From Roseicyclus marinus (lineage in GTDB: Bacteria > Pseudomonadota > Alphaproteobacteria > Rhodobacterales > Rhodobacteraceae), in assembly GCF_036322625.1 (NCBI RefSeq), contig NZ_AP027266.1, positions 1,801,001 through 1,865,000 on the forward strand: a stretch of 64,000 bases of DNA, given 5' to 3'. The stretch's first letter is position 1, and every line of letters begins with the position of its first letter. A program made the translations under genes and the position numbers. Of the stretch, positions 1 through 64,000 are shown in pieces. The notes under the pieces are model-generated. The model was given only the letters and a program-made list of their open reading frames with translations. It was not told the origin of the DNA and searched no databases.

Positions 1-752
1 CATGGCAAAACCTCCGCCACCGCGCCGCCCTGCGGATCGCCTTGCAACCGCTCGAACACCTCGCGGTCCACCGGCTCGAACACCACCTCGTCACCCGGTC
101 GCAATACGAAAGGCTCCGCACGGTCCGGCTGAAACGGGCGCAGCGCCGTGCGCGCCACCTGCCGCCAGCCCGTGGGCGCGGCCGTCGAAAACAGCGTCAA
201 CTGCCGGATCGCCACCACCAGCGCCCCAACCTCGGCACGCGGCGTCAGCTCAGTCTGGCGCGGGATGTCCCAATGCGCAGGCAATTCCCCCAAGTAGGGT
301 TGCCCCGGCGCAAACCCGATTGTCTGGACGCGGAGCCGCTTTCCCGCGATCTCGGAAACGGCCTGCTCGGGGCTCACCCCCGCCAGCGCCGCCGCCTCCG
401 CCAGTTGCGGCGACAAGTCCCCACCGAACACCGCAGGCACCCGCCAGATCCTTCGCCCCCCCGGCAGCGGCTCCCCGCTCCAATCCCGGCTTGCGACCAG
501 ATCCTCCAACCGCGCCCTCAGCGCGTCCGCATCGACGTGAAGCGCATCGAACCGCAGATAGGTCGAGACCAGGGCCCCCGTCACCTCCTCCACCCCCGGC
601 CAATCCTCGCGCAAGATCGCATGGCGCAGCGCCAGCGCCGCCCGGTTCGCAGGCTCGCTCAAGGCATCGCCGAACCGCACCAGCAGCCCGTCGAGCCCCA
701 GCCAATCGATGCGCGGAATGCCCGCGCCGGAATGTCGTGATGCCTGTCCCAT
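1..752 (-). CDS. pxpB: 5-oxoprolinase subunit PxpB (KipI family), cut at its last base by the window edge
   Basis: With PxpA and PxpC, members of this family cleave 5-oxoproline to glutamate using ATP in the cytoplasm. The frame reads 250 codons from the ATG at 752, which follows GAGGAT, and ends in CCA-TG at the window edge, so only the last base of a TGA stop seems missing. The family hallmark GFAPGQPYLGELP lies at residues 146-158, followed by IPR at 163-165 and TGWRQVART at 194-202. An ATG on this strand at 3-1 overlaps the presumed stop and is the expected pxpC start. It is the last visible gene of the leftward inositol transporter/IolB operon, 60 bases after iolB. Why an oxoprolinase sits there is unclear. 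Other PxpB/PxpC-like pairs act as biotin-dependent carboxylase-like proteins, so the substrate is an inference. Confidence 0.85.
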   Translation of the reverse strand, partial: MGQASRHSGAGIPRIDWLGLDGLLVRFGDALSEPANRAALALRHAILREDWPGVEEVTGALVSTYLRFDALHVDADALRARLEDLVASRDWSGEPLPGGRRIWRVPAVFGGDLSPQLAEAAALAGVSPEQAVSEIAGKRLRVQTIGFAPGQPYLGELPAHWDIPRQTELTPRAEVGALVVAIRQLTLFSTAAPTGWRQVARTALRPFQPDRAEPFVLRPGDEVVFEPVDREVFERLQGDPQGGAVAEVLP

Positions 753-812
753 ATCCTCGGCGCACAGGCTATCGCAGCCATCCGCCAAGGAACAGGGGCA
801 GAAGCCGCCCCC

Positions 813-1607
813 TCAGCCCAGAAAGCCGAAATCGGGATGCAGCGCGAACCGCCAGTTCCGCCGCGGTCCCGCCATGACGTTCAGGTAATACATCTCGATC
901 CCATGCGGCGCGGCACAGGGGTGATGCCCCCGTGGCACCAGGACCACGTCGTGATCGGCCACAGCCATGGTCTGATCGAGGCTCAGATCATCGGTGAACA
1001 CCCGCTGGATGCCGAAGCCCTGCGCCGGGTTCAACCGATGGTAATAGGTCTCTTCGAGGTAGGTGATGTTCGGGAAATCATCCACGTCATGGCGATGCGG
1101 CGGGTAGGAGGACCAATGCCCGCCCGGCGTATAGACCTCCGTCACCAGCAGCCTGTCGGCCACATCGCGGCCCTCCATCGCGATATTGTGGATATGGCGC
1201 AGGTTGGTCCCCTCCCCCCGATCCTCCAACGCGATGCCCACGGGGCCTAGCCTTTGCGCGGGCCGCCCGCCGGGGCTGGGCGCGGTGCAGAGTGCCAGAA
1301 CGCAATCGGTCGTGGCCACGGCCCGCCACGCGCTGCCCGGTGGGGCGTAAAGCGCATGCGGGGGAATGCGCTCGAAGACGCTCAACCGCTCCCCCATCTC
1401 GCCGAAATCGACGCCCGCCGCCGTCACGCTGGCGCGCCCCTCGACCAGCACGAGGATCGCCTCCCGCCCCTCCAGCCGCCCCTGCGCGACCTCGCCCGGT
1501 GCAAGCCGCCACAGATCGAACCCGACATACTCCCATCCCGCCGCCTCGGGCGTGATCGCATGAACCTGCCCCGATTGCCCCATGGGCCTGCGCAACAAAT
1601 CCGCCAT
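813..1607 (-). CDS. iolB: 5-deoxy-glucuronate isomerase IolB, canonical form
   Basis: IolB converts 5-deoxy-D-glucuronate to 2-deoxy-5-keto-gluconate in myo-inositol catabolism. The 264-residue cupin protein carries the typical metal-site region PPHRHD (His171, His173) and LEETYYHRLNP (Glu185/186, His190). The late family motifs VPRGHHPCAAPHG and YYLNVMAGP follow at about 225-247. The ATG at 1607 shares one base with the stop of the upstream dioxygenase gene (TGATG), so translation is coupled. A second, divergent IolB homologue lies at 13080-13919. This copy, in the transporter operon, matches the classical family better and is probably the true isomerase of the pathway. Confidence 0.9.
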   Translation of the reverse strand: MADLLRRPMGQSGQVHAITPEAAGWEYVGFDLWRLAPGEVAQGRLEGREAILVLVEGRASVTAAGVDFGEMGERLSVFERIPPHALYAPPGSAWRAVATTDCVLALCTAPSPGGRPAQRLGPVGIALEDRGEGTNLRHIHNIAMEGRDVADRLLVTEVYTPGGHWSSYPPHRHDVDDFPNITYLEETYYHRLNPAQGFGIQRVFTDDLSLDQTMAVADHDVVLVPRGHHPCAAPHGIEMYYLNVMAGPRRNWRFALHPDFGFLG

Positions 1608-2773
1608 CACGGTCTCCGCTTGGCCGCATGGGCCCGAAGGGCGTCCTCGAAGGCCTCCGCCGCCCATCCCTCCTCCAGCGCGCGCGCCATCAGCGCCGCC
1701 TGCGTTTCGGGGGCAAGCCCCCCCACAGGCGGGTCGGTGTCGAGATTGGTGGGAAAGGCATAACCCTCCGCCGCCGCCCCGATGGCTGCCGCAATCCCCG
1801 CCGCATCCAGCCGCCCCTCGGCCTTGAGCCGCGTAAGCGCGGGATACAGCGCGCGGCACATGGCCATGCGGTCCACCGCCTCCATCGCCCGCCCAAAGGC
1901 GGAACTCACCTGAACAAGGTTCGCCATCCGGTTGATATCGCGCGAGACATTGTCCCCCGCCGCATGGTAGAGCGCGGGATTGAAAAACAGCGCATCGCCC
2001 TTTTCCAGCGGCAGCTGCACGGCATGGGCGCGGAAATATTCCGCCACTTCCGCCCGCCGATAGGCCATGTAGCCGCCCGGAACCAGTTGCGAGAACGGCA
2101 ACAGCATCGTCGGCCCGCTCTCCAGCGGCATGTCGCAATGCGCAATCGCGCCCTGCAGCGTCATCACCGCCGACAGCGCATGCACATGGGCCGGGAACCG
2201 CGCCGCCACCTCCGCCGTCTGGAACCCCAGGTGGAAATCCCGATGCGCGGCCTGTGCCTTGCCACCCGGCCGCACGAGGTTGACCTGCGCCGTCATCTGG
2301 TGAAACGGCCCCAGCCAGGCCTCGCAGACCGCGTCGATCACCGGGTTCCCGAAATAGAGGGCAAAGGTCTCCGCATCCTCGACACAGAGCTTTTGCAAGC
2401 TGTTCCAGATCCGGTCATTGGCCCCGGCGGCGGCGAAATGATCCGCCCCGCCGCCACCGGCGGCTTTTTCCTTGGCGATGATCGCCTCGTAAACCGCCGT
2501 CGCCCGGTCAATCGGCGCGGTATCGGCATAGGCGCGTTTCAGGACCAGAACCCCCGGCCCCTGCCCCAGAACCCAGGCCCATTCCGCCATCAGGTCGCGC
2601 CGCGCCCCCGCATCCTCCAGGTCAACGCGCCGCGCGCCCATGTCGTAGATCGGCACATTGCGCGCCACCTCGGCGGCCAGCGGCACCTCTGCCCGCTCCA
2701 GCCGCCGCCCGGTCAGCGCGGCCAGTTCCGCCAGATCGCCGCTCTCGGCATCGAAATAGCCCGCATCCCGCAT
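1607..2773 (-). CDS. PhyH-family Fe(II)/2-oxoglutarate dioxygenase
   Basis: This 388-residue protein resembles phytanoyl-CoA dioxygenase family enzymes, which hydroxylate small substrates using Fe(II), O2 and 2-oxoglutarate. The iron-site residues are visible as AAHRDFH (His177, Asp179) and a distal His270 in LYHAAGDNVSRDINRMAN, where Arg278 or Arg282 would bind 2-oxoglutarate. No signal peptide is seen. It lies one base after the inositol-type ABC ATPase gene and is coupled to iolB, so the substrate is probably an inositol derivative or a compound entering through the same transporter. That is inference from context. The family assignment is firm; the substrate is unknown. Confidence 0.8.
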   Translation of the reverse strand: MRDAGYFDAESGDLAELAALTGRRLERAEVPLAAEVARNVPIYDMGARRVDLEDAGARRDLMAEWAWVLGQGPGVLVLKRAYADTAPIDRATAVYEAIIAKEKAAGGGGADHFAAAGANDRIWNSLQKLCVEDAETFALYFGNPVIDAVCEAWLGPFHQMTAQVNLVRPGGKAQAAHRDFHLGFQTAEVAARFPAHVHALSAVMTLQGAIAHCDMPLESGPTMLLPFSQLVPGGYMAYRRAEVAEYFRAHAVQLPLEKGDALFFNPALYHAAGDNVSRDINRMANLVQVSSAFGRAMEAVDRMAMCRALYPALTRLKAEGRLDAAGIAAAIGAAAEGYAFPTNLDTDPPVGGLAPETQAALMARALEEGWAAEAFEDALRAHAAKRRP

Positions 2774-2774
2774 C

Positions 2775-3566
2775 TCAGACCGTCCCCCCGAGCGAGCCCT
2801 CCAGCTCGACCATGTCCTGACCGCCTGCCATCAGATCCTGCAATTCGCCGGGCGTGATCTGGCCCCTTTGCGCCGTGCCCAGCGTCTTGCCCCGGTTCAG
2901 CACCGTGAACCGGTCGCCCACCGCCATCGCATGGCGCACGTTATGGGTGATGAAGACGATGCCGATCCCCGTCTTGCGCACCTTGTCGATGGTCGCCAGC
3001 ACATTGGCCGTCTGCCTGACCCCCAGGGCCGATGTCGGCTCGTCCAGGATCAGCACCTTGGCCCCGAAATAGACCGCGCGCGCAATGGCCACCGTCTGCC
3101 GCTCGCCGCCCGACAGCGTGCCCACCGCCTGATCGGGTGAGCGCAGGTTGATGCCCATCTTGCGCATCTCCTCCATCGTCACCTCGTTGGCGGTCTTGAA
3201 ATCCATGAACTTGAGCGGCCCGACCCGGCGCACCGGTTCCCGCCCCATCCAGAAATTCCGCGTGACGCTCATCAGCGGGATCATGGCAAGGTCCTGGTAG
3301 ACCGTGGCGATCCCCGCCTCCATCGCATCGCGGGGGCTGGCGAAATCCATCCGCTTGCCTTCGAACAGGATCTCGCCCCGCGTGGGCTTGTGCACCCCCG
3401 ACATGGTCTTGATGAAGGTCGATTTGCCGGCGCCATTGTCGCCCAGCAGGCAATGGCATTCCCCGGGCCGCACATCGAAACTGACCCCGTTCAACGCGAT
3501 GACCGGGCCGAAATGCTTCTCGATATCCTTCATTTCCACGATGGGATTGTGATCAAAGGACGACAT
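2775..3566 (-). CDS. sugar/inositol ABC transporter ATP-binding protein
   Basis: A single-domain ABC ATPase of 263 residues of the carbohydrate uptake (CUT2, FrcA-like) type. Walker A GDNGAGKS is at 42-49, the signature LSGGERQ at 151-157, and Walker B VLILDEP at 171-177. Classical RbsA/MglA proteins have two fused ABC domains, so this short form must work as a homodimer, as in FrcA. The ATG at 3566 shares one base with the permease stop. Position between the permease and the PhyH/IolB genes makes myo-inositol or a close derivative the likely substrate. Confidence 0.9.
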   Translation of the reverse strand: MSSFDHNPIVEMKDIEKHFGPVIALNGVSFDVRPGECHCLLGDNGAGKSTFIKTMSGVHKPTRGEILFEGKRMDFASPRDAMEAGIATVYQDLAMIPLMSVTRNFWMGREPVRRVGPLKFMDFKTANEVTMEEMRKMGINLRSPDQAVGTLSGGERQTVAIARAVYFGAKVLILDEPTSALGVRQTANVLATIDKVRKTGIGIVFITHNVRHAMAVGDRFTVLNRGKTLGTAQRGQITPGELQDLMAGGQDMVELEGSLGGTV

Positions 3567-4681
3567 CAGCGTTCCCCCGTGATGATGCGGCGGATGTAGG
3601 TGTTCAGGATCACCGCGAATAGCAGGATCACCCCCAGAAACACCCGGAACAGGCTCGATTCCACGCCGGCAAAGAACAGGCCCTGCTGCACCACGCCGAA
3701 TATCAGCGCCCCAAGTGCCGCCCCGATGACCGAGCCATAGCCGCCCGTCAAAAGCGCGCCCCCGATGACGACCGCGATGATCGCCTCGAATTCCTTGAGC
3801 AGACCCCGGTCCGCCCCCGCCGATCCGAATTCCATCACCTGGCAGGTGGCAAAGACACAGGCGCAGAAAGCCGTGAACATGAACATCAGGATCTTCACCC
3901 GGTTCACCGGCACGCCCACGTAGCGCGCGGCCTGCGCATCGCCTCCCGCCGCGAACACCCAGTTGCCGAATTGCGTCCGCGTCAGGATCACATGGGCGAC
4001 AGCCACCAGCGCCAGCGCCCAGATGATCAGCATCGGGATGCCGTCCACGATGGGCTCGCCCGCCCGCGTGCCGCGCTCGAACACGTCGATCGCGCCCACG
4101 GAAGCCAGCCAGTCAAAGACGAAGCCGAACACCTTGCCGCCGAAGATCGGGGCCAGCCAATCGCCCTCCGCCGCGCGGTCGATGCCGCCGATGATCGTCT
4201 GCCGCTCGATCAGCTGCGGGAAAAAGATGGTGAAGCCGCGCAGGATGAACAGAAAGGCCAGCGTCACGATGAAACTCGGCAGGCCCGTGCGCACCACGAT
4301 CCAGCCGTTGACCGCGCCGATGGCAACGCAAAGCGCGAAGGTCAGCAGGATCGCGATCCAGACCGGCCAGCCCAGCGTCACCGACATGATGGCGATGGAC
4401 ATGCCCGCGAACCCGATCATCGAGCCCACCGACAGGTCGAATTCGCCCGCGATCATCAGCATGCAGGCGCCCACCGCGATGATCACGAATTGCGCCGACA
4501 CGGTCGACCAGTTCAGCACGCCCTGCGCGTTGAACATCCCGCTGTCGCCCGCAAAGACGATGAAAAAGACGAAGACCGCGATGGTGCCGACGATGGCCCC
4601 CAGCTCGGGCCGGATCAGCGCCCGGCGCAGCCGCGATGTCTCCTTGACGCGTTCGTCGATGCGGCTCGTGGCATCCGACAT
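3566..4681 (-). CDS. sugar/inositol ABC transporter permease (RbsC/FrcC family)
   Basis: A 371-residue inner-membrane permease of the CUT2 family with many hydrophobic segments, such as IVGTIAVFVFFIVFAG near residue 31. Family-typical segments include SVGSMIGFAGMSIA and TGGYGSVIGAALGALIFGVVQQGL near the C-terminus. An unusually long periplasmic segment with charged residues lies in the middle (about 165-215), which some inositol and fructose permeases share. It follows the binding-protein gene by 67 bases and overlaps the ATPase gene by one base. The whole unit is probably controlled through the LacI-type operator at 5773-5792. Confidence 0.88.
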   Translation of the reverse strand: MSDATSRIDERVKETSRLRRALIRPELGAIVGTIAVFVFFIVFAGDSGMFNAQGVLNWSTVSAQFVIIAVGACMLMIAGEFDLSVGSMIGFAGMSIAIMSVTLGWPVWIAILLTFALCVAIGAVNGWIVVRTGLPSFIVTLAFLFILRGFTIFFPQLIERQTIIGGIDRAAEGDWLAPIFGGKVFGFVFDWLASVGAIDVFERGTRAGEPIVDGIPMLIIWALALVAVAHVILTRTQFGNWVFAAGGDAQAARYVGVPVNRVKILMFMFTAFCACVFATCQVMEFGSAGADRGLLKEFEAIIAVVIGGALLTGGYGSVIGAALGALIFGVVQQGLFFAGVESSLFRVFLGVILLFAVILNTYIRRIITGER

Positions 4682-4748
4682 CCCTCACCCCTCCATCTGG
4701 TCATGAAAAGGGCGGGCACCGCGCGCGGCCCCGCCCCCTGTCACAGGT

Positions 4749-5690
4749 TCAGCGGTATTCGCCCGCGAACTGTTCCACCATCTCCAGCCCGTCGGCGGTC
4801 ACGAAACCGGGGCCCGAGTTGATGTTGTTGCCCGGCAGCACGCCAAAGCGGTGGTAGTTGGTCATCACGATGACCGGCAGATAGGCCTGAAGATAGGGCT
4901 GCTGATCGATGCCCCACTGGATCACACCATCCCGGAGGCCCTGCACGATGTTCTCGCCCAGGTCGAAGGTGCCGAAATAGATGTCGCCCGCCAGGCCCAT
5001 CTGCTCCAGCGCCAGGATCGTGGGATCGGCACTGGTCGGCCCCAGCGTCAGGACCGCATCGGTGTCGGGATTGGCATTGAGATAGGCCATCACGCGGTTC
5101 TGGATTTCCGCCGGGTCCTGACCGCTGTCGATCATCTGGTTGCCCAGATCCACGCCCAGACCATCGGCAAAGCCCTGGCAGCGCTCGGTCGAGGACGGGC
5201 TCGAGATGTAGTGGTTCACGCACAGGAAGCTGCCCACGCCATCGCCCGCCGCGCGCAGACCGGCGGCATAGCCCGCGTCATATTCCGGCTGGCCCACATA
5301 CATCAGCGCGCCGACCTCGCGCGCCTGTTCCGGCGTGCCCGAATTGATGATGATGACATCGATCCCGCTGTCCACGGCGGCCCGGATCGGCCCGGACAGG
5401 ACATTGGGGTCGGCCAGCGTCGTGATGATGCCATCGGGGCCGCTTGCCGCCGCCTGTTCGATGATGCGCGCCATATCGGCCAGGTCGCCGGTGGGCGGGT
5501 TGCGGTATTCCACCGTCACGCCCATCTGCTCGCCCGCCAGCGCCAGACCGTTCTTGATCGTGTTCCACCAGCTGTCGCTGTCGGGCGCATGGCTGACCAG
5601 CACATAGCGTTCGCCATCGGCCTGTGCCGCACCCGCCAGCGTCGCGGCGGCGACGGCGGTGGCCGCCATCGTCTTCAGGATCGTCTTCAT
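4749..5690 (-). CDS. periplasmic inositol/sugar-binding protein of ABC transporter
   Basis: A 313-residue type I periplasmic binding protein. An N-terminal signal peptide (MKTILKTMAATAVAAATLAG) probably ends after AQA near residue 24. The start at 5690 was chosen because it begins the signal peptide and follows GGAGGAC; longer in-frame extensions run through the promoter. The Peripla_BP_4-like fold shows in VLVSHAPDSDSWWNTIKNG and TLGPTSADPTILALEQMG. It is the first gene of the leftward operon and is divergent from the LacI regulator. Related proteins bind myo-inositol (IbpA) or fructose; myo-inositol is favoured by the flanking iol genes. Confidence 0.88.
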   Translation of the reverse strand: MKTILKTMAATAVAAATLAGAAQADGERYVLVSHAPDSDSWWNTIKNGLALAGEQMGVTVEYRNPPTGDLADMARIIEQAAASGPDGIITTLADPNVLSGPIRAAVDSGIDVIIINSGTPEQAREVGALMYVGQPEYDAGYAAGLRAAGDGVGSFLCVNHYISSPSSTERCQGFADGLGVDLGNQMIDSGQDPAEIQNRVMAYLNANPDTDAVLTLGPTSADPTILALEQMGLAGDIYFGTFDLGENIVQGLRDGVIQWGIDQQPYLQAYLPVIVMTNYHRFGVLPGNNINSGPGFVTADGLEMVEQFAGEYR

Positions 5691-5772
5691 GATGTCCTCC
5701 CAAACATGTCTCGGGGTCTCGGCGGGTCCTCTCCCGTCGCGCCCTCGAGAAACCCTAGCCCCGAATCGGACG

Positions 5773-5792
5773 TTTTGCAACCGGTTGCAAAA
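5773..5792. promoter_or_regulatory. LacI-type operator, 20-bp perfect palindrome
   Basis: TTTTGCAACCGGTTGCAAAA is perfectly self-complementary and lies between the divergent binding-protein gene (start 5690) and the LacI regulator gene (start 5862). Its core recurs exactly at 10136-10151 between the next divergent pair of inositol genes. LacI-family regulators typically bind such CG-centred palindromes, so this is the likely site for autoregulation and for control of the transporter operon. A TATAAA at 5833-5838 could be part of the regulator promoter, but no convincing -35 was found. Confidence 0.85.
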
Positions 5793-5861
5793 ATGCTTGC
5801 CCTCACGCAGACTTGCCGGGCGGCACCGACCGTATAAACAGGATGCGCGATCACACGGACG

Positions 5862-6866
5862 ATGCACATGGCAGCAACCCTCAAGGATGTGGCGGAACGC
5901 GCGGGCGTCTCCCGCTCGGCGGTCTCGCGCACCTTCACCCAAGGCGCCTCGGTCTCGGCCAAGACACGGGCCAAGGTGGAAAAAGCCGCGCGCGATCTGG
6001 GCTATAGCCCCAATGCGCTGGCCTCCTCGCTGACCACGGGCCGCACGAAACTGATCGGGCTCATCTCCAACAACTTCCACAACCCGCTGTTTCTCGAGGT
6101 CTTCGACCTCTTCACGCGCGGGCTGCAGGATCGTGGCCTGCGCCCGCTTCTGGTCAATCTCAGCCATGAAACCGATCCCGCCAATTCGCTGCGGATGCTG
6201 CGGCAATATTCGGTCGACGGGGTGATCGTCGCCTCCTCGACCCTGCCGCCCAGCTTCGCCGAAGCCTTCCGGGATGCGGGCCTGCCCGTCGTCCATTCCT
6301 TCGGCCGCTACACGACCTCACCCCATGTCCATGTCGTGGGCATCGACAACATCGCCTGTGGCCGCATGGCCGCCGAGACGCTGATCGCGCGCGGCTACAC
6401 CCGCGTGGCCTTCATGGGCGGGCCGGAAACCGCCACCTCGACGCAGGACCGCGCGCGCGGTTTTTTCGCCAAGCTCGCCGAACATCCCGAGATTGCCGTC
6501 AGCACCAGCTATGCCCGCGCCTATTCCTTCGACGCGGGCCGGGTCGAGATGACCCGCCTCCTGATGGAAGACCCCGCGCAGGCCTATTTCTGCGGTGACG
6601 ATGTTCTCTCCATCGGCGCGCTCTCGGCCATTGCCGAGGCGGGCCTCAAATGCCCCGGGGATGTCGGGATCATCGGTCTCAACGACATGGACATGGCGCG
6701 CTGGCAGAACATCGACCTGACCACGATCCGCCAACCGATCCCCGAAATCATCGGCGCCTCGATCGATCTTGTCATCGCCACCATCGAACAGCCCGACCGC
6801 CACCCCGAAACGCGGCTCTTCCCCTGCCGCGTCATCGAACGGGGCACGCTGCGCCCGGTGCAGTGA
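5862..6866 (+). CDS. LacI-family transcriptional regulator of the inositol locus
   Basis: A 334-residue repressor-type protein. The N-terminal helix-turn-helix (ATLKDVAERAGVSRSAVSRTF, residues 5-25) is followed by the hinge region GYSPNALASSL and a sugar-binding core with VDGVIVASS, GIDNIACGRMAAE and DVGIIGLNDMDMARWQNIDLTTIRQP. A second ATG two codons downstream (5868) is an equally possible start; neither has a strong ribosome site. It is divergent from the transporter operon, with the palindrome at 5773-5792 between them. The same operator recurs before iolD, so it probably represses the whole inositol regulon, with an inositol catabolite as inducer. The ligand is inferred. Confidence 0.9.
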   Translation: MHMAATLKDVAERAGVSRSAVSRTFTQGASVSAKTRAKVEKAARDLGYSPNALASSLTTGRTKLIGLISNNFHNPLFLEVFDLFTRGLQDRGLRPLLVNLSHETDPANSLRMLRQYSVDGVIVASSTLPPSFAEAFRDAGLPVVHSFGRYTTSPHVHVVGIDNIACGRMAAETLIARGYTRVAFMGGPETATSTQDRARGFFAKLAEHPEIAVSTSYARAYSFDAGRVEMTRLLMEDPAQAYFCGDDVLSIGALSAIAEAGLKCPGDVGIIGLNDMDMARWQNIDLTTIRQPIPEIIGASIDLVIATIEQPDRHPETRLFPCRVIERGTLRPVQ

Positions 6867-6954
6867 CGCACAAACCCGCGCGTTACAGGCGCATTGCGTG
6901 CCGGTTTCGGTAACGACGGGAAAACGACGCGATCACGACAGCATCCCTACAGGA

Positions 6955-8088
6955 TCAAGACCGGAACATCGGCGGCCTTGCATCGACCCAAGCCCCCCCG
7001 TCCTTGGCCGAGGCGACGGCCGCATGAACCGCCGCCATCGACCGCAACCCATCCTCCGCCATGGGCAGACCGTCGCGCTTCTCGCCCCGGATCGCGGCGG
7101 CCAGATCGACATAGATATTGGCCACGGCCAGCGGAAAGCCTTCGGGATGGGCAATGGCCACGCGGGACAGCCGCGCCGCCTCGTCCGACAGCCCGCTTTC
7201 GCCCTTTTCCATGATCTGCGTGCGGCCGCCCACGGGCGTGTAATAGACTTGGTTGGGCTGCTCCGACGCCCACCGCATCCCGCCCGTTTCGCCAAAGACC
7301 TGGATGTCGAACCCATGCTGCCGCCCGATGGCGACGGAGGATGTCCAAAGCCGCCCGACGGTGCCGCCCGACATGCGGAAATTGACCATCGCATCATCTT
7401 CCAGCACGCGCGACGGGATCGTCGACGCGAAATCGGCGGACACCCTATCTACCTGATCGCCAACGACAAAACTCGCCATATGCAGCGCATGGATGCCGCA
7501 ATCGGCGAATTGTCCCGACACGCCCGCCATGGCCGGATCATAGCGCCAGCGCACGCGCGGATTGTCGGCATCAAGGGCATTTCCGTGATGCCCATGGCTG
7601 AAATTCGTGACGACCAGACGCACCTGTCCGATCTGTCCCGTGGCCACCATCTGGCGCATCTCGCGCACCATCGGATAGGCGGAATAGCAGTAATTCACCG
7701 CGCAGATTTTCCCGCTCGCACGCGCCACGCGCACGATCTCCTCGCCCTCTTCGACCGTCATGGTCATGGGCTTTTCGCACAGCACGTGAAAGCCCGCTTC
7801 GAGAAAGGCCTTGGTGATCTCGAAATGCGTGGAATTGGGCGTGGCCACCGTCACCAGATCGACCCGGTCCGCGCGGCTCCGCTCGCCCTCCAGCATCTCG
7901 CGCCAATCGCCATAGGCCCGGTCCGCCGCCACCCCAAGCCGCTGCGCATAGGCGCGCCCCTTCTCAGGATCGGCATCCAAAGCCCCGGCGGCAAAGGAAA
8001 AATTCCCATCCGCCAATGCACCCAAGCGATGCGCCGGCCCGATCTGGGATCCTTCGCCGCCGCCGATCATGCCCCAGTTGAGCTTCAT
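6955..8088 (-). CDS. Gfo/Idh/MocA-family oxidoreductase
   Basis: A 377-residue NAD(P)-dependent dehydrogenase. The N-terminal Rossmann motif MIGGGEGSQIG (from residue 7), the family motif CEKPMTMT, and the catalytic-domain segment FADCGIHALHMASFV are visible. It is the last gene of a three-gene leftward operon (Gfo/Idh, IolE-like, this gene), 12 bases after the IolE-like gene. The variant GEGSQIGPAH resembles a subfamily close to IolG/MocA dehydrogenases. A role in oxidising an inositol stereoisomer or an inosose derivative fits the operon. It converges on the LacI gene, with an 88-base spacer showing no clear terminator. Confidence 0.85.
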   Translation of the reverse strand: MKLNWGMIGGGEGSQIGPAHRLGALADGNFSFAAGALDADPEKGRAYAQRLGVAADRAYGDWREMLEGERSRADRVDLVTVATPNSTHFEITKAFLEAGFHVLCEKPMTMTVEEGEEIVRVARASGKICAVNYCYSAYPMVREMRQMVATGQIGQVRLVVTNFSHGHHGNALDADNPRVRWRYDPAMAGVSGQFADCGIHALHMASFVVGDQVDRVSADFASTIPSRVLEDDAMVNFRMSGGTVGRLWTSSVAIGRQHGFDIQVFGETGGMRWASEQPNQVYYTPVGGRTQIMEKGESGLSDEAARLSRVAIAHPEGFPLAVANIYVDLAAAIRGEKRDGLPMAEDGLRSMAAVHAAVASAKDGGAWVDARPPMFRS

Positions 8089-8100
8089 CGCCTAAATCCT

Positions 8101-8991
8101 TCAGAAACCGATGCTTTGCAGGTATTCGCGGTTCGCCCGCGCATCCTTGATGGGCGAGACATCCAGCGTCGGATCGCAATCCTGTTCGACCGTGCACCAG
8201 CCCTCGAACCCGTGGTCGAGCAGGATTTGCCGCACGGCAGGGAAATCCACGTCGCCCTGGCCCAGATTGCAGAAAATCCCCTGTCCGCAGGCCTCGTAGA
8301 ACCCGGTGCTTTTCGCGATGGCATCCGCTTTCACGACCGGGTCGATATCCTTGAAATGCATGTAGGAAATCCGCCCGATATGCTTCCGCATGAAGGCCAC
8401 GGGGTCAAACCCCGCATAGGAATGATGCCCGGTGTCGAAACAGATCTTCAGGATATCTTCAGGAATTTCGTCCAGAAGCCTCTCCAGCTCCGGCTCGAAA
8501 TCCATGAACCCCGCGGCATGGGCGTGAATACCGACCGTTAACCCGTATTCCTCCGCCCCCATCCGCGCCACATGGGCGATCCGGTCACGAAACGCCGCCC
8601 ATTCGGCGGCATCCATCTGCTCGGCATCCGCCGCGCGCCCCGCCGTGGGGGCGCGGCGGGCTGAAATGCTGTCGATCAGGACCAGGTGCTGCGCCCCATG
8701 CGCCACCAGCGCCTTGCAGGTGCGCACCGCCCCGTCGAGCACGTCATCCCATTGATCCGGATCATGAAAGGCCCGAAACACCACGCCCCCGATCAACGCC
8801 AGCCCATGGTCGTCCAGCGCCTCGGCCAGAACCGCCGGATCCTCGGGCATGAAGCCCACGGGGCCAAGCTCGATGCCCGTATAGCCCGCATCGGCGCAAT
8901 CCTTCAGCACCGACCGCCACGGCGGATTGCGCGGGTCACTGGCGAATTCGACGCCCCAGGAACAGGGGGCATTGCCGATGCGGATCGTCAT
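8101..8991 (-). CDS. IolE/MocC-like TIM-barrel sugar isomerase or inosose dehydratase
   Basis: A 296-residue xylose-isomerase-like TIM-barrel protein starting MTIRIGNAPCSWGVEF, close to the IolE/MocC family that removes water from 2-keto-myo-inositol. Metal-site segments include HAHAAGFMDFEPELERLL, KICFDTGHHSYAG, MHFKDID and CTVEQDCDP. The ATG at 8991 was preferred because longer in-frame sequence overlaps the upstream oxidoreductase gene and lacks family similarity. It lies 14 bases after that gene. As no other IolE candidate is in the window, this is probably the inosose dehydratase that supplies IolD, although MocC and IolH relatives have a similar layout. Confidence 0.8.
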   Translation of the reverse strand: MTIRIGNAPCSWGVEFASDPRNPPWRSVLKDCADAGYTGIELGPVGFMPEDPAVLAEALDDHGLALIGGVVFRAFHDPDQWDDVLDGAVRTCKALVAHGAQHLVLIDSISARRAPTAGRAADAEQMDAAEWAAFRDRIAHVARMGAEEYGLTVGIHAHAAGFMDFEPELERLLDEIPEDILKICFDTGHHSYAGFDPVAFMRKHIGRISYMHFKDIDPVVKADAIAKSTGFYEACGQGIFCNLGQGDVDFPAVRQILLDHGFEGWCTVEQDCDPTLDVSPIKDARANREYLQSIGF

Positions 8992-9005
8992 CTGGTCGGA
9001 ACCTT

Positions 9006-10109
9006 TCAGGCTGCGGGAACGGAATGCCAGCGGCCATCCTCGGCCGCGGCGAAAGCTGTGTCGATGACGCGCGCCACCGCCAGGCCATCGCGGAACCTCG
9101 GCCAGACGGCCTGGCCCGTGTGGATAGCCTGCAGGAAATCGCGCGCCTCGATGATGATCTGGTCCTGGTATCCGGTGCCATGCCCCGGCCCCTGGCAAAA
9201 GGCGCCGTAATCGGGATGCGCGGGTCCGGTCAGGATACGGGTGAACCCGCGCGTGGCCTCCGGCCCCTCGGCGCGGAACAGGTGGACGGCGTTCTGATCT
9301 TCCTGATCAAAGCGGATGGAACCCTTTGTGCCATGAATTTCATAGGCATATCCCATCTTTCGCCCCGTCGCGACACGGCTGAAATAAAGATGCCCCATCG
9401 CCCCGCCGGCAAAGCGGACCATCATCTGCCCATGGTCGTCATTGTCGACCGGCTCACCGCCGCGCGTGGCATGAACCCGCTCCACCCGCGCCGACAGCTC
9501 CGTGATCGGCCCCATCAGCGCCAGCGCGCAATTGACCATATGCGGCGACAGATCGCCCATGCAGCCATTGGCCCGCCCAAAGCAGCGCCAGTTCGGCGGC
9601 GCCTCGGGATCGGCCAGGAAATCCTCGGTATGCTCGCCCCGAAACCACGTCACATCGCCGATGGCGCCCTCCGCCAAGAGCTGGCGCACGAATTGCGTCG
9701 CGGGCGTGCGCACGTAGTTGAAGCCGATCATGTTGGGCAACCCGCTGGCCTCGGCCGCCGCCACCATCGCCTCCGCATCCGCAAGCGACGCCCCGAGCGG
9801 TTTTTCGCAAAAGACCGCTTTCTTGGCCGCAAACGCCGCCTCCGCGATCGCGCGATGCGTGGTCTGGGGCGAGGCGATCACCACCGCGCCCACCCGTTCA
9901 TCCGCCACCACCTCGCGCCAATCGCGCGCCGCCCGCGCGAACCCATAGGCCGCGCGATAGCGTTCCGAGCTTTCGGGTGTCGCGCCCGCGATCATCTCCA
10001 GCCTGGGCCGCAGGGGCGTGCCAAACACCGCGCCGACCGACGCCATGGCCACGGCATGGGCCTTGCCCATGTAGCCGCCGCCGATCAGGCCGATGCCGAT
10101 CTCGGGCAT
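9006..10109 (-). CDS. Gfo/Idh/MocA-family oxidoreductase, inositol locus
   Basis: A 367-residue NAD-dependent dehydrogenase with Rossmann motif GLIGGGYMGKAHA at 7-19, CEKPLG in the substrate-proximal loop, and the C-terminal domain segment GDLSPHMVNCALALMGP. The ATG at 10109 follows GGGAGGGGGAC. It heads the leftward operon and is divergent from iolD, with the second LacI operator between them. The family includes myo-inositol 2-dehydrogenase and scyllo-inositol dehydrogenases. Because a better IolG match lies at 14757-15749, this copy may act on another inositol isomer. Confidence 0.85.
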   Translation of the reverse strand: MPEIGIGLIGGGYMGKAHAVAMASVGAVFGTPLRPRLEMIAGATPESSERYRAAYGFARAARDWREVVADERVGAVVIASPQTTHRAIAEAAFAAKKAVFCEKPLGASLADAEAMVAAAEASGLPNMIGFNYVRTPATQFVRQLLAEGAIGDVTWFRGEHTEDFLADPEAPPNWRCFGRANGCMGDLSPHMVNCALALMGPITELSARVERVHATRGGEPVDNDDHGQMMVRFAGGAMGHLYFSRVATGRKMGYAYEIHGTKGSIRFDQEDQNAVHLFRAEGPEATRGFTRILTGPAHPDYGAFCQGPGHGTGYQDQIIIEARDFLQAIHTGQAVWPRFRDGLAVARVIDTAFAAAEDGRWHSVPAA

Positions 10110-10135
10110 GTCCCCCTCCCTGCCACAGTCGCGTG

Positions 10136-10151
10136 TTGCAACCGGTTGCAA
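10136..10151. promoter_or_regulatory. second LacI-type operator between divergent inositol operons
   Basis: TTGCAACCGGTTGCAA is a perfect 16-bp palindrome identical to the core of the site at 5773-5792. It lies 26 bases upstream of the leftward Gfo/Idh gene start and 73 bases upstream of the iolD start, so one operator could control both directions. The repeated sequence in two divergent inositol promoters is direct evidence for a shared regulator, most simply the LacI protein encoded at 5862-6866. Confidence 0.85.
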
Positions 10152-10224
10152 AATTCGTATCCTGAGTCGGCGCGGCACGCAACGGGCAAACCGGACAGCG
10201 CCGCGCCGGAGGGGAGAGACAGAC

Positions 10225-12096
10225 ATGAGCACCGCAGGCCAGACCATCCGCCTGACCACGGCACAGGCGATCACGCGCTACCTGCTCAACCAGTTCATCG
10301 TGATCGACGGCGTCGAAACCCGCATCTGCGGCGGCGGTTTCGGCATTTTCGGCCATGGCAATGTCCCCTGCCTGGGCGAGGCGCTCTATCCCGTGCAGGA
10401 CGCCCTGCCGCTCTATCGCGGGCAGAACGAACAAAGCATGGGCTTTGCCGCCGCCGCTTACGCCAAATATCACCTGCGCCGCCGCTTCATGTTCTGCACC
10501 GCCTCTGCCGGGCCGGGCACGGCGAACCTCTTGACGGCGGCAGCACTCGCCCATGCCAATCGCCTGCCGCTCCTGATGCTGTGCGGCGACACCTTCCTGA
10601 CGCGCCTGCCCGATCCGGTGCTGCAACAGCTCGAACATTTCGGCAATCCGACGCTGGGCGTGAACGATGCCTTCAGATCGGTCAGCCGCTACTGGGACCG
10701 CATCACCCATCCCGCGCAGGTCATCCAAACCCTGCCCGCAGCGCTTGCCACCATGCTCGACCCCGCCGATTGCGGCCCGGCCTTTTTGGCCCTGCCCCAG
10801 GATGTGCAGGGCTGGGCCTATGATTACCCGGTCGCGTTTTTCGCCCCCCGCACCCACCGCATCCGCAGGCAGGCCCCCGATGCCGCCGAAATCGCCGATG
10901 CCGCAGCGCTCCTGCAAAGCGCCAAACGCCCGATGATCATCGCGGGCGGCGGCGTGCAATATTCGGGCGCCGTCGCCGAACTGACCGCCTTGGCCGAGGC
11001 GCATGGCATCCCCGTCGTCGAAACCATCGCGGGCCGCGCCAACCTGCTCGCCACCCATCCGCTCAACATCGGGCCCATCGGCGTCACCGGGTCGGACAGC
11101 GCGAATGCCATCGCGGAACGGGCCGATGTGATCCTTGCCGTGGGCACGCGGCTGCAGGATTTCACCACCGGCTCCTGGACGGCCTTTGCGCCGGATGCGC
11201 GCTTCATCGGCCTGAACGCCGCGCGCCATGATGCGATCAAGCATCTGTCGCTGCCGGTGGTGGGCGATGCGAAACTGGGGCTCGCAGCCCTTGGCGCGGC
11301 CATGACGGGCTACCAGGCCCCCGCCGATTGGACCGCCAATGCACAGGCCGAACGCCGCAAATGGGACGCCTATGTCGACAGCAACGTGGCCCATGGCAAC
11401 CGACCCAATTCCTATGCGCAGGCCATCGGCGTGGTGAACGCGCTCTGCGACAAGCGCGACCGGATCGTGACCGCCGCTGGCGGCCTTCCCGCCGAGGTCA
11501 CGGCCAATTGGCGCACGCTCGACATCGGCACGGTCGACGTGGAATTCGGCTTTTCGTGCATGGGCTACGAGATCGCGGGCGGCTGGGGCGCGCGCATCGC
11601 GCAGGCCGAGGCCGAGCCCGACAAGGACACGATCGTCTTCGTCGGCGACGGCTCGTATCTCCTCATGAATTCCGACATCTATTCCTCTGTTCTGACAAAG
11701 AAAAAGCTCATCATCCTCGTGCTCGACAATGGCGGTTTCGCCGTCATCAACAAGCTTCAGAACAACACCGGCCAGGACAGTTTCAACAACCTCATCGCCG
11801 ATTGCCCCACCGTGCCCGAGCCGTTCCTGGTGGATTTCGAAAGCCATGCCCGCTCCATGGGGGCCGATGCGGTGACCGTCGCCAATCCCGCCGAACTGGC
11901 CGAGGCGTTCAAATCCGCCAAAGCCGCTGACAAGACGACGGTGATCGTCATGCAGGTCGACCCCTACGAGGGTTGGACAACCCAGGGCCACACCTGGTGG
12001 GAGGTGGGCACAGCGCAAGTCTCCGACACGGCGTCCGTCCGCGACAAACACGCCGAGATCGAGGCCAGCCGCGCCCGCCAGCGCCGGGGGGTCTGA
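10225..12096 (+). CDS. iolD: 3D-(3,5/4)-trihydroxycyclohexane-1,2-dione hydrolase IolD
   Basis: A thiamine-diphosphate-dependent ring-opening hydrolase that forms 5-deoxy-glucuronate in myo-inositol breakdown. The 623-residue protein shows the three-domain acetolactate-synthase fold: catalytic Glu69 in RGQNEQSMGF, a central domain with RPMIIAGGGVQYSGA, and the ThDP/Mg motif GDGSYLLMNSDIYSS starting at residue 474. The ATG at 10225 follows GGAGGGGAGAGACAGAC. In-frame sequence further upstream runs through the operator region and is not protein-like. It heads a rightward operon iolD-iolC-iolB-like-aldolase-iolG and is controlled by the operator at 10136-10151. Confidence 0.96.
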   Translation: MSTAGQTIRLTTAQAITRYLLNQFIVIDGVETRICGGGFGIFGHGNVPCLGEALYPVQDALPLYRGQNEQSMGFAAAAYAKYHLRRRFMFCTASAGPGTANLLTAAALAHANRLPLLMLCGDTFLTRLPDPVLQQLEHFGNPTLGVNDAFRSVSRYWDRITHPAQVIQTLPAALATMLDPADCGPAFLALPQDVQGWAYDYPVAFFAPRTHRIRRQAPDAAEIADAAALLQSAKRPMIIAGGGVQYSGAVAELTALAEAHGIPVVETIAGRANLLATHPLNIGPIGVTGSDSANAIAERADVILAVGTRLQDFTTGSWTAFAPDARFIGLNAARHDAIKHLSLPVVGDAKLGLAALGAAMTGYQAPADWTANAQAERRKWDAYVDSNVAHGNRPNSYAQAIGVVNALCDKRDRIVTAAGGLPAEVTANWRTLDIGTVDVEFGFSCMGYEIAGGWGARIAQAEAEPDKDTIVFVGDGSYLLMNSDIYSSVLTKKKLIILVLDNGGFAVINKLQNNTGQDSFNNLIADCPTVPEPFLVDFESHARSMGADAVTVANPAELAEAFKSAKAADKTTVIVMQVDPYEGWTTQGHTWWEVGTAQVSDTASVRDKHAEIEASRARQRRGV

Positions 12097-12099
12097 TCC

Positions 12100-13068
12100 A
12101 TGCAGCTCAAGGGCAACCGCTTTCTCATCATCGGACGCGCGGGGATGGATTTCTACCCCGACCCGCCCGGCACCAGGACCGAGGACGCCACGCATTTCTT
12201 CGCCTGCCTTGGCGGATCATCGGCCAATATCGGGGTGGCCATCGTGAAACTGGGCGGCCATGCCGATCTGGTCACCTGCGTCTCGGATGATGCCATCGGG
12301 CGCTTTGCGCTGAACGAGCTCGACCGCTACGGCATCGGCCGCGCCCATGTCCGCCCTGTCGGCGGCGAGGCGCGCAATTCGCTGGCCGTCGTCGAAACCC
12401 GGATCGAGGATCACCAATCGGTCATCTACCGCAACGGGGCCGCCGATTTCGAGATGACCACGGAAGATGTGGAGGCGGTGGATTACACCCACTACGACGC
12501 GCTGATCACCACGGGCACGGTGCTGGCCGCCGAACCCTCGCGCAGCGCCGCCTTCCGCGCCTTCGAGCTTGCCCGCGCCGCCGGTCTGCCGCTCATCTTC
12601 GACATCGACTACCGCCCCTATTCCTGGCCCTCCGCTGACGTCGCCGCCGATGTCTATTCCCGCGCCGGGGCGCTGTGCGACGTGATCGTGGGCAATGACG
12701 TGGAATTCGGCTTCATGGCGGGCGATTACGACCGCGGCCTTGCCAAGGCGCGCGATCTGGTCGCCCAAGGCGCGCGGCTCGCCGTCTACAAGATGGGCGA
12801 GAAAGGGGCCGTGACCATCACGCCCACGGGCGAGATCACCACCGGCATCTACCAGACCGCCGCGCTGAAGCCGACCGGCGCGGGCGACAGTTTCATGGGC
12901 GGGCTCGTCTCGGGCCTCGCCGCAGGGCTGCCGCTCCGCGACGCCGTGCTGCAGGGTTCCGCCGCCGCTGCCATGGTCGTCTCCCGCGTCGGCTGCGCGC
13001 CGGCCATGCCCACGCGGGCCGAGCTTGACGACTTCCTCCGCGCGCAGACCGCGCCCCTCCCCGCCTGA
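12100..13068 (+). CDS. iolC: 5-dehydro-2-deoxygluconokinase IolC
   Basis: A PfkB-family sugar kinase that phosphorylates 2-deoxy-5-keto-gluconate. The 322-residue sequence has the N-terminal family signature FACLGGSSANIGVAIVKLGG at about 31-50. The C-terminal active-site motif is PTGAGDSFMGG, with catalytic Asp263. The gene starts three bases after the iolD stop, so the two are co-translated. Classical IolC proteins are sometimes fused to an aldolase domain. Here the aldolase is a separate downstream gene. Confidence 0.95.
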   Translation: MQLKGNRFLIIGRAGMDFYPDPPGTRTEDATHFFACLGGSSANIGVAIVKLGGHADLVTCVSDDAIGRFALNELDRYGIGRAHVRPVGGEARNSLAVVETRIEDHQSVIYRNGAADFEMTTEDVEAVDYTHYDALITTGTVLAAEPSRSAAFRAFELARAAGLPLIFDIDYRPYSWPSADVAADVYSRAGALCDVIVGNDVEFGFMAGDYDRGLAKARDLVAQGARLAVYKMGEKGAVTITPTGEITTGIYQTAALKPTGAGDSFMGGLVSGLAAGLPLRDAVLQGSAAAAMVVSRVGCAPAMPTRAELDDFLRAQTAPLPA

Positions 13069-13079
13069 CAGGAGCGCCG

Positions 13080-13919
13080 ATGCACATCGCCCCCCATGAC
13101 AACCGCAACCAGCCCATCGTCGACGTGGATCACCCCCTCGTCCCTTACGTCTATTTCAACATCCTCCACCTCGATGCGGGCCAAAGCTTCGACTACCGCG
13201 TGCCGGGCTACGAGACCTGCATCGTGCCCGCCACAGGCACGATCACCGTGGAAACCACGGGCGAAACCTATGCCGATATCGGCCAGCGCGGCACGGATGT
13301 CTGGGATGGAGAGCCCGAAGGCGTCTACATCCCCACCGATACGTCCGCCCGCATCACCGCCCGCACGAGGACCGAGGTCTTCATCGCGGGCGCGAAATAT
13401 GCCGAAACCCTCAAACCCTTCGCCGTGCGCAGCGCCGATCTCGACCTCGTGCAATACGGCTCGGACGACACGAAAACCCACCGCAAGATCAAGCATATCC
13501 TGGGTGCGGCGCATCACGACCGGGTCGGGCGACTTCTTGTATCAGAACTTTTCACCGTCGGCGCGGGCGGCTGGTCTGGCTTTCCCTCGCACAAGCATGA
13601 TACCGACCGGCTTCCGGACGAGACGCGCCACGACGAATGCTACAACTTCCGCTTCCGGCCCGATTACGGCTCGGGGCTCCAGATGCTGCAGCGCGTCGAC
13701 AATGAACCGGGCGATGCCTATCACATCGTCAACGGCTCCACCGTCCTGATCGACAAGGGCTATCACCCCTGCTGCGTGCTTCCGGGCTACGAGATGTATT
13801 ATTTCACCATCCTCGGCGGCCAGTCCCAGCGCAGCCTCAAGCAATATTTCCAACCGACCCACGCAGCCCAGCTGCACACGATCCCCGGCATCATGGACAT
13901 GGTGGCCAAGTTCAAATGA
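13080..13919 (+). CDS. divergent IolB-like cupin (5-deoxy-glucuronate isomerase family)
   Basis: A 279-residue IolB-superfamily protein. It keeps the double-cupin layout and HKHD (His171, His173) plus Glu186. The position of the metal-site histidine of the canonical copy (His190 at 813-1607) is Phe190 here, in DECYNFRFRP. The end motifs KGYHPCCVLPGYEMYYFTILGG resemble but differ from classical IolB. It follows iolC by 11 bases and overlaps the aldolase gene by ATGA. It may be a second isomerase with altered substrate, for example for another inositol isomer, or the working IolB of the lineage. Which of the two copies acts on 5-deoxy-glucuronate cannot be settled from sequence alone. Confidence 0.8.
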   Translation: MHIAPHDNRNQPIVDVDHPLVPYVYFNILHLDAGQSFDYRVPGYETCIVPATGTITVETTGETYADIGQRGTDVWDGEPEGVYIPTDTSARITARTRTEVFIAGAKYAETLKPFAVRSADLDLVQYGSDDTKTHRKIKHILGAAHHDRVGRLLVSELFTVGAGGWSGFPSHKHDTDRLPDETRHDECYNFRFRPDYGSGLQMLQRVDNEPGDAYHIVNGSTVLIDKGYHPCCVLPGYEMYYFTILGGQSQRSLKQYFQPTHAAQLHTIPGIMDMVAKFK

Positions 13920-14755
13920 CGCTGGCGACCCTCTCACAGGTGCTGGGCCCCGCGCTGGCGGGCGGCTATGCCGTGCCGGGCCTCGTCTGCCTCGGCTGGG
14001 AAGACATGCGCGCCTATGCGATGGCGGCTCAGGCCGAACGCGCCCCCGTCATCTTGCAGGCCGGACCAAGCTGCCGCGCCCATACGCCCCTGCCCGTCCT
14101 TGGCGCGATGTTCCGCAATCTGGCAGACAGCGTCGATGTCCCCGTCGTGATCCACCTCGACCACGGCTATACGCTCGACGAATGCCGGCAGGCGCTCGAT
14201 GCAGGCTTCACCTCGCTCATGTATGACGGCTCCCGCCACCCGCTCGCGCGAAACATCGCAGAGACCGCCCGCGTGGCGGAACTGGCCCATGCGGCGGGGA
14301 TTTCCTGCGAGGGCGAGATCGGCTTTGTCGGCTATGCGGGCGGCGATGCCTCCGCCGGCACCGACGCGGGCGAGGCCGCGATCTTTGCCCGCGACACGGG
14401 CGTCGATGCCATGGCGATCAGCATCGGCAACGTGCATCTGCAACAAGACCACGAGGGCGGCCTCGACGAGACGCGCCTGCGCGCGATCGAGGAGACGACG
14501 ACCGTCCCTCTCGTGATCCACGGCGGCTCGGGCGTGCCGCTCGCCCAACGCCTGCATCTGGCGAAAACCTCGCGCATCTGCAAATTCAACATCGGCACCG
14601 AATTGCGCATGGCCTTCGGGGCTGCGCTGCGGGGTGCCATCGCCGCCGACCCGGCGCGCTTTGACCGGGTGGCGATCCTGAAAGACACACATGACCCGGT
14701 GATGGAGGCCGCACGCGCGGTCATCCGGGGTCTCAACGCAAGCGGAAAGGCATGA
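13916..14755 (+). CDS. class II fructose-bisphosphate aldolase-family protein, IolJ-like
   Basis: Probably cleaves 2-deoxy-5-keto-gluconate 6-phosphate to malonate semialdehyde and dihydroxyacetone phosphate. The 279-residue TIM barrel has class II aldolase features: VVIHLDHGYTLDECRQALDA with zinc-binding and catalytic Asp/His around residues 80-83, SLMYDGSRHPLA, and VIHGGSGVP. It overlaps the preceding gene by four bases (ATGA) and is followed by iolG after one base. Its place directly after the kinase in an inositol operon supports IolJ over KbaY/GatY tagatose aldolases, which share the fold. Confidence 0.85.
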   Translation: MTLATLSQVLGPALAGGYAVPGLVCLGWEDMRAYAMAAQAERAPVILQAGPSCRAHTPLPVLGAMFRNLADSVDVPVVIHLDHGYTLDECRQALDAGFTSLMYDGSRHPLARNIAETARVAELAHAAGISCEGEIGFVGYAGGDASAGTDAGEAAIFARDTGVDAMAISIGNVHLQQDHEGGLDETRLRAIEETTTVPLVIHGGSGVPLAQRLHLAKTSRICKFNIGTELRMAFGAALRGAIAADPARFDRVAILKDTHDPVMEAARAVIRGLNASGKA

Positions 14756-14756
14756 C

Positions 14757-15749
14757 ATGCTGAGGATCGGTATCTTGGGCTGCGGACGCATCGGGCAGGT
14801 CCATGCCCGCGCCATCAGGTCGCTGGAGGGCGCGACCCTGACAGCCGTCGCCGATGCCCTGCCCGCCGCCGCAAGCGCGCTTGCCGCCGCCACCGGGGCC
14901 GAGGTGCGCAGCGTGGACGCGATCCTTGCCGCACCCGACATCGACGCCGTCATCATCGGCACGCCCACCGACAGCCATTTCGACCAGATCATGGGGGCCG
15001 CCGCGCAGGGCAAGGCGATCTTCTGCGAGAAACCCGTCGACATGTCCGTCGACAACATCCGCCGCTGCATCGACGCGGTGGAACGTGCCCGCGTGCCCTT
15101 CCTGACCGGCTTCAACCGCCGCTTCGACCCGAATTTCGCCGCCCTGCGCGCCCGTCTGCGCGCAGGGGCCATCGGCGCGGTCGAACTGGTCCTCATCACC
15201 TCCCGCGATCCCGCGCCGCCGCCCGTCTCCTATATCGCGCGCTCGGGCGGGCTGTTCCGGGACATGATGATCCATGATTTCGACATGGCCCGCTTCCTCA
15301 TGGGCGAGGAATTCGTGCGCCTTCACGCCATGGGCAGCGCGCTTGTCGATCCCGCCATCGGCGAGGCGGGCGATGTCGATACCGCCGCCGTGCTTCTGAC
15401 GACCGCGTCGGGCCGGATCTGCCAGATCTCCAATTCGCGGCGCGCCGCCTATGGCTATGACCAGCGGATCGAGGTGCATGGCGCATTGGGGATGCTGCGC
15501 GCCGAAAACCAGCTCGAAACCACGGTGGAGCTTGCCACCGACCAGGGCTTCCGCCGCGATCCCGCGCAGCATTTCTTCCTCGAACGCTACGAGGCGGCGT
15601 ATCTGGCCGAAATGCGCGCCTTTGTCGATGCGGTGACCACCGGCACCGCCCCCGAACCGGGCATCCATGACGGCTTGCGCGCCCAGATGCTGGCCGATGC
15701 CGCAACCCTTTCGCGCGAAACCGGCCAACCGGTCGAGATCGGACCCTGA
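14757..15749 (+). CDS. iolG: inositol 2-dehydrogenase IolG
   Basis: An NAD-dependent oxidoreductase that converts myo-inositol to 2-keto-myo-inositol, the first step of the pathway. The 330-residue protein has the Rossmann motif GILGCGRIGQVHA at 5-17, the family motif FCEKPVDMS near 93, and GGLFRDMMIHDFDMARFLMGEE, whose Asp/His pair matches IolG catalytic residues. It is the last gene of the rightward operon, one base after the aldolase gene. Among the three Gfo/Idh proteins of this locus it is the closest to textbook IolG. Confidence 0.92.
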   Translation: MLRIGILGCGRIGQVHARAIRSLEGATLTAVADALPAAASALAAATGAEVRSVDAILAAPDIDAVIIGTPTDSHFDQIMGAAAQGKAIFCEKPVDMSVDNIRRCIDAVERARVPFLTGFNRRFDPNFAALRARLRAGAIGAVELVLITSRDPAPPPVSYIARSGGLFRDMMIHDFDMARFLMGEEFVRLHAMGSALVDPAIGEAGDVDTAAVLLTTASGRICQISNSRRAAYGYDQRIEVHGALGMLRAENQLETTVELATDQGFRRDPAQHFFLERYEAAYLAEMRAFVDAVTTGTAPEPGIHDGLRAQMLADAATLSRETGQPVEIGP

Positions 15750-15806
15750 CCTGGATCGCGTCGCGTTCATTTGCAGTCACGCACCGCGCTCCAACCTTTC
15801 GATTTC

Positions 15807-15853
15807 GCATGTCCGGGGAGCGCAAAACCGGTTCCCACTTTTGCGCGACATGC
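15807..15853. repeat. palindromic dispersed repeat downstream of iolG
   Basis: An inverted repeat with outer arms GCATGTC (15807-15813) and GACATGC (15847-15853) and inner arms GCGCAAAA (15820-15827) and TTTTGCGC (15839-15846) around an ACCGGTTCCCAC-type centre. I recall very similar elements in many copies in Rhizobiales and Rhodobacterales genomes; the copy number here cannot be checked. It lies between convergent iolG and the small membrane-protein gene, just past that gene's stop codon. It may act as a bidirectional terminator or mRNA 3-prime end. Confidence 0.7.
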
Positions 15854-15854
15854 T

Positions 15855-16049
15855 CTAGTCGCCGTCCTTGGGCCGCCAGACGAGGAACAACTGCCACGCC
15901 AGGTAGCCCCCGATGGCGGCAAAGACATAGGCCCAGAGCCGGTTGTCATGGCTCCATTCCACCCCGGCCCAGCCAAAGGGCGCGGCCACGATCAGCGCCC
16001 GCCGCCATGCGGGGCGAAAGAACGGGTGATCGGGATCGAGCAGGCGCAT
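15855..16049 (-). CDS. small membrane protein, DUF3329-like
   Basis: A 64-residue protein starting MRLLDPDHPFFRPAWRRALI, with two hydrophobic stretches (about 18-30 and 39-57) and a charged C-terminus. I recall similar short proteins with the opening DPxHPFFxPxWRR as conserved hypotheticals in Rhodobacterales, and the family resembles DUF3329. The function is unknown. The TAG stop at 15855-15857 abuts the palindromic repeat. It is divergent from the TRAP transporter operon, with a 169-base spacer that holds the putative promoter at 16135-16161. Confidence 0.7.
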   Translation of the reverse strand: MRLLDPDHPFFRPAWRRALIVAAPFGWAGVEWSHDNRLWAYVFAAIGGYLAWQLFLVWRPKDGD

Positions 16050-16134
16050 GGGCGATATCTCCGGAACCGGCCCGCCCTCCTTGCCAGAGCGCTCCCGGCC
16101 CGTCCAGCCACGCGCGGGCAGGCTGCACGCAGTC

Positions 16135-16161
16135 TTGGCGCATGGGACGGCGTGCTATACC
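16135..16161 (+). promoter_or_regulatory. putative promoter of the TRAP transporter operon
   Basis: TTGGCG (16135-16140) and TATACC (16156-16161) are separated by 15 bases and lie 57 bases before the dctP start. The short spacer makes this only a tentative sigma70-type promoter. The start codon itself has a clear AAAGGGAGGATG ribosome-binding region. Confidence 0.35.
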
Positions 16162-16218
16162 TCTTGATGGGAATCGGCGGCGCGAAAGACCACCGATCCA
16201 CCAAAGGGAGGATGAACC

Positions 16219-17259
16219 ATGACCACCAGCAAAACAGCCCTCGGGCTTGGCGCGACCGCGCTTGCGCTCTGCCTTGCCTCTGCCGCCACCGCGCAGGAGG
16301 TGACGCTGCGCCTGCATCAATTCCTGCCCGCGCAGGCCGCCGTCCCCGCCAATATCCTCGACCCCTGGGCCGATGCGATCGAAGAAGCCTCGGGCGGACG
16401 GATCGAGATCCAGCGCTTTCCCTCCATGCAGCTCGGTGGCGCCCCGCCGCAGCTGATCGACCAGGTCATCGACGGCACCGTCGACATCGTCTGGACGCTG
16501 CCGGGCTACACGCCGGGCCGCTTCCCCCGGACCGAGGTCTTCGAACTGCCCTTCATGATGGCCGGCGGCAATGCCGAGGCCGCAAGCCGCGCCTATTGGC
16601 AGCTGGCCGAAGAAACCATGATGGACGCCGATTTCGCCGATGTGCATGTGCTGGGCCTCTGGGTGCATGGGCCGGGCGTGATCCATTCCTCCACCCCCAT
16701 CACCTCCGTCGGCGACCTGGCGGGCGTCACCCTGCGCGCGCCCACCCGCACGACGAACATGATGTTCTCGGCACTCGGGGCCACCGCCGTCGGCATGCCC
16801 GTCCCCGCCGTCCCCGAGGCGCTGAGCCAGGGCGTGATCGACGCGACCGTGATTCCGTGGGAGGTCACGACCGCGCTGCGCATCGCCGAACTGGTCGAGA
16901 ACCACACCGAATTCGGCGATGAATCGCTCTATACCGCGACCTTCGTTCTGGCGATGAACCCCGACAGCTACGCCGCCATGCCCGAGGATCTGCGCGCCAT
17001 CATCGACGCCAATTCCGGCCTCGAATTCTCCGCCATGGCGGGCCGCGTCCAGCAGGATTACGACACCCCCGGCCGCGAAATGGCCGAGGATCGCGGCAAC
17101 ACCATCATCACGCTGACACCCGAACAGGTCGCCGAATGGCGCGCCGCCGCCGAACCGACGATCGAGGCCTGGATCGCCGAAGTGGGGGCTGCAGGCATCG
17201 ACGGCGCGGCCCTGATCGAGCGGGCCCGCGCGCTGATCGCCGAGAACTCGGGCAATTGA
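16219..17259 (+). CDS. dctP: TRAP transporter substrate-binding protein DctP
   Basis: A 346-residue periplasmic binding protein with a signal peptide probably cleaved after ATAQ (about residue 26). Family features include FPSMQLGGAPPQLIDQVIDG and the conserved arginine region of the carboxylate pocket, seen in GVTLRAPTRTTNMMFSALGA. It delivers a substrate, usually a carboxylate, to the DctQM membrane complex. The three genes form a complete TRAP system directly after the inositol locus. No regulator is adjacent and the substrate cannot be told from the sequence. Confidence 0.92.
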   Translation: MTTSKTALGLGATALALCLASAATAQEVTLRLHQFLPAQAAVPANILDPWADAIEEASGGRIEIQRFPSMQLGGAPPQLIDQVIDGTVDIVWTLPGYTPGRFPRTEVFELPFMMAGGNAEAASRAYWQLAEETMMDADFADVHVLGLWVHGPGVIHSSTPITSVGDLAGVTLRAPTRTTNMMFSALGATAVGMPVPAVPEALSQGVIDATVIPWEVTTALRIAELVENHTEFGDESLYTATFVLAMNPDSYAAMPEDLRAIIDANSGLEFSAMAGRVQQDYDTPGREMAEDRGNTIITLTPEQVAEWRAAAEPTIEAWIAEVGAAGIDGAALIERARALIAENSGN

Positions 17260-17280
17260 TCGCCAAAGCCCCCGGCCCTT

Positions 17281-17295
17281 GCCCCTTGCAGGGGC
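17281..17295 (+). other. short stem-loop between dctP and dctQ
   Basis: GCCCCT-TGC-AGGGGC gives a 6-bp stem with a 3-base loop in the 94-base spacer between the abundant binding protein and the membrane subunits. Such hairpins often protect the upstream mRNA segment so that binding protein exceeds permease. It is flanked by G/C runs and lacks a U-tract, so it is not a strong terminator. Confidence 0.4.
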
Positions 17296-17353
17296 GGGGG
17301 GCATCCCCTACCCACAGGGCGATCCGAAGTCCCAGAACACAGGCAAGCGCCCC

Positions 17354-17938
17354 ATGCTGACCCTCGTGACCCGAACGGCGCGCCTGATGGCGCTTCTGGG
17401 TGGCCTTGTGCTCTCGGCCCTTGTCGCGCTCACCTGCGCCAGCATCCTTGGCCGGGGTCTCGACCAGCTGGGCCATTGGGAGACGCTCGCGGCTGCGGCC
17501 CCCGCCCTTGCCGCATGGCTCACGGGCTTCGGCCCCGTGCGCGGCGATTACGAACTGGTCGAGGCGGGCATCGCCTTCGCCGTCTTCGCGTTCTTGCCGA
17601 TCTGCCAGCTGATGGCGGCCCATGCCACGGTCGATGTCTTCACCGGCCTCATGCCCGCCCGCGTGAACCGCTTTCTCACCGCATTTTGGGAAATCGTCCT
17701 CGCGCTTGTCGTCATCGTGATCGGCTGGCGGCTTTACGCGGGCTTTCTCGAGAAACTCGACAACGGCCAGACCAGTTTCCTTTTGCAATTCCCGATCTGG
17801 TGGGCCTATGGCGCAAGCCTTGTCGCGGCCATCGTGGCGGGCCTTGTGGGGCTTTACTGCGCCGCCGCGCGGGTGGCCGAGGGGCTGACGGGCCGCTCCC
17901 ATCTGCCCGGCTCCGAAGCCGAAGGATCGGGGCATTGA
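17354..17938 (+). CDS. dctQ: TRAP transporter small permease DctQ
   Basis: A 194-residue inner-membrane protein with four hydrophobic segments (about 14-34, 66-86, 108-128 and 148-168), as usual for DctQ. The motif GWRLYAGFLEKLDNGQTSFLLQ matches the family. The ATG at 17354 gives the normal N-terminus; a longer in-frame start at 17279 would add a non-hydrophobic tail overlapping the hairpin. The stop overlaps the TTG start of dctM (TTGA), so the two membrane subunits are coupled. Confidence 0.88.
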   Translation: MLTLVTRTARLMALLGGLVLSALVALTCASILGRGLDQLGHWETLAAAAPALAAWLTGFGPVRGDYELVEAGIAFAVFAFLPICQLMAAHATVDVFTGLMPARVNRFLTAFWEIVLALVVIVIGWRLYAGFLEKLDNGQTSFLLQFPIWWAYGASLVAAIVAGLVGLYCAAARVAEGLTGRSHLPGSEAEGSGH

Positions 17939-19428
17939 GCGCGCTCGCCCTTGGTTTCTGGTCCTTCCCGGTGCTTCTAGCGCTGATCTTCCTGCGCGCG
18001 CCCATCGGGGCGGCCATGTTCACCGTGGGCCTCGGCGGGCTCTGGCTTGCCACGGGCAGCCCGACCATGGGCCTCAACCTGCTCAAGGCCGAAAGCTATT
18101 CGACCTTTTCCAGCTACTCGCTCTCGATCATCCCCATGTTCCTCCTGATGGGGCAATTCGCAACCCTCTCGGGCATGTCGAGCGCGCTCTTCAAGGCGGC
18201 CGAAGGCTGGCTCGGCCACCGCAAGGGCGGCGTCGCCATGGCATCCGTGGGCGCTTGCGCGGGCTTTGGCGCGATCTGCGGATCTTCGCTTGCGACCGCG
18301 GCCACGATGAGCCGCGTGGCGCTCCCCGAACTGCGCCGCTACGGCTATTCGGGCGGCTTTTCCACCGCGACACTGGCCGCAGGCGGCACGCTCGGCATCC
18401 TGATCCCGCCCTCCGTCATCCTCGTGATCTACGCCATCCTGACCGAACAGAACATCGCAAGCCTGTTTCTCGCGGCCTTCGTTCCCGGCATTCTGGCGGC
18501 CATCGGCTACATGATCGTCATCGCCATCTATGTCCGCCTCAACCCCGACAGCGCGGGCCTGCGCGAGCGCGTCCCCTATTCCGAAAGGTTCAAGGCGCTG
18601 GCCGAGATCTGGCCGGTCATCCTCGTCTTCGGCCTTGTCGTGGGGGGCATCTACGCGGGCTGGTTCACACCGACCGAAGGGGCCGCCGTGGGCGCGGCCG
18701 GCACAGGCCTTCTGGCGCTTCTCAAGGGCAACATGACCTGGGCGCTCTTCAAGGAAAGCGTGATCACCACGGCCATATCCTCGGCCATGATCTTCTTCAT
18801 CGTGCTGGGCGCGAAACTCTACAATTCCTTCCTCGCGCTCACCCAGATGCCGCAGGAATTGTCGATGTGGGTCGTGGGACAGGGGTTCGCCCCCCTGACC
18901 GTGCTGATCCTGATCCTTGTCTTCTACCTGATCATGGGCTGCCTGATGGACAGCCTGTCGATGATCCTCCTGACCATCCCGATCTTCTGGCCGGTCATGG
19001 CGCAGATGGATTTCGGCCTGATCTCGCTCCTAGACATGCAGGCGGCGCGCTTGGCCGAAGGGATCGCCGACGGCATCGCCATGGCCCCCGACCTGCTGGC
19101 ACAGGCACAGGCGAAACTGGCCGAAGGCGTGGCGCTCACCCGCGACGAATTCCGCGCCCTCGGCCTGCGCCCGGTGACCGAGGCCATGCATGCCGATTTC
19201 AACCAGACGCTCACCGCGATCTGGTTCGGCATCCTGGTCCTGATCGTGGTCGAGGTGGGGTTGATCACGCCGCCCGTGGGCATGAACCTGTTCATCATCA
19301 ACGCGATGGACAAATCCACGCCCATGACCGCGACCTACAGGGCGGTTCTGTGGTTCGTCACCTCCGACGTGATCCGGGTGGCCGTGCTCGTGGCCTTCCC
19401 CTCGATCACGCTGTTCCTTTTGCGCTAA
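17935..19428 (+). CDS. dctM: TRAP transporter large permease DctM
   Basis: A 497-residue membrane protein of the DctM family with about a dozen hydrophobic segments. The well-known motif GAICGSSLATAATMSRVALPELRRYGY lies near 112-138 (quoted here in part), followed by GTLGILIPPSVILVIYAI and ITPPVGMNLFIINA. The start is a TTG at 17935 overlapping the dctQ stop; there is no ATG in frame nearby that keeps the first membrane helix. A hydrophilic insert around residues 355-410 lies between late helices. The stop codon interlocks with that of the convergent Rieske gene. Confidence 0.9.
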   Translation: MSALALGFWSFPVLLALIFLRAPIGAAMFTVGLGGLWLATGSPTMGLNLLKAESYSTFSSYSLSIIPMFLLMGQFATLSGMSSALFKAAEGWLGHRKGGVAMASVGACAGFGAICGSSLATAATMSRVALPELRRYGYSGGFSTATLAAGGTLGILIPPSVILVIYAILTEQNIASLFLAAFVPGILAAIGYMIVIAIYVRLNPDSAGLRERVPYSERFKALAEIWPVILVFGLVVGGIYAGWFTPTEGAAVGAAGTGLLALLKGNMTWALFKESVITTAISSAMIFFIVLGAKLYNSFLALTQMPQELSMWVVGQGFAPLTVLILILVFYLIMGCLMDSLSMILLTIPIFWPVMAQMDFGLISLLDMQAARLAEGIADGIAMAPDLLAQAQAKLAEGVALTRDEFRALGLRPVTEAMHADFNQTLTAIWFGILVLIVVEVGLITPPVGMNLFIINAMDKSTPMTATYRAVLWFVTSDVIRVAVLVAFPSITLFLLR

Positions 19429-19784
19429 CCGATCACCAGCCAATCGCCCGCGATATGCACCGGCACAGGGTCCAGCGCGCAACCCTGCCCCAGCCCGTCC
19501 AGCCCCTGCCCGGTGCAGGCATCGAATCCCGCATCATGGTTGGAACAGCGCAAGGTCGCGCCATCCGCAGACAGGATATTCCCCGACCGCCAATCCAGCG
19601 GCAGGTATTGGTGCGGACAGGCATTCACATAGGCCCGCACCCCCTCGGCACTGGCCACGAGCAGCACGGGGAACCCGTCCAGATCATGGCTTGCCACACC
19701 CGAAACCGGCACATCCACCGCCCGGCAGATCCGCGCGCCCGCCCCCGGTGCCCCCGGAAAATCGCGCCATGCGTCGTGGTTCAC
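19425..19784 (-). CDS. small Rieske [2Fe-2S] protein
   Basis: A 119-residue soluble Rieske ferredoxin-like protein. The cluster ligands are CPH (Cys56, His58) and CSNH (Cys80, His83), with the usual spacing. Translation starts at a GTG (19784) that overlaps the stop of fumarylacetoacetase by GTGA; no ATG keeps the full domain. It is the third gene of the tyrosine-degradation operon. It may donate electrons to an oxygenase or be an accessory of the pathway; no partner oxygenase is encoded next to it. Cofactor type is clear, the role is not. Confidence 0.85.
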   Translation of the reverse strand: MNHDAWRDFPGAPGAGARICRAVDVPVSGVASHDLDGFPVLLVASAEGVRAYVNACPHQYLPLDWRSGNILSADGATLRCSNHDAGFDACTGQGLDGLGQGCALDPVPVHIAGDWLVIG

Positions 19785-21019
19785 GGCGCCACCGGCGCGG
19801 GCAGGATCACCCCCTCGCACGTCCCGAAGCCCAGGGAATAGCCCCCCTCGCACCAGCCGCGAAACACCACCCCGTCCCCGTCTTGCAGGAAATCGCCCCT
19901 CTTGCCGTTCTCGGTCAGCTCCAAAAGCGACCCGCAACTCTCCGGGATTGGCCCCGAAATCGTGCCCGATCCGATCAGATCGCCCACCTCCATCGCGCAG
20001 CCCGATATCGCGTGATGGGCGACCTGCTGCGCGGCGGAATAATAGAGATGCCGCGCATTCGTCCGCACGATGGTCCGCGCCGCCTGCCCCTCGGGGGCAA
20101 GCGCCACCTCCAGATGCAGGTCGAGGTTCCGATCCTCCCCCTCCGCCAGGTAGGGCAGCAAATCCACCTCCCGCGCGGGCGGGGCGACCCGGAAGGGCTC
20201 CAGCGCCTCGCGCGTCACCACCCATGGGCTGATACTCGTGGCGAAAGCCTTGGATTGAAACGGCCCGAGCGGTTGGTATTCCCAGACCTGCACATCCCGC
20301 GCCGACCAATCGTTGAGCAGGACAAAGCCGAAAATCATTTCCCAGGCCTCGGCCGTAGTCACAGGTTGCCCCATCCCGCTCCCCGTCCCGATCACCGCCC
20401 CCAGTTCCAGCTCGAAATCGAGCCTTTCGCTCGCCCCAAGGCGGGGCAGCACCTCGCCCGCCCCCTTCAGCTGCCCCAAGGGCCGGCGCACAGGTGTGCC
20501 CGACACCACGACCGTCGACGCCCGCCCGTTGTAGCCGATGGGCATGTGCAGCCAATTCGGCGGCAAGGCATTCTCGGGCCCGCGAAACATCGTCCCCACA
20601 TTGGTCGCATGCTCGCGCGAGGCGTAGAAATCCGTGTAGCTGCGCACGAAAATCGGCAGATGCATCACCACATCCGCCTGCGCGACAAGCGGCAGGTCCC
20701 GCCGCCCCCCCTCGGCATCCAGCAGCCCCACCAACGCGCCCCGCACCTTCGACCAGGCCGCAGGCCCCAGCGCCATGAACGGGTTCAACACACCCGCCCC
20801 GAACACACACCGCCCCGGCGCGGGCACGACCAGCCCGCCCTCCTCCAGCGCACTCACGTCAAGGATCATCTCCCCGATGGCCACCCCCACCCGGGCCGCG
20901 CCCCCGCCTTGCGAAAACACGCCCCAGGGCAGGTTCTGGATCGGAAAGGCGCAGCCCGCCGCATTGGCGCTCTCGACCCAGGACCGTCGCGCCGGATCAT
21001 GCGTCTTGTTCAACGTCAC
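19781..21019 (-). CDS. fahA: fumarylacetoacetase
   Basis: Hydrolyses fumarylacetoacetate to fumarate and acetoacetate, the last step of tyrosine and homogentisate breakdown. The 412-residue protein shows the two-domain FAH layout, with the active-site region YTDFYASREHATNVGTMFRG near 127-146. Downstream motifs include FELELGAVIGTG, NDWSARDVQVWEYQPLGPF, SKAFATSISPW and GTISGP. Length matches bacterial FAH. It overlaps hpd by ATGA and is coupled to the Rieske gene. Homogentisate dioxygenase and maleylacetoacetate isomerase are not in this operon and must be elsewhere. Confidence 0.94.
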   Translation of the reverse strand: MTLNKTHDPARRSWVESANAAGCAFPIQNLPWGVFSQGGGAARVGVAIGEMILDVSALEEGGLVVPAPGRCVFGAGVLNPFMALGPAAWSKVRGALVGLLDAEGGRRDLPLVAQADVVMHLPIFVRSYTDFYASREHATNVGTMFRGPENALPPNWLHMPIGYNGRASTVVVSGTPVRRPLGQLKGAGEVLPRLGASERLDFELELGAVIGTGSGMGQPVTTAEAWEMIFGFVLLNDWSARDVQVWEYQPLGPFQSKAFATSISPWVVTREALEPFRVAPPAREVDLLPYLAEGEDRNLDLHLEVALAPEGQAARTIVRTNARHLYYSAAQQVAHHAISGCAMEVGDLIGSGTISGPIPESCGSLLELTENGKRGDFLQDGDGVVFRGWCEGGYSLGFGTCEGVILPAPVAP

Positions 21020-22125
21020 TCGCCCGCCGCCTTCAGCACACCGCGCTCGATTTGGTCGCGCTCGATCGACTCGAACAGCGCCTTGAAATTCCCCTCGCCA
21101 AAGCCGTCATCGCCCTTGCGCTGGATGAATTCGAAAAAGATCGGCCCGATCACGGTCTTGGAGAAGATCTGGAGCAAGATCCGCGTCATCCCCCCGTCCA
21201 CGACCCCCTCGCCATCGATCAGGATACCGTGCTGCATCATCCGCGCGATGGGTTCCTCGTGGCCCTGCACGCGCTTGTGGCTCATCGCGTAATAGGATTT
21301 GGGCGGGGGCGGCATGAATTCGATCCCATTGGCCGCGATCTTGTCGACGCTGGCATAGATGTCGCGCGTGGCCACCGCGATATGCTGGATCCCCTCGCCC
21401 TTGTATTCCCTCAGATATTCCTCGATCTGGCTCGTATCATCGGCGCTTTCGTTGATCGGGATGCGGATCTTGCCACAGGGGCTTGTCAGCGCGCGGGAAT
21501 AGAGGCCCGTCTGCTGCCCCTTGATGTCGAAATACCGGATCTCGCGGAAATTGAACGCCTTGGCGTAGAAATCATACCAGGTGCTCATGTTCCCGCGCTG
21601 CACGTTATGCGTCAGGTGGTCGAGGTAATAGAACCCCGCCCCCTCGGGCCTCGGGTCCGGCTCTCCCAACCAGTCATACTCCGCTGCATAGGGGCTGCCC
21701 GCCTCCCCGTAGGTGTCGACGAAATACAAAAGCGATCCGCCGATGCCCACCACGGCGGGCACATCCAGCGATTTGCCGGGGCCGGAATATTCCTCCGCCC
21801 CATAGTCCAGCGCACATTTCAGCGCGTGGTCTGCATCCACCACCCGCCAGGCCATCGCGGGCGCGCAAGGCCCGTGTTCGGCGACAAAGGCCGCCGCATG
21901 GCCGTCCGGGTCGCGGTTCAGCAGATAGGTGATGTCGCCCTGCCGGTAGAGCGAGATGTCGCGCGACCTGTGCCGCGCCACCTCGACATATCCCATCGCG
22001 GTGAAGAGCTCTTCCAGCTCCTCCGGCTCGGGATGGGCGAATTCGACGAATTCGAACCCGTCCGTGCCTGCGATGTTCAGGGCGTTTATGGTCGCTTTCG
22101 GGGCATCATGGGGAAAAGGTCCCAT
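21016..22125 (-). CDS. hpd: 4-hydroxyphenylpyruvate dioxygenase
   Basis: Converts 4-hydroxyphenylpyruvate to homogentisate with Fe(II) and O2. The 369-residue protein has two glyoxalase-like domains. The iron ligands are His170 (LDHLTHNV), His248 (GIQHIAV) and Glu332 (FFEFIQRKGD), with the spacing seen in characterised bacterial enzymes. The ATG follows GGGAGGACCGC. It heads the hpd-fahA-Rieske operon. A 16-base sequence upstream (22256-22271) recurs just before the tryptophan dioxygenase gene, which suggests shared control. Confidence 0.95.
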   Translation of the reverse strand: MGPFPHDAPKATINALNIAGTDGFEFVEFAHPEPEELEELFTAMGYVEVARHRSRDISLYRQGDITYLLNRDPDGHAAAFVAEHGPCAPAMAWRVVDADHALKCALDYGAEEYSGPGKSLDVPAVVGIGGSLLYFVDTYGEAGSPYAAEYDWLGEPDPRPEGAGFYYLDHLTHNVQRGNMSTWYDFYAKAFNFREIRYFDIKGQQTGLYSRALTSPCGKIRIPINESADDTSQIEEYLREYKGEGIQHIAVATRDIYASVDKIAANGIEFMPPPPKSYYAMSHKRVQGHEEPIARMMQHGILIDGEGVVDGGMTRILLQIFSKTVIGPIFFEFIQRKGDDGFGEGNFKALFESIERDQIERGVLKAAGE

Positions 22126-22255
22126 GCGGTCCTCCCTTGTCTGGCCTGCGTGTACGTGCCCTTCACGCAGCGAAACAATCCCGGCCCGCGGGGGGCAAGG
22201 GTCGGCCCCCTGCCCAGCCCGCTTGTCTCATGCGGGCGCGGCCCCTGTCAATATT

Positions 22256-22271
22256 CGTTGCAAATGCGATG
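22256..22271 (-). promoter_or_regulatory. 16-bp element shared with kynA, upstream of hpd
   Basis: Read in the gene direction this is CATCGCATTTGCAACG, ending 131 bases before the hpd start and beginning just after the COG3800 regulator's stop codon. The same 16 bases in the same orientation lie directly before kynA (31622-31637). The TTTGCAA core resembles sites I recall for ScfR/PccR-type regulators of the adjacent regulator's family. That link is inference. Confidence 0.5.
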
Positions 22272-22277
22272 ACCCTC

Positions 22278-23681
22278 TCAGGCCGAATAGCGCGTGGCCC
22301 CCCGCCGCCGCTCGTCCAGTGGCTCGGCCATGACCAAAGCATGATGGGCGCGCTGATCGCATTGGCTGCGCGGGCAGATCCGGCAATTGATCCCGATCTC
22401 GGTCACGGGCGCGCCGGCGGCGGTCAGCGTATCGGCATAGCCGATGGCCGCCGCATGATCGACCGCACACCCCATGGCGACGGCCAGCCGCACATCTTGC
22501 GTATGGCGTGCGAAACTCGGCCGGTCGACCGTGCGCGAGAACACCATGAACCGGCTCTGGTCGGGCATCTCCACCAATTGCGGCACGATCCGCCCCGGCG
22601 TACGAAACGACATATGCACCTCCAGCCGCGGACAGGCCCCGCCATGTTCGGCCAGGTGGAAATCGGTCGAATTGAACCGCTTCGTGACATTCCCCGCCTT
22701 GTCGATGCGCAGGAAAAAGAACGGAACCCCCTGCGCGCCCCGCCGTTGCAGGGTCGTGGCCCGGTGGCAGGCCTGTTCGAAACTGACCCCGAAGCGTGTG
22801 GCCAGATGGTCGAAATCGTAGCGCGACGCCAGCGCCTCGGCCAAAAACGGGCCATAGGGCATCAACACGGCGGCGGCGAAATAATTCGCCAATTCCACCC
22901 GGCAGCGCGCCCGGTCATGCGCATCGGCCAGACCCGCCTCCGACAGGAGCGCGTCGAAAATATCGCGCTCTTCGATCAATCCCGCCACATGCACCAGCTG
23001 GAACACCCGGTTGGGATGGTCCAGGGCTTCTGATAGAAGAATGAGCCGCCGCCCCTCGTCATATTCCCGCAAGGTGCGCGGCATCTCGGCCACCGGCACC
23101 AATTGCACCCGCAAGCCCAACCGCGCCATCAGCCGCTGCTTGAGGCTCGCATAGACATCATCCGTCGCAGGCGCCGCTCCGTCCCAAAACGCCTCTGCCG
23201 CCTGTTCCAGCGCCGGAAAGTGATTCCTGTTCTTGCGAAAGAAGTCGTGAACCGCCTCCTCGGGCGAGGCTTGCAGCAAGGCCCGCGCCCCGTCGCCCGC
23301 CTCCACCACGCTCATCAACTGGTCGGTCGTGGCCAACCACGACCGATGCAACCGCAGAAAACAGGCCGCCAGATCCGGCGCATGGCTCAGCGCCGCGCGC
23401 ATCTGCGCCAGATCGGGCCGCTCCCCGTCGAACAAGGGATCGGCCAGCGCCGCGCGCAGATCGGCCAGATGCGCGGTATCCTCGTCATCGGCCAGATCGC
23501 GCCAATCGACGCCATAGGTCTCGAACAGCTTCAACAGGACCGGAACCGAAACCGACCTTTCGTTCTTTTCCAACAGGTTGACATAGGATGTCGAAATCCC
23601 CAGCGCCTTGCCCATCTGGGCCTGCGTCTGGCCATGATCGACGCGCAACCGCCGCAGCCTCGGACCGATGAAGGTTTTCAT
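22278..23681 (-). CDS. COG3800/ScfR-type transcriptional regulator (XRE HTH)
   Basis: A 467-residue regulator with an N-terminal XRE helix-turn-helix (RLRRLRVDHGQTQAQMGKAL..STSYVNLLEKNERSVS). A central IrrE/ImmA-like domain has the region RVELANYFAAAVLMPYGPF, and the C-terminal family domain ends in a cysteine cluster (GINCRICPRSQCDQRAHH). This is the short-chain fatty acyl-CoA regulator family (RamB, PccR), whose members sense acyl-CoAs and control acetate, propionate or glyoxylate metabolism. The ATG at 23681 starts the HTH; longer in-frame sequence runs into an AT-rich promoter. It is divergent from the malyl-CoA lyase cluster, which is its most likely target. Confidence 0.85.
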   Translation of the reverse strand: MKTFIGPRLRRLRVDHGQTQAQMGKALGISTSYVNLLEKNERSVSVPVLLKLFETYGVDWRDLADDEDTAHLADLRAALADPLFDGERPDLAQMRAALSHAPDLAACFLRLHRSWLATTDQLMSVVEAGDGARALLQASPEEAVHDFFRKNRNHFPALEQAAEAFWDGAAPATDDVYASLKQRLMARLGLRVQLVPVAEMPRTLREYDEGRRLILLSEALDHPNRVFQLVHVAGLIEERDIFDALLSEAGLADAHDRARCRVELANYFAAAVLMPYGPFLAEALASRYDFDHLATRFGVSFEQACHRATTLQRRGAQGVPFFFLRIDKAGNVTKRFNSTDFHLAEHGGACPRLEVHMSFRTPGRIVPQLVEMPDQSRFMVFSRTVDRPSFARHTQDVRLAVAMGCAVDHAAAIGYADTLTAAGAPVTEIGINCRICPRSQCDQRAHHALVMAEPLDERRRGATRYSA

Positions 23682-23700
23682 GCCGTTGTATACCGTGGAT

Positions 23701-23732
23701 TTTACAAGTTCACGGAAATCATAACATGTAAA
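23701..23732. promoter_or_regulatory. inverted repeat TTTACA-N20-TGTAAA in divergent promoter
   Basis: The AT-rich interval between the ScfR-type regulator (start 23681) and the malyl-CoA lyase cluster (start 23823) contains TTTACA (23701-23706) and TGTAAA (23727-23732). On the regulator strand the inner part reads GTGAACTTGTAAAATCC, which resembles the AACTTTGCAAA-type sites I recall for RamB. It is a candidate autoregulatory operator. AT content is clearly above the neighbourhood. Confidence 0.45.
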
Positions 23733-23822
23733 TTCTCGCATTCACAGCAGGACCCGGAAGCTTTTTGAAACCGGCCGGGCCGAAGGCATGGTCTTCCCAC
23801 ATCCCGCATGGAGGAAGTCCGG

Positions 23823-24293
23823 ATGCCCAGCCGCCAGCGCCACCTTGGCCCGTATGTGACCACCCAGCCAACAGGTCACTGTGCCGAAATCCGCATTTTC
23901 CCCTGCGCCACAGGAACCGCCTGGCAAGCCATCCTCGCCACGGCCCTCACCCCCCGTGACAGGGTTGTGGTGCTGGGCAGCGACGGGGCCGCGCGGGCCT
24001 GGGGCCAGATCGCCCATCAGGCCGGTCTCAGGGTCGAACTGCTCGAAACCCCGACCCCCAAGACCATCGCCCGCCGCATCGGCGCGGATCGTTTCGGAAT
24101 GCTCAAGGCCGTGCTTGTGGTGGCGGACCATGTGGACCCCCATGTGGTGCGCGCAGCCCTCGACACCGCCTTCCACGACGCGCTCCTCCTTGTCGATGCA
24201 AGCAAAGCACCTGCCCCCGATCTGGCCGGGGCCCATGCCGATATCGTCCTGACCGATCCGCGCGCGGGCCTCGCCCGCCTCGCCGCCGAATAA
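23823..24293 (+). CDS. truncated class V aminotransferase-like protein (SgaA-like)
   Basis: A 156-residue protein whose whole length lines up with the middle of serine-glyoxylate aminotransferase. IFPCATGTAWQAILATAL matches the FPASGTGIWESAL-type segment, LKAVLVVADHVDP matches KAVMVVHNETATG, and ALLLVDASKAP matches ALLFVDGVSS. At the expected SQKG segment with the PLP-binding lysine it reads DPRAG (Arg147), and the protein ends nine residues later. It should therefore be catalytically dead as an aminotransferase. The ATG at 23823 follows GAGGAAG by five bases; the ATG at 23808 lies before that site. It precedes malyl-CoA lyase, a glyoxylate enzyme, by 22 bases. Alignment is from memory. Confidence 0.6.
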   Translation: MPSRQRHLGPYVTTQPTGHCAEIRIFPCATGTAWQAILATALTPRDRVVVLGSDGAARAWGQIAHQAGLRVELLETPTPKTIARRIGADRFGMLKAVLVVADHVDPHVVRAALDTAFHDALLLVDASKAPAPDLAGAHADIVLTDPRAGLARLAAE

Positions 24294-24315
24294 CCCCGCT
24301 CCAAGGACCCCGCAC

Positions 24316-25272
24316 ATGTCCCACACGCTCCACCCCCTCCGCCGCCAGCGCCTGCAGCGTTCGGAACTGGCCGTTCCCGCCTCCAACCCCACGATGATCG
24401 ACAAGGCCGCGACCTCCGCCGCCGATTACGTCTTTCTCGACCTCGAAGATGCCGTGGCACCCCCCGAAAAGACGCAGGCCCGCAAGAATGCGATCGAGGC
24501 GCTCAACGACATCGACTGGGCCGGCTTGGGCAAGACCGTCTCGGTCCGCATCAACGGGCTCGACACCCATTACATGTATCGCGACGTGGTCGACGTGATG
24601 GAACAGGCGGGCGACCGGGTCCACACGCTCCTCGTGCCCAAGGTCGGCGTGCCCGCCGATCTCTACATGGTCGAGGCACTGGTCAACCAGATCGAACAGG
24701 GCACTGGCGTTGAAACCCGCGTGGGGATCGAGGCGCTGATCGAAACAGCGCTCGGCATGGCCAATGTGGAGGCCATCGCCCAATTCGGCGGGCGGCTCGA
24801 GGCGCTCCATTTCGGCGTCGCCGATTACGCGGCCTCCATGCGCGCGCGCACCACCAATATCGGCGGGCTCAACCCCGATTACCCCGGCGATCAATGGCAT
24901 GCTTCGATCACGCGCATGGTCATCGCCTGCCGCGCCTATGGCTTGCGCGCCATCGACGGACCTTTCGGCGATTTCTCCGACCCCGACGGCTATGTCGCCG
25001 GTGCCCGCCGCGCCGCCGCCCTTGGCTGCGAGGGCAAATGGGCCATCCACCCCAGCCAGGTCGCCATGGCCAACGAGGTGTTCAGCCCCCCCGAGGCCGA
25101 GGTGACCAAGGCCCGCCGCATCATCGCGGAACTCAAGGCCGCCGAGGCGCAGGGCAAGGGCGCCGCCAGCCTCGACGGCAAGATGATCGACGCCGCCTCC
25201 GAGAAGATGGCGAAAAACGTGATCGACATGGCCGAAGCCATCGCCGCCCGCGCCCCCCTCGCCGCCGAATGA
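24316..25272 (+). CDS. mcl: L-malyl-CoA/beta-methylmalyl-CoA lyase
   Basis: A CitE-family lyase of 318 residues that cleaves malyl-CoA to acetyl-CoA and glyoxylate, and reversibly condenses propionyl-CoA with glyoxylate. Key motifs are VFLDLEDAVAPPEK (Mg-site acidic residues near 37-43), SVRINGLDTHYMYRD, RVGIEALIETALG and FGVADYAASM. The sequence closely follows Rhodobacter Mcl1. It is encoded with malate-CoA ligase and with Meh and Mct homologues, so it could also act as (S)-citramalyl-CoA lyase, as the Chloroflexus enzyme does. That third activity is inferred from context. Confidence 0.93.
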   Translation: MSHTLHPLRRQRLQRSELAVPASNPTMIDKAATSAADYVFLDLEDAVAPPEKTQARKNAIEALNDIDWAGLGKTVSVRINGLDTHYMYRDVVDVMEQAGDRVHTLLVPKVGVPADLYMVEALVNQIEQGTGVETRVGIEALIETALGMANVEAIAQFGGRLEALHFGVADYAASMRARTTNIGGLNPDYPGDQWHASITRMVIACRAYGLRAIDGPFGDFSDPDGYVAGARRAAALGCEGKWAIHPSQVAMANEVFSPPEAEVTKARRIIAELKAAEAQGKGAASLDGKMIDAASEKMAKNVIDMAEAIAARAPLAAE

Positions 25273-25316
25273 CCCGGCCCCGTCCCCCAAACCACCCATC
25301 CCCCGCTGCCCCGTAG

Positions 25317-25335
25317 GGTGGGCAATCTGCCCACC
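25317..25335. repeat. GGTGGGCA hairpin repeat between mcl and mtkA
   Basis: GGTGGGCA-ATC-TGCCCACC forms an 8-bp stem with a 3-base loop in the 123-base spacer. I recall the sequence CGTAGGGTGGGCAA...TGCCCACC as a dispersed repeat in roseobacter genomes, but cannot count copies here. The rest of the spacer is a CCACCC-rich stretch without other recognisable sites. It could modulate mRNA levels between mcl and the ligase genes. Confidence 0.5.
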
Positions 25336-25395
25336 ACCCCCGCCCACCACCCCGGCCCACCCCCGCCAACCACCCGCCCAGAAAGGACCTCGCCC

Positions 25396-26571
25396 ATGGA
25401 CATCCACGAACATCAGGCCAAATCCATCCTGTCCGATTTCGGCGTCCCCGTGCCGCGCGGCCATCTCGCCTTCAGCCCCGAACAGGCCGCCCATGCCAGC
25501 CGTCAACTCGGCGGCCCCTGCGTGGTCAAGGCGCAGATCCATTCCGGCGGGCGCGGGGCCGCAGGCGGCGTGCGGCTCTGCCAGACCGAGGGTGAGGTGC
25601 GCAGCTTCGCCGCCTCCCTCCTTGGCAAGACCCTCGTGACGAAACAGACAGGCGCGACAGGCAAGATCGTCGAACGCCTCTGGATCGAGGAAGCCACCGA
25701 CATCGCGCAGGAAATCTACCTCGGCTTCGTCCTCGACCGGAAATCCGAGCGCATCATGATCGTCGCCTCCGGCCACGGCGGGATGGAGATCGAGGATCTG
25801 GCGGAATCCGATCCCGACAGCCTCGTGCGCATGGTCATCGACCCCGCCGCAGGCCTTGTCGATTACCAGGCCCGCGAACTGGCCTTCCGCCTCGGCCTTT
25901 CGGGCAAGCAGATCGGCCAATTCGTCACCACCTTGCGCGCCTGCTACCGCGCCTATCGCGATCTCGACGCGATGATGGTCGAAATCAACCCGCTCGCCAT
26001 CACGGGCGCGGGCGATCTGGTCGCGCTAGACGCGAAAATGTCCTTCGACACCAACGCCCTCTACCGCCGCCCCACGGTCGCAGCGCTGCGCGATCCGGGG
26101 CAGGAAGACCCGCGCGAGGCAAGCGCCCATGACAACGGTCTGGCCTATGTCGGCCTCGACGGCGACATAGGCTGCATCATCAACGGCGCAGGCCTCGCCA
26201 TGGCCACGATGGACATGATCAAGCTCGCGGGCGGCGCGCCCGCCAATTTCCTCGACATCGGCGGCGGCGCCTCGCCCGAACGGGTCGTCACCGCCTTTCG
26301 CACCGTCCTGACCGATCCCAATGTCGGCGTGATCCTCGTCAACATCTTCGCGGGCATCAACCGCTGCGACTGGATCGCCAAGGGCGTCGTGCAAGCCTAC
26401 CAGGAGGTCGGCCTGACCCTTCCCGTCATCGTCCGCCTCTCGGGCACGAACGTCGAGGAAGGGCGCGAGATCATCCGCCAATCCGGCCTGCCCCTCCTCT
26501 CCGCCGACACGCTGGCCGAGGCCGCCAGACTGGCCGTCCGCGCCCGTCCCACCCCCCTTGCCGCCGAATAA
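25396..26571 (+). CDS. mtkA: malate-CoA ligase beta subunit (succinyl-CoA synthetase beta family)
   Basis: A 391-residue ATP-grasp subunit. Visible motifs are the N-terminal [12 protein letters not shown], the nucleotide-binding region [42 protein letters not shown] and the [17 protein letters not shown] loop ([17 protein letters not shown]). The family includes succinyl-CoA synthetase and malate thiokinase. Linkage to malyl-CoA lyase, as in serine-cycle operons, favours malate as substrate: malate + CoA + ATP to malyl-CoA. The alpha subunit gene follows after 12 bases. A succinyl-CoA synthetase role cannot be ruled out from the sequence alone. Confidence 0.85.
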
Positions 26572-26583
26572 GGACCCCAGACC

Positions 26584-27480
26584 ATGGCCATTCTGATCAC
26601 CAGGGATACCCGCGTCATCATCCAGGGCATGTCCGGCCGCATCGGCCAATTCCATGCCGAGGAGATGATCGCCTATGGCACGAATGTCGTGGGCGGCGTC
26701 ACGCCGGGCAAGGGCGGCGAAACGCTTCTCGGCCGCCCGCTGTTCAACACCGTCCGCGAGGCGGTGGAGGCGACGGGCGCCGATGCCTCCCTCCTCTTCG
26801 TGCCCCCCGCCTTCGCCGCCGACGCGATGATGGAGGCCGCCGATGCGGGCATCAAAACCGCCGTCTGCGTCACCGATGGCCTGCCCGCCCAGGACATGAT
26901 GAAGGTCAAACGCTTCCTCAAACGCTACCCGCGCGAGCGCAAGATGCGCCTCATCGGCCCCAATTGCGCAGGGATGATCAGCCCCGGCATCGGCTTCATG
27001 GGCATCATGCCGCCCCATATCTACAAACAGGGCCGCGTCGGCATCGTGGGCCGCTCGGGTACGCTCGGCTACGAGGCCGCCTCCCAGATGTCGGCCCTCG
27101 GCATCGGCGTCTCGTCTTCCATCGGCATCGGGGGCGATCCGATCAACGGCTCCTCCTTCCGCGACATCCTCGAGCTGTTCGAGAATGACGAGGACACAGA
27201 TGCCGTGATCATGATCGGCGAAATCGGCGGCCCGCAGGAGGCGGAGGCCGCACAATTCGTCCGCGACCACATGACAAAACCGGTCGCGGCCTATGTCGCG
27301 GGCCTCTCCGCCCCCAAGGGCCGCAAGATGGGCCATGCGGGCGCGATCATCTCGGCCTTTGGCGAAAGCGCGCAGGAAAAGGTCGAAATCTTGCAAGATG
27401 CGGGGATCATGGTCGCGCCCAACCCCTCCTCCATGGGCGACACCGTGGCCCGGATGCTCGGCCACAAGGTGGCGGCATGA
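26584..27480 (+). CDS. mtkB: malate-CoA ligase alpha subunit (succinyl-CoA synthetase alpha family)
   Basis: A 298-residue CoA-binding subunit. It begins with the CoA-binding Rossmann domain (RVIIQGMSGRIGQFHAEEM) and has the conserved IGPNCAGMISPG, GIVGRSGTLGYEAA and IGIGGDPINGSSF segments. The phosphorylated histidine is His251 in MGHAGAIISAFG. It overlaps the Meh gene by ATGA. Together with the beta subunit it would activate malate for the lyase encoded upstream. Confidence 0.85.
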   Translation: MAILITRDTRVIIQGMSGRIGQFHAEEMIAYGTNVVGGVTPGKGGETLLGRPLFNTVREAVEATGADASLLFVPPAFAADAMMEAADAGIKTAVCVTDGLPAQDMMKVKRFLKRYPRERKMRLIGPNCAGMISPGIGFMGIMPPHIYKQGRVGIVGRSGTLGYEAASQMSALGIGVSSSIGIGGDPINGSSFRDILELFENDEDTDAVIMIGEIGGPQEAEAAQFVRDHMTKPVAAYVAGLSAPKGRKMGHAGAIISAFGESAQEKVEILQDAGIMVAPNPSSMGDTVARMLGHKVAA

Positions 27481-28355
27481 GCCGCGTGGAATCCTTCGCC
27501 ATGGCGACCCTGCGCGACGCCGAGGATTGGATCGGCCGGACCGAGGAACGCTGGGGCTGCCTGACGCCGGAACTGGCGGGCATGATGTCGGCGGCGGTCT
27601 CCCATCCCCTGTCCCTGCCGCGCGACACGCGGCGGGGCGGGCTTCTGCCCCGGCTCTGGCATTGGGCGGCCTTCCCCGAATTCGTGCCGCTCGCCCAACT
27701 GGGTCAGGACGGCCACCCCGAACTGGGGGATTTCCTGCCGCCCCTGGCCTTTCGCCGCCGCATGTGGGCGGCGGGCGCGCTGACCTTTCACGGCTCCCTG
27801 CGCATCGGGGAACGGCTCCGCCGCAAATCCACCATCCGCTCCGTCACGCCCAAATCGGGGGCCACGGGCGACATGGTCTTCGTCACCGTCGACCACCAGG
27901 TCGAAGGCGAAACCGGCAGTTTCGTCGAGGAACGGCAAGATATCGTCTACCTCCATATCCCCGAGGTCTTCACGCCCCCCAAACGCCTCCCCGAACTGGA
28001 AAATCCCGATTTCGACGAAACCGTGGCCATCACCGAGGCGCGGCTCTTCCGCTTTTCGGCGGCCACCTTCAACGCCCATCGCATCCATTACGACCTGCCC
28101 TATGCACAACAGGTCGAAAAATACCCCGCCCTCGTCACCCATGGGCCGATGCAGGCGATCATGCTGATGGAAACGGCCAAGCGCCACACCGGCGTGCCGC
28201 CCAGGCGCTTCAGCTTCCGGGGGGTCCATCCGATGTTCCACAACCACGACCTGCGCCTGCAGGGCAAGCTTGCCCCCAATGGCAAGACCATGGAACTCGG
28301 CACCGCCACGCCCGAGGGCTATCTTGGCATGACCGCACAGGCGGAGTGGGATTGA
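27477..28355 (+). CDS. meh: mesaconyl-C4-CoA hydratase (Meh-like, MaoC/HTD2 family)
   Basis: A 292-residue hot-dog-fold hydratase with an N-terminal FAS1-type dehydratase half and a C-terminal MaoC-like half (SAATFNAHRIHYDLPYAQ.., with the Asp/His pair of the family). Meh of the 3-hydroxypropionate bi-cycle hydrates mesaconyl-C4-CoA to (S)-citramalyl-CoA. Size and domain order fit. The gene overlaps mtkB by ATGA and shares one base with the Mct gene (TGATG), a tight unit that supports a joint pathway. Beta-hydroxyacyl-ACP dehydratases of HTD2 type are the alternative. Confidence 0.75.
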   Translation: MSRVESFAMATLRDAEDWIGRTEERWGCLTPELAGMMSAAVSHPLSLPRDTRRGGLLPRLWHWAAFPEFVPLAQLGQDGHPELGDFLPPLAFRRRMWAAGALTFHGSLRIGERLRRKSTIRSVTPKSGATGDMVFVTVDHQVEGETGSFVEERQDIVYLHIPEVFTPPKRLPELENPDFDETVAITEARLFRFSAATFNAHRIHYDLPYAQQVEKYPALVTHGPMQAIMLMETAKRHTGVPPRRFSFRGVHPMFHNHDLRLQGKLAPNGKTMELGTATPEGYLGMTAQAEWD

Positions 28356-29593
28356 TGGGCGTTCTCAACGGTATGCGCGTCGTCGAATCCTCCGCCTTCG
28401 TAGCCGTGCCGCTGGCGGGCATGACTTTGGCGCAGATGGGGGCCGAGGTGATCCGCTTCGACCTGCCTACGGGCGGCATGGATGCGACCCGCTGGCCCAT
28501 CGCGCCGAACGGCCAAAGCCTGTTCTGGGCGGGCATGAACAAGGGCAAACGCTCCATCGCCATCGACGTGAAAACGCCGCGCGGGCGCGAAATCGCGCAG
28601 GAAATCATCTGCGCCCCGGGCGACGACGCGGGGCTTTTCATCACCAATCTCGCAACGCCCGGCTGGACCGATCACGCGACCCTTGCCGCTCGCCGCGCCG
28701 ATCTGGTCTCGGTCACGCTGCGCGGCGACCGCCACGGGCGGCCCGCCGTCGATTACACCGTCAATCCCGCCGTGGGCTTTCCCATGGCCACCGGCCCTGA
28801 GGGATCGACCGACCCGGTGGCCCATGCGCTGCCCGCATGGGATGCCATCGCGGGCGGGCTCGTCGTCTCGGGACTTCTCGCCGCTGAACGCCACAGGCTC
28901 CGCCACGGCACGGGCCAGGCCGTCGATCTGACGCTGAAAGACGTGGCCGCGGCCATGCTCGGCCATCTGGGCATCATCGCCGAACACGCGCTGACAGGCC
29001 AAACCCGGGGGCGCGCGGGCAACAGCCTTTACGGGGCCTATGGTCAGGATTTCCAATGCGCCGACGGCAGGCGCGTCATGGTCATCGGCCTGACCGCGCG
29101 GCAATGGCAGAACCTCCTCAAGGTCACCGGGCTGTCCGAACCCATGGCAGCGCTCGCCACGGCCCTCGGCGCCGATTTCCGGGACGAGGGCGCGCGCTGG
29201 CACGCCCGCCACGCGATCACCGCGATCCTTTCCCCGTGGTTCGCCGCCCGCAGTGTCGCCGATTTCGCCGAAAGCTTCGACCGCGCAGGCGTCACATGGT
29301 CCGAATTCCGCAGCTTTTCCCAAGCGATCGAGGAAGACCCCGACCTGTCGCCCGACAACCCGATCTTTTCGCAGATCGACCAACCGGGCCTTGGCCGCTT
29401 CCTCGTCCCCGGCACGCCCTTCGGCTTTTCCGGTCACGAGCGCGAAACCGTCACCCCCGCGCCGCTTCTGGGCCAACACACGGAAGCCGTGCTTGCCGAT
29501 GTCGCGCGCCTGCCCGACCACGAGATCGCTGAGCTGTTCGATCAGGGCATCGTCACCCAACCGGGGCGGGAGGCGCTCCGCCGCGCCTCCTGA
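28355..29593 (+). CDS. mct: mesaconyl-CoA C1-C4 CoA transferase (Mct-like, CaiB/BaiF family III)
   Basis: A 412-residue family III CoA transferase. The N-terminus GMRVVESSAFVAVPLAGMTLA, the CoA-contact region GMNKGKRSIAIDVKTPRGRE and GNSLYGAYGQDF are visible. Unusually for the family, the segment carrying the catalytic aspartate near residue 160 (VDYTVNPAVGFPMATG) is of the Mct type. Length is close to Chloroflexus Mct (about 409). It would move CoA within mesaconate from C1 to C4. It ends three bases from the convergent kynureninase gene. Formyl-CoA transferase-like activity on another acid is the alternative. Confidence 0.75.
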   Translation: MGVLNGMRVVESSAFVAVPLAGMTLAQMGAEVIRFDLPTGGMDATRWPIAPNGQSLFWAGMNKGKRSIAIDVKTPRGREIAQEIICAPGDDAGLFITNLATPGWTDHATLAARRADLVSVTLRGDRHGRPAVDYTVNPAVGFPMATGPEGSTDPVAHALPAWDAIAGGLVVSGLLAAERHRLRHGTGQAVDLTLKDVAAAMLGHLGIIAEHALTGQTRGRAGNSLYGAYGQDFQCADGRRVMVIGLTARQWQNLLKVTGLSEPMAALATALGADFRDEGARWHARHAITAILSPWFAARSVADFAESFDRAGVTWSEFRSFSQAIEEDPDLSPDNPIFSQIDQPGLGRFLVPGTPFGFSGHERETVTPAPLLGQHTEAVLADVARLPDHEIAELFDQGIVTQPGREALRRAS

Positions 29594-29596
29594 GCC

Positions 29597-30784
29597 TCAC
29601 GTCACAGCCTGCCGCGCGCGGTATTCGGGACGGTCCCACAACCTGTCCCGGATGACCTCCTCGAGGATAGAGGCCGCGCGGATCACCTCGTCTTCCGAGA
29701 CGTAAAGCGGGGTAAAGCCGAACCGCATGATATCGGGCGCGCGGAAATCCCCGATCACATCCCGCGCAATCAACGCCTGCATCGCGGCATAGCCCTGCTC
29801 GAACCGGAACGACACCTGGCTGCCCCGCATCGCGGCATCGCGCGGGCTCGCCAGCACCAGCTCCGGGCAGCGCGCCTCCACCTCCGCGATAAAGGTCTCG
29901 CACAAGGCGACCGAGGCCGCGCGGAGCGCCGCCATCTCCACGCCCTCCCAGACCTCCAGCGCCGCTTCCAGCGCGGTCATCTGCAAGACAGGCGGCGTGC
30001 CCACCCGCATCCGCGCCACCCCGGGGCCGGGCCGATAATCCAGATCGAAGGCAAAGGGCGCTTCATGCCCCAACCATCCCGCCAGCGCGGGCCGGACCCT
30101 ATCGGCCAGATCGGGCCGGACATAGATGAAGGCCGGCGCGCCGGGACCGCCGTTGAGATACTTGTAGCTGCAGCCCACCGCGAATTCCGCGCCGCATCCC
30201 GCCAGATCGACCGGCACCGCGCCCGCGCTATGGGCCAGGTCCCAGATCACCACCGCGCCAACCGCATGCGCGCGCGCCGTGATCGCCGCCATGTCATGCA
30301 TCCGGCCGGTGCGGTAATCGACCTGCGTCAGCATCACCACCGCGACCTCTTCGGTGATCGCATCGGCGACATCTTCGGGCTCGACCAGCCGCAACTCGTG
30401 GCCTTGATCCAGATGGGTTAACAAACCCTTTGCGATGTAGAGGTCCGTTGGGAAATTCCCAAGATCTGACAGGATCTGTTTACGTTTCGGTGAGATTTGG
30501 AGCGCCGCCGATAACGCCTGGTAAACCTTGATCGACAGCGTGTCGCCCATCACCACGCTGCCCTCAGGCGCCCCGATCAGCCGCCCGACCGCATCGCCAA
30601 CCCGGGCCGGCTGCGCCATCCACCCGTCAAGGTTCCACCCCTTGATCAGATGCGCGCCCCATTCCTCCGTCACCGCCCGCGCCAGCCGCGCCGGAACCGA
30701 TTTCGGCAATGGCCCCAAGGAGTTGCCGTCCAGATAGATCATCCCCTCGGGGATATCGAACAGATGTTTGCGCAAGATCGTCAT
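29597..30784 (-). CDS. kynU: kynureninase
   Basis: A PLP enzyme that cleaves kynurenine to anthranilate and alanine. The 395-residue protein has the family start YLDGNSLGPLPKSV, the cofactor region WDLAHSAGAVPVDL with the PLP-contact Asp182, and the Schiff-base lysine Lys208 in GCSYKYLNGGPG. The late segment DFRAPDIMRFGFTPLY is typical. It overlaps kynA by four bases. Kynurenine formamidase (kynB) is not in this operon. Confidence 0.95.
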   Translation of the reverse strand: MTILRKHLFDIPEGMIYLDGNSLGPLPKSVPARLARAVTEEWGAHLIKGWNLDGWMAQPARVGDAVGRLIGAPEGSVVMGDTLSIKVYQALSAALQISPKRKQILSDLGNFPTDLYIAKGLLTHLDQGHELRLVEPEDVADAITEEVAVVMLTQVDYRTGRMHDMAAITARAHAVGAVVIWDLAHSAGAVPVDLAGCGAEFAVGCSYKYLNGGPGAPAFIYVRPDLADRVRPALAGWLGHEAPFAFDLDYRPGPGVARMRVGTPPVLQMTALEAALEVWEGVEMAALRAASVALCETFIAEVEARCPELVLASPRDAAMRGSQVSFRFEQGYAAMQALIARDVIGDFRAPDIMRFGFTPLYVSEDEVIRAASILEEVIRDRLWDRPEYRARQAVT

Positions 30785-31611
30785 AGCTGCCCCCTGACCT
30801 GCCAAAGCTCGGGAAACAGCTCCACCTCCAGCATCCGCCGCAGATATTGCACCCCCGATGTCCCGCCCGTGCCCCGTTTGAAGCCGATGATCCGCTCCAC
30901 CGTGGTCACGTGATTGAACCGCCAACGCCGAAAATAGTCTTCCAGATCAACGAGTTTCTCGGCCAGCTCGTAGAGTTCCCACTGCTCTTGCGGCGCCTCG
31001 TAGACCCGCGCCCAGGCGTCCCGGATCGCGTCCTGGGCCTGATGCGGGGCCTCCATCCGGTAATGCTCCGAAAAATCCTGCTCCATCGCCGCGCCAAGCC
31101 GGTCAAGTGCCACATGATAAAGGGATTTTTCCGCCACTTCCGCCACCAGCGCGGCATGAAGCGCGGGCCTGTGTTCATGCACCTTCAGCATCGCCATGTT
31201 GCGATTGCCCAGCATGAATTCGATGCGCCGATACTGATGTGACTGGAATCCCGAGGATTTTCCCAGATCGTCGCGAAAGGCCGTGTATTCGGACGGTGTC
31301 ATTGTCCTGAGCACGTCCCAGGCCCCGTTCAACTGCTCGAATATCCGCGCCACCCGCGTCAACATCTTGAAAACAGGCCTTATTTCACCACCCGCAAGAC
31401 CCGCGCGCGCCGCCGTCAATTCATGGATCGCAAGCCGCATCCACAATTCGCTCGTCTGGTGCTGGATGATGAACAGCATCTCGTCATGCGCATCGGACAG
31501 CGGCTTTTGCCCCTCCAGCAAGCCTTCGAGCGCAAGGTAATCGCCGTAGCTCATCTCCCGCGCATAGGACATCTGCGCGCCGTCAGAGGCGGGATCATAG
31601 GCGTCGGTCAT
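30781..31611 (-). CDS. kynA: tryptophan 2,3-dioxygenase
   Basis: A heme enzyme that opens the indole ring of tryptophan to give N-formylkynurenine. The all-helical 276-residue protein keeps the heme ligand His234 in RFNHVTTVERIIGFK, the active-site His51 in MLFIIQHQTSELWM, and the C-terminal RGTGGTSGVQYLRRM loop. The ATG at 31611 starts the normal N-terminus. A TTG further upstream overlaps the shared 16-bp element and was rejected. No strong ribosome-binding site precedes the start, so translation may depend on other features. Confidence 0.95.
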   Translation of the reverse strand: MTDAYDPASDGAQMSYAREMSYGDYLALEGLLEGQKPLSDAHDEMLFIIQHQTSELWMRLAIHELTAARAGLAGGEIRPVFKMLTRVARIFEQLNGAWDVLRTMTPSEYTAFRDDLGKSSGFQSHQYRRIEFMLGNRNMAMLKVHEHRPALHAALVAEVAEKSLYHVALDRLGAAMEQDFSEHYRMEAPHQAQDAIRDAWARVYEAPQEQWELYELAEKLVDLEDYFRRWRFNHVTTVERIIGFKRGTGGTSGVQYLRRMLEVELFPELWQVRGQL

Positions 31612-31621
31612 GGCAGGGTTC

Positions 31622-31637
31622 CGTTGCAAATGCGATG
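31622..31637 (-). promoter_or_regulatory. 16-bp element shared with hpd, directly upstream of kynA
   Basis: CATCGCATTTGCAACG in the gene direction, ending 10 bases before the kynA start. It is identical, in the same orientation, to the element before hpd at 22256-22271. A protein bound here would cover the kynA translation or transcription start and so would probably repress. Confidence 0.5.
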
Positions 31638-31674
31638 GTTCACCCTGCCCCGAGCCTTGGCCGCGCGCAACCCG

Positions 31675-32601
31675 TCACGCCCCGGCCGACACGCCCACGC
31701 GCGCGCGGCGCGGCCCGACCAGACAGGCCAGTCCAAGGATCACGCCCGAGACCGTGGCGATCATGCCCGCCGCACTCACGGAATTGGCGAAACCCAACCA
31801 GATCGGCCCGTAACCCGCGAGAACATAACCCAAAATCGCCGACAGGATCGCAAAGCCAAGCGACCACCAGACCTGCGCCGACAGGCTGTCGGTCATCAAC
31901 CGCGCGGCGGCGGGCGGGCAGATGAACATCGCGATCACGATGATCGATCCGACCGCATCAAAGGCCGCGACCGCCGCCACCGCCGCCGTCACGACCAGCC
32001 CCAGGGAGATGGCCGAGACCGGCAAGCCGATGGCGCGCGCAAAGCCTTCGTCAAAGGTCGACAGCTTCAGGGGACGCCAGAAAACCCAGGTCAGACAGCC
32101 GATCAACGCCGCAACCACGGCCATGCGCGGCAATTCCGGCGGCAGGCCCGCCAAGGCCACGGGATCGAAAAGGCTCCCCCATCCCTCGGCCCTGAGCCAG
32201 ATCAGCGTTTCCAGATTGCCCATCAGCGCATGTTCGACATCGAGATGCACGCCGCTTGTGTCCGATTGCTCCAACAGCAGCACGCCACCGGCAAAAAGCG
32301 ATGTGAAAACAACACCCATCGCCGCCCCCGGCTCGATCCCGCCCAGACGGCGGATCGCCTCGATCAGCACGACCGCGACCAGCGCGGCCATCCCCGCCCC
32401 CATGAGCATGGGAAAGGCCGCAACCGTGCCCGTGACCAGAAAGGCCACCACGATCCCGGGCAAAACCACATGCGAAATCGCATCCCCGATCAGCGCCTGC
32501 CGCCGCAGGATCAGGAAATTCCCCGGCAGCGCGCAGGCGACAGAGGCCAGAACCCCGATCAGGATCGGCGCGAGGGAAAACTGAACGAATTCAGCCCCCA
32601 T
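31675..32601 (-). CDS. metal ABC transporter permease (TroD/MntB type)
   Basis: A 308-residue inner-membrane permease of the ABC-3 family for Mn2+/Zn2+/Fe2+ import. It has eight or nine hydrophobic segments and the family motif GDAISHVVLPGIVVAFLV near 40-57. ALPGNFLILRRQALIGDAISH is the segment that contacts the ATPase. It is the last gene of a four-gene leftward operon, three bases after the other permease gene. Two different permeases in one operon are normal for the TroABCD layout. Confidence 0.9.
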   Translation of the reverse strand: MGAEFVQFSLAPILIGVLASVACALPGNFLILRRQALIGDAISHVVLPGIVVAFLVTGTVAAFPMLMGAGMAALVAVVLIEAIRRLGGIEPGAAMGVVFTSLFAGGVLLLEQSDTSGVHLDVEHALMGNLETLIWLRAEGWGSLFDPVALAGLPPELPRMAVVAALIGCLTWVFWRPLKLSTFDEGFARAIGLPVSAISLGLVVTAAVAAVAAFDAVGSIIVIAMFICPPAAARLMTDSLSAQVWWSLGFAILSAILGYVLAGYGPIWLGFANSVSAAGMIATVSGVILGLACLVGPRRARVGVSAGA

Positions 32602-32604
32602 GAC

Positions 32605-33816
32605 CTAGCCCGCCACCGGCTGCGGCGGCCCCAGCCGCGCGTCGAAATCGGCGATCTGGTCGGCGGTGAACACCTCTTCGATGGGCGTCAGACCGTCGTA
32701 GCGCCCGGTCAGGCTCGTATCCTGGTGGACACGCCGCGCCACGTCCCAGCGGCGTTCATCCCGCGCGATCTTGGCCGCAAGCGCCCTGCCCTTGTCGGTG
32801 GCGACCCCATCGGCGCGGATCACCCCTTCGGCCCGCAGGATGCGCAGGGTCAGGGGATCATGGATCGGCTCGCCCCTGACCAGCGCCAAGAGCCCCTGCC
32901 GACGATGCACCCGCGCCTGGAACCGGCGATGGGCCAAGCCCGCCGCCAGAACACCCCGCGCGGGCGCAAGGATCAGGGAGAGCGCGAAAAAACCCGCCGC
33001 GATCAGCACGATGATCGGCCCGGTCGGCAGGTCGGGTGCCGAGGCCGACAGCGCGGCACCGACAAAGCCCGACAGGCCCCCGATGGCCCCCGCCGTCCAC
33101 AGCACGAGCTCTACCCGATTGGTCCAGAACCGCGCGGTGACCGCTGGAATGATCAAAAGCGCCACGATCAGGATCAGCCCCACCAGCTTCAGCCCGATCA
33201 CGGTCACGGCCATGACCAGCGCCATCATGGCCAGATCGATCCGCCGCGTATCGACACCCATGGTTGCCGCATACCCCGCATCGAAACTGACAAGCGTCAT
33301 GGGGCGGCGCAACATCCAGATCAGCGCCACCACCAGCGCGCCGCCGATGGCGATGATCTGCGCATCCTGCATCAGCATGCCCGCGGTCGAGCCCAGAAGA
33401 AAATCCTCAAGCCCTGCCTGCCGCCCGCGATCCAGCGTCTGGATCACGGTCAACAGCACGACGCCAAAGCCGAAAAAGACCGACAGAACCGCCCCGATGG
33501 CGGCATCCTCGGCCAGACGCGTGCGGCGTGCGATCCAGTCGACCAGCAGCAATCCGACCCAGGCACTGATGGCCGAGCCGACGAGGAGACCAAGAAGGCT
33601 CCGCCCCTCGCCGCCCAGTGCCACCATGACCAGAAAGGCGATGCCGACACCGGGCAATGTCGCATGGGCCACCGCATCGGACACGAGCGCGCGCTTGCGC
33701 AGGAACAAAAAGGTTCCCGCAGTCCCCGCGGCAAACCCCAAAAGCGCCGCCCCGATGGCGACAAGGGCCGCGTTGTAGCCCGCCTGCAGCGTCAGCGCGT
33801 CAAGGAAAGCCGCCAT
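32605..33816 (-). CDS. metal ABC transporter permease with C-terminal DtxR-like domain (TroC type)
   Basis: A 403-residue protein. Residues 1-290 form an ABC-3 metal permease with the motif SDAVAHATLPGVGIAFLV near 46-63 and many hydrophobic segments. From about 300 to 403 it is soluble, with a winged-helix-like segment HDPLTLRILRAEGVIRADGVATDKG and EEVFTADQIADFDARLGPP. This resembles the metal-dependent-repressor dimerisation domain found on some TroC/MntC permeases. The tail probably sits in the cytoplasm and could sense metal. It lies three bases after the ATPase gene. Confidence 0.88.
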   Translation of the reverse strand: MAAFLDALTLQAGYNAALVAIGAALLGFAAGTAGTFLFLRKRALVSDAVAHATLPGVGIAFLVMVALGGEGRSLLGLLVGSAISAWVGLLLVDWIARRTRLAEDAAIGAVLSVFFGFGVVLLTVIQTLDRGRQAGLEDFLLGSTAGMLMQDAQIIAIGGALVVALIWMLRRPMTLVSFDAGYAATMGVDTRRIDLAMMALVMAVTVIGLKLVGLILIVALLIIPAVTARFWTNRVELVLWTAGAIGGLSGFVGAALSASAPDLPTGPIIVLIAAGFFALSLILAPARGVLAAGLAHRRFQARVHRRQGLLALVRGEPIHDPLTLRILRAEGVIRADGVATDKGRALAAKIARDERRWDVARRVHQDTSLTGRYDGLTPIEEVFTADQIADFDARLGPPQPVAG

Positions 33817-33819
33817 GCC

Positions 33820-34632
33820 TCAGCCCGTGGTCAGGGCAAGATCGGCAAGCTGCGTCGCGGCCAGCCGCCCGCCATAGGTTTCGGCCAGCGCTGCGGGGGT
33901 AAAGGTCGTGGCGACCGGCCCCTCGGCCATGGCGCGGACATTCACAAGAAACACATGGTCGAAATAGGCCGTCACCGTCGACAGGTCGTGATGCACCGCG
34001 ATGACGGATTTCCCCTGCGCCTTGAGGTCTTTCAGCACGTCGATGATGGCGCGCTCGGTCGCGGCATCCACGCCTGCAAAGGGCTCGTCGAGCAGGTAAA
34101 GATCAGCCTCCTGCGCAAGGGCGCGGGCCAGGAACACGCGTTGCTGCTGGCCGCCCGACAATTGCCCGATCTGGCGGTCGGCGAACCCCTCCATCCCCAC
34201 GCGGGCAAGCGCCCCTGTCGCAAGCGCCCGCTCGGCGCGGCTCACGCGACCGAACAGGCCCAGCTTGCGGTATCGGCCCATCAGCACGACATCGAGAACC
34301 GTGGTGGGAAAATCCCAATCGACACTGGCGCGCTGCGGCACATAGGCGATGCGGTCGCGCGCGGCCTCCATCGGCTGGCCAAAGACCGTGACCTGCCCCG
34401 AGACACGCGCAATCAGGCCGAGAGAAGCCTTGAGCAGCGTGGATTTCCCCGCGCCGTTCGGGCCGATGATGGCCGACATCGCCCCCGCCGGAAAGGTCGC
34501 ATCGACCGAGAAAAGCGCAGGCTTTTCGCCATAGCTGACCGTCAGGCCGCGCAGGGCAAGCGGGCTGGAGGGATCGCCCCCCCGGCCCGTCGCCTGCCCA
34601 TCCGTTGCCGCGAGTGTCAGCGTTTCGCCCAT
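33820..34632 (-). CDS. metal ABC transporter ATP-binding protein (TroB type)
   Basis: A 270-residue ABC ATPase: Walker A IGPNGAGKSTLLKASLG near 57, signature LSGGQQQRVFLARAL, Walker B LYLLDEPFAGVD, and switch histidine in VIAVHHDLSTV. Start 34632 is preferred because it follows GAGGGGAGAC. An ATG at 34644 overlapping the binding-protein stop is possible and would add four residues. Gene order and sequence fit Mn/Zn importers. Confidence 0.9.
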   Translation of the reverse strand: MGETLTLAATDGQATGRGGDPSSPLALRGLTVSYGEKPALFSVDATFPAGAMSAIIGPNGAGKSTLLKASLGLIARVSGQVTVFGQPMEAARDRIAYVPQRASVDWDFPTTVLDVVLMGRYRKLGLFGRVSRAERALATGALARVGMEGFADRQIGQLSGGQQQRVFLARALAQEADLYLLDEPFAGVDAATERAIIDVLKDLKAQGKSVIAVHHDLSTVTAYFDHVFLVNVRAMAEGPVATTFTPAALAETYGGRLAATQLADLALTTG

Positions 34633-34640
34633 GTCTCCCC

Positions 34641-35591
34641 TCAATTCATCGCCAGTTCGTCGATCCGGCCCCGTTCGGGGGCCTGACCGCCAAGGGCGCG
34701 CGCAATCGTCGTGACATTGTGGTCGATCATCCCAAGATAGGTGCCCTCGTAAGTGCCGGGCGCGCCCATCGCGTCGGAATAGAGCTCGCCACCGATCACC
34801 ACCTCGTGGCCCTGCGCGGCCGCCCCTTCGATGAGCGCGCGGATGTTGCGGTCAGAGACAGAGCTTTCCACGAAAACCGCGCGGATGTCGCGGGCAACCA
34901 GCATGTCGACCAATTCGCTGATGCGCTGCAAGCCTGCCTCGCTTTCCGTGGAAATGCCCTGGATGCCCACGACCTCGAACCCATAAGCCGCGCCAAAATA
35001 GTTGAACGCGTCATGGGCCGTCACCAGAACCCGGCTGTCGGCGGGGATGGAGGCCAGAACGGATTGCGAATAAACGGCGAGCTCGGACAGCTCGGCCAGA
35101 TGCGCCGCCGCATTGGCGGTGAAGACGTCGGCCTGTTCGGGCGCGGTTTCGATCATCGCATCGCGGGTCGCCATGACCACGCGCGACCAGAGATTGGGGT
35201 TCATCCAGACATGGGGGTCGAACCGGCCCTCGTACTCCTCCGACCCGATCAGCTGGGTGTCGGGGATCGCCTCGGCCACGGCGACGACGGGCCGGGTTTC
35301 GCCCAGTTCCAAGAGAAACTCCTCCAGCTGCGCCTCGAGGTAGAGTCCATTCCAAAGAACCAGATCGGCCTGCGCGGTGGCCACGATGTCGCTGCGCGTC
35401 TGACGATAGGAATGGGGATCGACGCCCGGCCCCATCAGCGCGGTGACGGAGACAAGATCACCGCCCACAGACCGGGCGGCATCGGCGATCATGCCGGTGG
35501 TGGCGATGACGTTCAGGCGATCTTGTGCCGCTGCCGGCGTGGCGAGGGCCGCGGCAGCTGCAAGCGCGAAAAGAACACGTCGGGTCAACAT
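34641..35591 (-). CDS. periplasmic Mn/Zn-binding protein (TroA family)
   Basis: A 316-residue cluster A-I binding protein with a signal peptide cleaved after AAAQ near residue 23. The four metal ligands can be assigned as His60 (DPHSYRQ), His127 (FDPHVWMNP), His193 (TAHDAFNYF) and Asp273 (LYSDAMGAPGT). The His at the third position, and the SDAMG-GTYEGTYLGM end, match TroA, which binds both Zn and Mn; strict Mn proteins such as PsaA have Glu there. The start at 35591 begins the signal peptide. It heads the importer operon behind a promoter with two operators. Confidence 0.92.
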   Translation of the reverse strand: MLTRRVLFALAAAAALATPAAAQDRLNVIATTGMIADAARSVGGDLVSVTALMGPGVDPHSYRQTRSDIVATAQADLVLWNGLYLEAQLEEFLLELGETRPVVAVAEAIPDTQLIGSEEYEGRFDPHVWMNPNLWSRVVMATRDAMIETAPEQADVFTANAAAHLAELSELAVYSQSVLASIPADSRVLVTAHDAFNYFGAAYGFEVVGIQGISTESEAGLQRISELVDMLVARDIRAVFVESSVSDRNIRALIEGAAAQGHEVVIGGELYSDAMGAPGTYEGTYLGMIDHNVTTIARALGGQAPERGRIDELAMN

Positions 35592-35647
35592 CGGGTATCC
35601 CTGTAACCTGTCCGCGCGACCGGGCGCGGTCCGTGCCGTCACGTTGG

Positions 35648-35697
35648 GATATTGCGACGCATTCGCAGAAAGTCAAGGAAGTTGCGACTTAGTCGCA
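35648..35697 (-). promoter_or_regulatory. promoter of the metal importer with two TGCGA-N5-TCGCA operators
   Basis: On the gene strand, TTGACT (35676-35671) and AATATC (35653-35648) with a 17-base spacer form a likely -35/-10 pair. Two inverted repeats flank and fill it: TGCGA-N5-TCGCA at 35683-35697, extended to TTGCGACTTAGTCGCAA, and at 35653-35667. The copies begin exactly 30 bases apart, about three helical turns. One sits above the -35 and the other lies inside the spacer, a layout typical of repression. The regulator, presumably metal-responsive, is not encoded nearby. Confidence 0.65.
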
Positions 35698-35719
35698 AGA
35701 AAGACTTGAACCCGCGCCC

Positions 35720-36799
35720 TCAATCCTCGCGCAGGCTCAGGCCGCTTTCGCTGTCGAAAAGATGGATATCCCCCGCCTCTCCGCCGACGCGGATGGTCTC
35801 GCCCATGGCGATCCGGGTCTGGCCCGGGCTATGGACGGTGACAGGCGCGCCGGTCGCGGTCGCGCCATAGACATAGCTTTCGCCGCCCAGTTGCTCGACC
35901 GAGCGCACATGAACCGTGACCGGCCCATCCTCGGCCACGCGCAAATGGTTGGGGCGGATGCCCAGCGTCACCCTTTCCCCCGCGACCTGCGCAAAGCCCG
36001 CATCGGGCAGGCGCAGCATCTCGCCGGTATCCAGATGCAACAGCGTCCGGTCGCCGGGGTCGACCTGGCCGGTCAGGAAATTCATCTTGGGGCTGCCGAT
36101 GAAACCCGCCACGAACAGGTTCGCGGGCCGGTTGTACAGGTCCAGCGGCCGTCCGAATTGTTCCAGCTTTCCAAGCCGCAGGACCGCGATCTTGTCGGCC
36201 ATGGTCATCGCCTCGACCTGGTCATGGGTGACATAGATCATCGTGTTGCCCAGACGGCGGTGCAGCGCCGCGATCTCGCCCCGCATGTCGACGCGCAATT
36301 CCGCGTCAAGGTTCGACAGCGGCTCGTCGAACAGGAACACCCGCGGTTCGCGCACGACGGCCCGCCCGATGGCCACCCGTTGGCGCTGCCCGCCCGACAG
36401 ATCCTTGGGGCGGCGGTCGAGAAGCTGCTCGATCTGCAGCATGCGGGCCACCTCGCCCACCTTGGCGGCGATCTCGGCCTTGGGCGTGTTGATGTTCTCG
36501 AGGCCAAAGGACAGGTTCTGGCGCACGGTCATATGCGGGTAAAGCGCGTAGGATTGAAACACCATCGCGAGCCCCCGGTCGGCGGCGGGGATGTCGTTGA
36601 CCACCTCGCCCCCGATGGCGATATCCCCGCCCGAGATCTCCTCGAGCCCCGAGATCATGCGCAACAACGTGGATTTCCCGCAGCCCGACGGCCCGACAAA
36701 AACGCAAAATTCGCCATGCGCGATGGACAGGTCGATGCCCTTGATCACCTCGGCTGCGCCATAGACCTTGCGCACGTCCCTCAGTTCGATGGCCGCCAT
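35720..36799 (-). CDS. sugar ABC transporter ATPase, MalK/UgpC family
   Basis: A 359-residue CUT1-type ATPase: Walker A GPSGCGKSTLLRMISG at 36-51, signature LSGGQRQRVAIGRA, Walker B VFLFDEPLSNLDAELR, and switch histidine in YVTHDQVEAMTMAD. A C-terminal TOBE-type regulatory domain (from about 240) includes GIRPNHLRV. It is the last gene of a seven-gene leftward operon with two permeases, a binding protein and three oxidoreductases. Proteins of this type may serve more than one importer. Confidence 0.92.
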   Translation of the reverse strand: MAAIELRDVRKVYGAAEVIKGIDLSIAHGEFCVFVGPSGCGKSTLLRMISGLEEISGGDIAIGGEVVNDIPAADRGLAMVFQSYALYPHMTVRQNLSFGLENINTPKAEIAAKVGEVARMLQIEQLLDRRPKDLSGGQRQRVAIGRAVVREPRVFLFDEPLSNLDAELRVDMRGEIAALHRRLGNTMIYVTHDQVEAMTMADKIAVLRLGKLEQFGRPLDLYNRPANLFVAGFIGSPKMNFLTGQVDPGDRTLLHLDTGEMLRLPDAGFAQVAGERVTLGIRPNHLRVAEDGPVTVHVRSVEQLGGESYVYGATATGAPVTVHSPGQTRIAMGETIRVGGEAGDIHLFDSESGLSLRED

Positions 36800-36837
36800 G
36801 ATCTACTTCCCTCCCGTCGCGTGCCGATGCGCGGCTG

Positions 36838-37890
36838 TCATTTGCCACCCGTCGAGGCGATGCCCGTGGCGATGTATTTCTGCAAGAACATGAAGACCAT
36901 GGCGATGGGCAGAAGCGTCAGCACCGTCATCGCCAGAAGCGAGGACCATTGCGTCTGCAACTCGCCCTGGAACGAATTGAGCGCGAGCTGCAGGGTGAAA
37001 TTCTCCGACTGGGTCAGCACGATCAGCGGCCAGAGAAAATCGTTCCAGCGCCACATGATGGCAAGGATCGCCAGAACCGCGATGGCGGGCGCCGAAAGCG
37101 GCAAGATGATGCGCCAATAGATCTTCCATTCCGATGCCTTGTCCATCCGCGCAGCATCCAGGATCTCGTCGGGAATGGTCAGCATGTATTGGCGGAGCAA
37201 GAAGACCCCCGTGGGGGTCGCAGCCCCCGGAATGATCACGCCCCACAGCGAATTGAACATGCCCAGTTCCGTCACGATCAGGAACAAGGGCACCAGAACC
37301 ACGGTCTGCGGGATCATCAGCGTGCCGATGACCAGAAGCAGCACCAATGTCCGCCCCCGGAACTGGTACTTCGACAGCGCAAAGGCCGCCATCGAATTGG
37401 TCAAAAGCATGATCAGCGTGGCCGTGACCGTGATGAAGGTCGAATTCCAGAAATAGAGCAGGAAATTGAACCGCCCGAACAGGTCGCGGTAATTCTCGGT
37501 CGCGAGCGTGAAGCGTTCGACCGGCACCCGGTCGGCGATGTCGATGGTCAGCCGCGTCTCGGGATCGGCAGGGTCCACCATCTGCGCGCGCAGGCCCACG
37601 CGGCGCAGCTGGGCAAGGATCTTGCCCTCATGCTCGCCCCCGGTGATCTCGAAGAGCGGCAGGGGGTCGGTGTGACCCTCCAGCGTGATGGTCTGCTGCT
37701 GATAGGGCAGAAAGGTGGGCGGGTAGCGTTGCAGGTCGGCCTCGGTCTTGAAGCTCGACAGGACGAGCCACACGACCGGGAAGAACATCAGGAAGACGCC
37801 AAGGAAAAGGTAGCCGTAGCTCGCCCAATCGGTCCAGTGCAACCGCGCGCCGCCCCGCGTGGCGGTGAGAAAGGCGAGGGTCCGGCTCAT
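36838..37890 (-). CDS. sugar ABC transporter permease, MalG type, with enlarged periplasmic loop
   Basis: A 350-residue inner-membrane permease. The ATPase-contact EAA loop is ILDAARMDKASEWKIYWRIILPLSAPAIA (the EAA-like stretch near 240). The first hydrophobic segment (28-47) is followed by SSFKTEADLQRYPPTFLP. An insert of roughly 75 residues (about 65-138) then lies before the usual NYRDLFGRFNFLLYFWNS. Typical MalG loops are much shorter there, so a small extra periplasmic domain is present. It follows the MalF-type gene after a 105-base spacer filled with palindromes. Confidence 0.88.
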   Translation of the reverse strand: MSRTLAFLTATRGGARLHWTDWASYGYLFLGVFLMFFPVVWLVLSSFKTEADLQRYPPTFLPYQQQTITLEGHTDPLPLFEITGGEHEGKILAQLRRVGLRAQMVDPADPETRLTIDIADRVPVERFTLATENYRDLFGRFNFLLYFWNSTFITVTATLIMLLTNSMAAFALSKYQFRGRTLVLLLVIGTLMIPQTVVLVPLFLIVTELGMFNSLWGVIIPGAATPTGVFLLRQYMLTIPDEILDAARMDKASEWKIYWRIILPLSAPAIAVLAILAIMWRWNDFLWPLIVLTQSENFTLQLALNSFQGELQTQWSSLLAMTVLTLLPIAMVFMFLQKYIATGIASTGGK

Positions 37891-37906
37891 GGTCTTTGCC
37901 CCCGCG

Positions 37907-37973
37907 CCGGAAAACGCGCGTTTTCCGGGCGGGAAAACTGCAGTTTTCCCACCCGTTTTGCTGCAGCAAAACG
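37907..37973. repeat. three tandem perfect palindromes between permease genes
   Basis: Three perfect palindromes stand almost end to end: 37907-37928 (22 bp, centre GCGC, arms CCGGAAAAC), 37931-37950 (GGGAAAACTGCAGTTTTCCC) and 37954-37973 (CGTTTTGCTGCAGCAAAACG). They share GAAAAC/GTTTTC or GCAAAA/TTTTGC arms. They occupy the spacer between the MalF- and MalG-type genes, where tight coupling would be expected. Each can form a hairpin in RNA with a small loop. They may be remnants of a dispersed repeat or an mRNA processing/attenuation site. Confidence 0.75.
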
Positions 37974-37995
37974 CCCGCTTCTGCAGATCGTCACA

Positions 37996-39045
37996 TCACC
38001 CATCCGCCGACCTCCGGTTGAGCCAGAGCTGCACCAGCGTCAGCACCACCAGAACCCCTGCCACCAGAAGCGAGGCCGCGGCCGCCAAACCGAACAGGCG
38101 CGGCGCCCCGGCGAACCCTTCCTCGTAGATATACTGGATGATGAAGGTCGTGGCCGTCCCCGGCCCGCCCCCGGTAAAGGCATAGACCTCGTCGAAGGTC
38201 TGCACGCCCTTGATCAGCGCCAGCACCAGCACGACCAGCATCGTGGGCGACAACAGCGGCAGCGTGATGCGCCGGAACACCCGCCAAGGCGAAGCGCGGT
38301 CCATCGTCGCCGCCTCGTAGACATCGCGCGGGATCGCCTGCAATCCGGCCAGCAGGATCAGCGTATAAAACCCCATATGCGCCCAGACCGACAGAAACAC
38401 CGACCAGCCGAACGCCCAATCCGCATCGACCAACCAGTTGTAGCCGCCCACCCCCGTCCAATCGAGAAAGGCGTTCAACACCCCCTCGCGCTGCAAGATC
38501 CATTTCCAGATCAGCGCCACGACCACGGGCGACAGAAGAACGGGGAAAAAGAACACCGCCCGGAAAAAGCCCCGCGCGCGGATCTCGCGGTTCAGGACAA
38601 TGGCGGTCAGAAGCGAAAAGCCCACCATGATGCCGACCTGCAGCGTCACGAACCACGCGGTGTTCCAGACCGCGCGCCAGAACTTGTCCTCGCGGCAGGA
38701 ATTGGGGTCAAGGTAGCTCGCACAATCGCCAAGCGTCACGAAATTGCGCGCGCCCACATAGGGGCGGTCGGCCAAAAGCACGTTGTCCCCGCCCGTCGCC
38801 GCATAGGCGATGTTCAAGATGACGGGGAGAAAGGCGAAAAGTCCGAAGAGGACAAGATTGGGCAAGAGAAACACCCAAGCCAGCCGGTTGATCCCCAACA
38901 GCCGCTGCAAGAACAGCATGGGGATTTCCACCAGCCGCATCACGGGTGAAATCAGCCGTAGCGCCAGCCCATCGCGGGAGGCACCGCTATCTCGTCCATG
39001 GGTCGGGGCGGGCGCGTTTGCGCCCTGCCCCGTTGTCTCGGCCAT
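37996..39045 (-). CDS. sugar ABC transporter permease, MalF type
   Basis: A 349-residue permease with an N-terminal cytoplasmic tail of about 50 residues, then six or more hydrophobic segments (WVFLLPNLVLFGLFAFLPVI from about 57). The EAA loop is VYEAATMDRASPWRVFRRITLPLLSP near 260. A periplasmic part with DCASYLDPNSCREDKFW carries two cysteines. It starts four bases after the binding-protein gene and pairs with the MalG-type permease. Confidence 0.9.
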   Translation of the reverse strand: MAETTGQGANAPAPTHGRDSGASRDGLALRLISPVMRLVEIPMLFLQRLLGINRLAWVFLLPNLVLFGLFAFLPVILNIAYAATGGDNVLLADRPYVGARNFVTLGDCASYLDPNSCREDKFWRAVWNTAWFVTLQVGIMVGFSLLTAIVLNREIRARGFFRAVFFFPVLLSPVVVALIWKWILQREGVLNAFLDWTGVGGYNWLVDADWAFGWSVFLSVWAHMGFYTLILLAGLQAIPRDVYEAATMDRASPWRVFRRITLPLLSPTMLVVLVLALIKGVQTFDEVYAFTGGGPGTATTFIIQYIYEEGFAGAPRLFGLAAAASLLVAGVLVVLTLVQLWLNRRSADG

Positions 39046-39048
39046 GGG

Positions 39049-40305
39049 TCAGCGGCTCTCGGCCATGGCGGCAGCCAGATCCTCGCCCATGCGCGCCACC
39101 GCATCCTCGACGCTCAGCTCGCCCACGATGGCCTGGCTCAGACGCTCGACCGTGATCCCAAACATGGCCCGGTTCCCGGCATAGCCCTGGTAGGCAAAGG
39201 CGATGGGCGAGACATTGGCCAGATCGCCCGCAAAGGCGTTGAGCGCCGCTTGTGCCGCGGGCGATGCGCCCTCGAACTCGACGCCCGCCGCTGCCACGCC
39301 CAGATGCGCGGGCAGGTTGCGGGTGCGCGCCGCGACTTCGGCATAGACGTCTTCCTGCGCGAGGAAGTCGATCACGGCTGCCACGATCTCGGGGTTCTGG
39401 GACTGCTCGAAGCCCACGATGCCCGCACCGCCCGGCATGCCCGAACACGCGCCTGCCGGACCGCAGGGGCTGCCCACGACCTGCCAATCGAAGAGATCAC
39501 CGACCTGGCTGTCCATCCGGCCAACCTGCCAGCTGCCCGAATAGTAGAACACGAGCTGGCCGTTGATGAATTCCTGCGCCGCGTCCTGGTAGGTCGCGCC
39601 ACCCTGGCTGGCCCAGACGTCGCGGGCGAAGGTGCCATCCTCGTTCCAGCCGACGAAAGCCGCGGCAAAGGGTTCGAAGCCTGCGAAGCTGCCATTGCCC
39701 TCAGCATCGAAATACTGCGCGCCATAGCTGATCGCGGGGCCCGCCACGCGGTGGCCCGAACGGTCGATCGCCATCGGGAAGGGGGTGCCGGTCGCCTCGG
39801 CCACGGCGCGGGATGCGGCCGCCCAATCTTCCCAGGTCGCGCCATCGCCCGGCATCTCGATCCCGGCCTGCTCAAAGAGCGTGGCATTGGCGAAAGCGCC
39901 CGTGATGGTCAGCTGGCTGTGCAACCCGTAGTAGCCCTGACGGTCACCCACGCGGTACCAATCCAGCGTCCCGCCAAAGCTCGCGTCCCAATAGCCCGTG
40001 TCGATATGGGGCGTGAGGTCGAGGTAATACTGGTTCAGACCGCCCAGATCGGTGACCTTGGCGATGTCGGGGCCGGTGCCTGCGGCCAACTGCACGGGCA
40101 GGTTTTCGAGGATCGCCTGGTAGGGCACCACGTCGACGATCACGTCCACGCCGGGGTTCGCGGCCTCGAACCGGGTCAGGACATCGTCATAGACCTCGCA
40201 TTCATTGCCGTCGGAATAGCACATGAACCGGATTTCCTGCGCCATGGCAGGGGCCGCCAGCCCCAGCACCAGTGCCGTGGTGCCAAGCAGTTTCAGTTGG
40301 GTCAT
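39049..40305 (-). CDS. sugar ABC transporter substrate-binding protein (CUT1, family 1)
   Basis: A 418-residue periplasmic protein with a signal peptide ending in AMAQ near residue 23. The solute-binding fold shows in FEAANPGVDVIVDVVPYQAILENLPVQLAAGTGPDIAK (residues about 48-85, quoted in parts) and GAGIVGFEQSQNPE. Two cysteine pairs (CYSDGNEC and CGPAGAC) suggest disulfides. The ATG follows GGGAGGATAAAGA. The sugar cannot be read from sequence. The three oxidoreductase genes upstream imply a polyol, inositol-like or keto-sugar substrate. Confidence 0.9.
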   Translation of the reverse strand: MTQLKLLGTTALVLGLAAPAMAQEIRFMCYSDGNECEVYDDVLTRFEAANPGVDVIVDVVPYQAILENLPVQLAAGTGPDIAKVTDLGGLNQYYLDLTPHIDTGYWDASFGGTLDWYRVGDRQGYYGLHSQLTITGAFANATLFEQAGIEMPGDGATWEDWAAASRAVAEATGTPFPMAIDRSGHRVAGPAISYGAQYFDAEGNGSFAGFEPFAAAFVGWNEDGTFARDVWASQGGATYQDAAQEFINGQLVFYYSGSWQVGRMDSQVGDLFDWQVVGSPCGPAGACSGMPGGAGIVGFEQSQNPEIVAAVIDFLAQEDVYAEVAARTRNLPAHLGVAAAGVEFEGASPAAQAALNAFAGDLANVSPIAFAYQGYAGNRAMFGITVERLSQAIVGELSVEDAVARMGEDLAAAMAESR

Positions 40306-40339
40306 TCTTTATCCTCCCTGATGTGAATGATCCTGTTGG

Positions 40340-41446
40340 TCATCTTGGGTCGTTCTCCGCCAGCCCCGCCGCGCCCGTTTCGGGCATCTCTCCGGGAAGC
40401 CAGCCGTGATAGAACTCTGCGTCAGGCGGCAGGGGAAGCGCAACCTCCCTCGCGTCGCGCGCCGCTGCGTAAACCGCCGTCACAAGCTCGATGGACCGCC
40501 GACCGCAGGTCAGGGTCACCTCGCGCCCCGGCGCGCCGTCGAGCGCATCGGCAATCGCCTCGAGATAGCCTGCAAAACCCGATCTCGGCTTGGGCAATCC
40601 TGCCAGAACGGCATCGACGCTTGGCTGGTCCGCCGGGTCGCGGGCGGTGAAACTCCATGCGCCATCGGCGGGCGCATAGGGCAGATCGCCCGAGGTCGCG
40701 GTCAGATGCTCAAAGACAAGGCGCAGCCGCGTCTTGTCGCCCGCCGCCCCCAACGTGACCGAGGATGTGGCCAGCGCGCCCGTCTCGAACCGGATGAGGA
40801 TGGCCGCGCAATCCTCCGTCTCGATGGGATTGATGCGGGTGGCCACCTGGGCACTGACGCCTGCGGGCGCGCCGAAATAGCGACACAACAGATCGTGGTT
40901 GTGGATCGCATGGCCCAGAACCGCGCCGCCGCGTTCCCCCGCCCATGTGCCCCGCCACGGCACGGCGTAATAGCTGGCCCCCCGGTTCCAGTGGGTTTCG
41001 AGCGCGGCAACCTGCGGCTTGCCCACCAAGCCCTCCGCGATCAGCGCATCAAGCGCCGCCGTCCCCGGCCCGTAACGATACTGGAACACCGGGAACAGGC
41101 GCCGGCCCGAGGCAGCCTCCGCCGCCGCCAGCAGGTCGCAGTCGGCCAGCGAGGGCGCGATGGGTTTTTCGAGGATAACATGCTTGCCCGCCTGCAGGGC
41201 CTGAAGCGCAATGGGCACATGCAGATGCGGCGGCAGGCAGATGTCGACCAGATCGATGGCGGGATCGGCCAAGGCCTCGGCAATATCCGCGCCGATCCTG
41301 ATGTCGCTATCGCCCCCCGCAATCTCGACCGCGCGCCCGATGTCGAGATCGACAAGACGGCGCACGGCGAACCGCGCGGCCAGGGCGCGATAGCCCGCCA
41401 GATGCTCGCGCCCGATGCCTGCCCCGATGATGGCCACCCCGATCAT
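40340..41446 (-). CDS. Gfo/Idh/MocA-family oxidoreductase
   Basis: A 368-residue NAD(P)-dependent dehydrogenase with Rossmann motif IIGAGIGREHLAGY, the motif ILEKPIAPSLADCD, and the C-terminal domain segment GGAVLGHAIHNHDLLCRYFG. It is third of three paralogous genes in the operon and overlaps the preceding one by ATGA. The binding-protein gene follows after 34 bases. The three enzymes probably act in succession on the imported sugar, as in oxidise-epimerise-reduce schemes known for Gfo/Idh sets. Confidence 0.85.
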   Translation of the reverse strand: MIGVAIIGAGIGREHLAGYRALAARFAVRRLVDLDIGRAVEIAGGDSDIRIGADIAEALADPAIDLVDICLPPHLHVPIALQALQAGKHVILEKPIAPSLADCDLLAAAEAASGRRLFPVFQYRYGPGTAALDALIAEGLVGKPQVAALETHWNRGASYYAVPWRGTWAGERGGAVLGHAIHNHDLLCRYFGAPAGVSAQVATRINPIETEDCAAILIRFETGALATSSVTLGAAGDKTRLRLVFEHLTATSGDLPYAPADGAWSFTARDPADQPSVDAVLAGLPKPRSGFAGYLEAIADALDGAPGREVTLTCGRRSIELVTAVYAAARDAREVALPLPPDAEFYHGWLPGEMPETGAAGLAENDPR

Positions 41447-42453
41447 GCGCGCGACCCCGGTTTGCCCTCGGCCATGGCCTGCGCGGTCAGCGCCAACTCC
41501 ATCACGGTAAAGGCATGGGCCTGCGGCATGGCGGTTTCGGTCCGGTCGCGGATATCGGCGATGAGCCGCGCGAAATAGGGCATCCCCGCGCCGCTCGCAT
41601 CGATCCTTTCGCAGCGCGTGCCATTGACGAGGATCAGGTGATCGGTGCCGTCCTGCCCCACATCGACATATTTGCGCAGCTCGATATAGCCCTCGGTGCC
41701 AAGGATGGTCAGCCGCCCGTCGCCCCATGTGGGCAGGGCATCGGGCGTGAACCAATCGACCCGGATATAGCCATGGCCGCGGTCGGAGCGCAGCGCGATC
41801 TCTCCGAAATCCTGAAGGCCGGGATCGCCCGGATGGGCAAGGTTCGCGGCGGTGGCCAGCGTGATCTCGGCCCCGGTCGAGCCCGTGAAGAACAGGAACT
41901 GGTCGATCTGGTGGCTGGCGATATCGGTCAGGATGCCGCCATAGGCGTCGCGGTCGAAAAACCATGCAGGCCGGGTCGCCCGATTGAGGCGATGCGGCCC
42001 AAGCCCCACGGTCTGGATCACCCGCCCGATGGCCCCCTCGGCCACCAGTTCGGCGGCTTTCGTCACGCTGGGCACCTCGAACCGTTCCGAGAAATCCACC
42101 GACCAGATGCGGCCGGTCCGCGCCTGAACTGCCCGCAGCTCGGCCAATTGCGCATGCGTCGTGCAGCCGGGCTTGTCGGTCATCACATCCTTGCCCGCCT
42201 CCATCGCGCGCACGGCCCAAGCCGCCCGATCGCGCGGGATGCAGGAAATGCAGATCAAGGCGATCTCGGGGTCATCGAGCAGCACCTGGGCCTCGGCCAC
42301 GCGGGGCACGTCGGGAAAGCGCTTGATGAATCCGTCAAGCGGCTCGGGATCGCCATCGGTCCACCAGCCGACGAATTCCGCCCCCTCGGCCATGAGGTTC
42401 GCGGCCATCCCGAAGATGTGGCGGTGATCGATGCCGATGGCGGCGAATTTCAT
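41443..42453 (-). CDS. Gfo/Idh/MocA-family oxidoreductase, divergent
   Basis: A 336-residue protein that begins MKFAAIGIDHRHIFGMAANL, a variant nucleotide-binding start with GIDHRHI instead of a clear GxGxxG. It has TDKPGCTTHAQ in place of the common EKP motif. The C-terminal segment GGILTDIASHQIDQFLFFTG keeps the Asp/His pair. These changes suggest a distinct subfamily. It overlaps both neighbours by ATGA, so the three oxidoreductases are co-translated. Confidence 0.8.
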   Translation of the reverse strand: MKFAAIGIDHRHIFGMAANLMAEGAEFVGWWTDGDPEPLDGFIKRFPDVPRVAEAQVLLDDPEIALICISCIPRDRAAWAVRAMEAGKDVMTDKPGCTTHAQLAELRAVQARTGRIWSVDFSERFEVPSVTKAAELVAEGAIGRVIQTVGLGPHRLNRATRPAWFFDRDAYGGILTDIASHQIDQFLFFTGSTGAEITLATAANLAHPGDPGLQDFGEIALRSDRGHGYIRVDWFTPDALPTWGDGRLTILGTEGYIELRKYVDVGQDGTDHLILVNGTRCERIDASGAGMPYFARLIADIRDRTETAMPQAHAFTVMELALTAQAMAEGKPGSRA

Positions 42454-43490
42454 AGGGCAACCTCGGTGGTCTGGCCCGTCCGGGCCGATTGGGTGATGGC
42501 ATCGATCAGGTCATGAACGGGCAAGGCCGCGCGTCCCGTCACCATCGGATCGCGGCCATGGCGGATGGCATCGGCGAAATCCTCGATCACGGCCTGATGC
42601 CAGGCATGGGTAAAGGCCATGGGATCGGCCCCGCCGCCTGTCGTGGCAGGCTCTCCATGGGTTTCGATGCGCCCGTCGCGGTGCCGAACGGTCAGAACGC
42701 CGGCCTCCAGATGCAGGCTCGCATGGTCGAAATGCAGCGTGATCCGCTCTGCCCCACCCGGAAAACTCGCGGTGGAGGCGACAAGGCTTCCCACGGCCCC
42801 ATTGGCAAAGCGCAGGCCCGCAGTGGCGAAATCCTCGGCCTCCATCCGGTGGAACCGGGTCGTGGCCGTCATCGCCTGCACCGCTGTCACCGGCCCCGCC
42901 AGCGACAGCGCCAGATCGAGCGTATGGATCGCCTGGCTGATCAACACGCCGCCACCGTCGCGTGCATAGGTGCCCCGCCCCGGCTCGTCGTAATAGGATT
43001 GATCGCGCCACCACGGCACCGCGATCTCGACCAGACCCAGCGCGCCCAGATCGCCCCCCGCCACCAGACGCGCCGCCGCGCGCGATGCCGCGCGCATCCG
43101 GTGCTGGAACACGATGCCCAGCATGACCCCGGCAGCGGCGCATTGATCCACCACCTGCCGCGCCTCCGTCCCCGAACGGGCCACGGGTTTTTCCATCAAG
43201 ATGGGCTTGCCCGCCGCCACAAGCGGATCGATCAGCCCGACCCGACCGTCGGGCGGCGTGAGCACGATGGCGAAATCCAGGGTGGGATCGGCGGCAACCT
43301 CGGCCAGATCGTGATAGACCGCCGCGTCATGCTGTGCCGCCAATGGCTCCGCGCGTTGGGGATTGCGCGACCAGATGCCGTGCAGGCGCAGACCCGGAGC
43401 ATCGCGCAAGGCGGCGGCATGGGTCGCGGCCACCATGCCCGCCCCGATCAGCACGGCATTCAGCACCCTGTCCGGCGCGGTTCTGGCCAT
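42450..43490 (-). CDS. Gfo/Idh/MocA-family oxidoreductase, first gene of sugar operon
   Basis: A 346-residue NAD(P)-dependent dehydrogenase with Rossmann motif VLIGAGMVAATHAAAL, LMEKPVARSGTEA, and GGGVLISQAIHTLDLALSLAG, whose His is the usual catalytic residue. The ATG at 43490 follows GGGGGGAGAG. It is the first gene of the seven-gene operon and is divergent from the GntR regulator. The operator at 43547-43564 lies 57 bases upstream. Confidence 0.87.
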   Translation of the reverse strand: MARTAPDRVLNAVLIGAGMVAATHAAALRDAPGLRLHGIWSRNPQRAEPLAAQHDAAVYHDLAEVAADPTLDFAIVLTPPDGRVGLIDPLVAAGKPILMEKPVARSGTEARQVVDQCAAAGVMLGIVFQHRMRAASRAAARLVAGGDLGALGLVEIAVPWWRDQSYYDEPGRGTYARDGGGVLISQAIHTLDLALSLAGPVTAVQAMTATTRFHRMEAEDFATAGLRFANGAVGSLVASTASFPGGAERITLHFDHASLHLEAGVLTVRHRDGRIETHGEPATTGGGADPMAFTHAWHQAVIEDFADAIRHGRDPMVTGRAALPVHDLIDAITQSARTGQTTEVAL

Positions 43491-43546
43491 CTCTCCCCCC
43501 GATCTGCGGGGCCACCCTGAGGCCCGGATCGCGGCGTTGTCAAGGG

Positions 43547-43564
43547 ACCGGTATACCGGTATAC
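43547..43564. promoter_or_regulatory. putative GntR operator, overlapping palindromes
   Basis: ACCGGTATACCGGTATAC contains two overlapping perfect palindromes, ACCGGTATACCGGT (43547-43560) and GTATACCGGTATAC (43551-43564). It lies in the 101-base spacer between the sugar operon and the GntR gene (start 43592). FCD-type GntR regulators commonly bind GTATAC-centred palindromes, so this is the likely site for the adjacent regulator. It would control both directions. Confidence 0.75.
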
Positions 43565-43591
43565 GGATTGATACACCCACTCGAGGCCGCC

Positions 43592-44326
43592 ATGCCCGAC
43601 ACTGCCACGCCCGATCCCCTCGCCCGCCTGAGCGTGCAGCCGGTGGATCCCGCGCGCCCCGTGGCCGACCAGATCCACGGAGGGCTCAAGACGGCAATCC
43701 TGCAAGGCATCCTGCCGCCCGGTTGCCTTTTGTCCGAGACCGAGGTGGGCCAACGCTTCGGCGCGAGCCGCACACCCGTGCGCGACGCCTTCACCCGGCT
43801 GCGGGAGGACGGATTGATCGTCACCTGGCCCTCGCGCGGCAGCTATGTCGCGGCCATTTCCGAGGGCGCGGTGAGACAGGCGCAATTCCTGCGCGAGGCG
43901 CTGGAACTCGCCCATGTGGCGCGGCTTTGCGAGATCGGCCTTTCGCCCCGGATGCAGGCGATGCTGACCGAAAACATCGATGCACAGGCCCGCGCGGCCG
44001 CGGCGCGCGACATGGACAGGTTTCAAAGCCTCGATGATGGCTTCCATGTCGCGCTGGCACAGGCCACGGGCTATGAAAGGGCCGAGACGCTCCTGGTGCG
44101 CGAGAAATCGGCGCTGGACCGGCTGCGCATCCTCTCGCTCTCGGACGGGGACCATATCGCGCGCCTGCTGGACCAACACCAAGACATCCTCTCGTCCATC
44201 CTCGCCCGCGACACGCAGGCCGCCCTTGCCGCGATGCGTGCCCATCTGCGCGTCGTCCTCACCACGCTTGCCGATCTCAAGTCGCGTCACGCCGCCCTCT
44301 TCGACGACGCGCCCGGATCGAATTGA
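43592..44326 (+). CDS. GntR-family regulator (FadR/FCD subfamily)
   Basis: A 244-residue regulator. The N-terminal winged helix has the GntR signature ILQGILPPGCLLSETEVGQRFGASRTPVRDAFTRLREDGL (about 36-75, quoted in parts). The C-terminal all-helical FCD domain includes ALELAHVARLCE, HVALAQATG and HQDILSSILARD with metal-site histidines. The ATG at 43592 starts after the operator. It is divergent from the sugar operon and is followed by the SDR gene after 57 bases. Confidence 0.9.
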   Translation: MPDTATPDPLARLSVQPVDPARPVADQIHGGLKTAILQGILPPGCLLSETEVGQRFGASRTPVRDAFTRLREDGLIVTWPSRGSYVAAISEGAVRQAQFLREALELAHVARLCEIGLSPRMQAMLTENIDAQARAAAARDMDRFQSLDDGFHVALAQATGYERAETLLVREKSALDRLRILSLSDGDHIARLLDQHQDILSSILARDTQAALAAMRAHLRVVLTTLADLKSRHAALFDDAPGSN

Positions 44327-44383
44327 CACCATGCGCCGCGCGCCGCAGGGTCGCGCCGGACCAAACGACTGGGAGTATCCGAC

Positions 44384-45127
44384 ATGGCCGACCAACCGAT
44401 TGCGCTTGTAACGGGCGGGGCGCAGGGCATCGGGCTTGCCTGCGCCGAAGCGCTGGCCGCCGACGGCTTTCGCGTGATGCTGGCCGATGTGAAGGACAGC
44501 GTCCATGACGCGGCCAAGGGCATCGGCGGGCGCGGCTTTGTCTGCGACGTGGCCGATGCCGACGCGCTCATCGCGCTCTTCGACACGATCGAGGCCGAGG
44601 AAGGCCCGGTCGCAGCCCTGGTCAACAATGCGGGCATCGCCAAACCGGGCGATTTCCTGAGCTACAGCCTCGCGGATTTCGACGCGGTCATCGGTCTGAA
44701 CCTGCGCAGCGTCTTTGCCGCGACCCAGCGCGCGGCGGGCGGCATGATCAAGGCGGGCATCAAGGGGGCCATCGTCAACATGTCCTCGATCAACGCGGTG
44801 GTGGCGATCCCTGCGATCCCGGCCTATTGCGCCTCCAAGGGCGGGGTGCAGCAATTGACCAAGGCCTCGGCGCTGGCGCTGGCGCCCCATGGCATCCGCG
44901 TCAACGCGGTCGGCCCCGGCTCCATCGATACCGAGATGATGACCGGCGTGAATGCCTCGCCCGAGGCGCTGGCCCGCGTCCTGTCGCGCACCCCCATCGG
45001 TCGGGTCGGCACCGCGCGCGAAATAGGGGACGTGGTGGCCTTTCTCTGCTCGCAGAAAGCCAGCTACGTGACGGGTGAGACGATCTATGTCGATGGCGGG
45101 CGGCTGGGCCTCAACTACACGGTCTGA
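44384..45127 (+). CDS. short-chain dehydrogenase/reductase
   Basis: A 247-residue classical SDR: NAD(P) motif TGGAQGIG at 10-17, NNAG at 81-84, catalytic Ser134/135, and Tyr148-x3-Lys152 (YCASK). PG-SIDTEMM and the C-terminal YVTGETIYVDGG are typical. It lies after the GntR gene and shares its direction. A role in the same sugar pathway is likely but the substrate is unknown. Its last 13 bases overlap the 3-prime end of the convergent YeeE/YedE gene. Confidence 0.88.
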   Translation: MADQPIALVTGGAQGIGLACAEALAADGFRVMLADVKDSVHDAAKGIGGRGFVCDVADADALIALFDTIEAEEGPVAALVNNAGIAKPGDFLSYSLADFDAVIGLNLRSVFAATQRAAGGMIKAGIKGAIVNMSSINAVVAIPAIPAYCASKGGVQQLTKASALALAPHGIRVNAVGPGSIDTEMMTGVNASPEALARVLSRTPIGRVGTAREIGDVVAFLCSQKASYVTGETIYVDGGRLGLNYTV

Positions 45128-46182
45128 GCGCGCCCGCGCGCAAAGGCGGCCATGACGCGGACCGTCGTCATGGCCCCGATCCACATGGCAAAGACGGCCA
45201 GCAGGGCGGTGGTCGACATGACCGCCCCGCCCGAGACACCCGCGCCCACCGCGCAACCCCCGGCCAGCATCGCGCCGAACCCCATAAGGACAGCCCCGAC
45301 CAGGTAGCGCTCCATCGGCGTATCGGCCCCGAAGCGTTCCAGCCGGAATTCACCGAAGGCCAGTGCCGCCGCGCCCGCCCCCACGAAGACGCCCGGTACC
45401 AGCCCGATGCCAAAGGACAGGGCGACAGAGCGTTCCGTCACCAGCGCCATCAACGTGTCGGTGGCAGGCCCCGTAAAGGTCACGGAAGACACGGCCACGA
45501 TCTCGAAACTGTTGGCTGCGATCAAGGCGGTCAGCGCCCAGCCCATGGTCACGGCCAGCCCCACGAAGCCCGCGCCGATGACGACACCCGCGCCAAGCCC
45601 ACGCCGCAGCCCCAGCACCAGCGCGCCTGTCAGCGCCAGACCCGCCAGCACCATGGCCGCCCCCGACCCCAGACCCAGCCCGTCCAGCAGGTTCCGCCCT
45701 GCCCCGCCCGGCACCGTCCACAGCGCCGTCAACGCCTCCCGCGCGGGTGCAAGCACCCCGGTGAAGGAGGCCTGCGCCACCAAGGTCACCACCAGGCCCG
45801 TCACCAGCGCGCGCAGGTTCCCCGTGGCCGACAGGACCAGCAACCGCGACGCGCAGCCGCGTGCCAGCACCATCCCCACACCGAACATCACGCCGCCGAT
45901 CACCGCACCCGAGACCGAGCCTTCGGCCGCCAATTGCCGGGTGGAGGAGACTTCGAAGAGACCCAGCGCAATGCCCCCCTGCGTCAGCATCAGCGCGGTG
46001 AAAAAGACGATCAGCCAGATGGCAAGCTTCGGCCCGAACGTGCCTTCCGCCACTTCGACGGTTGCCGCGCGCAGGCAAAACCGCGACCGCTGGGCGGCCC
46101 AGCCAAATACAAGACCCGTCAGCGCCCCGGCCAAGGCCAGCACCAAGGGATCGCCAAAGGTCATCAAAAGCGTTTCAAACAT
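45115..46182 (-). CDS. YeeE/YedE-family membrane protein, sulfur compound transport
   Basis: A 355-residue polytopic membrane protein of the YeeE/YedE (DUF395, TsuA-like) family. Several members import thiosulfate or other sulfur species. Conserved cysteines lie in RSRFCLRAAT (Cys36), ARGCASRLLVL and LAGGCAVGAGVSGG; in characterised members such cysteines relay thiosulfate. It is the last gene at the 3-prime side of the sox operon. It starts 89 bases after the DUF302 gene, with an FNR-like site in between, so it may have its own promoter. It is distinct from the second family member, SoxT, at 57668. Confidence 0.85.
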   Translation of the reverse strand: MFETLLMTFGDPLVLALAGALTGLVFGWAAQRSRFCLRAATVEVAEGTFGPKLAIWLIVFFTALMLTQGGIALGLFEVSSTRQLAAEGSVSGAVIGGVMFGVGMVLARGCASRLLVLSATGNLRALVTGLVVTLVAQASFTGVLAPAREALTALWTVPGGAGRNLLDGLGLGSGAAMVLAGLALTGALVLGLRRGLGAGVVIGAGFVGLAVTMGWALTALIAANSFEIVAVSSVTFTGPATDTLMALVTERSVALSFGIGLVPGVFVGAGAAALAFGEFRLERFGADTPMERYLVGAVLMGFGAMLAGGCAVGAGVSGGAVMSTTALLAVFAMWIGAMTTVRVMAAFARGRAQTV

Positions 46183-46235
46183 GGCCCGCGTCCTTGAACT
46201 GGCACAGCTCTAGCGTGGTCGCAGCCGCGCATGCG

Positions 46236-46249
46236 TTGACCTGCATCAA
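46236..46249. promoter_or_regulatory. FNR/CRP-type site TTGAC-N4-ATCAA
   Basis: TTGACCTGCATCAA differs by one base from the FnrL consensus TTGAT-N4-ATCAA. It lies 54 bases before the YeeE/YedE start and after the DUF302 stop, a sensible place for activation or repression. It suggests oxygen or redox control of the last gene of the cluster. One such match could arise by chance in a window this size. Confidence 0.45.
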
Positions 46250-46271
46250 GCCGCAAGGCGCGGCTGGCGGA

Positions 46272-46706
46272 TCAGTCGGCCATGGCCTCGAGGATGATGG
46301 CATCCAGAAGCGCCTCGACCTCCTGCATGGGGCCGTCGGGGTAATCGCGATGGCCGATCGTCACCGCGCCGTCCATTTCCGCGATGAAGATGCCATAGGG
46401 GCAATGCACGATGTTCATCGGATCGGCCTCCATCACCCGGCGCGACACCGCCGCCGAACAAAAGAGAAAGATCTGGGCGTTGTCGAACAGCTCTTCGGTG
46501 GCGCCCACATCCCCGGCGGTGCGGTTGAGCATCTCGCCCACATGGCTCGTGTAATCGATCACGAGCCCCCGGTTGATGATCGCATTCTCGATGCCGAAAC
46601 TCGCGTCTTCGAAACTGCCCGGATATTCGAAAACAATCGCTTCCTGCGCCGTTGCCGCAAGCGGGGCCAGTGCCAATCCAAAGGCCAGGAACAGGGAACG
46701 CAGCAT
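46272..46706 (-). CDS. periplasmic DUF302-domain protein of the sox locus
   Basis: A 144-residue protein with a signal peptide (MLRSLFLAFGLALAPLAATA, cleaved near AQ). A DUF302 domain is visible in SFEDASFGIENAIINRGLVIDYTSHVGEML and FLFCSAAVSRRVM..CPYGIFI. The start at 46706 follows GGAGGTGTTCCCG. DUF302 proteins often accompany sulfur-oxidation genes; the function is unsettled. It follows soxF by 66 bases. Two cysteines (in FLFCS and VHCPYG) could bind a thiol or sulfane. Confidence 0.8.
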   Translation of the reverse strand: MLRSLFLAFGLALAPLAATAQEAIVFEYPGSFEDASFGIENAIINRGLVIDYTSHVGEMLNRTAGDVGATEELFDNAQIFLFCSAAVSRRVMEADPMNIVHCPYGIFIAEMDGAVTIGHRDYPDGPMQEVEALLDAIILEAMAD

Positions 46707-46772
46707 CGGGAACACCTCCGGGTTGGGATATCCCCCGCAGGCGGCTCAGGGCCGCCCACGGGGGCATGGGTC

Positions 46773-48038
46773 TCAGGAGAACATGTCGGTCGTGATCGCC
46801 CGGTACCAGTCGAGGCTTTCGCGATAGGTCGCGGCCCGCACATCCGCCGTTTCGCCGACCTGGCTCACGAAGCTGTCCACGCTCACGATGCCCTCGTCGC
46901 TGGCCTCGTAGGTCGCGCCGACCTTCACGCCGTCATCGGTGTCGAGCAGCGACCAGCAGGTGTTCGAATACCGCGCCGGGAAGGCCCGCGACCCGGTCAG
47001 CGCGGCAAGGATCGCATTGGCCGCGACCTTGGCCTGGCTGTTGGCCGAGAAGCCCGACTTCGGCATCGCGCCCTGGGCTGCGGCATCCCCCAGAACGGTG
47101 ATCGAGGGATCGATCCGGCTCGTCATGTCATAGGCCGAAACGGGGGCCCAATTGCCATCCGTGATGCCCGCGGCAAAGGCGATCTGGCCCGCGCGCTGGC
47201 CGGGGATGACGTTGCAGACATCCACGTTCTCGACCACGCCGTCGATGGTGACGGTCATGGCCGCCGGATCCACCTCGAAGGTGCTGCCGCCCATGTCGGG
47301 GCCGATCCGGGTGATCATGCCCGAATAATGACGGTTCCACGCATCCTCGAACAACCCCTGCTTGGAGAAGCTCTCCTTGGGGTCCACGATCAGGATCTTG
47401 GCCGTCGGATTGTTCTCGCGCAGGTAATGGGCCACCATCGAGACACGCTCGTAGGGGCCGGGCGGGCAACGATAGGGGTTGGGGGGCGCGACCATGGCGA
47501 AGGTGCCGCCCTCGGGCATCGCCGCGATCTGTTCGCGCAAAAGCTGGACCTGCGTGCCGCCCTTGTAGGCATGGGGCATCCGGCCCTGGGCCGTAACCGA
47601 CCAGCCGGGCACGCTGTCCTCGACGAAATCGATGCCGGGCGACAGGACAAGATGGTCGTAGGGCACCCGCGCCCCGCTGGCCAGCGCGACGGTCTTGGCA
47701 TCGCGGTCAACGCCCACGGCCCAGTCATGGACCACGTTGATCCCATGGGTCGAGGCCAGCGTGCTGTAGGAATGCCCCAGATCGTCGTAGTCGAAGAACC
47801 CGCCAAGATAGAGGTTGCCGAAATAGCAGGTGTGATAGATCCGCTGCGGCTCGATCAGGGTCACGTCAACGGCCCCCGCGCCATCGCGCGCGATGTAGCG
47901 CGCAGCCGTGGCGCCGCCCGATCCGCCGCCCACCACGACCACGCGCGGCGCCGATTGCGCCCGGACGATCATCGGCGCGGCCAGGCTGCCCGCAATGGCT
48001 GCGGTCGTTCCAAGAAAAACGCGTCTGTTGATACTCAT
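46773..48038 (-). CDS. soxF: SoxF, FAD-dependent sulfide dehydrogenase flavoprotein
   Basis: The flavoprotein subunit related to flavocytochrome c sulfide dehydrogenase, pairing with cytochrome SoxE. The 421-residue protein starts with a twin-arginine signal (INRRVFLGTTAA). It has the FAD-binding VVVGGGSGGATAARY at 34-48. The likely redox disulfide is Cys191 (YRCPPGPYE) with Cys361 (NTCWSLL). Export is probably by Tat with bound FAD. It follows soxE by 88 bases, with a hairpin in the gap. Confidence 0.93.
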   Translation of the reverse strand: MSINRRVFLGTTAAIAGSLAAPMIVRAQSAPRVVVVGGGSGGATAARYIARDGAGAVDVTLIEPQRIYHTCYFGNLYLGGFFDYDDLGHSYSTLASTHGINVVHDWAVGVDRDAKTVALASGARVPYDHLVLSPGIDFVEDSVPGWSVTAQGRMPHAYKGGTQVQLLREQIAAMPEGGTFAMVAPPNPYRCPPGPYERVSMVAHYLRENNPTAKILIVDPKESFSKQGLFEDAWNRHYSGMITRIGPDMGGSTFEVDPAAMTVTIDGVVENVDVCNVIPGQRAGQIAFAAGITDGNWAPVSAYDMTSRIDPSITVLGDAAAQGAMPKSGFSANSQAKVAANAILAALTGSRAFPARYSNTCWSLLDTDDGVKVGATYEASDEGIVSVDSFVSQVGETADVRAATYRESLDWYRAITTDMFS

Positions 48039-48077
48039 GTCTTCCTCCCTTTTAACCCCGTTTTCCGGGACTTGCGC

Positions 48078-48101
48078 GGGGGGCCGGTCTGAAAGCCCCC
48101 C
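48078..48101 (-). other. G/C stem-loop between soxE and soxF
   Basis: GGGGGGC (48078-48084) pairs with GCCCCCC (48095-48101) around a 10-base loop in the 88-base soxE-soxF spacer. No U-run follows on the gene strand. It could lower or stabilise expression of soxF relative to soxE rather than end transcription. Confidence 0.4.
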
Positions 48102-48126
48102 TTTGGATTGCCCTATGCCGTTCCGA

Positions 48127-48822
48127 TCACTCGGCGCTTGCGAAATAGGCGGCCAGCGCGGCGATTTCCTCGTCTCCGAGGCGCCGGGACACCATGTTCA
48201 TGACCTGATGTTCGCGCGTTCCGTTGCGATAAGCAACAAGTCCGGCAATGAAGACCGACGGTGCCAGCCCCCGGATCGACGGGATATCCGATCCTCCGTC
48301 GGCTTGATGGCAGGCGGTGCATTCCGATGACAGGTATTCGCCGTAGGGAACGTCGCCCGCGATGGCGAGGATGGCCGCGACCTCGGGATCGACGGCCACA
48401 TCGGCCAAGGGCGCGCCCTCCTCTGCGGGGCCTCCCTCTGCCAGCATGTAGGCGATCAGGTCGGCCCGGTCCTGTTCCGAGCGGATGCCGCGAAAGACCA
48501 TGCGCGTGCCCGGAAAATAATCGCGCGGGCCGGCAAGGAACCGGTCCAGCGTCTCGGCGTTCCAGACGGCCCCTTCGGCCCCGGCCTGGGCCAGATCATC
48601 CGAGAATTCATAGCCCGGCGCGGCCCCGATGGCGCGTCCGACCAGGCCGTTGAGTTGGGGGCCGACACGATGGACGGCCCCTTCCCCGATCATGTGGCAG
48701 GCCCGGCAGGGACGATACAGCGGCTCGCCCCGTGCCGGGTCACCCTGACCGAGCGCCGGGGAGGTCGACGCGGCCAGTGTCGCAAAGGCAAACGCGGCAA
48801 GACCCGCGCGCACCGGTGTCAT
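48127..48822 (-). CDS. soxE: SoxE, diheme c-type cytochrome
   Basis: A 231-residue periplasmic cytochrome with a signal peptide ending at ALGQ (about 26). Heme-binding motifs are CRACH (39-43) and CTACH (168-172), in two similar cytochrome c domains. Candidate methionine axial ligands are in GTRMVFRG and HQVMNMVS. It probably takes electrons from SoxF. Its start overlaps the soxD stop by ATGA. Confidence 0.93.
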   Translation of the reverse strand: MTPVRAGLAAFAFATLAASTSPALGQGDPARGEPLYRPCRACHMIGEGAVHRVGPQLNGLVGRAIGAAPGYEFSDDLAQAGAEGAVWNAETLDRFLAGPRDYFPGTRMVFRGIRSEQDRADLIAYMLAEGGPAEEGAPLADVAVDPEVAAILAIAGDVPYGEYLSSECTACHQADGGSDIPSIRGLAPSVFIAGLVAYRNGTREHQVMNMVSRRLGDEEIAALAAYFASAE

Positions 48823-49898
48823 TCGGCGTCACCCCCCTCGGCCCGGATATAAGCGATCATTGCGGCGGCATCTTCCTCGGACCGCAATCCGCGGAACGCC
48901 ATGCGATTGCCGGGAATGAACCCGCGCGGATCGAGCAGATAGGCCGTCAGCGTCTCGTCATCCCAGACCATGCCGGCGGCATTGGCCTCGGCAAAGGCGG
49001 GCGAATAGCGGAACCCCTCGTGGCTGCCCACTGGCGCGCCATAGGTGTTGTTCAGCATCGGCCCGGTGCGGTTCGTGGCCCCCTCGCCGATCTGGTGGCA
49101 CGAGGCGCATTGACGCCACAGCCCCTCGCCCGCCGCGACCAGTTCCGGGTCGGGACCGGCCGGTGCCTCGGGCTCGGCCGCTGCGGTTTCGACCACCTCC
49201 GCCGCGGCGGCGGCTGGCGTCGCCTCGGGCGTCGCCGTGGCCTCTTCCTCGCTCTCGGGCGTCACGTTCAGAACGGTCGCCCGCGCCGTGATCTCGATGC
49301 TTTCGGCGCAATTTTCCATGCAGGGCTCACCGGCGAAAACGGTCAGTTCCGTCGCCGCCCGGTCATCCATGAAAAACGCATCCTCGTTGGGCATCGCCAT
49401 CTCGAGGAAGTTCTCGTTCGACAGTTCGAAATCGTCGTCCACCATGTTGTTGAGATACATCAGGTAAGCGACGATTGCATAGACCTCGTCATCTTCCAGC
49501 GATTGCGCGGCGCCATAGGGCATGGCGCGGTGCACGTAATCCCAGACGGTCGACAGATAGGGCCAATAGGACCCGATCGTCTTGTGCGGATCTTCATCGT
49601 CCAGCGTGCCGAAGCCCCCCGCCAGAACCGGCCATCGGCCCACCGCCTCGCCGAAATCGCCGTGACAGGCCGAGCAATAATCGATGTAGAGCTCTTCGCC
49701 CGTGTAGACATCGCCCGATCCGACCGGCAGGCCCTGTCCGTCGGGGCGGATGTCGATATCCCATGCCGCGATTTCCTCGGGCAAGGCGGTGCGCCCGAGG
49801 CCGAAACCGCCCTCGCGGCTCGGGGCCGGGTTTTCCTGCGCAAAGGCGAAGCTGGCGGTGACGACAAGCGCCGTGGACAGCGTGAGCGTTTTCATCAT
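48819..49898 (-). CDS. soxD: SoxD, diheme cytochrome subunit of sulfane dehydrogenase
   Basis: SoxD joins SoxC to form the sulfane dehydrogenase Sox(CD)2, which oxidises the SoxY-bound sulfane. The 359-residue protein has a signal peptide (to about 20) and the first heme site CSACH at 75-79. A Glu/Ala/Pro-rich linker spans 214-250, and the second heme site CASCH is at 264-268. A cysteine pair, Cys193 and Cys197 (CMENC), lies just before the linker. ATG codons at 49898 and 49895 are both possible starts; one base separates the first from the soxC stop. Confidence 0.94.
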   Translation of the reverse strand: MMKTLTLSTALVVTASFAFAQENPAPSREGGFGLGRTALPEEIAAWDIDIRPDGQGLPVGSGDVYTGEELYIDYCSACHGDFGEAVGRWPVLAGGFGTLDDEDPHKTIGSYWPYLSTVWDYVHRAMPYGAAQSLEDDEVYAIVAYLMYLNNMVDDDFELSNENFLEMAMPNEDAFFMDDRAATELTVFAGEPCMENCAESIEITARATVLNVTPESEEEATATPEATPAAAAAEVVETAAAEPEAPAGPDPELVAAGEGLWRQCASCHQIGEGATNRTGPMLNNTYGAPVGSHEGFRYSPAFAEANAAGMVWDDETLTAYLLDPRGFIPGNRMAFRGLRSEEDAAAMIAYIRAEGGDAE

Positions 49899-49899
49899 T

Positions 49900-51174
49900 T
49901 CAACCGACTTCGACATTTTCCGCCTCACCGCGTTCGTTGATGGCCCAGGTCTGGATGCCATTGTTGTGGTAGATCGAATTCAGGCCGCGCACTTCGCGCA
50001 GCTGATCCTTGGTGGGTTGGACGTAGCCGGTGGAATCATGCGCCCGGCTCTGCAACAGAAGCGGCCGCCCATCCCAGTCGAATTCGAAGTAGAACCGGTG
50101 CATCGACTTGTCGAAAGACGGGCCCGACATGCGCGCGCGGTGCCAGTTGATGCCACCATCGAGCGTCACGTCCACCCGCGGGATCGTGCCCCGACCCGAC
50201 CAGGCGACACCGGTCAGAACGGTCGGCCCCGGCCCATGCAGGATCGGCGCCTGCGGGCTGGGATTGGTGATGACCGATTTCGCGTCCATCTCCCAGGTGA
50301 AGCGGCGCGCCTGACCATCAGCCAGAAGATCGGTGTATTTCGACGTTTCCTCGCGGTGGTGCCAGGGCGCGTCACCGACCTCGATCCGGCGCAGCCATTT
50401 GACCCACATGTTGCCTTCCCAACCGGGCACGACCAGCCGCAGCGGATAGCCCTGTTCGGGGCGCAGTCTTTCGCCGTTCATATGCGTGGCGACCATGCAA
50501 TCATCGAGCGCCTTTTCCATCGGGATCGAGCGGGTCATGCCGCTGGCATCCGCGCCCTCGGGCAGGATCCAGCTGCCATTGGTGCGCACACCCGCTTCCT
50601 CGAGGATCAGCCGCAGGGGCACGCCGGTATAGACCACGTTGTGGATCATGCCATGGGTGAACTGCACGCCGTTCAGCTGCGAACCGCGCCATTCCATGCC
50701 GGTATTGGCCGCGCATTCGAGGAAATAGGTCCGGTTCTCGCGCGGAAAGCGCATCAGGTCTTCCATGGTGAAGACCAGCGGATTGTCGACCAGACCGTTG
50801 ATCATCAGCCGGTGCTGGCCGGGATCGATCTCGGCCACGCCCGAATGGTGGCGCTCGAAACACAAGCCGTTGGGGGTGATGATCCCCTCCAGCTCGTGGA
50901 GCGGCGTGAAATTGACCGAGCTGACGGTATCGGCGGTCAGCCATTCCACGTTGCGGCGCACCACATGCGCCTCGTGGGGCGAGGGCACGCCATAGGGCGC
51001 GGCATCGACCCCCGCACCCAGATATTGCTGCCAGGGCTGCATCTGGGTGATCGCCGGATCGGGGCCTGCAGCCTGCGCATGGGCGAACTTGCCCGTGGCG
51101 GCGGCCCCGGTGGCCACGGCGGCCCCTGCCAGGAACTGCCGGCGCGATTGGGTGAATTTCGGACTGTCGGTCAT
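49900..51174 (-). CDS. soxC: SoxC, molybdenum cofactor subunit of sulfane dehydrogenase
   Basis: A sulfite-oxidase-family molybdoenzyme of 424 residues. The twin-arginine signal SRRQFLAGAAVATG lies at 10-23. The molybdenum-binding cysteine is Cys154 in FLECAANTGM. Family segments GMTRSIPMEKALDD, GYPLRLVVPGWEGNMWVKWL and the C-terminal dimerisation domain (GGINWHRARMS..) are present. Folded export by Tat fits the cofactor. It lies 31 bases after soxB. Confidence 0.95.
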   Translation of the reverse strand: MTDSPKFTQSRRQFLAGAAVATGAAATGKFAHAQAAGPDPAITQMQPWQQYLGAGVDAAPYGVPSPHEAHVVRRNVEWLTADTVSSVNFTPLHELEGIITPNGLCFERHHSGVAEIDPGQHRLMINGLVDNPLVFTMEDLMRFPRENRTYFLECAANTGMEWRGSQLNGVQFTHGMIHNVVYTGVPLRLILEEAGVRTNGSWILPEGADASGMTRSIPMEKALDDCMVATHMNGERLRPEQGYPLRLVVPGWEGNMWVKWLRRIEVGDAPWHHREETSKYTDLLADGQARRFTWEMDAKSVITNPSPQAPILHGPGPTVLTGVAWSGRGTIPRVDVTLDGGINWHRARMSGPSFDKSMHRFYFEFDWDGRPLLLQSRAHDSTGYVQPTKDQLREVRGLNSIYHNNGIQTWAINERGEAENVEVG

Positions 51175-51205
51175 TTTTCGATACCTCTCTGGTCAGGCAG
51201 GGGCG

Positions 51206-52900
51206 TCAGCCGCCCACGACATCGACGGAGTTGTTGGGTTCGAGCGTCACGGTGCCCTGCGCACGGATGTGGTTTTCCACCACGTCCCAGATCGGCGGAC
51301 CCTCGGTGCCCTCGTTCACGCTGGCCCAGCCTGCCACGACATAGGATTGGTCGGGCTGCACAAGCTCACCCGTGGACAGGAGCGTCATCTCGGTGATGCG
51401 GCTGCCCTGTGGCTGGGCCGGGTCGATCCGGTAGCCCATGCCGCCCACGCGGACCATGTCGCCGCCCTGCTGGTAATAGGCATCCGGGTTGAAGATGTTG
51501 GCGGCCACATCCTCGAGGATCGTGTGCAGCATCTCGCCCGTCATCTCGGTCCGGTAGGCGTTGGGATAGGTCATGGCGGTGACGTTGTAGATGTCCTCGC
51601 GCGTGATCTCCTGTCCGGGCAGCACGGCCGCGCCCCAGCGGAACCCGGGCGAGAGCGCGATCTGCGCATCCCGCTGGCTGATCAGCGCGTCGCAGATCAC
51701 GTCATCCCATGTGCCGTTGAAATTCCCGCGCCGGAACAAGAGCGACCCCGATGTGCCGATGACCTCGGACATTTCGGCGGCATAGGGGGCGCGGGTTTCC
51801 TCGACCAGCGCCGTCATCTCGGGGTCGGGCGCGATCACGTCCGAAAAGATCGGGATCAACCGGTGGCTGATGCCGCGCATCGCGCCATCCTGCACATCCA
51901 GATCGACACGGCTCACGAACTTGCCGTGGCTTCCGCTCGCGATCAGGAAGGTGTTGCCGACCTGGATCGGCTCGGGCAGCGCGTCATGGGTATGTCCGGT
52001 CAGGATCACGTCGATCCCCGGAATGTCGCGGGCGAACTGGCGATCCACGTCGAACCCGTTGTGCGACAACAGAACCACAACCTCTGCGCCCGCAGCCCGC
52101 ACCTCCTCGACCACTTCCGCGATCCGGTCGCGGCGCAGGCCGAAACTCAGCTCGGGGAACATCCAGCCGGGATTGGCGATGGGCATGTAGGGAAAGGCCT
52201 GGCCGATCACGCCTATCGCCGTGCCGTTGCGCTCGAAGATCTTGTAATCGTCGTAGACCGGCTCGTCCCATTCCGCGTCAAAGATATTGGCCCCGAGAAA
52301 GGCGGGGTTCGCATGGTTCTCGATCAGCTCGTTGACCCGGTCCGATCCCAGCGTGAATTCCCAGTGCGAGGTCATCGCCTCGACACCGAGCGCATTCATC
52401 AGCGTGACCATGTCCATGCCGCGCGTGCGCAGGCTGGGCAGCGATCCCTGCCAGGTGTCGCCGCCATCCAGCAGCAGCGCATGGGGGGCTTGGGCGCGGA
52501 TCGCCTTGACCACGGTCGAGATGCGGTCCAGCCCGCCCATCCGGCCATAGCTGCGCGCCATCGCCTCGAAATCGCTGTAGGTCAGCGCGTAATCCAGCGC
52601 GCTGCCCTGCTCGACGCCGAACCGCGCCCGGAATTCCGCCCCCACCAGATGCGGCGGCTGGCCCGCATGGATGCCCACGCCGATGTTGAATTCCGGCTCG
52701 CGGAAAAAGATCGGCTGGGTCTGCGCGTGCATGTCGGTGATGTGGATCAGCGTCACGTTGCCCGGACCGCCTTCGCCGATCAGCTGGTCTTGCGTCAGCG
52801 CCTGCTGCGCGGACAGCCGCGCCCAATTGCCGAAGCCCGAGGCGCCGTACAGGGCCGATGTGGCCAGGGCGGCCTGAACGAAATGGCGACGCGAGATCAT
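51206..52900 (-). CDS. soxB: SoxB, thiosulfohydrolase
   Basis: A di-manganese hydrolase that releases sulfate from SoxY-bound cysteine S-thiosulfonate. The 564-residue protein has a twin-arginine-type start (ISRRHFVQAAL). The metal-binding motifs are THITDMHAQ-like HITDMHAQ (Asp56, His58), LLLDGGDTWQGS (Asp148), LLSHNGFD and LTGHTHDALP. Length matches other SoxB proteins. The 84-base gap before it holds a hairpin and a SoxR-type operator, so it can probably be transcribed apart from soxXYZA. Confidence 0.96.
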   Translation of the reverse strand: MISRRHFVQAALATSALYGASGFGNWARLSAQQALTQDQLIGEGGPGNVTLIHITDMHAQTQPIFFREPEFNIGVGIHAGQPPHLVGAEFRARFGVEQGSALDYALTYSDFEAMARSYGRMGGLDRISTVVKAIRAQAPHALLLDGGDTWQGSLPSLRTRGMDMVTLMNALGVEAMTSHWEFTLGSDRVNELIENHANPAFLGANIFDAEWDEPVYDDYKIFERNGTAIGVIGQAFPYMPIANPGWMFPELSFGLRRDRIAEVVEEVRAAGAEVVVLLSHNGFDVDRQFARDIPGIDVILTGHTHDALPEPIQVGNTFLIASGSHGKFVSRVDLDVQDGAMRGISHRLIPIFSDVIAPDPEMTALVEETRAPYAAEMSEVIGTSGSLLFRRGNFNGTWDDVICDALISQRDAQIALSPGFRWGAAVLPGQEITREDIYNVTAMTYPNAYRTEMTGEMLHTILEDVAANIFNPDAYYQQGGDMVRVGGMGYRIDPAQPQGSRITEMTLLSTGELVQPDQSYVVAGWASVNEGTEGPPIWDVVENHIRAQGTVTLEPNNSVDVVGG

Positions 52901-52918
52901 GGTTCAACCCCAGATGTT

Positions 52919-52934
52919 ATTCAAGTTTTTGAAT
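52919..52934. promoter_or_regulatory. SoxR/SqrR-type operator ATTC-N8-GAAT upstream of soxB
   Basis: ATTCAAGTTTTTGAAT is an exact inverted repeat (6-4-6) and an exact match to the ATTC-N8-GAAT site I recall for SqrR-type persulfide sensors, relatives of SoxR. It lies 18 bases before the soxB start, between soxA and soxB. Looser versions occur upstream of soxX (55277-55292) and between soxV and soxS (56711-56726). This points to an internal regulated promoter inside the sox operon. Confidence 0.7.
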
Positions 52935-52950
52935 GTATTAGAACGAACAC

Positions 52951-52972
52951 CGCCCCGGATCGCTCCGGGGCG
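52951..52972 (-). terminator. strong hairpin after soxA, possible terminator
   Basis: CGCCCCGGA (52951-52959) pairs perfectly with TCCGGGGCG (52964-52972) around a four-base loop, 12 bases after the soxA stop. The stem is strong, but the following bases on the gene strand (GTGTTCGTTCTAATAC) are only moderately U-rich. It may partly end transcripts from the soxX side or mark a processing site before soxB. Confidence 0.5.
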
Positions 52973-52984
52973 CTGATCTTGATG

Positions 52985-53851
52985 TCAGTTGCGGACGGCG
53001 GGACCTTCGACCGTCAGGCCGTTGCCGCGCGAAGCGACGTAAAGCTCGAGCGCCACGAATTCGGGGCTGCCGATCGCATAGGGCTCGCCGCGCGTGTCAC
53101 GGATACAGCCGCGGAAACGGTTGTGGATCGACACGATGTTGGCGTTCTTCAGACGATAGGTCGGGAACCCGTTCACCTGCCCCTGGCTCAGATGGTCTGC
53201 CCGGATCAGGTTGCCGTAGTTGTTCTCGTGGCACTGCGCGCAGCTCAGCTCCATCTGGCCGTACTGGGTGTAATAGATCTCGCGACCCAATTCCCAGGCC
53301 TCGGCGGCGGGGCCGTCCATGGCCACGTTCACCGTCTGCCCACGACCAACCGATGCGATCAACGCAACCATGTTGCGCATCTGCTGGCTGTCATAGCCAT
53401 AGGGTTCCGCCACGCCCATGCGCTCGGTCTGGCATTCGATGACCTGCATCTCGACGGTCTGCACTTCGCCATGCGCCTCGTCCCACTGGGGATAGGTCGC
53501 CCGGACCCCAGCAAGGCTTTCGGGGTTCTCGTGGCACGAGGCGCAGCTGTTGCCCTCGGTGCCCATGGCGGTGTTGAACGCCTCGATCCCCTGCTCGACA
53601 TAGAGCATGCCGGGGTTGTCGAAATCATCCGCCTGCATGGCCCGCGTCTCGTCGGTGCGGAACACCCAGCCCGAATAGATCGTGTTGAGCGCCCCTGCGA
53701 GATGCTCGGGCGCTGCGGTTTCCGTCACGATCGGGATCTCGCCATTGATGACGAGCTCCCCCCCGGTGCGGATGTCGGCTAGGCCGACCCCGGCGGCAAG
53801 GACGGCGATGATCGCCGCCGATGTTCCGCCAAGAAGCGTTTTTCTTGTCAT
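52985..53851 (-). CDS. soxA: SoxA, diheme cytochrome subunit of SoxAX
   Basis: With SoxX it couples thiosulfate to the SoxY cysteine. The 288-residue protein has a signal peptide (to about 25). The heme sites are CASCH (103-107) and CAQCH (204-208). Cys140 is the expected cysteine ligand of the first heme, and Cys249 in FRGCIRDTRGEPY is the active-site (persulfidated) cysteine ligand. This is the diheme form, as in Paracoccus and Rhodovulum. It lies 45 bases after soxZ. Confidence 0.96.
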   Translation of the reverse strand: MTRKTLLGGTSAAIIAVLAAGVGLADIRTGGELVINGEIPIVTETAAPEHLAGALNTIYSGWVFRTDETRAMQADDFDNPGMLYVEQGIEAFNTAMGTEGNSCASCHENPESLAGVRATYPQWDEAHGEVQTVEMQVIECQTERMGVAEPYGYDSQQMRNMVALIASVGRGQTVNVAMDGPAAEAWELGREIYYTQYGQMELSCAQCHENNYGNLIRADHLSQGQVNGFPTYRLKNANIVSIHNRFRGCIRDTRGEPYAIGSPEFVALELYVASRGNGLTVEGPAVRN

Positions 53852-53896
53852 GGCCGTTACTTCCTCCCTTGCGACGGCTTGGTCTGGCAGGTCCGG

Positions 53897-54226
53897 TCAG
53901 GCGACGGTGATATCCGCCGTTTCCGTGTAGACCGAGCCATCGTCATCGTACCAGGTGAACTGGAACGTGCCGGTTTCGTTCACGACCGCGTCGAACTGGA
54001 AATAGGGGTTCGTCGACACGCCGGGATGGATCTCGACCTCGACCACCATCTCGCCGTTGAACTCGCAGGTGAAGCGGTTGATGATCTGCCGCGGGATGAC
54101 GTTGCCGTCGCTGCCGCGGCGCTGACCCGATTCCATCGGGTGGCTGATCAGGGTACGGACCGACACGCTTTCGCCGGCCGTGGCATCGCGCGGAACGCGG
54201 ACGCGGGGTGTGACATTCTCTGCCAT
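53897..54226 (-). CDS. soxZ: SoxZ, sulfur-carrier complex subunit
   Basis: A 109-residue cytoplasmically made partner of SoxY with no signal peptide. It is exported as a complex with SoxY by the Tat signal of SoxY. Family features are PRVRVPRDATAGESVSVRTLISHPMESGQRR near the start (quoted as positions 7-37) and NPYFQFDAVVNETGTFQFTWYDDDG near the end (73-97). It lies 28 bases after soxY. Confidence 0.95.
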   Translation of the reverse strand: MAENVTPRVRVPRDATAGESVSVRTLISHPMESGQRRGSDGNVIPRQIINRFTCEFNGEMVVEVEIHPGVSTNPYFQFDAVVNETGTFQFTWYDDDGSVYTETADITVA

Positions 54227-54254
54227 GATCTCTTTCCTTGTCCTGTCGCTTCGC

Positions 54255-54677
54255 TCAGCCGCCGCAGCCGCCGATGGTCACGCGCACATTCTGGCGCGCC
54301 TGCTTGAAGCTGCCGTCGGGCATCCGCGCGATGGCCACCACTTCCTGCTCGCCCGCAAGGCGGATCCGGGTGGAGGCCAGCTGCGACCCTGCCGCCGGAC
54401 CGAAATTGAAGGTGCAGACATCGGCCTGCGGGTTGCCCGCGGCCAGGATCATGATGGCCGCCGCACCGGGCGCGGTCACCTCGATCGGAACGGTGTTGCC
54501 GTTTTCGGCGATTTCGGGGGCGATCAGCGTGATGCCATCGGCGCCCATGTCGGCACCGGAGGTGAAAGCCTGGATCGCCTCGTCGAGCGTGGCGGCATTG
54601 GCGAGATGCGGCAGGCCGGCAAAGGCGGCAATGACCGCCAGCCCGGAGCCGACGAATTGCCTGCGTGTCTGGGTCAT
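54255..54677 (-). CDS. soxY: SoxY, sulfur-carrier protein
   Basis: The carrier that holds thiosulfate-derived intermediates on a C-terminal cysteine. The 140-residue precursor has a twin-arginine signal (TRRQFVGSGLAVIAAF). It ends in the classic GGCGG, with the carrier Cys138. Pathway position: loaded by SoxAX, then acted on by SoxB and Sox(CD)2. It lies 42 bases after soxX. Confidence 0.97.
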   Translation of the reverse strand: MTQTRRQFVGSGLAVIAAFAGLPHLANAATLDEAIQAFTSGADMGADGITLIAPEIAENGNTVPIEVTAPGAAAIMILAAGNPQADVCTFNFGPAAGSQLASTRIRLAGEQEVVAIARMPDGSFKQARQNVRVTIGGCGG

Positions 54678-54719
54678 GAGATCAGTCTCCTTGGTCTCGG
54701 GGTTACGGGGCCGACCGGC

Positions 54720-55199
54720 TCAATAGTCGGTCAGCGTCATCAGGAACGCGATGATGTCCTCGATCTGCTGCGCCTCGAGGATGGGCTGAAGATCGGCGGG
54801 CGCGGGGCGCGTGGTAAAGGCATCACCGGGCCGGGTGAAGCCCGACACCTTGTAGAAGGCGGGCATGATCGAATCCGGGAAGGTCACGTCGGCATTGACC
54901 AGCAGACCGCGCAGCGCGGGCTCTTCCCAACGCGTGGCCACCCCGTCCAGCACCGGCCCGACCTCTCCGTGCCACGGCTGATCCGAAAGAGCCGAGACCG
55001 CGTGGCAGGCAAGACAATTGCCGCCCGAACGGCTGGCGAAAATCTCCGCCCCGCGCGCTGCATCGCCCGGAGCCCCGGTCAGGCTTTCGAAAACTTCCCC
55101 ATATTCGCTCATAACCACGTCGTCGGGGGCGATGACATCGGCTTGAACACTCGTCGCAGCCAAGGCAATGCCGGCCACCAAAAGCATCTGGCGCTTCAC
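54720..55199 (-). CDS. soxX: SoxX, monoheme cytochrome subunit of SoxAX
   Basis: A 159-residue periplasmic cytochrome c with a signal peptide ending near VQA (20). It has one heme motif CLACH (62-66) and the likely methionine ligand Met112 in DSIMPAFYK. It pairs with SoxA. The ATG follows GGGAGGAAC. The 110-base gap to soxW holds a putative SoxR site, so transcription may restart here. Confidence 0.95.
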   Translation of the reverse strand: MKRQMLLVAGIALAATSVQADVIAPDDVVMSEYGEVFESLTGAPGDAARGAEIFASRSGGNCLACHAVSALSDQPWHGEVGPVLDGVATRWEEPALRGLLVNADVTFPDSIMPAFYKVSGFTRPGDAFTTRPAPADLQPILEAQQIEDIIAFLMTLTDY

Positions 55200-55276
55200 T
55201 GTAGTTCCTCCCTTGGGACCGAGTCACCGGCCTCCGGTATACCGTAGTATTGCTCGCCCTTTGATTGCAAGAACAC

Positions 55277-55292
55277 TTTCATATTTTTGCAT
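55277..55292. promoter_or_regulatory. degenerate SoxR-type site upstream of soxX
   Basis: TTTC-ATATTTTT-GCAT resembles ATTC-N8-GAAT with mismatches in both halves. It lies in the AT-rich soxW-soxX spacer, 78 bases before the soxX start. It shares TTCATATT with the soxV-soxS spacer site. In related bacteria SoxR binds both of these spacers, which is why the weak match is recorded. Confidence 0.4.
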
Positions 55293-55309
55293 GTGATCCT
55301 CGGCCAAGC

Positions 55310-55891
55310 TCATTCCGTCGCCCCTGCGGCCGCCTGCTCGGCGAACATACGGGCATGATATCGTTGGAAATCTTCCTCGCCCTCATAGCCTTCCTCAAGC
55401 ACCCAGTTCAACATGTTGAACGTCGTCCAACGGCCGAATGCGCCCGGCATCACCACCGCCGCCGCCTCGATTCCCGTCACGCCCTCGGGCACGTCTTCGG
55501 GAAAGAACAGGATCGTCGGCGTGAACAGGTTGCGCCAGCGCCGCGCGATCTCGCGCTCCTCCATCGTCTCGCCGTCGAAATCGGTGACCTCGGTCGACCC
55601 ATGCATGTTGATGCGCAGGACGTAGAAATCCTCTTCCAGCATCCGCAGGATATCGGGCTCGACCCAGACCTCCTCGTGCATGCGCGAGCAATAGATGCAG
55701 CCGCGCTGCTCGATCATGATCATCAGGCGCTGGCCATTGGCAGTGGCCTCGGCCAGATCCTCGCGCAGGTCGAGGAATGTCTCCTCGATCCAGGGCGCGA
55801 TATGCAGCCCGTCATCCCCCACCTCGGCCCGCGCCGCACCGCCCAGGGCAAGCGCCGCCCCCAACACCACTCCGGTCAATCTTGCGAACAT
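55310..55891 (-). CDS. soxW: SoxW, periplasmic thioredoxin-like protein
   Basis: A 193-residue thioredoxin-fold protein with a signal peptide (to about 22) and the redox motif RGCIYCSR (Cys65, Cys68). It probably receives electrons from the membrane protein SoxV and keeps Sox thiols reduced. The start at 55891 begins the signal peptide. It lies 44 bases after soxV and 110 bases before soxX. Confidence 0.9.
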   Translation of the reverse strand: MFARLTGVVLGAALALGGAARAEVGDDGLHIAPWIEETFLDLREDLAEATANGQRLMIMIEQRGCIYCSRMHEEVWVEPDILRMLEEDFYVLRINMHGSTEVTDFDGETMEEREIARRWRNLFTPTILFFPEDVPEGVTGIEAAAVVMPGAFGRWTTFNMLNWVLEEGYEGEEDFQRYHARMFAEQAAAGATE

Positions 55892-55935
55892 GTCTCCCGG
55901 GCCTCCTCCGCCCTGCTGCCACACTGCGATGTGCC

Positions 55936-56676
55936 CTACCCGATGGTCTGGAACACCTCGAATGTCTCGATCATCCACTGCCCGACATAGAGCAGCGCAT
56001 TGGTCGCGATCAGGATGCCGAAAACCACCAGCGCGCCCCCCATGACCTTTTCGACCGTCCCCAGGTGCCGCCGGAACCGCCGCATCAGCCGCATGAAGGG
56101 CCCCACGAATCCCGCCGCCAGAACAAAGGGCAGCGTCATCCCGATCCCGTAGCCGAACAGCAGCATCATCCCCTGCCCCGCCGTATCCGTCGTGCCCGCC
56201 ATGAACAGGATCGCCGCCAGCACCGGCCCCACGCAGGGCGTCCAGCCAAAGGCAAAGGCCAGGCCGATCATGTAGGCCCCGCCAAGCCCGAGGTTCGCGG
56301 TATCCCCCGGCTCCGCCCGCAGGCTGCGGTTCAGGAACCCGATCCGGATCACCCCCAGGAAATGCAGACCCATCGTGATGATCATGGCCGCCGCGACATA
56401 GCGCAACACGTCGAACCAGTCGCGCAACACCTGCCCGAAGAGCGAGGCAGAGGCCCCAAGCCCCACAAAGACCGTCAGGACACCCGCCGCGAACATCACG
56501 GCCCCCGTCACCGCCCTGATCCGCGTGGCCCGCGTGATGGCCCCGCCTTGCGCCACTTCCGCCGCACTCATGCCCCCCAGGTAGCTCAGGTAAAACGGGA
56601 CCATCGGCAGGATGCAGGGCGACAGGAACGACAAAAGCCCCGCCAGAAAGGCCCCGGTCAGAGAAATGTCGAACAT
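55936..56676 (-). CDS. soxV: SoxV, CcdA-family membrane thiol-disulfide transporter
   Basis: A 246-residue CcdA/DsbD-type membrane protein with six hydrophobic segments. The paired redox cysteines are Cys21 in FLSPCILP and Cys148 in GWTPCVGP. It moves electrons from cytoplasmic thioredoxin to SoxW and SoxS. It is the first gene of the leftward sox operon and is divergent from soxS, with 60 bases between the start codons. Confidence 0.94.
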   Translation of the reverse strand: MFDISLTGAFLAGLLSFLSPCILPMVPFYLSYLGGMSAAEVAQGGAITRATRIRAVTGAVMFAAGVLTVFVGLGASASLFGQVLRDWFDVLRYVAAAMIITMGLHFLGVIRIGFLNRSLRAEPGDTANLGLGGAYMIGLAFAFGWTPCVGPVLAAILFMAGTTDTAGQGMMLLFGYGIGMTLPFVLAAGFVGPFMRLMRRFRRHLGTVEKVMGGALVVFGILIATNALLYVGQWMIETFEVFQTIG

Positions 56677-56710
56677 CGGGAACCCTGCATAAAGCTTGCG
56701 TGGACTTCAC

Positions 56711-56726
56711 ATTCAGAAATTCATAT
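56711..56726. promoter_or_regulatory. half-matched SoxR-type site between soxV and soxS
   Basis: ATTC-AGAAATTC-ATAT has one intact ATTC half of the ATTC-N8-GAAT pattern and a second ATTC within it. It lies in the 60-base spacer between the divergent soxV and soxS starts. This is the place where SoxR is known to act in related organisms. TTCATATT here recurs in the soxW-soxX spacer. Confidence 0.4.
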
Positions 56727-56736
56727 TAGAGAGGCC

Positions 56737-57162
56737 ATGAGAGTTTCGTCAACGTTGCATCTTCAACGGATCACACGCGCCATGGTTGCCCTGCTGGCCG
56801 CCGTGCTGCTTCTGGTCGCCCTGCCCCGCGCATCCGCCGCGCAGGACTGGCAACTCGTGCTGATCGAACAGCATGGCTGCGTCTATTGCGCCCGCTGGAA
56901 CCGTGACGTGGCCCCCGAATACCCGCTGACCCCCGAGGGGCAATTCGCGCCGCTGCGCCGCGTCGACCTCGGCCAGCCGCTGCCGGATGACCTCACCTTC
57001 GACACGCGCCCCGTCTACACCCCGACCTTCGTCCTGATGCGCCATGGAACCGAAATTTCCCGCCTCGAAGGCTACCCGGGCGAAGATTTCTTCTGGGGCC
57101 TGCTCGGCCGGATGCTCGACCGCGCCGATGCGGCATGGATGACACGGAACGCCGACGGATGA
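56737..57162 (+). CDS. soxS: SoxS, periplasmic thioredoxin
   Basis: A 141-residue thioredoxin-like protein with a long signal segment (to about 35). Its redox motif is QHGCVYCARW (Cys48, Cys51). In Paracoccus, SoxS keeps SoxY active. The ATG at 56737 follows GAGAGG; longer in-frame sequence runs through soxV antisense and is not real. It is followed by soxR after 70 bases. Confidence 0.9.
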   Translation: MRVSSTLHLQRITRAMVALLAAVLLLVALPRASAAQDWQLVLIEQHGCVYCARWNRDVAPEYPLTPEGQFAPLRRVDLGQPLPDDLTFDTRPVYTPTFVLMRHGTEISRLEGYPGEDFFWGLLGRMLDRADAAWMTRNADG

Positions 57163-57232
57163 CCCCCGACCGCCACAGACCCCTTGCCCCGCCGCGCCGC
57201 GGCATGCTTTGTGTCTCCCACGGGAGTGTATC

Positions 57233-57622
57233 ATGAGCCTGCACCACGACAGGTCGAAGATCGACGAAAACAACCTGGTCGCCCAGGTGTCCTCCATCTT
57301 GCCGCGCATCGACGAGCCGATGGATGACGCCACCTGGACCCGTATCCGCACCAATGCGCAGACCGCTTCCGATTTCCTCAAGGCGATCAGCCACGAGGGT
57401 CGGCTGATGATCCTCTGCGCGCTGGCCAATGGCGAGAAATCCGTGGCCGAGATCGAAACGATGCTCGCCTCCCGCCAGGCCGCCGTCTCCCAGCAGCTCT
57501 CGCGCCTCCGCCTCGAAGGCTTGGTGACCGCGCGCCGTGACGGCAAGCAGATCTATTACCGTTTGACAGACGAACGGGCGCGCCTGATCATCGAACGCGT
57601 CTACGAGTTGTTCTGCACCTGA
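57233..57622 (+). CDS. soxR: SoxR, ArsR-family repressor (persulfide sensor type)
   Basis: A 129-residue winged-helix repressor of the SqrR/BigR/SoxR group. The recognition helix is SRQAAVSQQLSRLRLEGLV (80-98). Cys62 (MILCALANG) and Cys128 (ELFCT) are the expected pair that forms a polysulfide bridge and releases DNA. The ATG at 57233 follows GGGAG. It probably controls the divergent sox operon through ATTC-N8-GAAT-like sites, the best of which lies before soxB. Confidence 0.93.
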   Translation: MSLHHDRSKIDENNLVAQVSSILPRIDEPMDDATWTRIRTNAQTASDFLKAISHEGRLMILCALANGEKSVAEIETMLASRQAAVSQQLSRLRLEGLVTARRDGKQIYYRLTDERARLIIERVYELFCT

Positions 57623-57667
57623 CCCCGCGTCTCTGACCGGCGCTTGGTCGGGTCGAAGGGAGGGAAC

Positions 57668-58729
57668 ATGCTCGATCTCCTCGGCGAAGCCTGGTCGATC
57701 ACCCTGATCGGCCTGATCGGCGGCGTATTCCTCGGCCTCGCCGCGCGGCTTGGCCGTTTCTGCACGCTCGGCATGATCGAAGATGCCCATTTCGGCCAGG
57801 ACCGCACCCGGCTCTGGATGTGGGTCGTGGCGCTCGGCACCGCGATGGCCGTCAATTTCGCCGCCGAAGGCGCGGGCCTGATCCGCCTGCACCAGGCGAT
57901 CTATCTCTACAACGGCTTCACGCTCGCCGGCGCTGCCCTCGGCGGCCTGATGTTCGGCTATGGCATGGCGCAGGCGGGCAATTGCGGCTTCGGCATGCTG
58001 GCCCGGCTCGGCGGCGGCGATCTGCGCGCCATGGTCATCGCCCTCGTCATGGGGGTCGCGGCCTATGCCATGCTCTCGGGCCCGCTGGCCGCGCTGCGCG
58101 AACGGCTCTTTCCCATCGACCAGCACCCCGATGCCGCGCAGGGCTGGGCCCATTACCTCGGCGCCACGACCGGCCTGCCCGGCTGGACCATCGGCCTGAC
58201 GCTCGGCCTCGTCGTGCTGATCGCGGCAGCTCTCTCGCTCCTGCGCCACGCCCGGCACAAGGAATTGTTCTGGGGCCTCGTCGCGGGCATGGCCATCAGC
58301 AGCGGGTTTCTGGGCACGGCCCATGTCGCCAATACCGGCTTCGAACATTGGCTCGTCCATTCCCACAGCTTCACCGCGCCTGTGGGCGACACGATCCGCT
58401 ACACGATGTCCTCCTCCGGGCTCGAACCCGATTTCGCCATCGGCTCGGTCTTCGGGGTCCTGATCGGCGCCTTCCTCGGCTCGCTCATCCGCGACGGGTT
58501 CCGCTGGGAAGCCTGCGAGGATCCGCGCGAACTCAAGCGCCAGATGGGCGGCGCGATCCTGATGGGCTTCGGTGCGGTTCTGGCCGCCGGCTGCTCGATC
58601 GGCCAGGGCCTCTCGGCGCTCTCGCTGCTCTCCTTCCACGCGCCCGTGGTCGCGGCCAGCGTCTGGCTCGGCGGCTGGATCGGCCTGCGCCAACTCATCC
58701 TCGGCCACGGCCTCGCCCGCGAATTCTGA
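57668..58729 (+). CDS. soxT: SoxT, YeeE/YedE-family membrane transporter
   Basis: A 353-residue membrane protein of the YeeE/YedE family, commonly found next to soxR. Conserved cysteines are in GRFCTLGMIED (Cys32), AQAGNCGFGML (Cys106) and LAAGCSIGQGLS. It may import a sulfur compound or signal for SoxR. The ATG at 57668 follows GAAGGGAGGG. It is 45 bases after soxR, probably in the same transcript. Confidence 0.88.
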   Translation: MLDLLGEAWSITLIGLIGGVFLGLAARLGRFCTLGMIEDAHFGQDRTRLWMWVVALGTAMAVNFAAEGAGLIRLHQAIYLYNGFTLAGAALGGLMFGYGMAQAGNCGFGMLARLGGGDLRAMVIALVMGVAAYAMLSGPLAALRERLFPIDQHPDAAQGWAHYLGATTGLPGWTIGLTLGLVVLIAAALSLLRHARHKELFWGLVAGMAISSGFLGTAHVANTGFEHWLVHSHSFTAPVGDTIRYTMSSSGLEPDFAIGSVFGVLIGAFLGSLIRDGFRWEACEDPRELKRQMGGAILMGFGAVLAAGCSIGQGLSALSLLSFHAPVVAASVWLGGWIGLRQLILGHGLAREF

Positions 58730-58787
58730 CCGGGGGCGGCAAAGGCCCGTCGCGCCACCGCCCCTTCATCTTTCCCCAAATATGCCC

Positions 58788-58856
58788 GCCGGAGGCTCCG
58801 GCCCGGCCGCCCCGCGCCTCGGCCCAGCTCCTCGGCCCAGCTCCTCGGCCCAGTTA
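58788..58856. repeat. hairpin and 13-bp tandem repeats between soxT and uvrA
   Basis: The 137-base convergent spacer has a hairpin, GCCGGA-GGC-TCCGGC (58788-58802), directly after TTTCCCCAAATATGCCC. I recall that combination as a dispersed roseobacter repeat. Three tandem copies of a 13-base unit CTCGGCCCAGCTC follow at 58818-58830, 58831-58843 and 58844-58856, the last with three end changes. The hairpin could serve as terminator for both genes. The tandem repeats look like recent slippage. Confidence 0.65.
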
Positions 58857-58866
58857 AGCGGCCCCG

Positions 58867-61800
58867 CTACTCGGCGGCATGCTTGCGCGGCTTCAACATC
58901 GGCCCCAGGTAGCGCCCGGTATGGGACCGCTCCACCTCGGCCACCTCCTCGGGCGTGCCGGTGGCCACGATCTCGCCGCCCCCATCCCCGCCTTCCGGGC
59001 CGATGTCGATGATCCAATCGGCGGTCTTGATCACGTCGAGATTATGCTCGATCACCACCATGGAATTGCCCTGCTCGACCAGCTCGTGCAGCACATCCAG
59101 GAGCTTCTTCACATCCTCGAAATGCAACCCCGTCGTGGGCTCGTCGAGAATGTACAGCGTCCGGCCCGTCGACCGTTTCGCCAATTCCTTCGACAGCTTC
59201 ACCCGCTGCGCCTCGCCCCCCGAAAGGGTCGTGGCCTGCTGGCCAACCTTGATATAGCCAAGGCCCACCCGCACCAGCGCATCCATCTTTTCCCGGATAG
59301 AGGGCACCGCCTTGAAGAACTCCTGCGCATCCTCGACCGTCATGTCGAGCACATCGGCGATGCTCTTGCCCTTGAACTGCACCTCCAGCGTCTCGCGGTT
59401 GTAGCGCTTGCCCTTGCAGGTCTCGCAGGTGACATAGACATCGGGCAGGAAATGCATCTCGATCTTGATGACGCCATCGCCCTGGCAGGCCTCGCAACGC
59501 CCGCCCTTCACGTTGAAGGAAAACCGCCCCGGCTTGTAGCCGCGCGCCTTGGCCTCGGGCAGGCCCGCGAACCAGTCCCGGATCGGCGTGAAGGCCCCGG
59601 TATAGGTCGCGGGGTTCGACCGCGGTGTGCGCCCGATGGGGCGCTGGTCGATGTCGATCACCTTGTCCAGATGCTCCAGCCCCTTGATCGTCTCGCAGGG
59701 CGCGGGCGTCTGGCGCGCCCCGTTCAGCTTCATCGAGGCCGTCTTGAACAGGGTCTCGATGGTCAGGGTCGATTTCCCCCCGCCCGACACGCCCGTCACG
59801 CAGACGAACTTGCCAAGCGGAAACTCCGCTGTCACCTCGCGCAGGTTGTTGCCCGTGGCCTTGACCACCGTGATCTTCTTGCCGCTGCCCTTGCGCCGCG
59901 TGGCGGGCACCGCGATCTCGCGCGCGCCCGACAGGTATTGCCCGGTGAGCGAGGCAGGGTCCGCCGTGATCTCGGCCGGTGTCCCCCGCGCCACGATCCG
60001 CCCCCCATGCACGCCCGCCCCCGGCCCGATGTCGAAGACGTAATCCGCCTCGCGGATCGCCTCCTCGTCATGTTCGACGACGATCACCGTATTGCCCTGG
60101 TCGCGCAGGTTCTTGAGCGTCCCCAACAGCCGGTCATTGTCACGCTGGTGCAAGCCGATCGACGGCTCGTCCAGCACGTACAGCACCCCGGTCAGACCCG
60201 ATCCGATCTGGCTCGCCAGCCGGATGCGCTGGCTCTCGCCCCCCGACAGCGTGCCTGCATTGCGCGCCAGTGTCAGGTAATCGAGACCCACGTTGTTCAA
60301 AAACCCCAGCCTTTCGCGGATCTCCTTCAGGATCGCGCGCGCGATCTCGTTTTTCTGCGCGCTCAGGCTGCCCGGCACGCTCTCGACCCAGGCCAACGCC
60401 TCCTTGATCGACATCTGGACGACCTGCCCCACATGCAACCGCGCATTGGCCGGACCCGTCGCAGGCCCGATCTTGACCGCCAGCGCCTCCTCCCGCAGCC
60501 GGTAGCCGCCGCAGGCGCCGCAGGGGCGGTTGTTCTGGTATTGCTCGAATTCCTCGCGGATCCAGGCGCTGTCCGTCTCGCGGTAGCGGCGTTCCATGTT
60601 GGGGATCACCCCCTCGAAACTCCGCTTCACCTGGTAGACACGCCCCCCCTCGTCATAGCGGAACTGGATTTCCTCCTCGCCCGAGCCGCGCAGGAACACC
60701 TCCTGCACCTCGGGGGGCAGATCCTTCCAGGGCGTCTTCGCCTTGAACCCGTAATGGCGCGCGATGGCCTCGATCGTCTGGGTGAAATAGGGCGACTTGC
60801 CCTTGCGCCAGGGCGCGATGGCCCCGGCCTCGAGGCTGAGCGCCGCATCGGGCACCATCAGCCGCTCGTCGAAAAACAACTCCATCCCCAACCCGTCACA
60901 GGTCGGGCAGGCCCCGAACGGCGCGTTGAAGGAAAACAGGCGCGGCTCGATCTCGGGAATGGTGAAGCCCGAGACGGGACAGGCGAAATTCTCCGAAAAC
61001 GTGATCCGCACCGGCTCCTCGGCCTCGGCCGAGCCCTCCTCGCGCGAAGAGGCGGCGGAAGCCGCCGATGAGCCGCCCGAAACCACCTCCAGAACCGCGA
61101 TCCCGTCCGCCAGGTCCAGCGCGGTGCGGAAACTGTCGGCCAGCCGCGTCTCGATCCCCTCGCGCACCACGATCCGGTCCACCACCACGTCGATGTCATG
61201 GCGGAATTTCTTGTCGAGCGTGGGCGGCTCCTCCAGCTCGTAAAAGGCGCCGTCGACCTTCACCCGCTGGAACCCCTGCTTGCGCAGCTCCATGAATTCC
61301 TTGCGGTACTCGCCCTTGCGGTCGCGCACGATGGGGGCCAGCAGATAGGCGCGCGTCCCCTCCTCCATCGCCATCACGCGGTCGACCATGTCCTGCACCT
61401 GCATCGCCTCGATGGGCTGGCCGGTCGCGGGGCTATAAGGCGTGCCCGCACGGGCGAACAAAAGGCGCAGGTAATCGTAGATCTCCGTCACCGTGCCGAC
61501 GGTCGACCGGGGGTTCTTGCTCGTCGTCTTCTGCTCGATGGAAATCGCGGGGGAGAGGCCCGAGATGTGATCCACATCGGGCTTGCCCATCATGTCGAGG
61601 AATTGCCGCGCATAGGCCGACAGGCTCTCGACATAGCGCCGCTGCCCCTCTGCATAGATCGTGTCGAAGGCGAGGCTCGACTTGCCCGACCCCGACAGGC
61701 CCGTGATCACCACCAACTGGTCGCGCGGAATATCGAGGTCGATATTCTTGAGGTTATGCTCGCGCGCCCCGCGCACCTCGATATGCTTCTGCTCCGGCAT
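58867..61800 (-). CDS. uvrA: excinuclease ABC subunit A
   Basis: The damage-recognition ATPase of nucleotide excision repair. The 977-residue protein has two ABC modules: Walker [16 protein letters not shown] near 33 and [15 protein letters not shown] in the second half. Two LSGGE signatures ([14 protein letters not shown] and [15 protein letters not shown]) and zinc-binding cysteine clusters ([33 protein letters not shown]) are visible. A low-complexity Ser/Ala/Glu insert near 243-264 makes it longer than the 940-residue Escherichia coli protein. A LexA box lies 68 bases upstream of the start. Confidence 0.97.
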
Positions 61801-61867
61801 GACCGACCCCTGTTAACGGACCCGCAACAGATAGTCCCGCCGCCCCGAGTCTCCAACCCAAAAATCG

Positions 61868-61882
61868 GAACGTTCAGCGAAC
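61868..61882 (-). promoter_or_regulatory. LexA (SOS) box GTTC-N7-GTTC upstream of uvrA
   Basis: On the uvrA strand this reads GTTCGCTGAACGTTC, an exact match to the alphaproteobacterial LexA consensus GTTC-N7-GTTC. It lies 68 bases before the uvrA start and overlaps the stop codon and last codons of the MFS gene. It predicts damage-inducible uvrA. Confidence 0.85.
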
Positions 61883-63010
61883 ATTCCCCCGCGCGGCCGC
61901 GCGATAGGCCAGACCCGTGGCCAATGCCCCGAAAATGCCCACCGCGATGGCCAGGGGCAGGCTTGCCCCCACCCCCAGCGCGGCCAGAACAGGCGTGCCC
62001 GCAAAGGTGCCGATATTGCCCAGCTGCGCCAGCGCCCCATTGGCCAGCGCCCGGTCGCCATCCCCGGCATTGAGCCATGGCACGGCGGCAAAACCGCCCC
62101 CCGCCACCACGCCAGAGACCAGCATCGCCAGAACCGACAGCGGCGCGGCAAGGCCCGGCAGGATCATCGCCAGCGCGAAAATCCCCGCCATGGCGACAAA
62201 TCCCCCCACGACCAGCGCACCGGGCGCGATCGCGCGCGCCAAGGCCCCCGCCACCAGCGATCCCGCGATCCCCACCACGGGCAGAACCGGCGACAGCCAT
62301 GCCGCCCCCAAGGCCTCGGGCAGATAGGTGACCAGCGCGAGAAAGGCGAAGGCGTAGATCCCATGGCCCAGCGCCGGCGCGAACAGACGCGGGGCACGGT
62401 AGATCGCGACATGATCGGCCAGACGCGGCAGCGCCCGCCGTTCCGCCGCGATGCCCCGGGGCAGCATCCGCCACAGAACCAGACCGATCAGCGCCGCCAG
62501 CCCCGCATGCCAGCCGAAAACCGCCCCCGCCGCCTCGCCCACGACAAGGGCTGCCAGCGCGAAACCCACGCCGAAAAACGTGGCCCAGAGCCCCATCACC
62601 AGCCCCCGGTCGCGCGGCGCGGAAATCGCGGCCATCAGCGTCGGGATCGCCACCACCAGCACCAGGTGCCCCGCCCCCTCGACGATGCGCAGGCCCATCA
62701 GCACCGGAAAGGGCGGCAAAAACGCCTGCCCCAGCCCCGCTAGCGCCGACAGCGCCAGCGCGATCAGGATCGCACGGCGCGGCCCAAGGCTGGCCGTGAC
62801 ACCCCCCGCCAGAACCCCGAACAGGATGCCGATCACCGCCACCGCCGACACCGCGAATGCCACCGGCCAACCGGGATAGGCGACGGCCAGTGGCCCCAGC
62901 GTCAGCGAGACCTTGGCGAATTGCCCCGCCGCGATCAGCCCCGCGCCGTAAAGTGCGGCCACCAGCGCCCAGGGCGTGCGATGCTCAAGATGGGGGATGG
63001 GCCTGTCCAT
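61874..63010 (-). CDS. MFS transporter
   Basis: A 378-residue major facilitator protein with about twelve hydrophobic segments. The motif A-like loop between helices 2 and 3 reads GGVTASLGPRRAILIALA (69-86). GLRIVEGAGHLVLVVAIPTLMA lies in helix 4, and a second-half loop contains ALARAIAPGAL. The substrate is not apparent; CynX/NimT-like or drug-efflux members look similar. Its 3-prime end carries the uvrA LexA box. The gene lies 172 bases from the divergent Hint-domain gene. Confidence 0.85.
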   Translation of the reverse strand: MDRPIPHLEHRTPWALVAALYGAGLIAAGQFAKVSLTLGPLAVAYPGWPVAFAVSAVAVIGILFGVLAGGVTASLGPRRAILIALALSALAGLGQAFLPPFPVLMGLRIVEGAGHLVLVVAIPTLMAAISAPRDRGLVMGLWATFFGVGFALAALVVGEAAGAVFGWHAGLAALIGLVLWRMLPRGIAAERRALPRLADHVAIYRAPRLFAPALGHGIYAFAFLALVTYLPEALGAAWLSPVLPVVGIAGSLVAGALARAIAPGALVVGGFVAMAGIFALAMILPGLAAPLSVLAMLVSGVVAGGGFAAVPWLNAGDGDRALANGALAQLGNIGTFAGTPVLAALGVGASLPLAIAVGIFGALATGLAYRAAARGNVR

Positions 63011-63182
63011 GCGCCTGCTTGGCCGGGGATGGCTCCGGGGTCAAGCGGCACCGCACCCAGCGCAGCGGGGGCGCTCACGACACCGTGACGAACCGCCCGA
63101 AAAAGGCGCTTTTCCCTACCTTTACACAATCCGCCCTTCGGATATCCAACCCTCGTGTAATTGGTTAACGAGTGAGTCTCAC

Positions 63183-64000
63183 ATGACCCCGGCCCGCGAG
63201 ACCTATGCCTACCTAGCGGAACTGACAGGCAGTCCGGAAACCGGGTTCACCGTCGGAGCCTTCAACGGCCCCACCGGGGGCAGTTACCTCGAGGAATTCG
63301 ACACCGACGGGACGGCCAGTGTCGGTGAGCGGCTATATTATTCCGCCTTCAATTTCCCCGTCACGCTCGAAGGCTTTTCCGCTGCGGGCGACCCCGTCTT
63401 CAGGTTGTCGCGCAGATACTATCTTGTCTCCAACAGCCCCCTGACCGACGGCGCGAATATCGGCTTCACCACCACGGGCACCTATGCCTTCTGCTTCGCC
63501 CCCGGCACCGGCATCGCCACGCCTGCGGGCGAGGTGGCGGTCGAGCGGCTTTCCATCGGTGATCCCATCCTCACCGCCGATGGCCGCAGCGTCCCCGTGC
63601 GCTGGATCGGGCGGCAGACGCTCTCCAAACTCTTCGCCGGTGACCGCGCGCGGCCTGTCCTGATCCGGGCAGGCGCGCTGGGGCAGGGCCTGCCCCACCG
63701 CGACCTCACCGTGACCGCCGATCACGGCATGATCCTCGATGGCCTCGTCATCAACGCGGGCGCCCTCGTGAACGGCACGACAATCACCCGCCTCGCCCTT
63801 TCCGTCCTGCCCGCCAGCGTGACCAATTACCATGTCGAGACCGAAGCCCACGACGTGATCCTCGCCCATGGCGCGCCGACCGAAACCTTCATCTCCTATG
63901 CAGGCCGCGCCGCCTTCGACAATCACGCCGAATACCTCGCGCTCTACGGCGCGGATCGCGGCATGGCCGAACTCCCCCTGCCCCGCATCACCTGCGCGCG
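63183..64000 (+). CDS. Hint-domain (Hedgehog/intein type) protein, cut by right edge
   Basis: 272 codons are visible and no stop is reached. Residues 1-103 form a beta-rich N-terminal part (AELTGSPETGFTVGAFNGPTGG..). From Cys104 a Hint_2-type domain starts: CFAPGTGIATPAGEVAVERL, then GRSVPVRWIGRQTL and DLTVTADHGMILDG. The late motif NYHVETEAHDVILAHGAPTETF (from about 218) is typical. Such proteins are common and repeated in roseobacters; self-processing or secretion roles are proposed but not settled. The 172-base upstream region is A/T-richer near TTTACACAATCC and holds TTAACCAATTAC on the other strand, a possible CtrA half site. No strong ribosome site precedes the ATG. Confidence 0.8.
   Translation, partial: MTPARETYAYLAELTGSPETGFTVGAFNGPTGGSYLEEFDTDGTASVGERLYYSAFNFPVTLEGFSAAGDPVFRLSRRYYLVSNSPLTDGANIGFTTTGTYAFCFAPGTGIATPAGEVAVERLSIGDPILTADGRSVPVRWIGRQTLSKLFAGDRARPVLIRAGALGQGLPHRDLTVTADHGMILDGLVINAGALVNGTTITRLALSVLPASVTNYHVETEAHDVILAHGAPTETFISYAGRAAFDNHAEYLALYGADRGMAELPLPRITCA

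Follow-up and report, generated by a model that had tools for sequence, protein, structure and literature searches.

A cluster of six co-directional genes was found in a 64,000-nucleotide stretch of Roseicyclus marinus DNA (contig NZ_AP027266.1, hereafter the window). Our leading reading, held with a little more belief than doubt, is that this operon is a module leading mesaconyl-C1-CoA out of the ethylmalonyl-CoA (EMC) pathway and on to pyruvate and acetyl-CoA. The activities of its enzymes and the direction of flux are predicted from sequence. Mesaconyl-C1-CoA, a branch intermediate of the EMC pathway, would be the input. Mct would shift CoA from C1 to C4 of mesaconyl-CoA, Meh would hydrate mesaconyl-C4-CoA to (S)-citramalyl-CoA, and either the operon Mcl or a second Mcl would split citramalyl-CoA into pyruvate and acetyl-CoA. 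If Ccr and the rest of the EMC enzymes supply the input, the overall reaction would be acetyl-CoA + CO2 + 2 NADPH -> pyruvate + 2[H], an oxygen-tolerant bypass of pyruvate synthase. MtkAB and Mcl could also yield glyoxylate from malate. With Mch reversed, glyoxylate and propionyl-CoA would also flow into this drain, in the manner of the lower 3-hydroxypropionate bi-cycle; we regard them as a possible second feed.

Gene content and regulator of the operon

ORF calls, family scans and checked start codons placed the cluster at 23808–29593 on the forward strand. The first gene (23808–24293) is an SgaA/BhcA-like aminotransferase remnant of 161 aa. Its match to NF045640 was limited to BhcA residues 54–172 of 395, indicating that the C-terminal half is missing; the operon contains no intact serine-glyoxylate aminotransferase. 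The second gene, mcl (24316–25272), encodes a malyl-CoA lyase with a shortened loop (5ugr, 400 bits; 4l9y, 313 bits; tree and loop alignment). In the tree it grouped with the serine-cycle-type lyase 5ugr, which we take to be a Methylobacterium enzyme, and not with the tri-functional lyase of Chloroflexus (4l7z). As the operon lyase is of the serine-cycle type, its cleavage of citramalyl-CoA is an activity that we infer.

The next two genes encode the subunits of a malate-CoA ligase. The SucC-like subunit MtkA (25396–26571) scored 657 bits against the NCBIfam malate-CoA ligase beta model NF010647, above the cut-off of 604. The SucD-like subunit MtkB (26584–27480) was above the cut-offs of succinate-CoA ligase alpha models, and its gene pairs with mtkA in relatives. 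A gene content of sga-mcl-mtkA-mtkB is typical of serine-cycle operons. This content and the sister position of Mcl to 5ugr are what an operon left over from the serine cycle would show, with sga-mcl-mtkAB serving C1 assimilation and meh-mct either carried along or converting serine-cycle acetyl-CoA to pyruvate. We consider this origin improbable, since the aminotransferase is only a fragment both in the window and at two Roseicyclus loci, whereas mcl, mtkAB, meh and mct are 83–93% identical across these three. The aminotransferase was full length in all 11 other mct-linked operons of the sampled genomes.

The meh gene (27477–28355) overlaps mtkB by 4 bases. Its product, a mesaconyl-C4-CoA/itaconyl-CoA hydratase-like protein, matched the itaconyl-CoA hydratase PDB 8khg with 172 bits over 255 residues. 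Both credible PDB matches were of the itaconyl-CoA hydratase kind, in a comparison that did not contain Chloroflexus Meh, and an alignment of 13 Meh proteins had a conserved core. Meh therefore did not fall among the fatty-acid dehydratases, and the identity given in the original prediction stood. The last gene, mct (28355–29593), overlaps meh by 1 base.

The Meh match is also one of the points for another role, in which the operon would serve catabolism of itaconate, mesaconate or methylsuccinate: MtkAB would activate the free acid, Meh and Mcl would degrade it, and Mct would sort the CoA isomers. On a Paraburkholderia plasmid, mct is likewise flanked by methylsuccinyl-CoA-dehydrogenase-like and CoA-transferase-like genes. 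We judge this role very unlikely. MtkA is above the cut-off of a malate-specific model, the mtk ligase gene is absent beside most meh-mct pairs of the 80 named loci, and the characterised Mct refuses free acids (PMC9196870).

The entire mcl-mtkA-mtkB-meh-mct run was present at 12 of the 80 named loci and was interrupted by a contig end at 3 more; a meh match lay near mct at 74. This conserved gene order indicated that the operon is not a chance arrangement. The six co-directional genes and the identities first proposed for them were thus borne out by ORFs, family scans and structure comparisons. A promoter and terminator consensus scan performed no better than on shuffled sequence. In the literature searched, which lay largely outside subscription journals, we found no description of an mct-meh-mtkAB operon in Rhodobacteraceae.

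Divergent from the cluster lies scfR (22278–23681, reverse strand), encoding an XRE/IrrE-like transcription factor that belongs to the ScfR family of short-chain acyl-CoA regulators. It scored 190 bits against Pfam ScfRs and 345 bits against NCBIfam RamB, below the RamB cut-off of 700. The ORF opens at 23741, and relatives suggested a start (MKTFIGPRL) at 23681, on the basis of the same start in a relative (L049) and of conserved non-coding sequence upstream. An operator-like element (23699–23757) consists of TTTACA-type boxes followed by TGTAAA-N8-TTCACA-GCAGGACCCGG (23727–23757). The collection pattern matched 24 of 30 scfR-linked promoters, and variants were seen by eye in the remaining 6.

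A weight matrix was built from the 24 sites, which scored 46.7 to 74.8, and was applied to 105 stretches upstream of stand-alone meh-mct pairs (some being one locus under two ids). The best score was -1.5, so an ScfR operator, and with it shared ScfR control, was not supported for the stand-alone pairs, a point against the drain reading. Four stretches (L185, L101, L032 and L083, with L101 and L032 identical in sequence) scored above the best of 525 shuffles, -14.0. ScfR is predicted to sense a ligand, probably a CoA ester. In C. sphaeroides, PccR of the same family governs propionyl-CoA carboxylase genes (PMC12632250).

Scores and active-site residues of Mct

Against solved structures, the window Mct scored 478 and 477 bits with two Mct entries (7xkg and 8apq), and 117 bits with the next family. 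Its best family model was 2-methylfumaryl-CoA isomerase (TIGR04253; 505 bits, runner-up 103). This is under the equivalog cut-off of 725 bits, which was reached in none of 295 family genomes, one per genus, and none of 398 phylum genomes; a protein from an mct-meh-mch cluster scored 558 bits. The protein is 53% identical to the Chloroflexus-type Mct.

The window Mct keeps D165, R47, Y136 and N100. Asp165 and Arg47, whose roles as catalytic residues have been described (PMC9196870, PMC9813914), were kept in all 85 aligned Mct proteins, the window included. Several of the Chloroflexus active-site cork residues differ (F101L, R104P, R314G and L43M), which counts against the drain reading. With M43, K75, L101 and P104, the protein does not combine Leu/Ile43 with the adenine cork R75, F101 and R104. 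Among the 85 proteins, L43 occurred in 82, R104 in 71, L101 in 84 and R75 in 22. Leu101 and Gly314 are the rule in the Mct family, and M43 recurs in two mct-meh-mch clusters from a single genus. The catalytic site showed no loss, and several of the cork positions vary in the family as well.

Scores and residues together ruled out a misannotated or chance CoA transferase. By these measures, the window Mct is mesaconyl-CoA C1-C4 transferase-like and, as originally predicted, does not group with formyl/oxalate CoA transferases.

Pathway genes in the genome and its relatives

The operon lacks a gene for mesaconyl-C1-CoA hydratase (Mch), as the original prediction had noted, but the enzyme is encoded elsewhere in the same genome (beta-methylmalyl-CoA dehydratase, 407 bits). 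Its match to Pfam MC_hydratase was weak (59 bits) and looked like a negative, but comparison with PDB structures indicated a genuine Mch. The genome also encodes Ccr and a second Mcl, which is of the Rhodobacter type and 52% identical to the operon Mcl. The prediction that EMC enzymes are encoded elsewhere held for ccr and mch, and no ecm or mcd was recognised by eye within 19 kb around ccr. No isocitrate lyase scored above the cut-off in this genome; the search returned a PrpB-like protein with 284 bits, under the prpB cut-off of 354, so a methylcitrate cycle may or may not be present.

The lower bi-cycle set of Mcl, Mch, Mct and Meh is therefore complete in this genome, and with Mch found, the originally proposed route from glyoxylate and propionyl-CoA is complete on paper. 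As a partial 3-hydroxypropionate bi-cycle, MtkAB would make malyl-CoA in place of the Chloroflexus CoA transferase and Mcl would release glyoxylate. Reversed Mch would combine this with propionyl-CoA to give mesaconyl-C1-CoA, followed by Mct, Meh and Mcl; the net would be malate + propionyl-CoA + ATP -> pyruvate + 2 acetyl-CoA. One operon joins mcl-mtkAB to meh-mct, MtkAB completes the gene set, and mct-meh is linked to mch at three loci, as mct-meh-mch (L155) or in clusters of mcl, mcl-like, mct, meh and mch (L154 and L164). Regulation of propionyl-CoA carboxylase genes by PccR fits as well, and Kentron and others have partial bi-cycles without key carboxylation-side enzymes (PMC6593406).

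The distribution of the genes spoke against this route, which we think rather unlikely as the main role. It needs Mch, yet Mct was not enriched with Mch: among the 295 genera, Mct was found in 48, Mch in 264 and ccr in 272, with Mch in 39 of the 48 Mct genomes vs 225 of the 247 others. Nine Mct genomes had no Mch match. Six Mct genomes had neither Mch nor the Rhodobacter-type Mcl, and in a seventh this Mcl was broken (a pseudogene in G274, with its neighbours unchanged). The Rhodobacter-type Mcl was thus absent or broken in 7 of the 9, G068 and G164 retaining it, vs present in 37 of 38 tested genomes with both Mct and Mch.

The drain from the EMC pathway agrees with the retention of ccr, found in 47 of the 48 Mct genomes. 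Of the Mch-less genomes, all nine with Mct had kept ccr, compared with 7 of the 22 that lacked Mct (Fisher p 0.0008). Four of these nine are <90% complete; with genomes at least 90% complete only, the counts were 5 of 5 vs 6 of 19 (p 0.011). Counting just the five with meh beside mct gave p 0.0098. The pattern has exceptions. The Meh-family match did not adjoin mct in G083, G164 and G068, and G030 had no Meh match. Mct of G068 and G083 falls outside the main Rhodobacteraceae clade, and in G021 the serine-type mcl is interrupted by an in-frame stop (codon 296 of 313). Of 32 Mct-less genomes tested, 10 also had Meh-family matches, and seven genomes had ccr with neither Mch nor Mct. Nor does a missing isocitrate lyase make another exit necessary: of 15 genomes with none of ccr, Mch and Mct, 12 likewise had no match to it.

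Several relatives without Mch and the Rhodobacter-type Mcl retain ccr and mct, mostly with meh. It may well be that the module is fed mainly with mesaconyl-C1-CoA straight from the EMC pathway. Of the glyoxylate and propionyl-CoA route, the gene identities and proposed chemistry stood, whereas its place as main feed is weakened by this pattern. Partners of mct elsewhere also counted for the drain, as they name neighbouring steps; the mch-linked loci L155, L154 and L164 are among them. A methylsuccinyl-CoA-dehydrogenase-like gene adjoins mct at L208 and L156 and lies <2 kb away at L207 and L152. A CitE/Ccl-like lyase gene follows meh-mct at four named loci; the two lyases scored matched RipC/Ccl best, under the cut-off.

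In the window genome, the operon probably drains an acetate-assimilation intermediate straight to pyruvate, and in some relatives the module may have taken over from the second half of the EMC pathway. In C. sphaeroides, acetate-negative isolates included Mch mutants (PMC12632250). More tentatively, and with doubt prevailing, some Rhodobacteraceae may join the carboxylating first half of the EMC pathway to Mct, Meh and a serine-type citramalyl-CoA lyase. They would convert acetyl-CoA and CO2 to pyruvate without isocitrate lyase or the glyoxylate/propionyl-CoA exit. Mch and the Rhodobacter-type Mcl would have been displaced in several lineages, and both exits would coexist in the window's lineage, the new one under an ScfR-type, probably CoA-ester-sensing regulator.

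Significance and comparison with known systems

How acetyl-CoA is converted to C3/C4 units without isocitrate lyase is a central question that the EMC pathway has largely answered. An oxygen-tolerant EMC exit to pyruvate would, if true, add another answer, in a family that is widespread in the sea and other waters, and would offer a template from nature for engineering CO2-fixing routes with the same enzymes. The finding also cautions against reading 3-hydroxypropionate autotrophy from the Mct family model. In one survey, Mct-model matches with E-values under 1e-99 were counted as evidence of a key enzyme, and the remaining pathway was checked afterwards (PMC9802188). The best matches of all 48 Mct genomes, 47 of them carrying ccr, were below this value (E-values for one genome), so the model can mislead.

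The module resembles the second cycle of the bi-cycle of Chloroflexus and Roseiflexus in the identity and kept catalytic residues of Mct, and the order Mct, Meh, citramalyl-CoA lyase is that proposed here (PMC8307300, PMC3832036). It differs in that malate-CoA ligase replaces succinyl-CoA:malate CoA transferase, the operon lyase is of the serine type and Mch is encoded elsewhere. Partial bi-cycles also occur in Accumulibacter, Kentron and other proteobacteria; Kentron is described as having most of the enzymes but neither of the two key ones for autotrophy (PMC6593406). The loci L154 and L164 have a mcl-mct-meh-mch cluster. The operon here adds mtkAB, the aminotransferase remnant and the ScfR regulator, and its hosts are EMC-pathway bacteria; the groups with a partial bi-cycle in the available part of PMC6593406 do not include Rhodobacteraceae by name.

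Itaconate and methylsuccinate degradation (Ict, Ich, Ccl) shares citramalyl-CoA as an intermediate, and Meh is homologous to Ich. Its CoA transferase activates a free acid (PMC12290011), whereas Mct moves CoA within one molecule. With the EMC pathway of Rhodobacter and Paracoccus, the module shares mesaconyl-C1-CoA, and ccr and mch are present in the genome. Unlike that pathway, it would add an exit to pyruvate, replacing glyoxylate and propionyl-CoA or standing beside them.

Genes of the operon and identity of their products

ORF calling placed six genes on the plus strand at window positions 23808–29593, in a genome consisting of a single 3.55 Mb contig. Family scans assigned them to an aspartate/serine–glyoxylate type aminotransferase fragment (the first of the six), a lyase of the HpcH/CitE superfamily (mcl), both subunits of malate–CoA ligase (mtkA and mtkB), a FAS1_DH-type hydratase (meh), and a family III CoA transferase (mct), confirming the gene list of the original prediction. 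The minus-strand flanks (19784–22125 and 29600–31629) encode fumarylacetoacetase, 4-hydroxyphenylpyruvate dioxygenase, kynureninase, and a tryptophan 2,3-dioxygenase whose score fell slightly under its cut-off. These genes belong to aromatic amino acid breakdown and have no clear connection to the operon.

Two solved Mct proteins were the best matches to the window Mct: 7xkg (presumably from Roseiflexus), with 478 bits, and 8apq, from Chloroflexus, with 477 bits and 53% identity; the next family scored 117 bits. Among the named relatives listed, the closest were from Roseicyclus (84 and 83% identity), and the genome was accordingly treated as that of a Roseicyclus-like Rhodobacteraceae member. 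The TIGR04253 score was 505 bits, below the cut-off of 725, which was reached in 0 of 295 family genomes and 0 of 398 phylum genomes. An Mct-like protein from an mct-meh-mch cluster likewise stayed under it, with 558 bits. This cut-off shuts out all sampled proteobacterial Mct-like proteins. In 14 plasmid records with Mct homologues, the annotation was CoA transferase in 12, acyl-CoA transferase in one, and no feature at that place in one.

The catalytic residues Asp165 and Arg47, as well as Tyr136 and Asn100, were conserved in all 85 aligned Mct proteins. Certain residues of Chloroflexus Mct seal the active site around CoA (PMC9813914). The window Mct retained these only in part (L43M, R75K, F101L, and R104P). 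In the alignment, Leu43 was present in 82 proteins, Arg104 in 71, Arg75 in 22, and Leu101 in 84. Met43 was shared with L130 and L132, loci in two genomes of one genus bearing mct-meh-mch clusters, so it was not taken as loss of function. Judged from the residues, an exclusively intramolecular transfer would not be assured.

For the window Mcl, the best solved relative was 5ugr (400 bits; presumably the Methylobacterium enzyme), followed by the R. sphaeroides enzyme 4l9y (313 bits). On the Mcl tree, all operon-type lyases formed a single clade beside 5ugr, with a common loop about 16 residues shorter. Among solved structures, the sole credible kind of relative of Meh was itaconyl-CoA hydratase (172 bits), which forms (S)-citramalyl-CoA (PMC12290011).

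Mch, the step predicted to be missing, is indeed absent from the cluster, yet it is encoded in the same genome at 550972–551904. Its Pfam score was weak (59 bits), but it scored 407 bits to 8hgn, a solved β-methylmalyl-CoA dehydratase, and 386 bits to 4e3e, a MaoC-domain dehydratase that we take to be a Chloroflexus protein. The proposed genome search for mch and ethylmalonyl-CoA pathway genes found, besides this gene, ccr at position 2876443 (608 bits); by eye, neither ecm nor mcd could be made out in the 19 kb around ccr. A second Mcl, 52% identical, is encoded at 3156666 and was placed with the R. sphaeroides enzyme in the tree (Rhodobacter-type). A CitE-like protein is encoded at 549330, near the Mch gene. 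The isocitrate lyase search of this genome returned nothing but a PrpB-like protein scoring under the cut-off.

Conservation, partner genes and regulation

Among the best 80 named Mct loci out of 489 confirmed candidates, mostly but not wholly Rhodobacteraceae, a meh match lay by mct in 74. The complete mcl-mtkA-mtkB-meh-mct run was present in 12, and the contig ended within the run in three more. Operon carriers include Roseicyclus and Mameliella strains. Among 295 sampled genera, one genome each, 48 contained Mct. Neighborhoods were inspected in 47 of these (G176 left out; several reach a contig edge, that of G098 inside meh), and mtkAB was linked to mct in 12, the window counted. The aminotransferase was full length in 11 of the 12, the exception being the window, and a divergent scfR regulator gene accompanied 11, none being seen in G144. 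The G144 operon (L027/L148) reads mtkA-mtkB-mct with meh missing between; the sole Meh-family match of this genome is distant, on another contig. On the Mct tree, where a few of the 104 tips are one gene with two ids, the mtk-linked state of 18 tips required 5 changes, against a shuffled mean of 16.9, indicating that the mtk-mct union is old or repeated.

Aminotransferase remnants were seen in three Roseicyclus-like genomes (window 23808–24293, L046 near 3781, and L047 near 5479), each with an open frame of about 170–210 codons between stops. They were 34–48% identical to the full enzyme and 45–49% between the window and the other two, whereas mcl, mtkAB, meh, and mct of these genomes were 83–93% identical. 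The remnant may be decaying, or may be retained for mcl translation. The full-length aminotransferase of locus L056 scored 573 bits to BhcA, under the cut-off of 650.

The genes grouped with mct elsewhere point to neighboring reactions. mch was clustered with mct in L154, L155, and L164, and a citramalyl-CoA-lyase-like gene directly followed meh-mct in L054, L057, L062, and L069 (scored in L057 and L069). On an Azospirillum plasmid (L207), a dehydrogenase-like gene two genes from mct scored 733 bits to 6es9, labelled acyl-CoA dehydrogenase and presumably a methylsuccinyl-CoA dehydrogenase. On a Paraburkholderia plasmid (L208), a gene overlapping mct scored 686 bits to 8ciw, the structure of a (2S)-methylsuccinyl-CoA dehydrogenase. 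At neither of these two loci was a Meh, Mch, or Mcl seen. Relatives of this dehydrogenase-like gene adjoined mct in L156 and lay about 2 kb away in L152.

A conserved element was found in the intergenic region next to scfR, at 23699–23757 in the window. The scfR-linked promoters comprised 22 in front of mcl-mtkAB-meh-mct, five in front of mcl-mtkAB without meh-mct, and three in front of meh-mct alone; 24 of these 30 matched the pattern by which the element was collected. The element was not found upstream of meh-mct pairs lacking scfR. By eye, an AT-rich box resembling CATTTGATTTTTT recurs roughly 100 bp upstream of several such stand-alone pairs (among them L084, L086, L096, L061, and L054), which suggests a different regulator. 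RamB of Paracoccus, of the same family as ScfR, binds CoA esters of the ethylmalonyl-CoA pathway (PMC10370305); the window ScfR may bind such esters.

Loss of Mch across the family

At a threshold of E 1e-50, Mch was called in 264 of the 295 genera; ccr was present in 272. Mct was not enriched with Mch, which was found in 39/48 Mct genomes versus 225/247 others. Among the 31 Mch-less genomes, ccr was retained in all nine with Mct versus 7/22 without (Fisher p = 0.0008), and in 5/5 versus 6/19 when only genomes at least 90% complete were counted (p = 0.011). meh adjoins mct in only five of the nine (G021, G166, G207, G224, and G274); restricted to these, the test gave p = 0.0098. In the Fisher tests, part of the genome rows was derived by difference, and the genomes, one per genus, are yet not independent: G030, G166, and G274 are close together on the Mct tree. 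Mct of G068 and G083 fell outside the main clade. Seven genomes that lack Mch as well as Mct retained ccr. No Meh-family match was found in G030. The distant matches in G083, G164, and G068 may represent a different enzyme, because 10 of 32 tested Mct-less genomes also have such matches.

The Rhodobacter-type Mcl was present in 37 of 38 tested genomes with both Mct and Mch. In the nine Mct genomes lacking Mch, it was absent from six (G021, G030, G083, G166, G207, and G224), broken in G274, and present in G068 and G164. The G274 remnant carries several stops and a deletion, and its neighbors are the same as in the window's genome. Serine-type Mcl lay beside mtkA in eight of the nine, G224 having a more distant form; scfR was seen in five of these eight and the aminotransferase in six. 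In G021, a stop interrupts the serine-type lyase gene at codon 296 of 313. Regardless of neighbors, serine-type Mcl occurred in 16 or 17 of 39 genomes with both Mct and Mch; tests with 15 and 17 gave p = 0.009 and 0.024.

At E 1e-60, isocitrate lyase was matched in none of the 48 Mct genomes and in only 3 of 80 genomes searched. C. sphaeroides Mch mutants were isolated as acetate-negative (PMC12632250). Growth on acetate of a ccr-containing genome without Mch and isocitrate lyase would therefore need another exit, and Mct–Meh–Mcl is one. ccr, Mch, and Mct were all missing in 15 of the 295 genomes (e.g., G018, G058, and G094), and 12 of the 15 also had no isocitrate lyase match, so many family members may simply not grow on acetate.

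Proposed route and known carriers

The operon would drain mesaconyl-C1-CoA to pyruvate and acetyl-CoA. With the ethylmalonyl-CoA pathway as its source, the drain would convert acetyl-CoA + CO2 + 2 NADPH to pyruvate + 2[H], a stoichiometry that follows established pathway chemistry. If glyoxylate and propionyl-CoA were the feed, as originally predicted, it would amount to the lower half of the 3-hydroxypropionate bi-cycle, and malate–CoA ligase would supply the glyoxylate. The portions of the literature searched contained no report of this mct-meh-mtkAB operon in Rhodobacteraceae. What was found there is bi-cycle enzymes in Chloroflexi, in several Gammaproteobacteria, in Accumulibacter, and in a single symbiont from the Alphaproteobacteria (PMC6593406).
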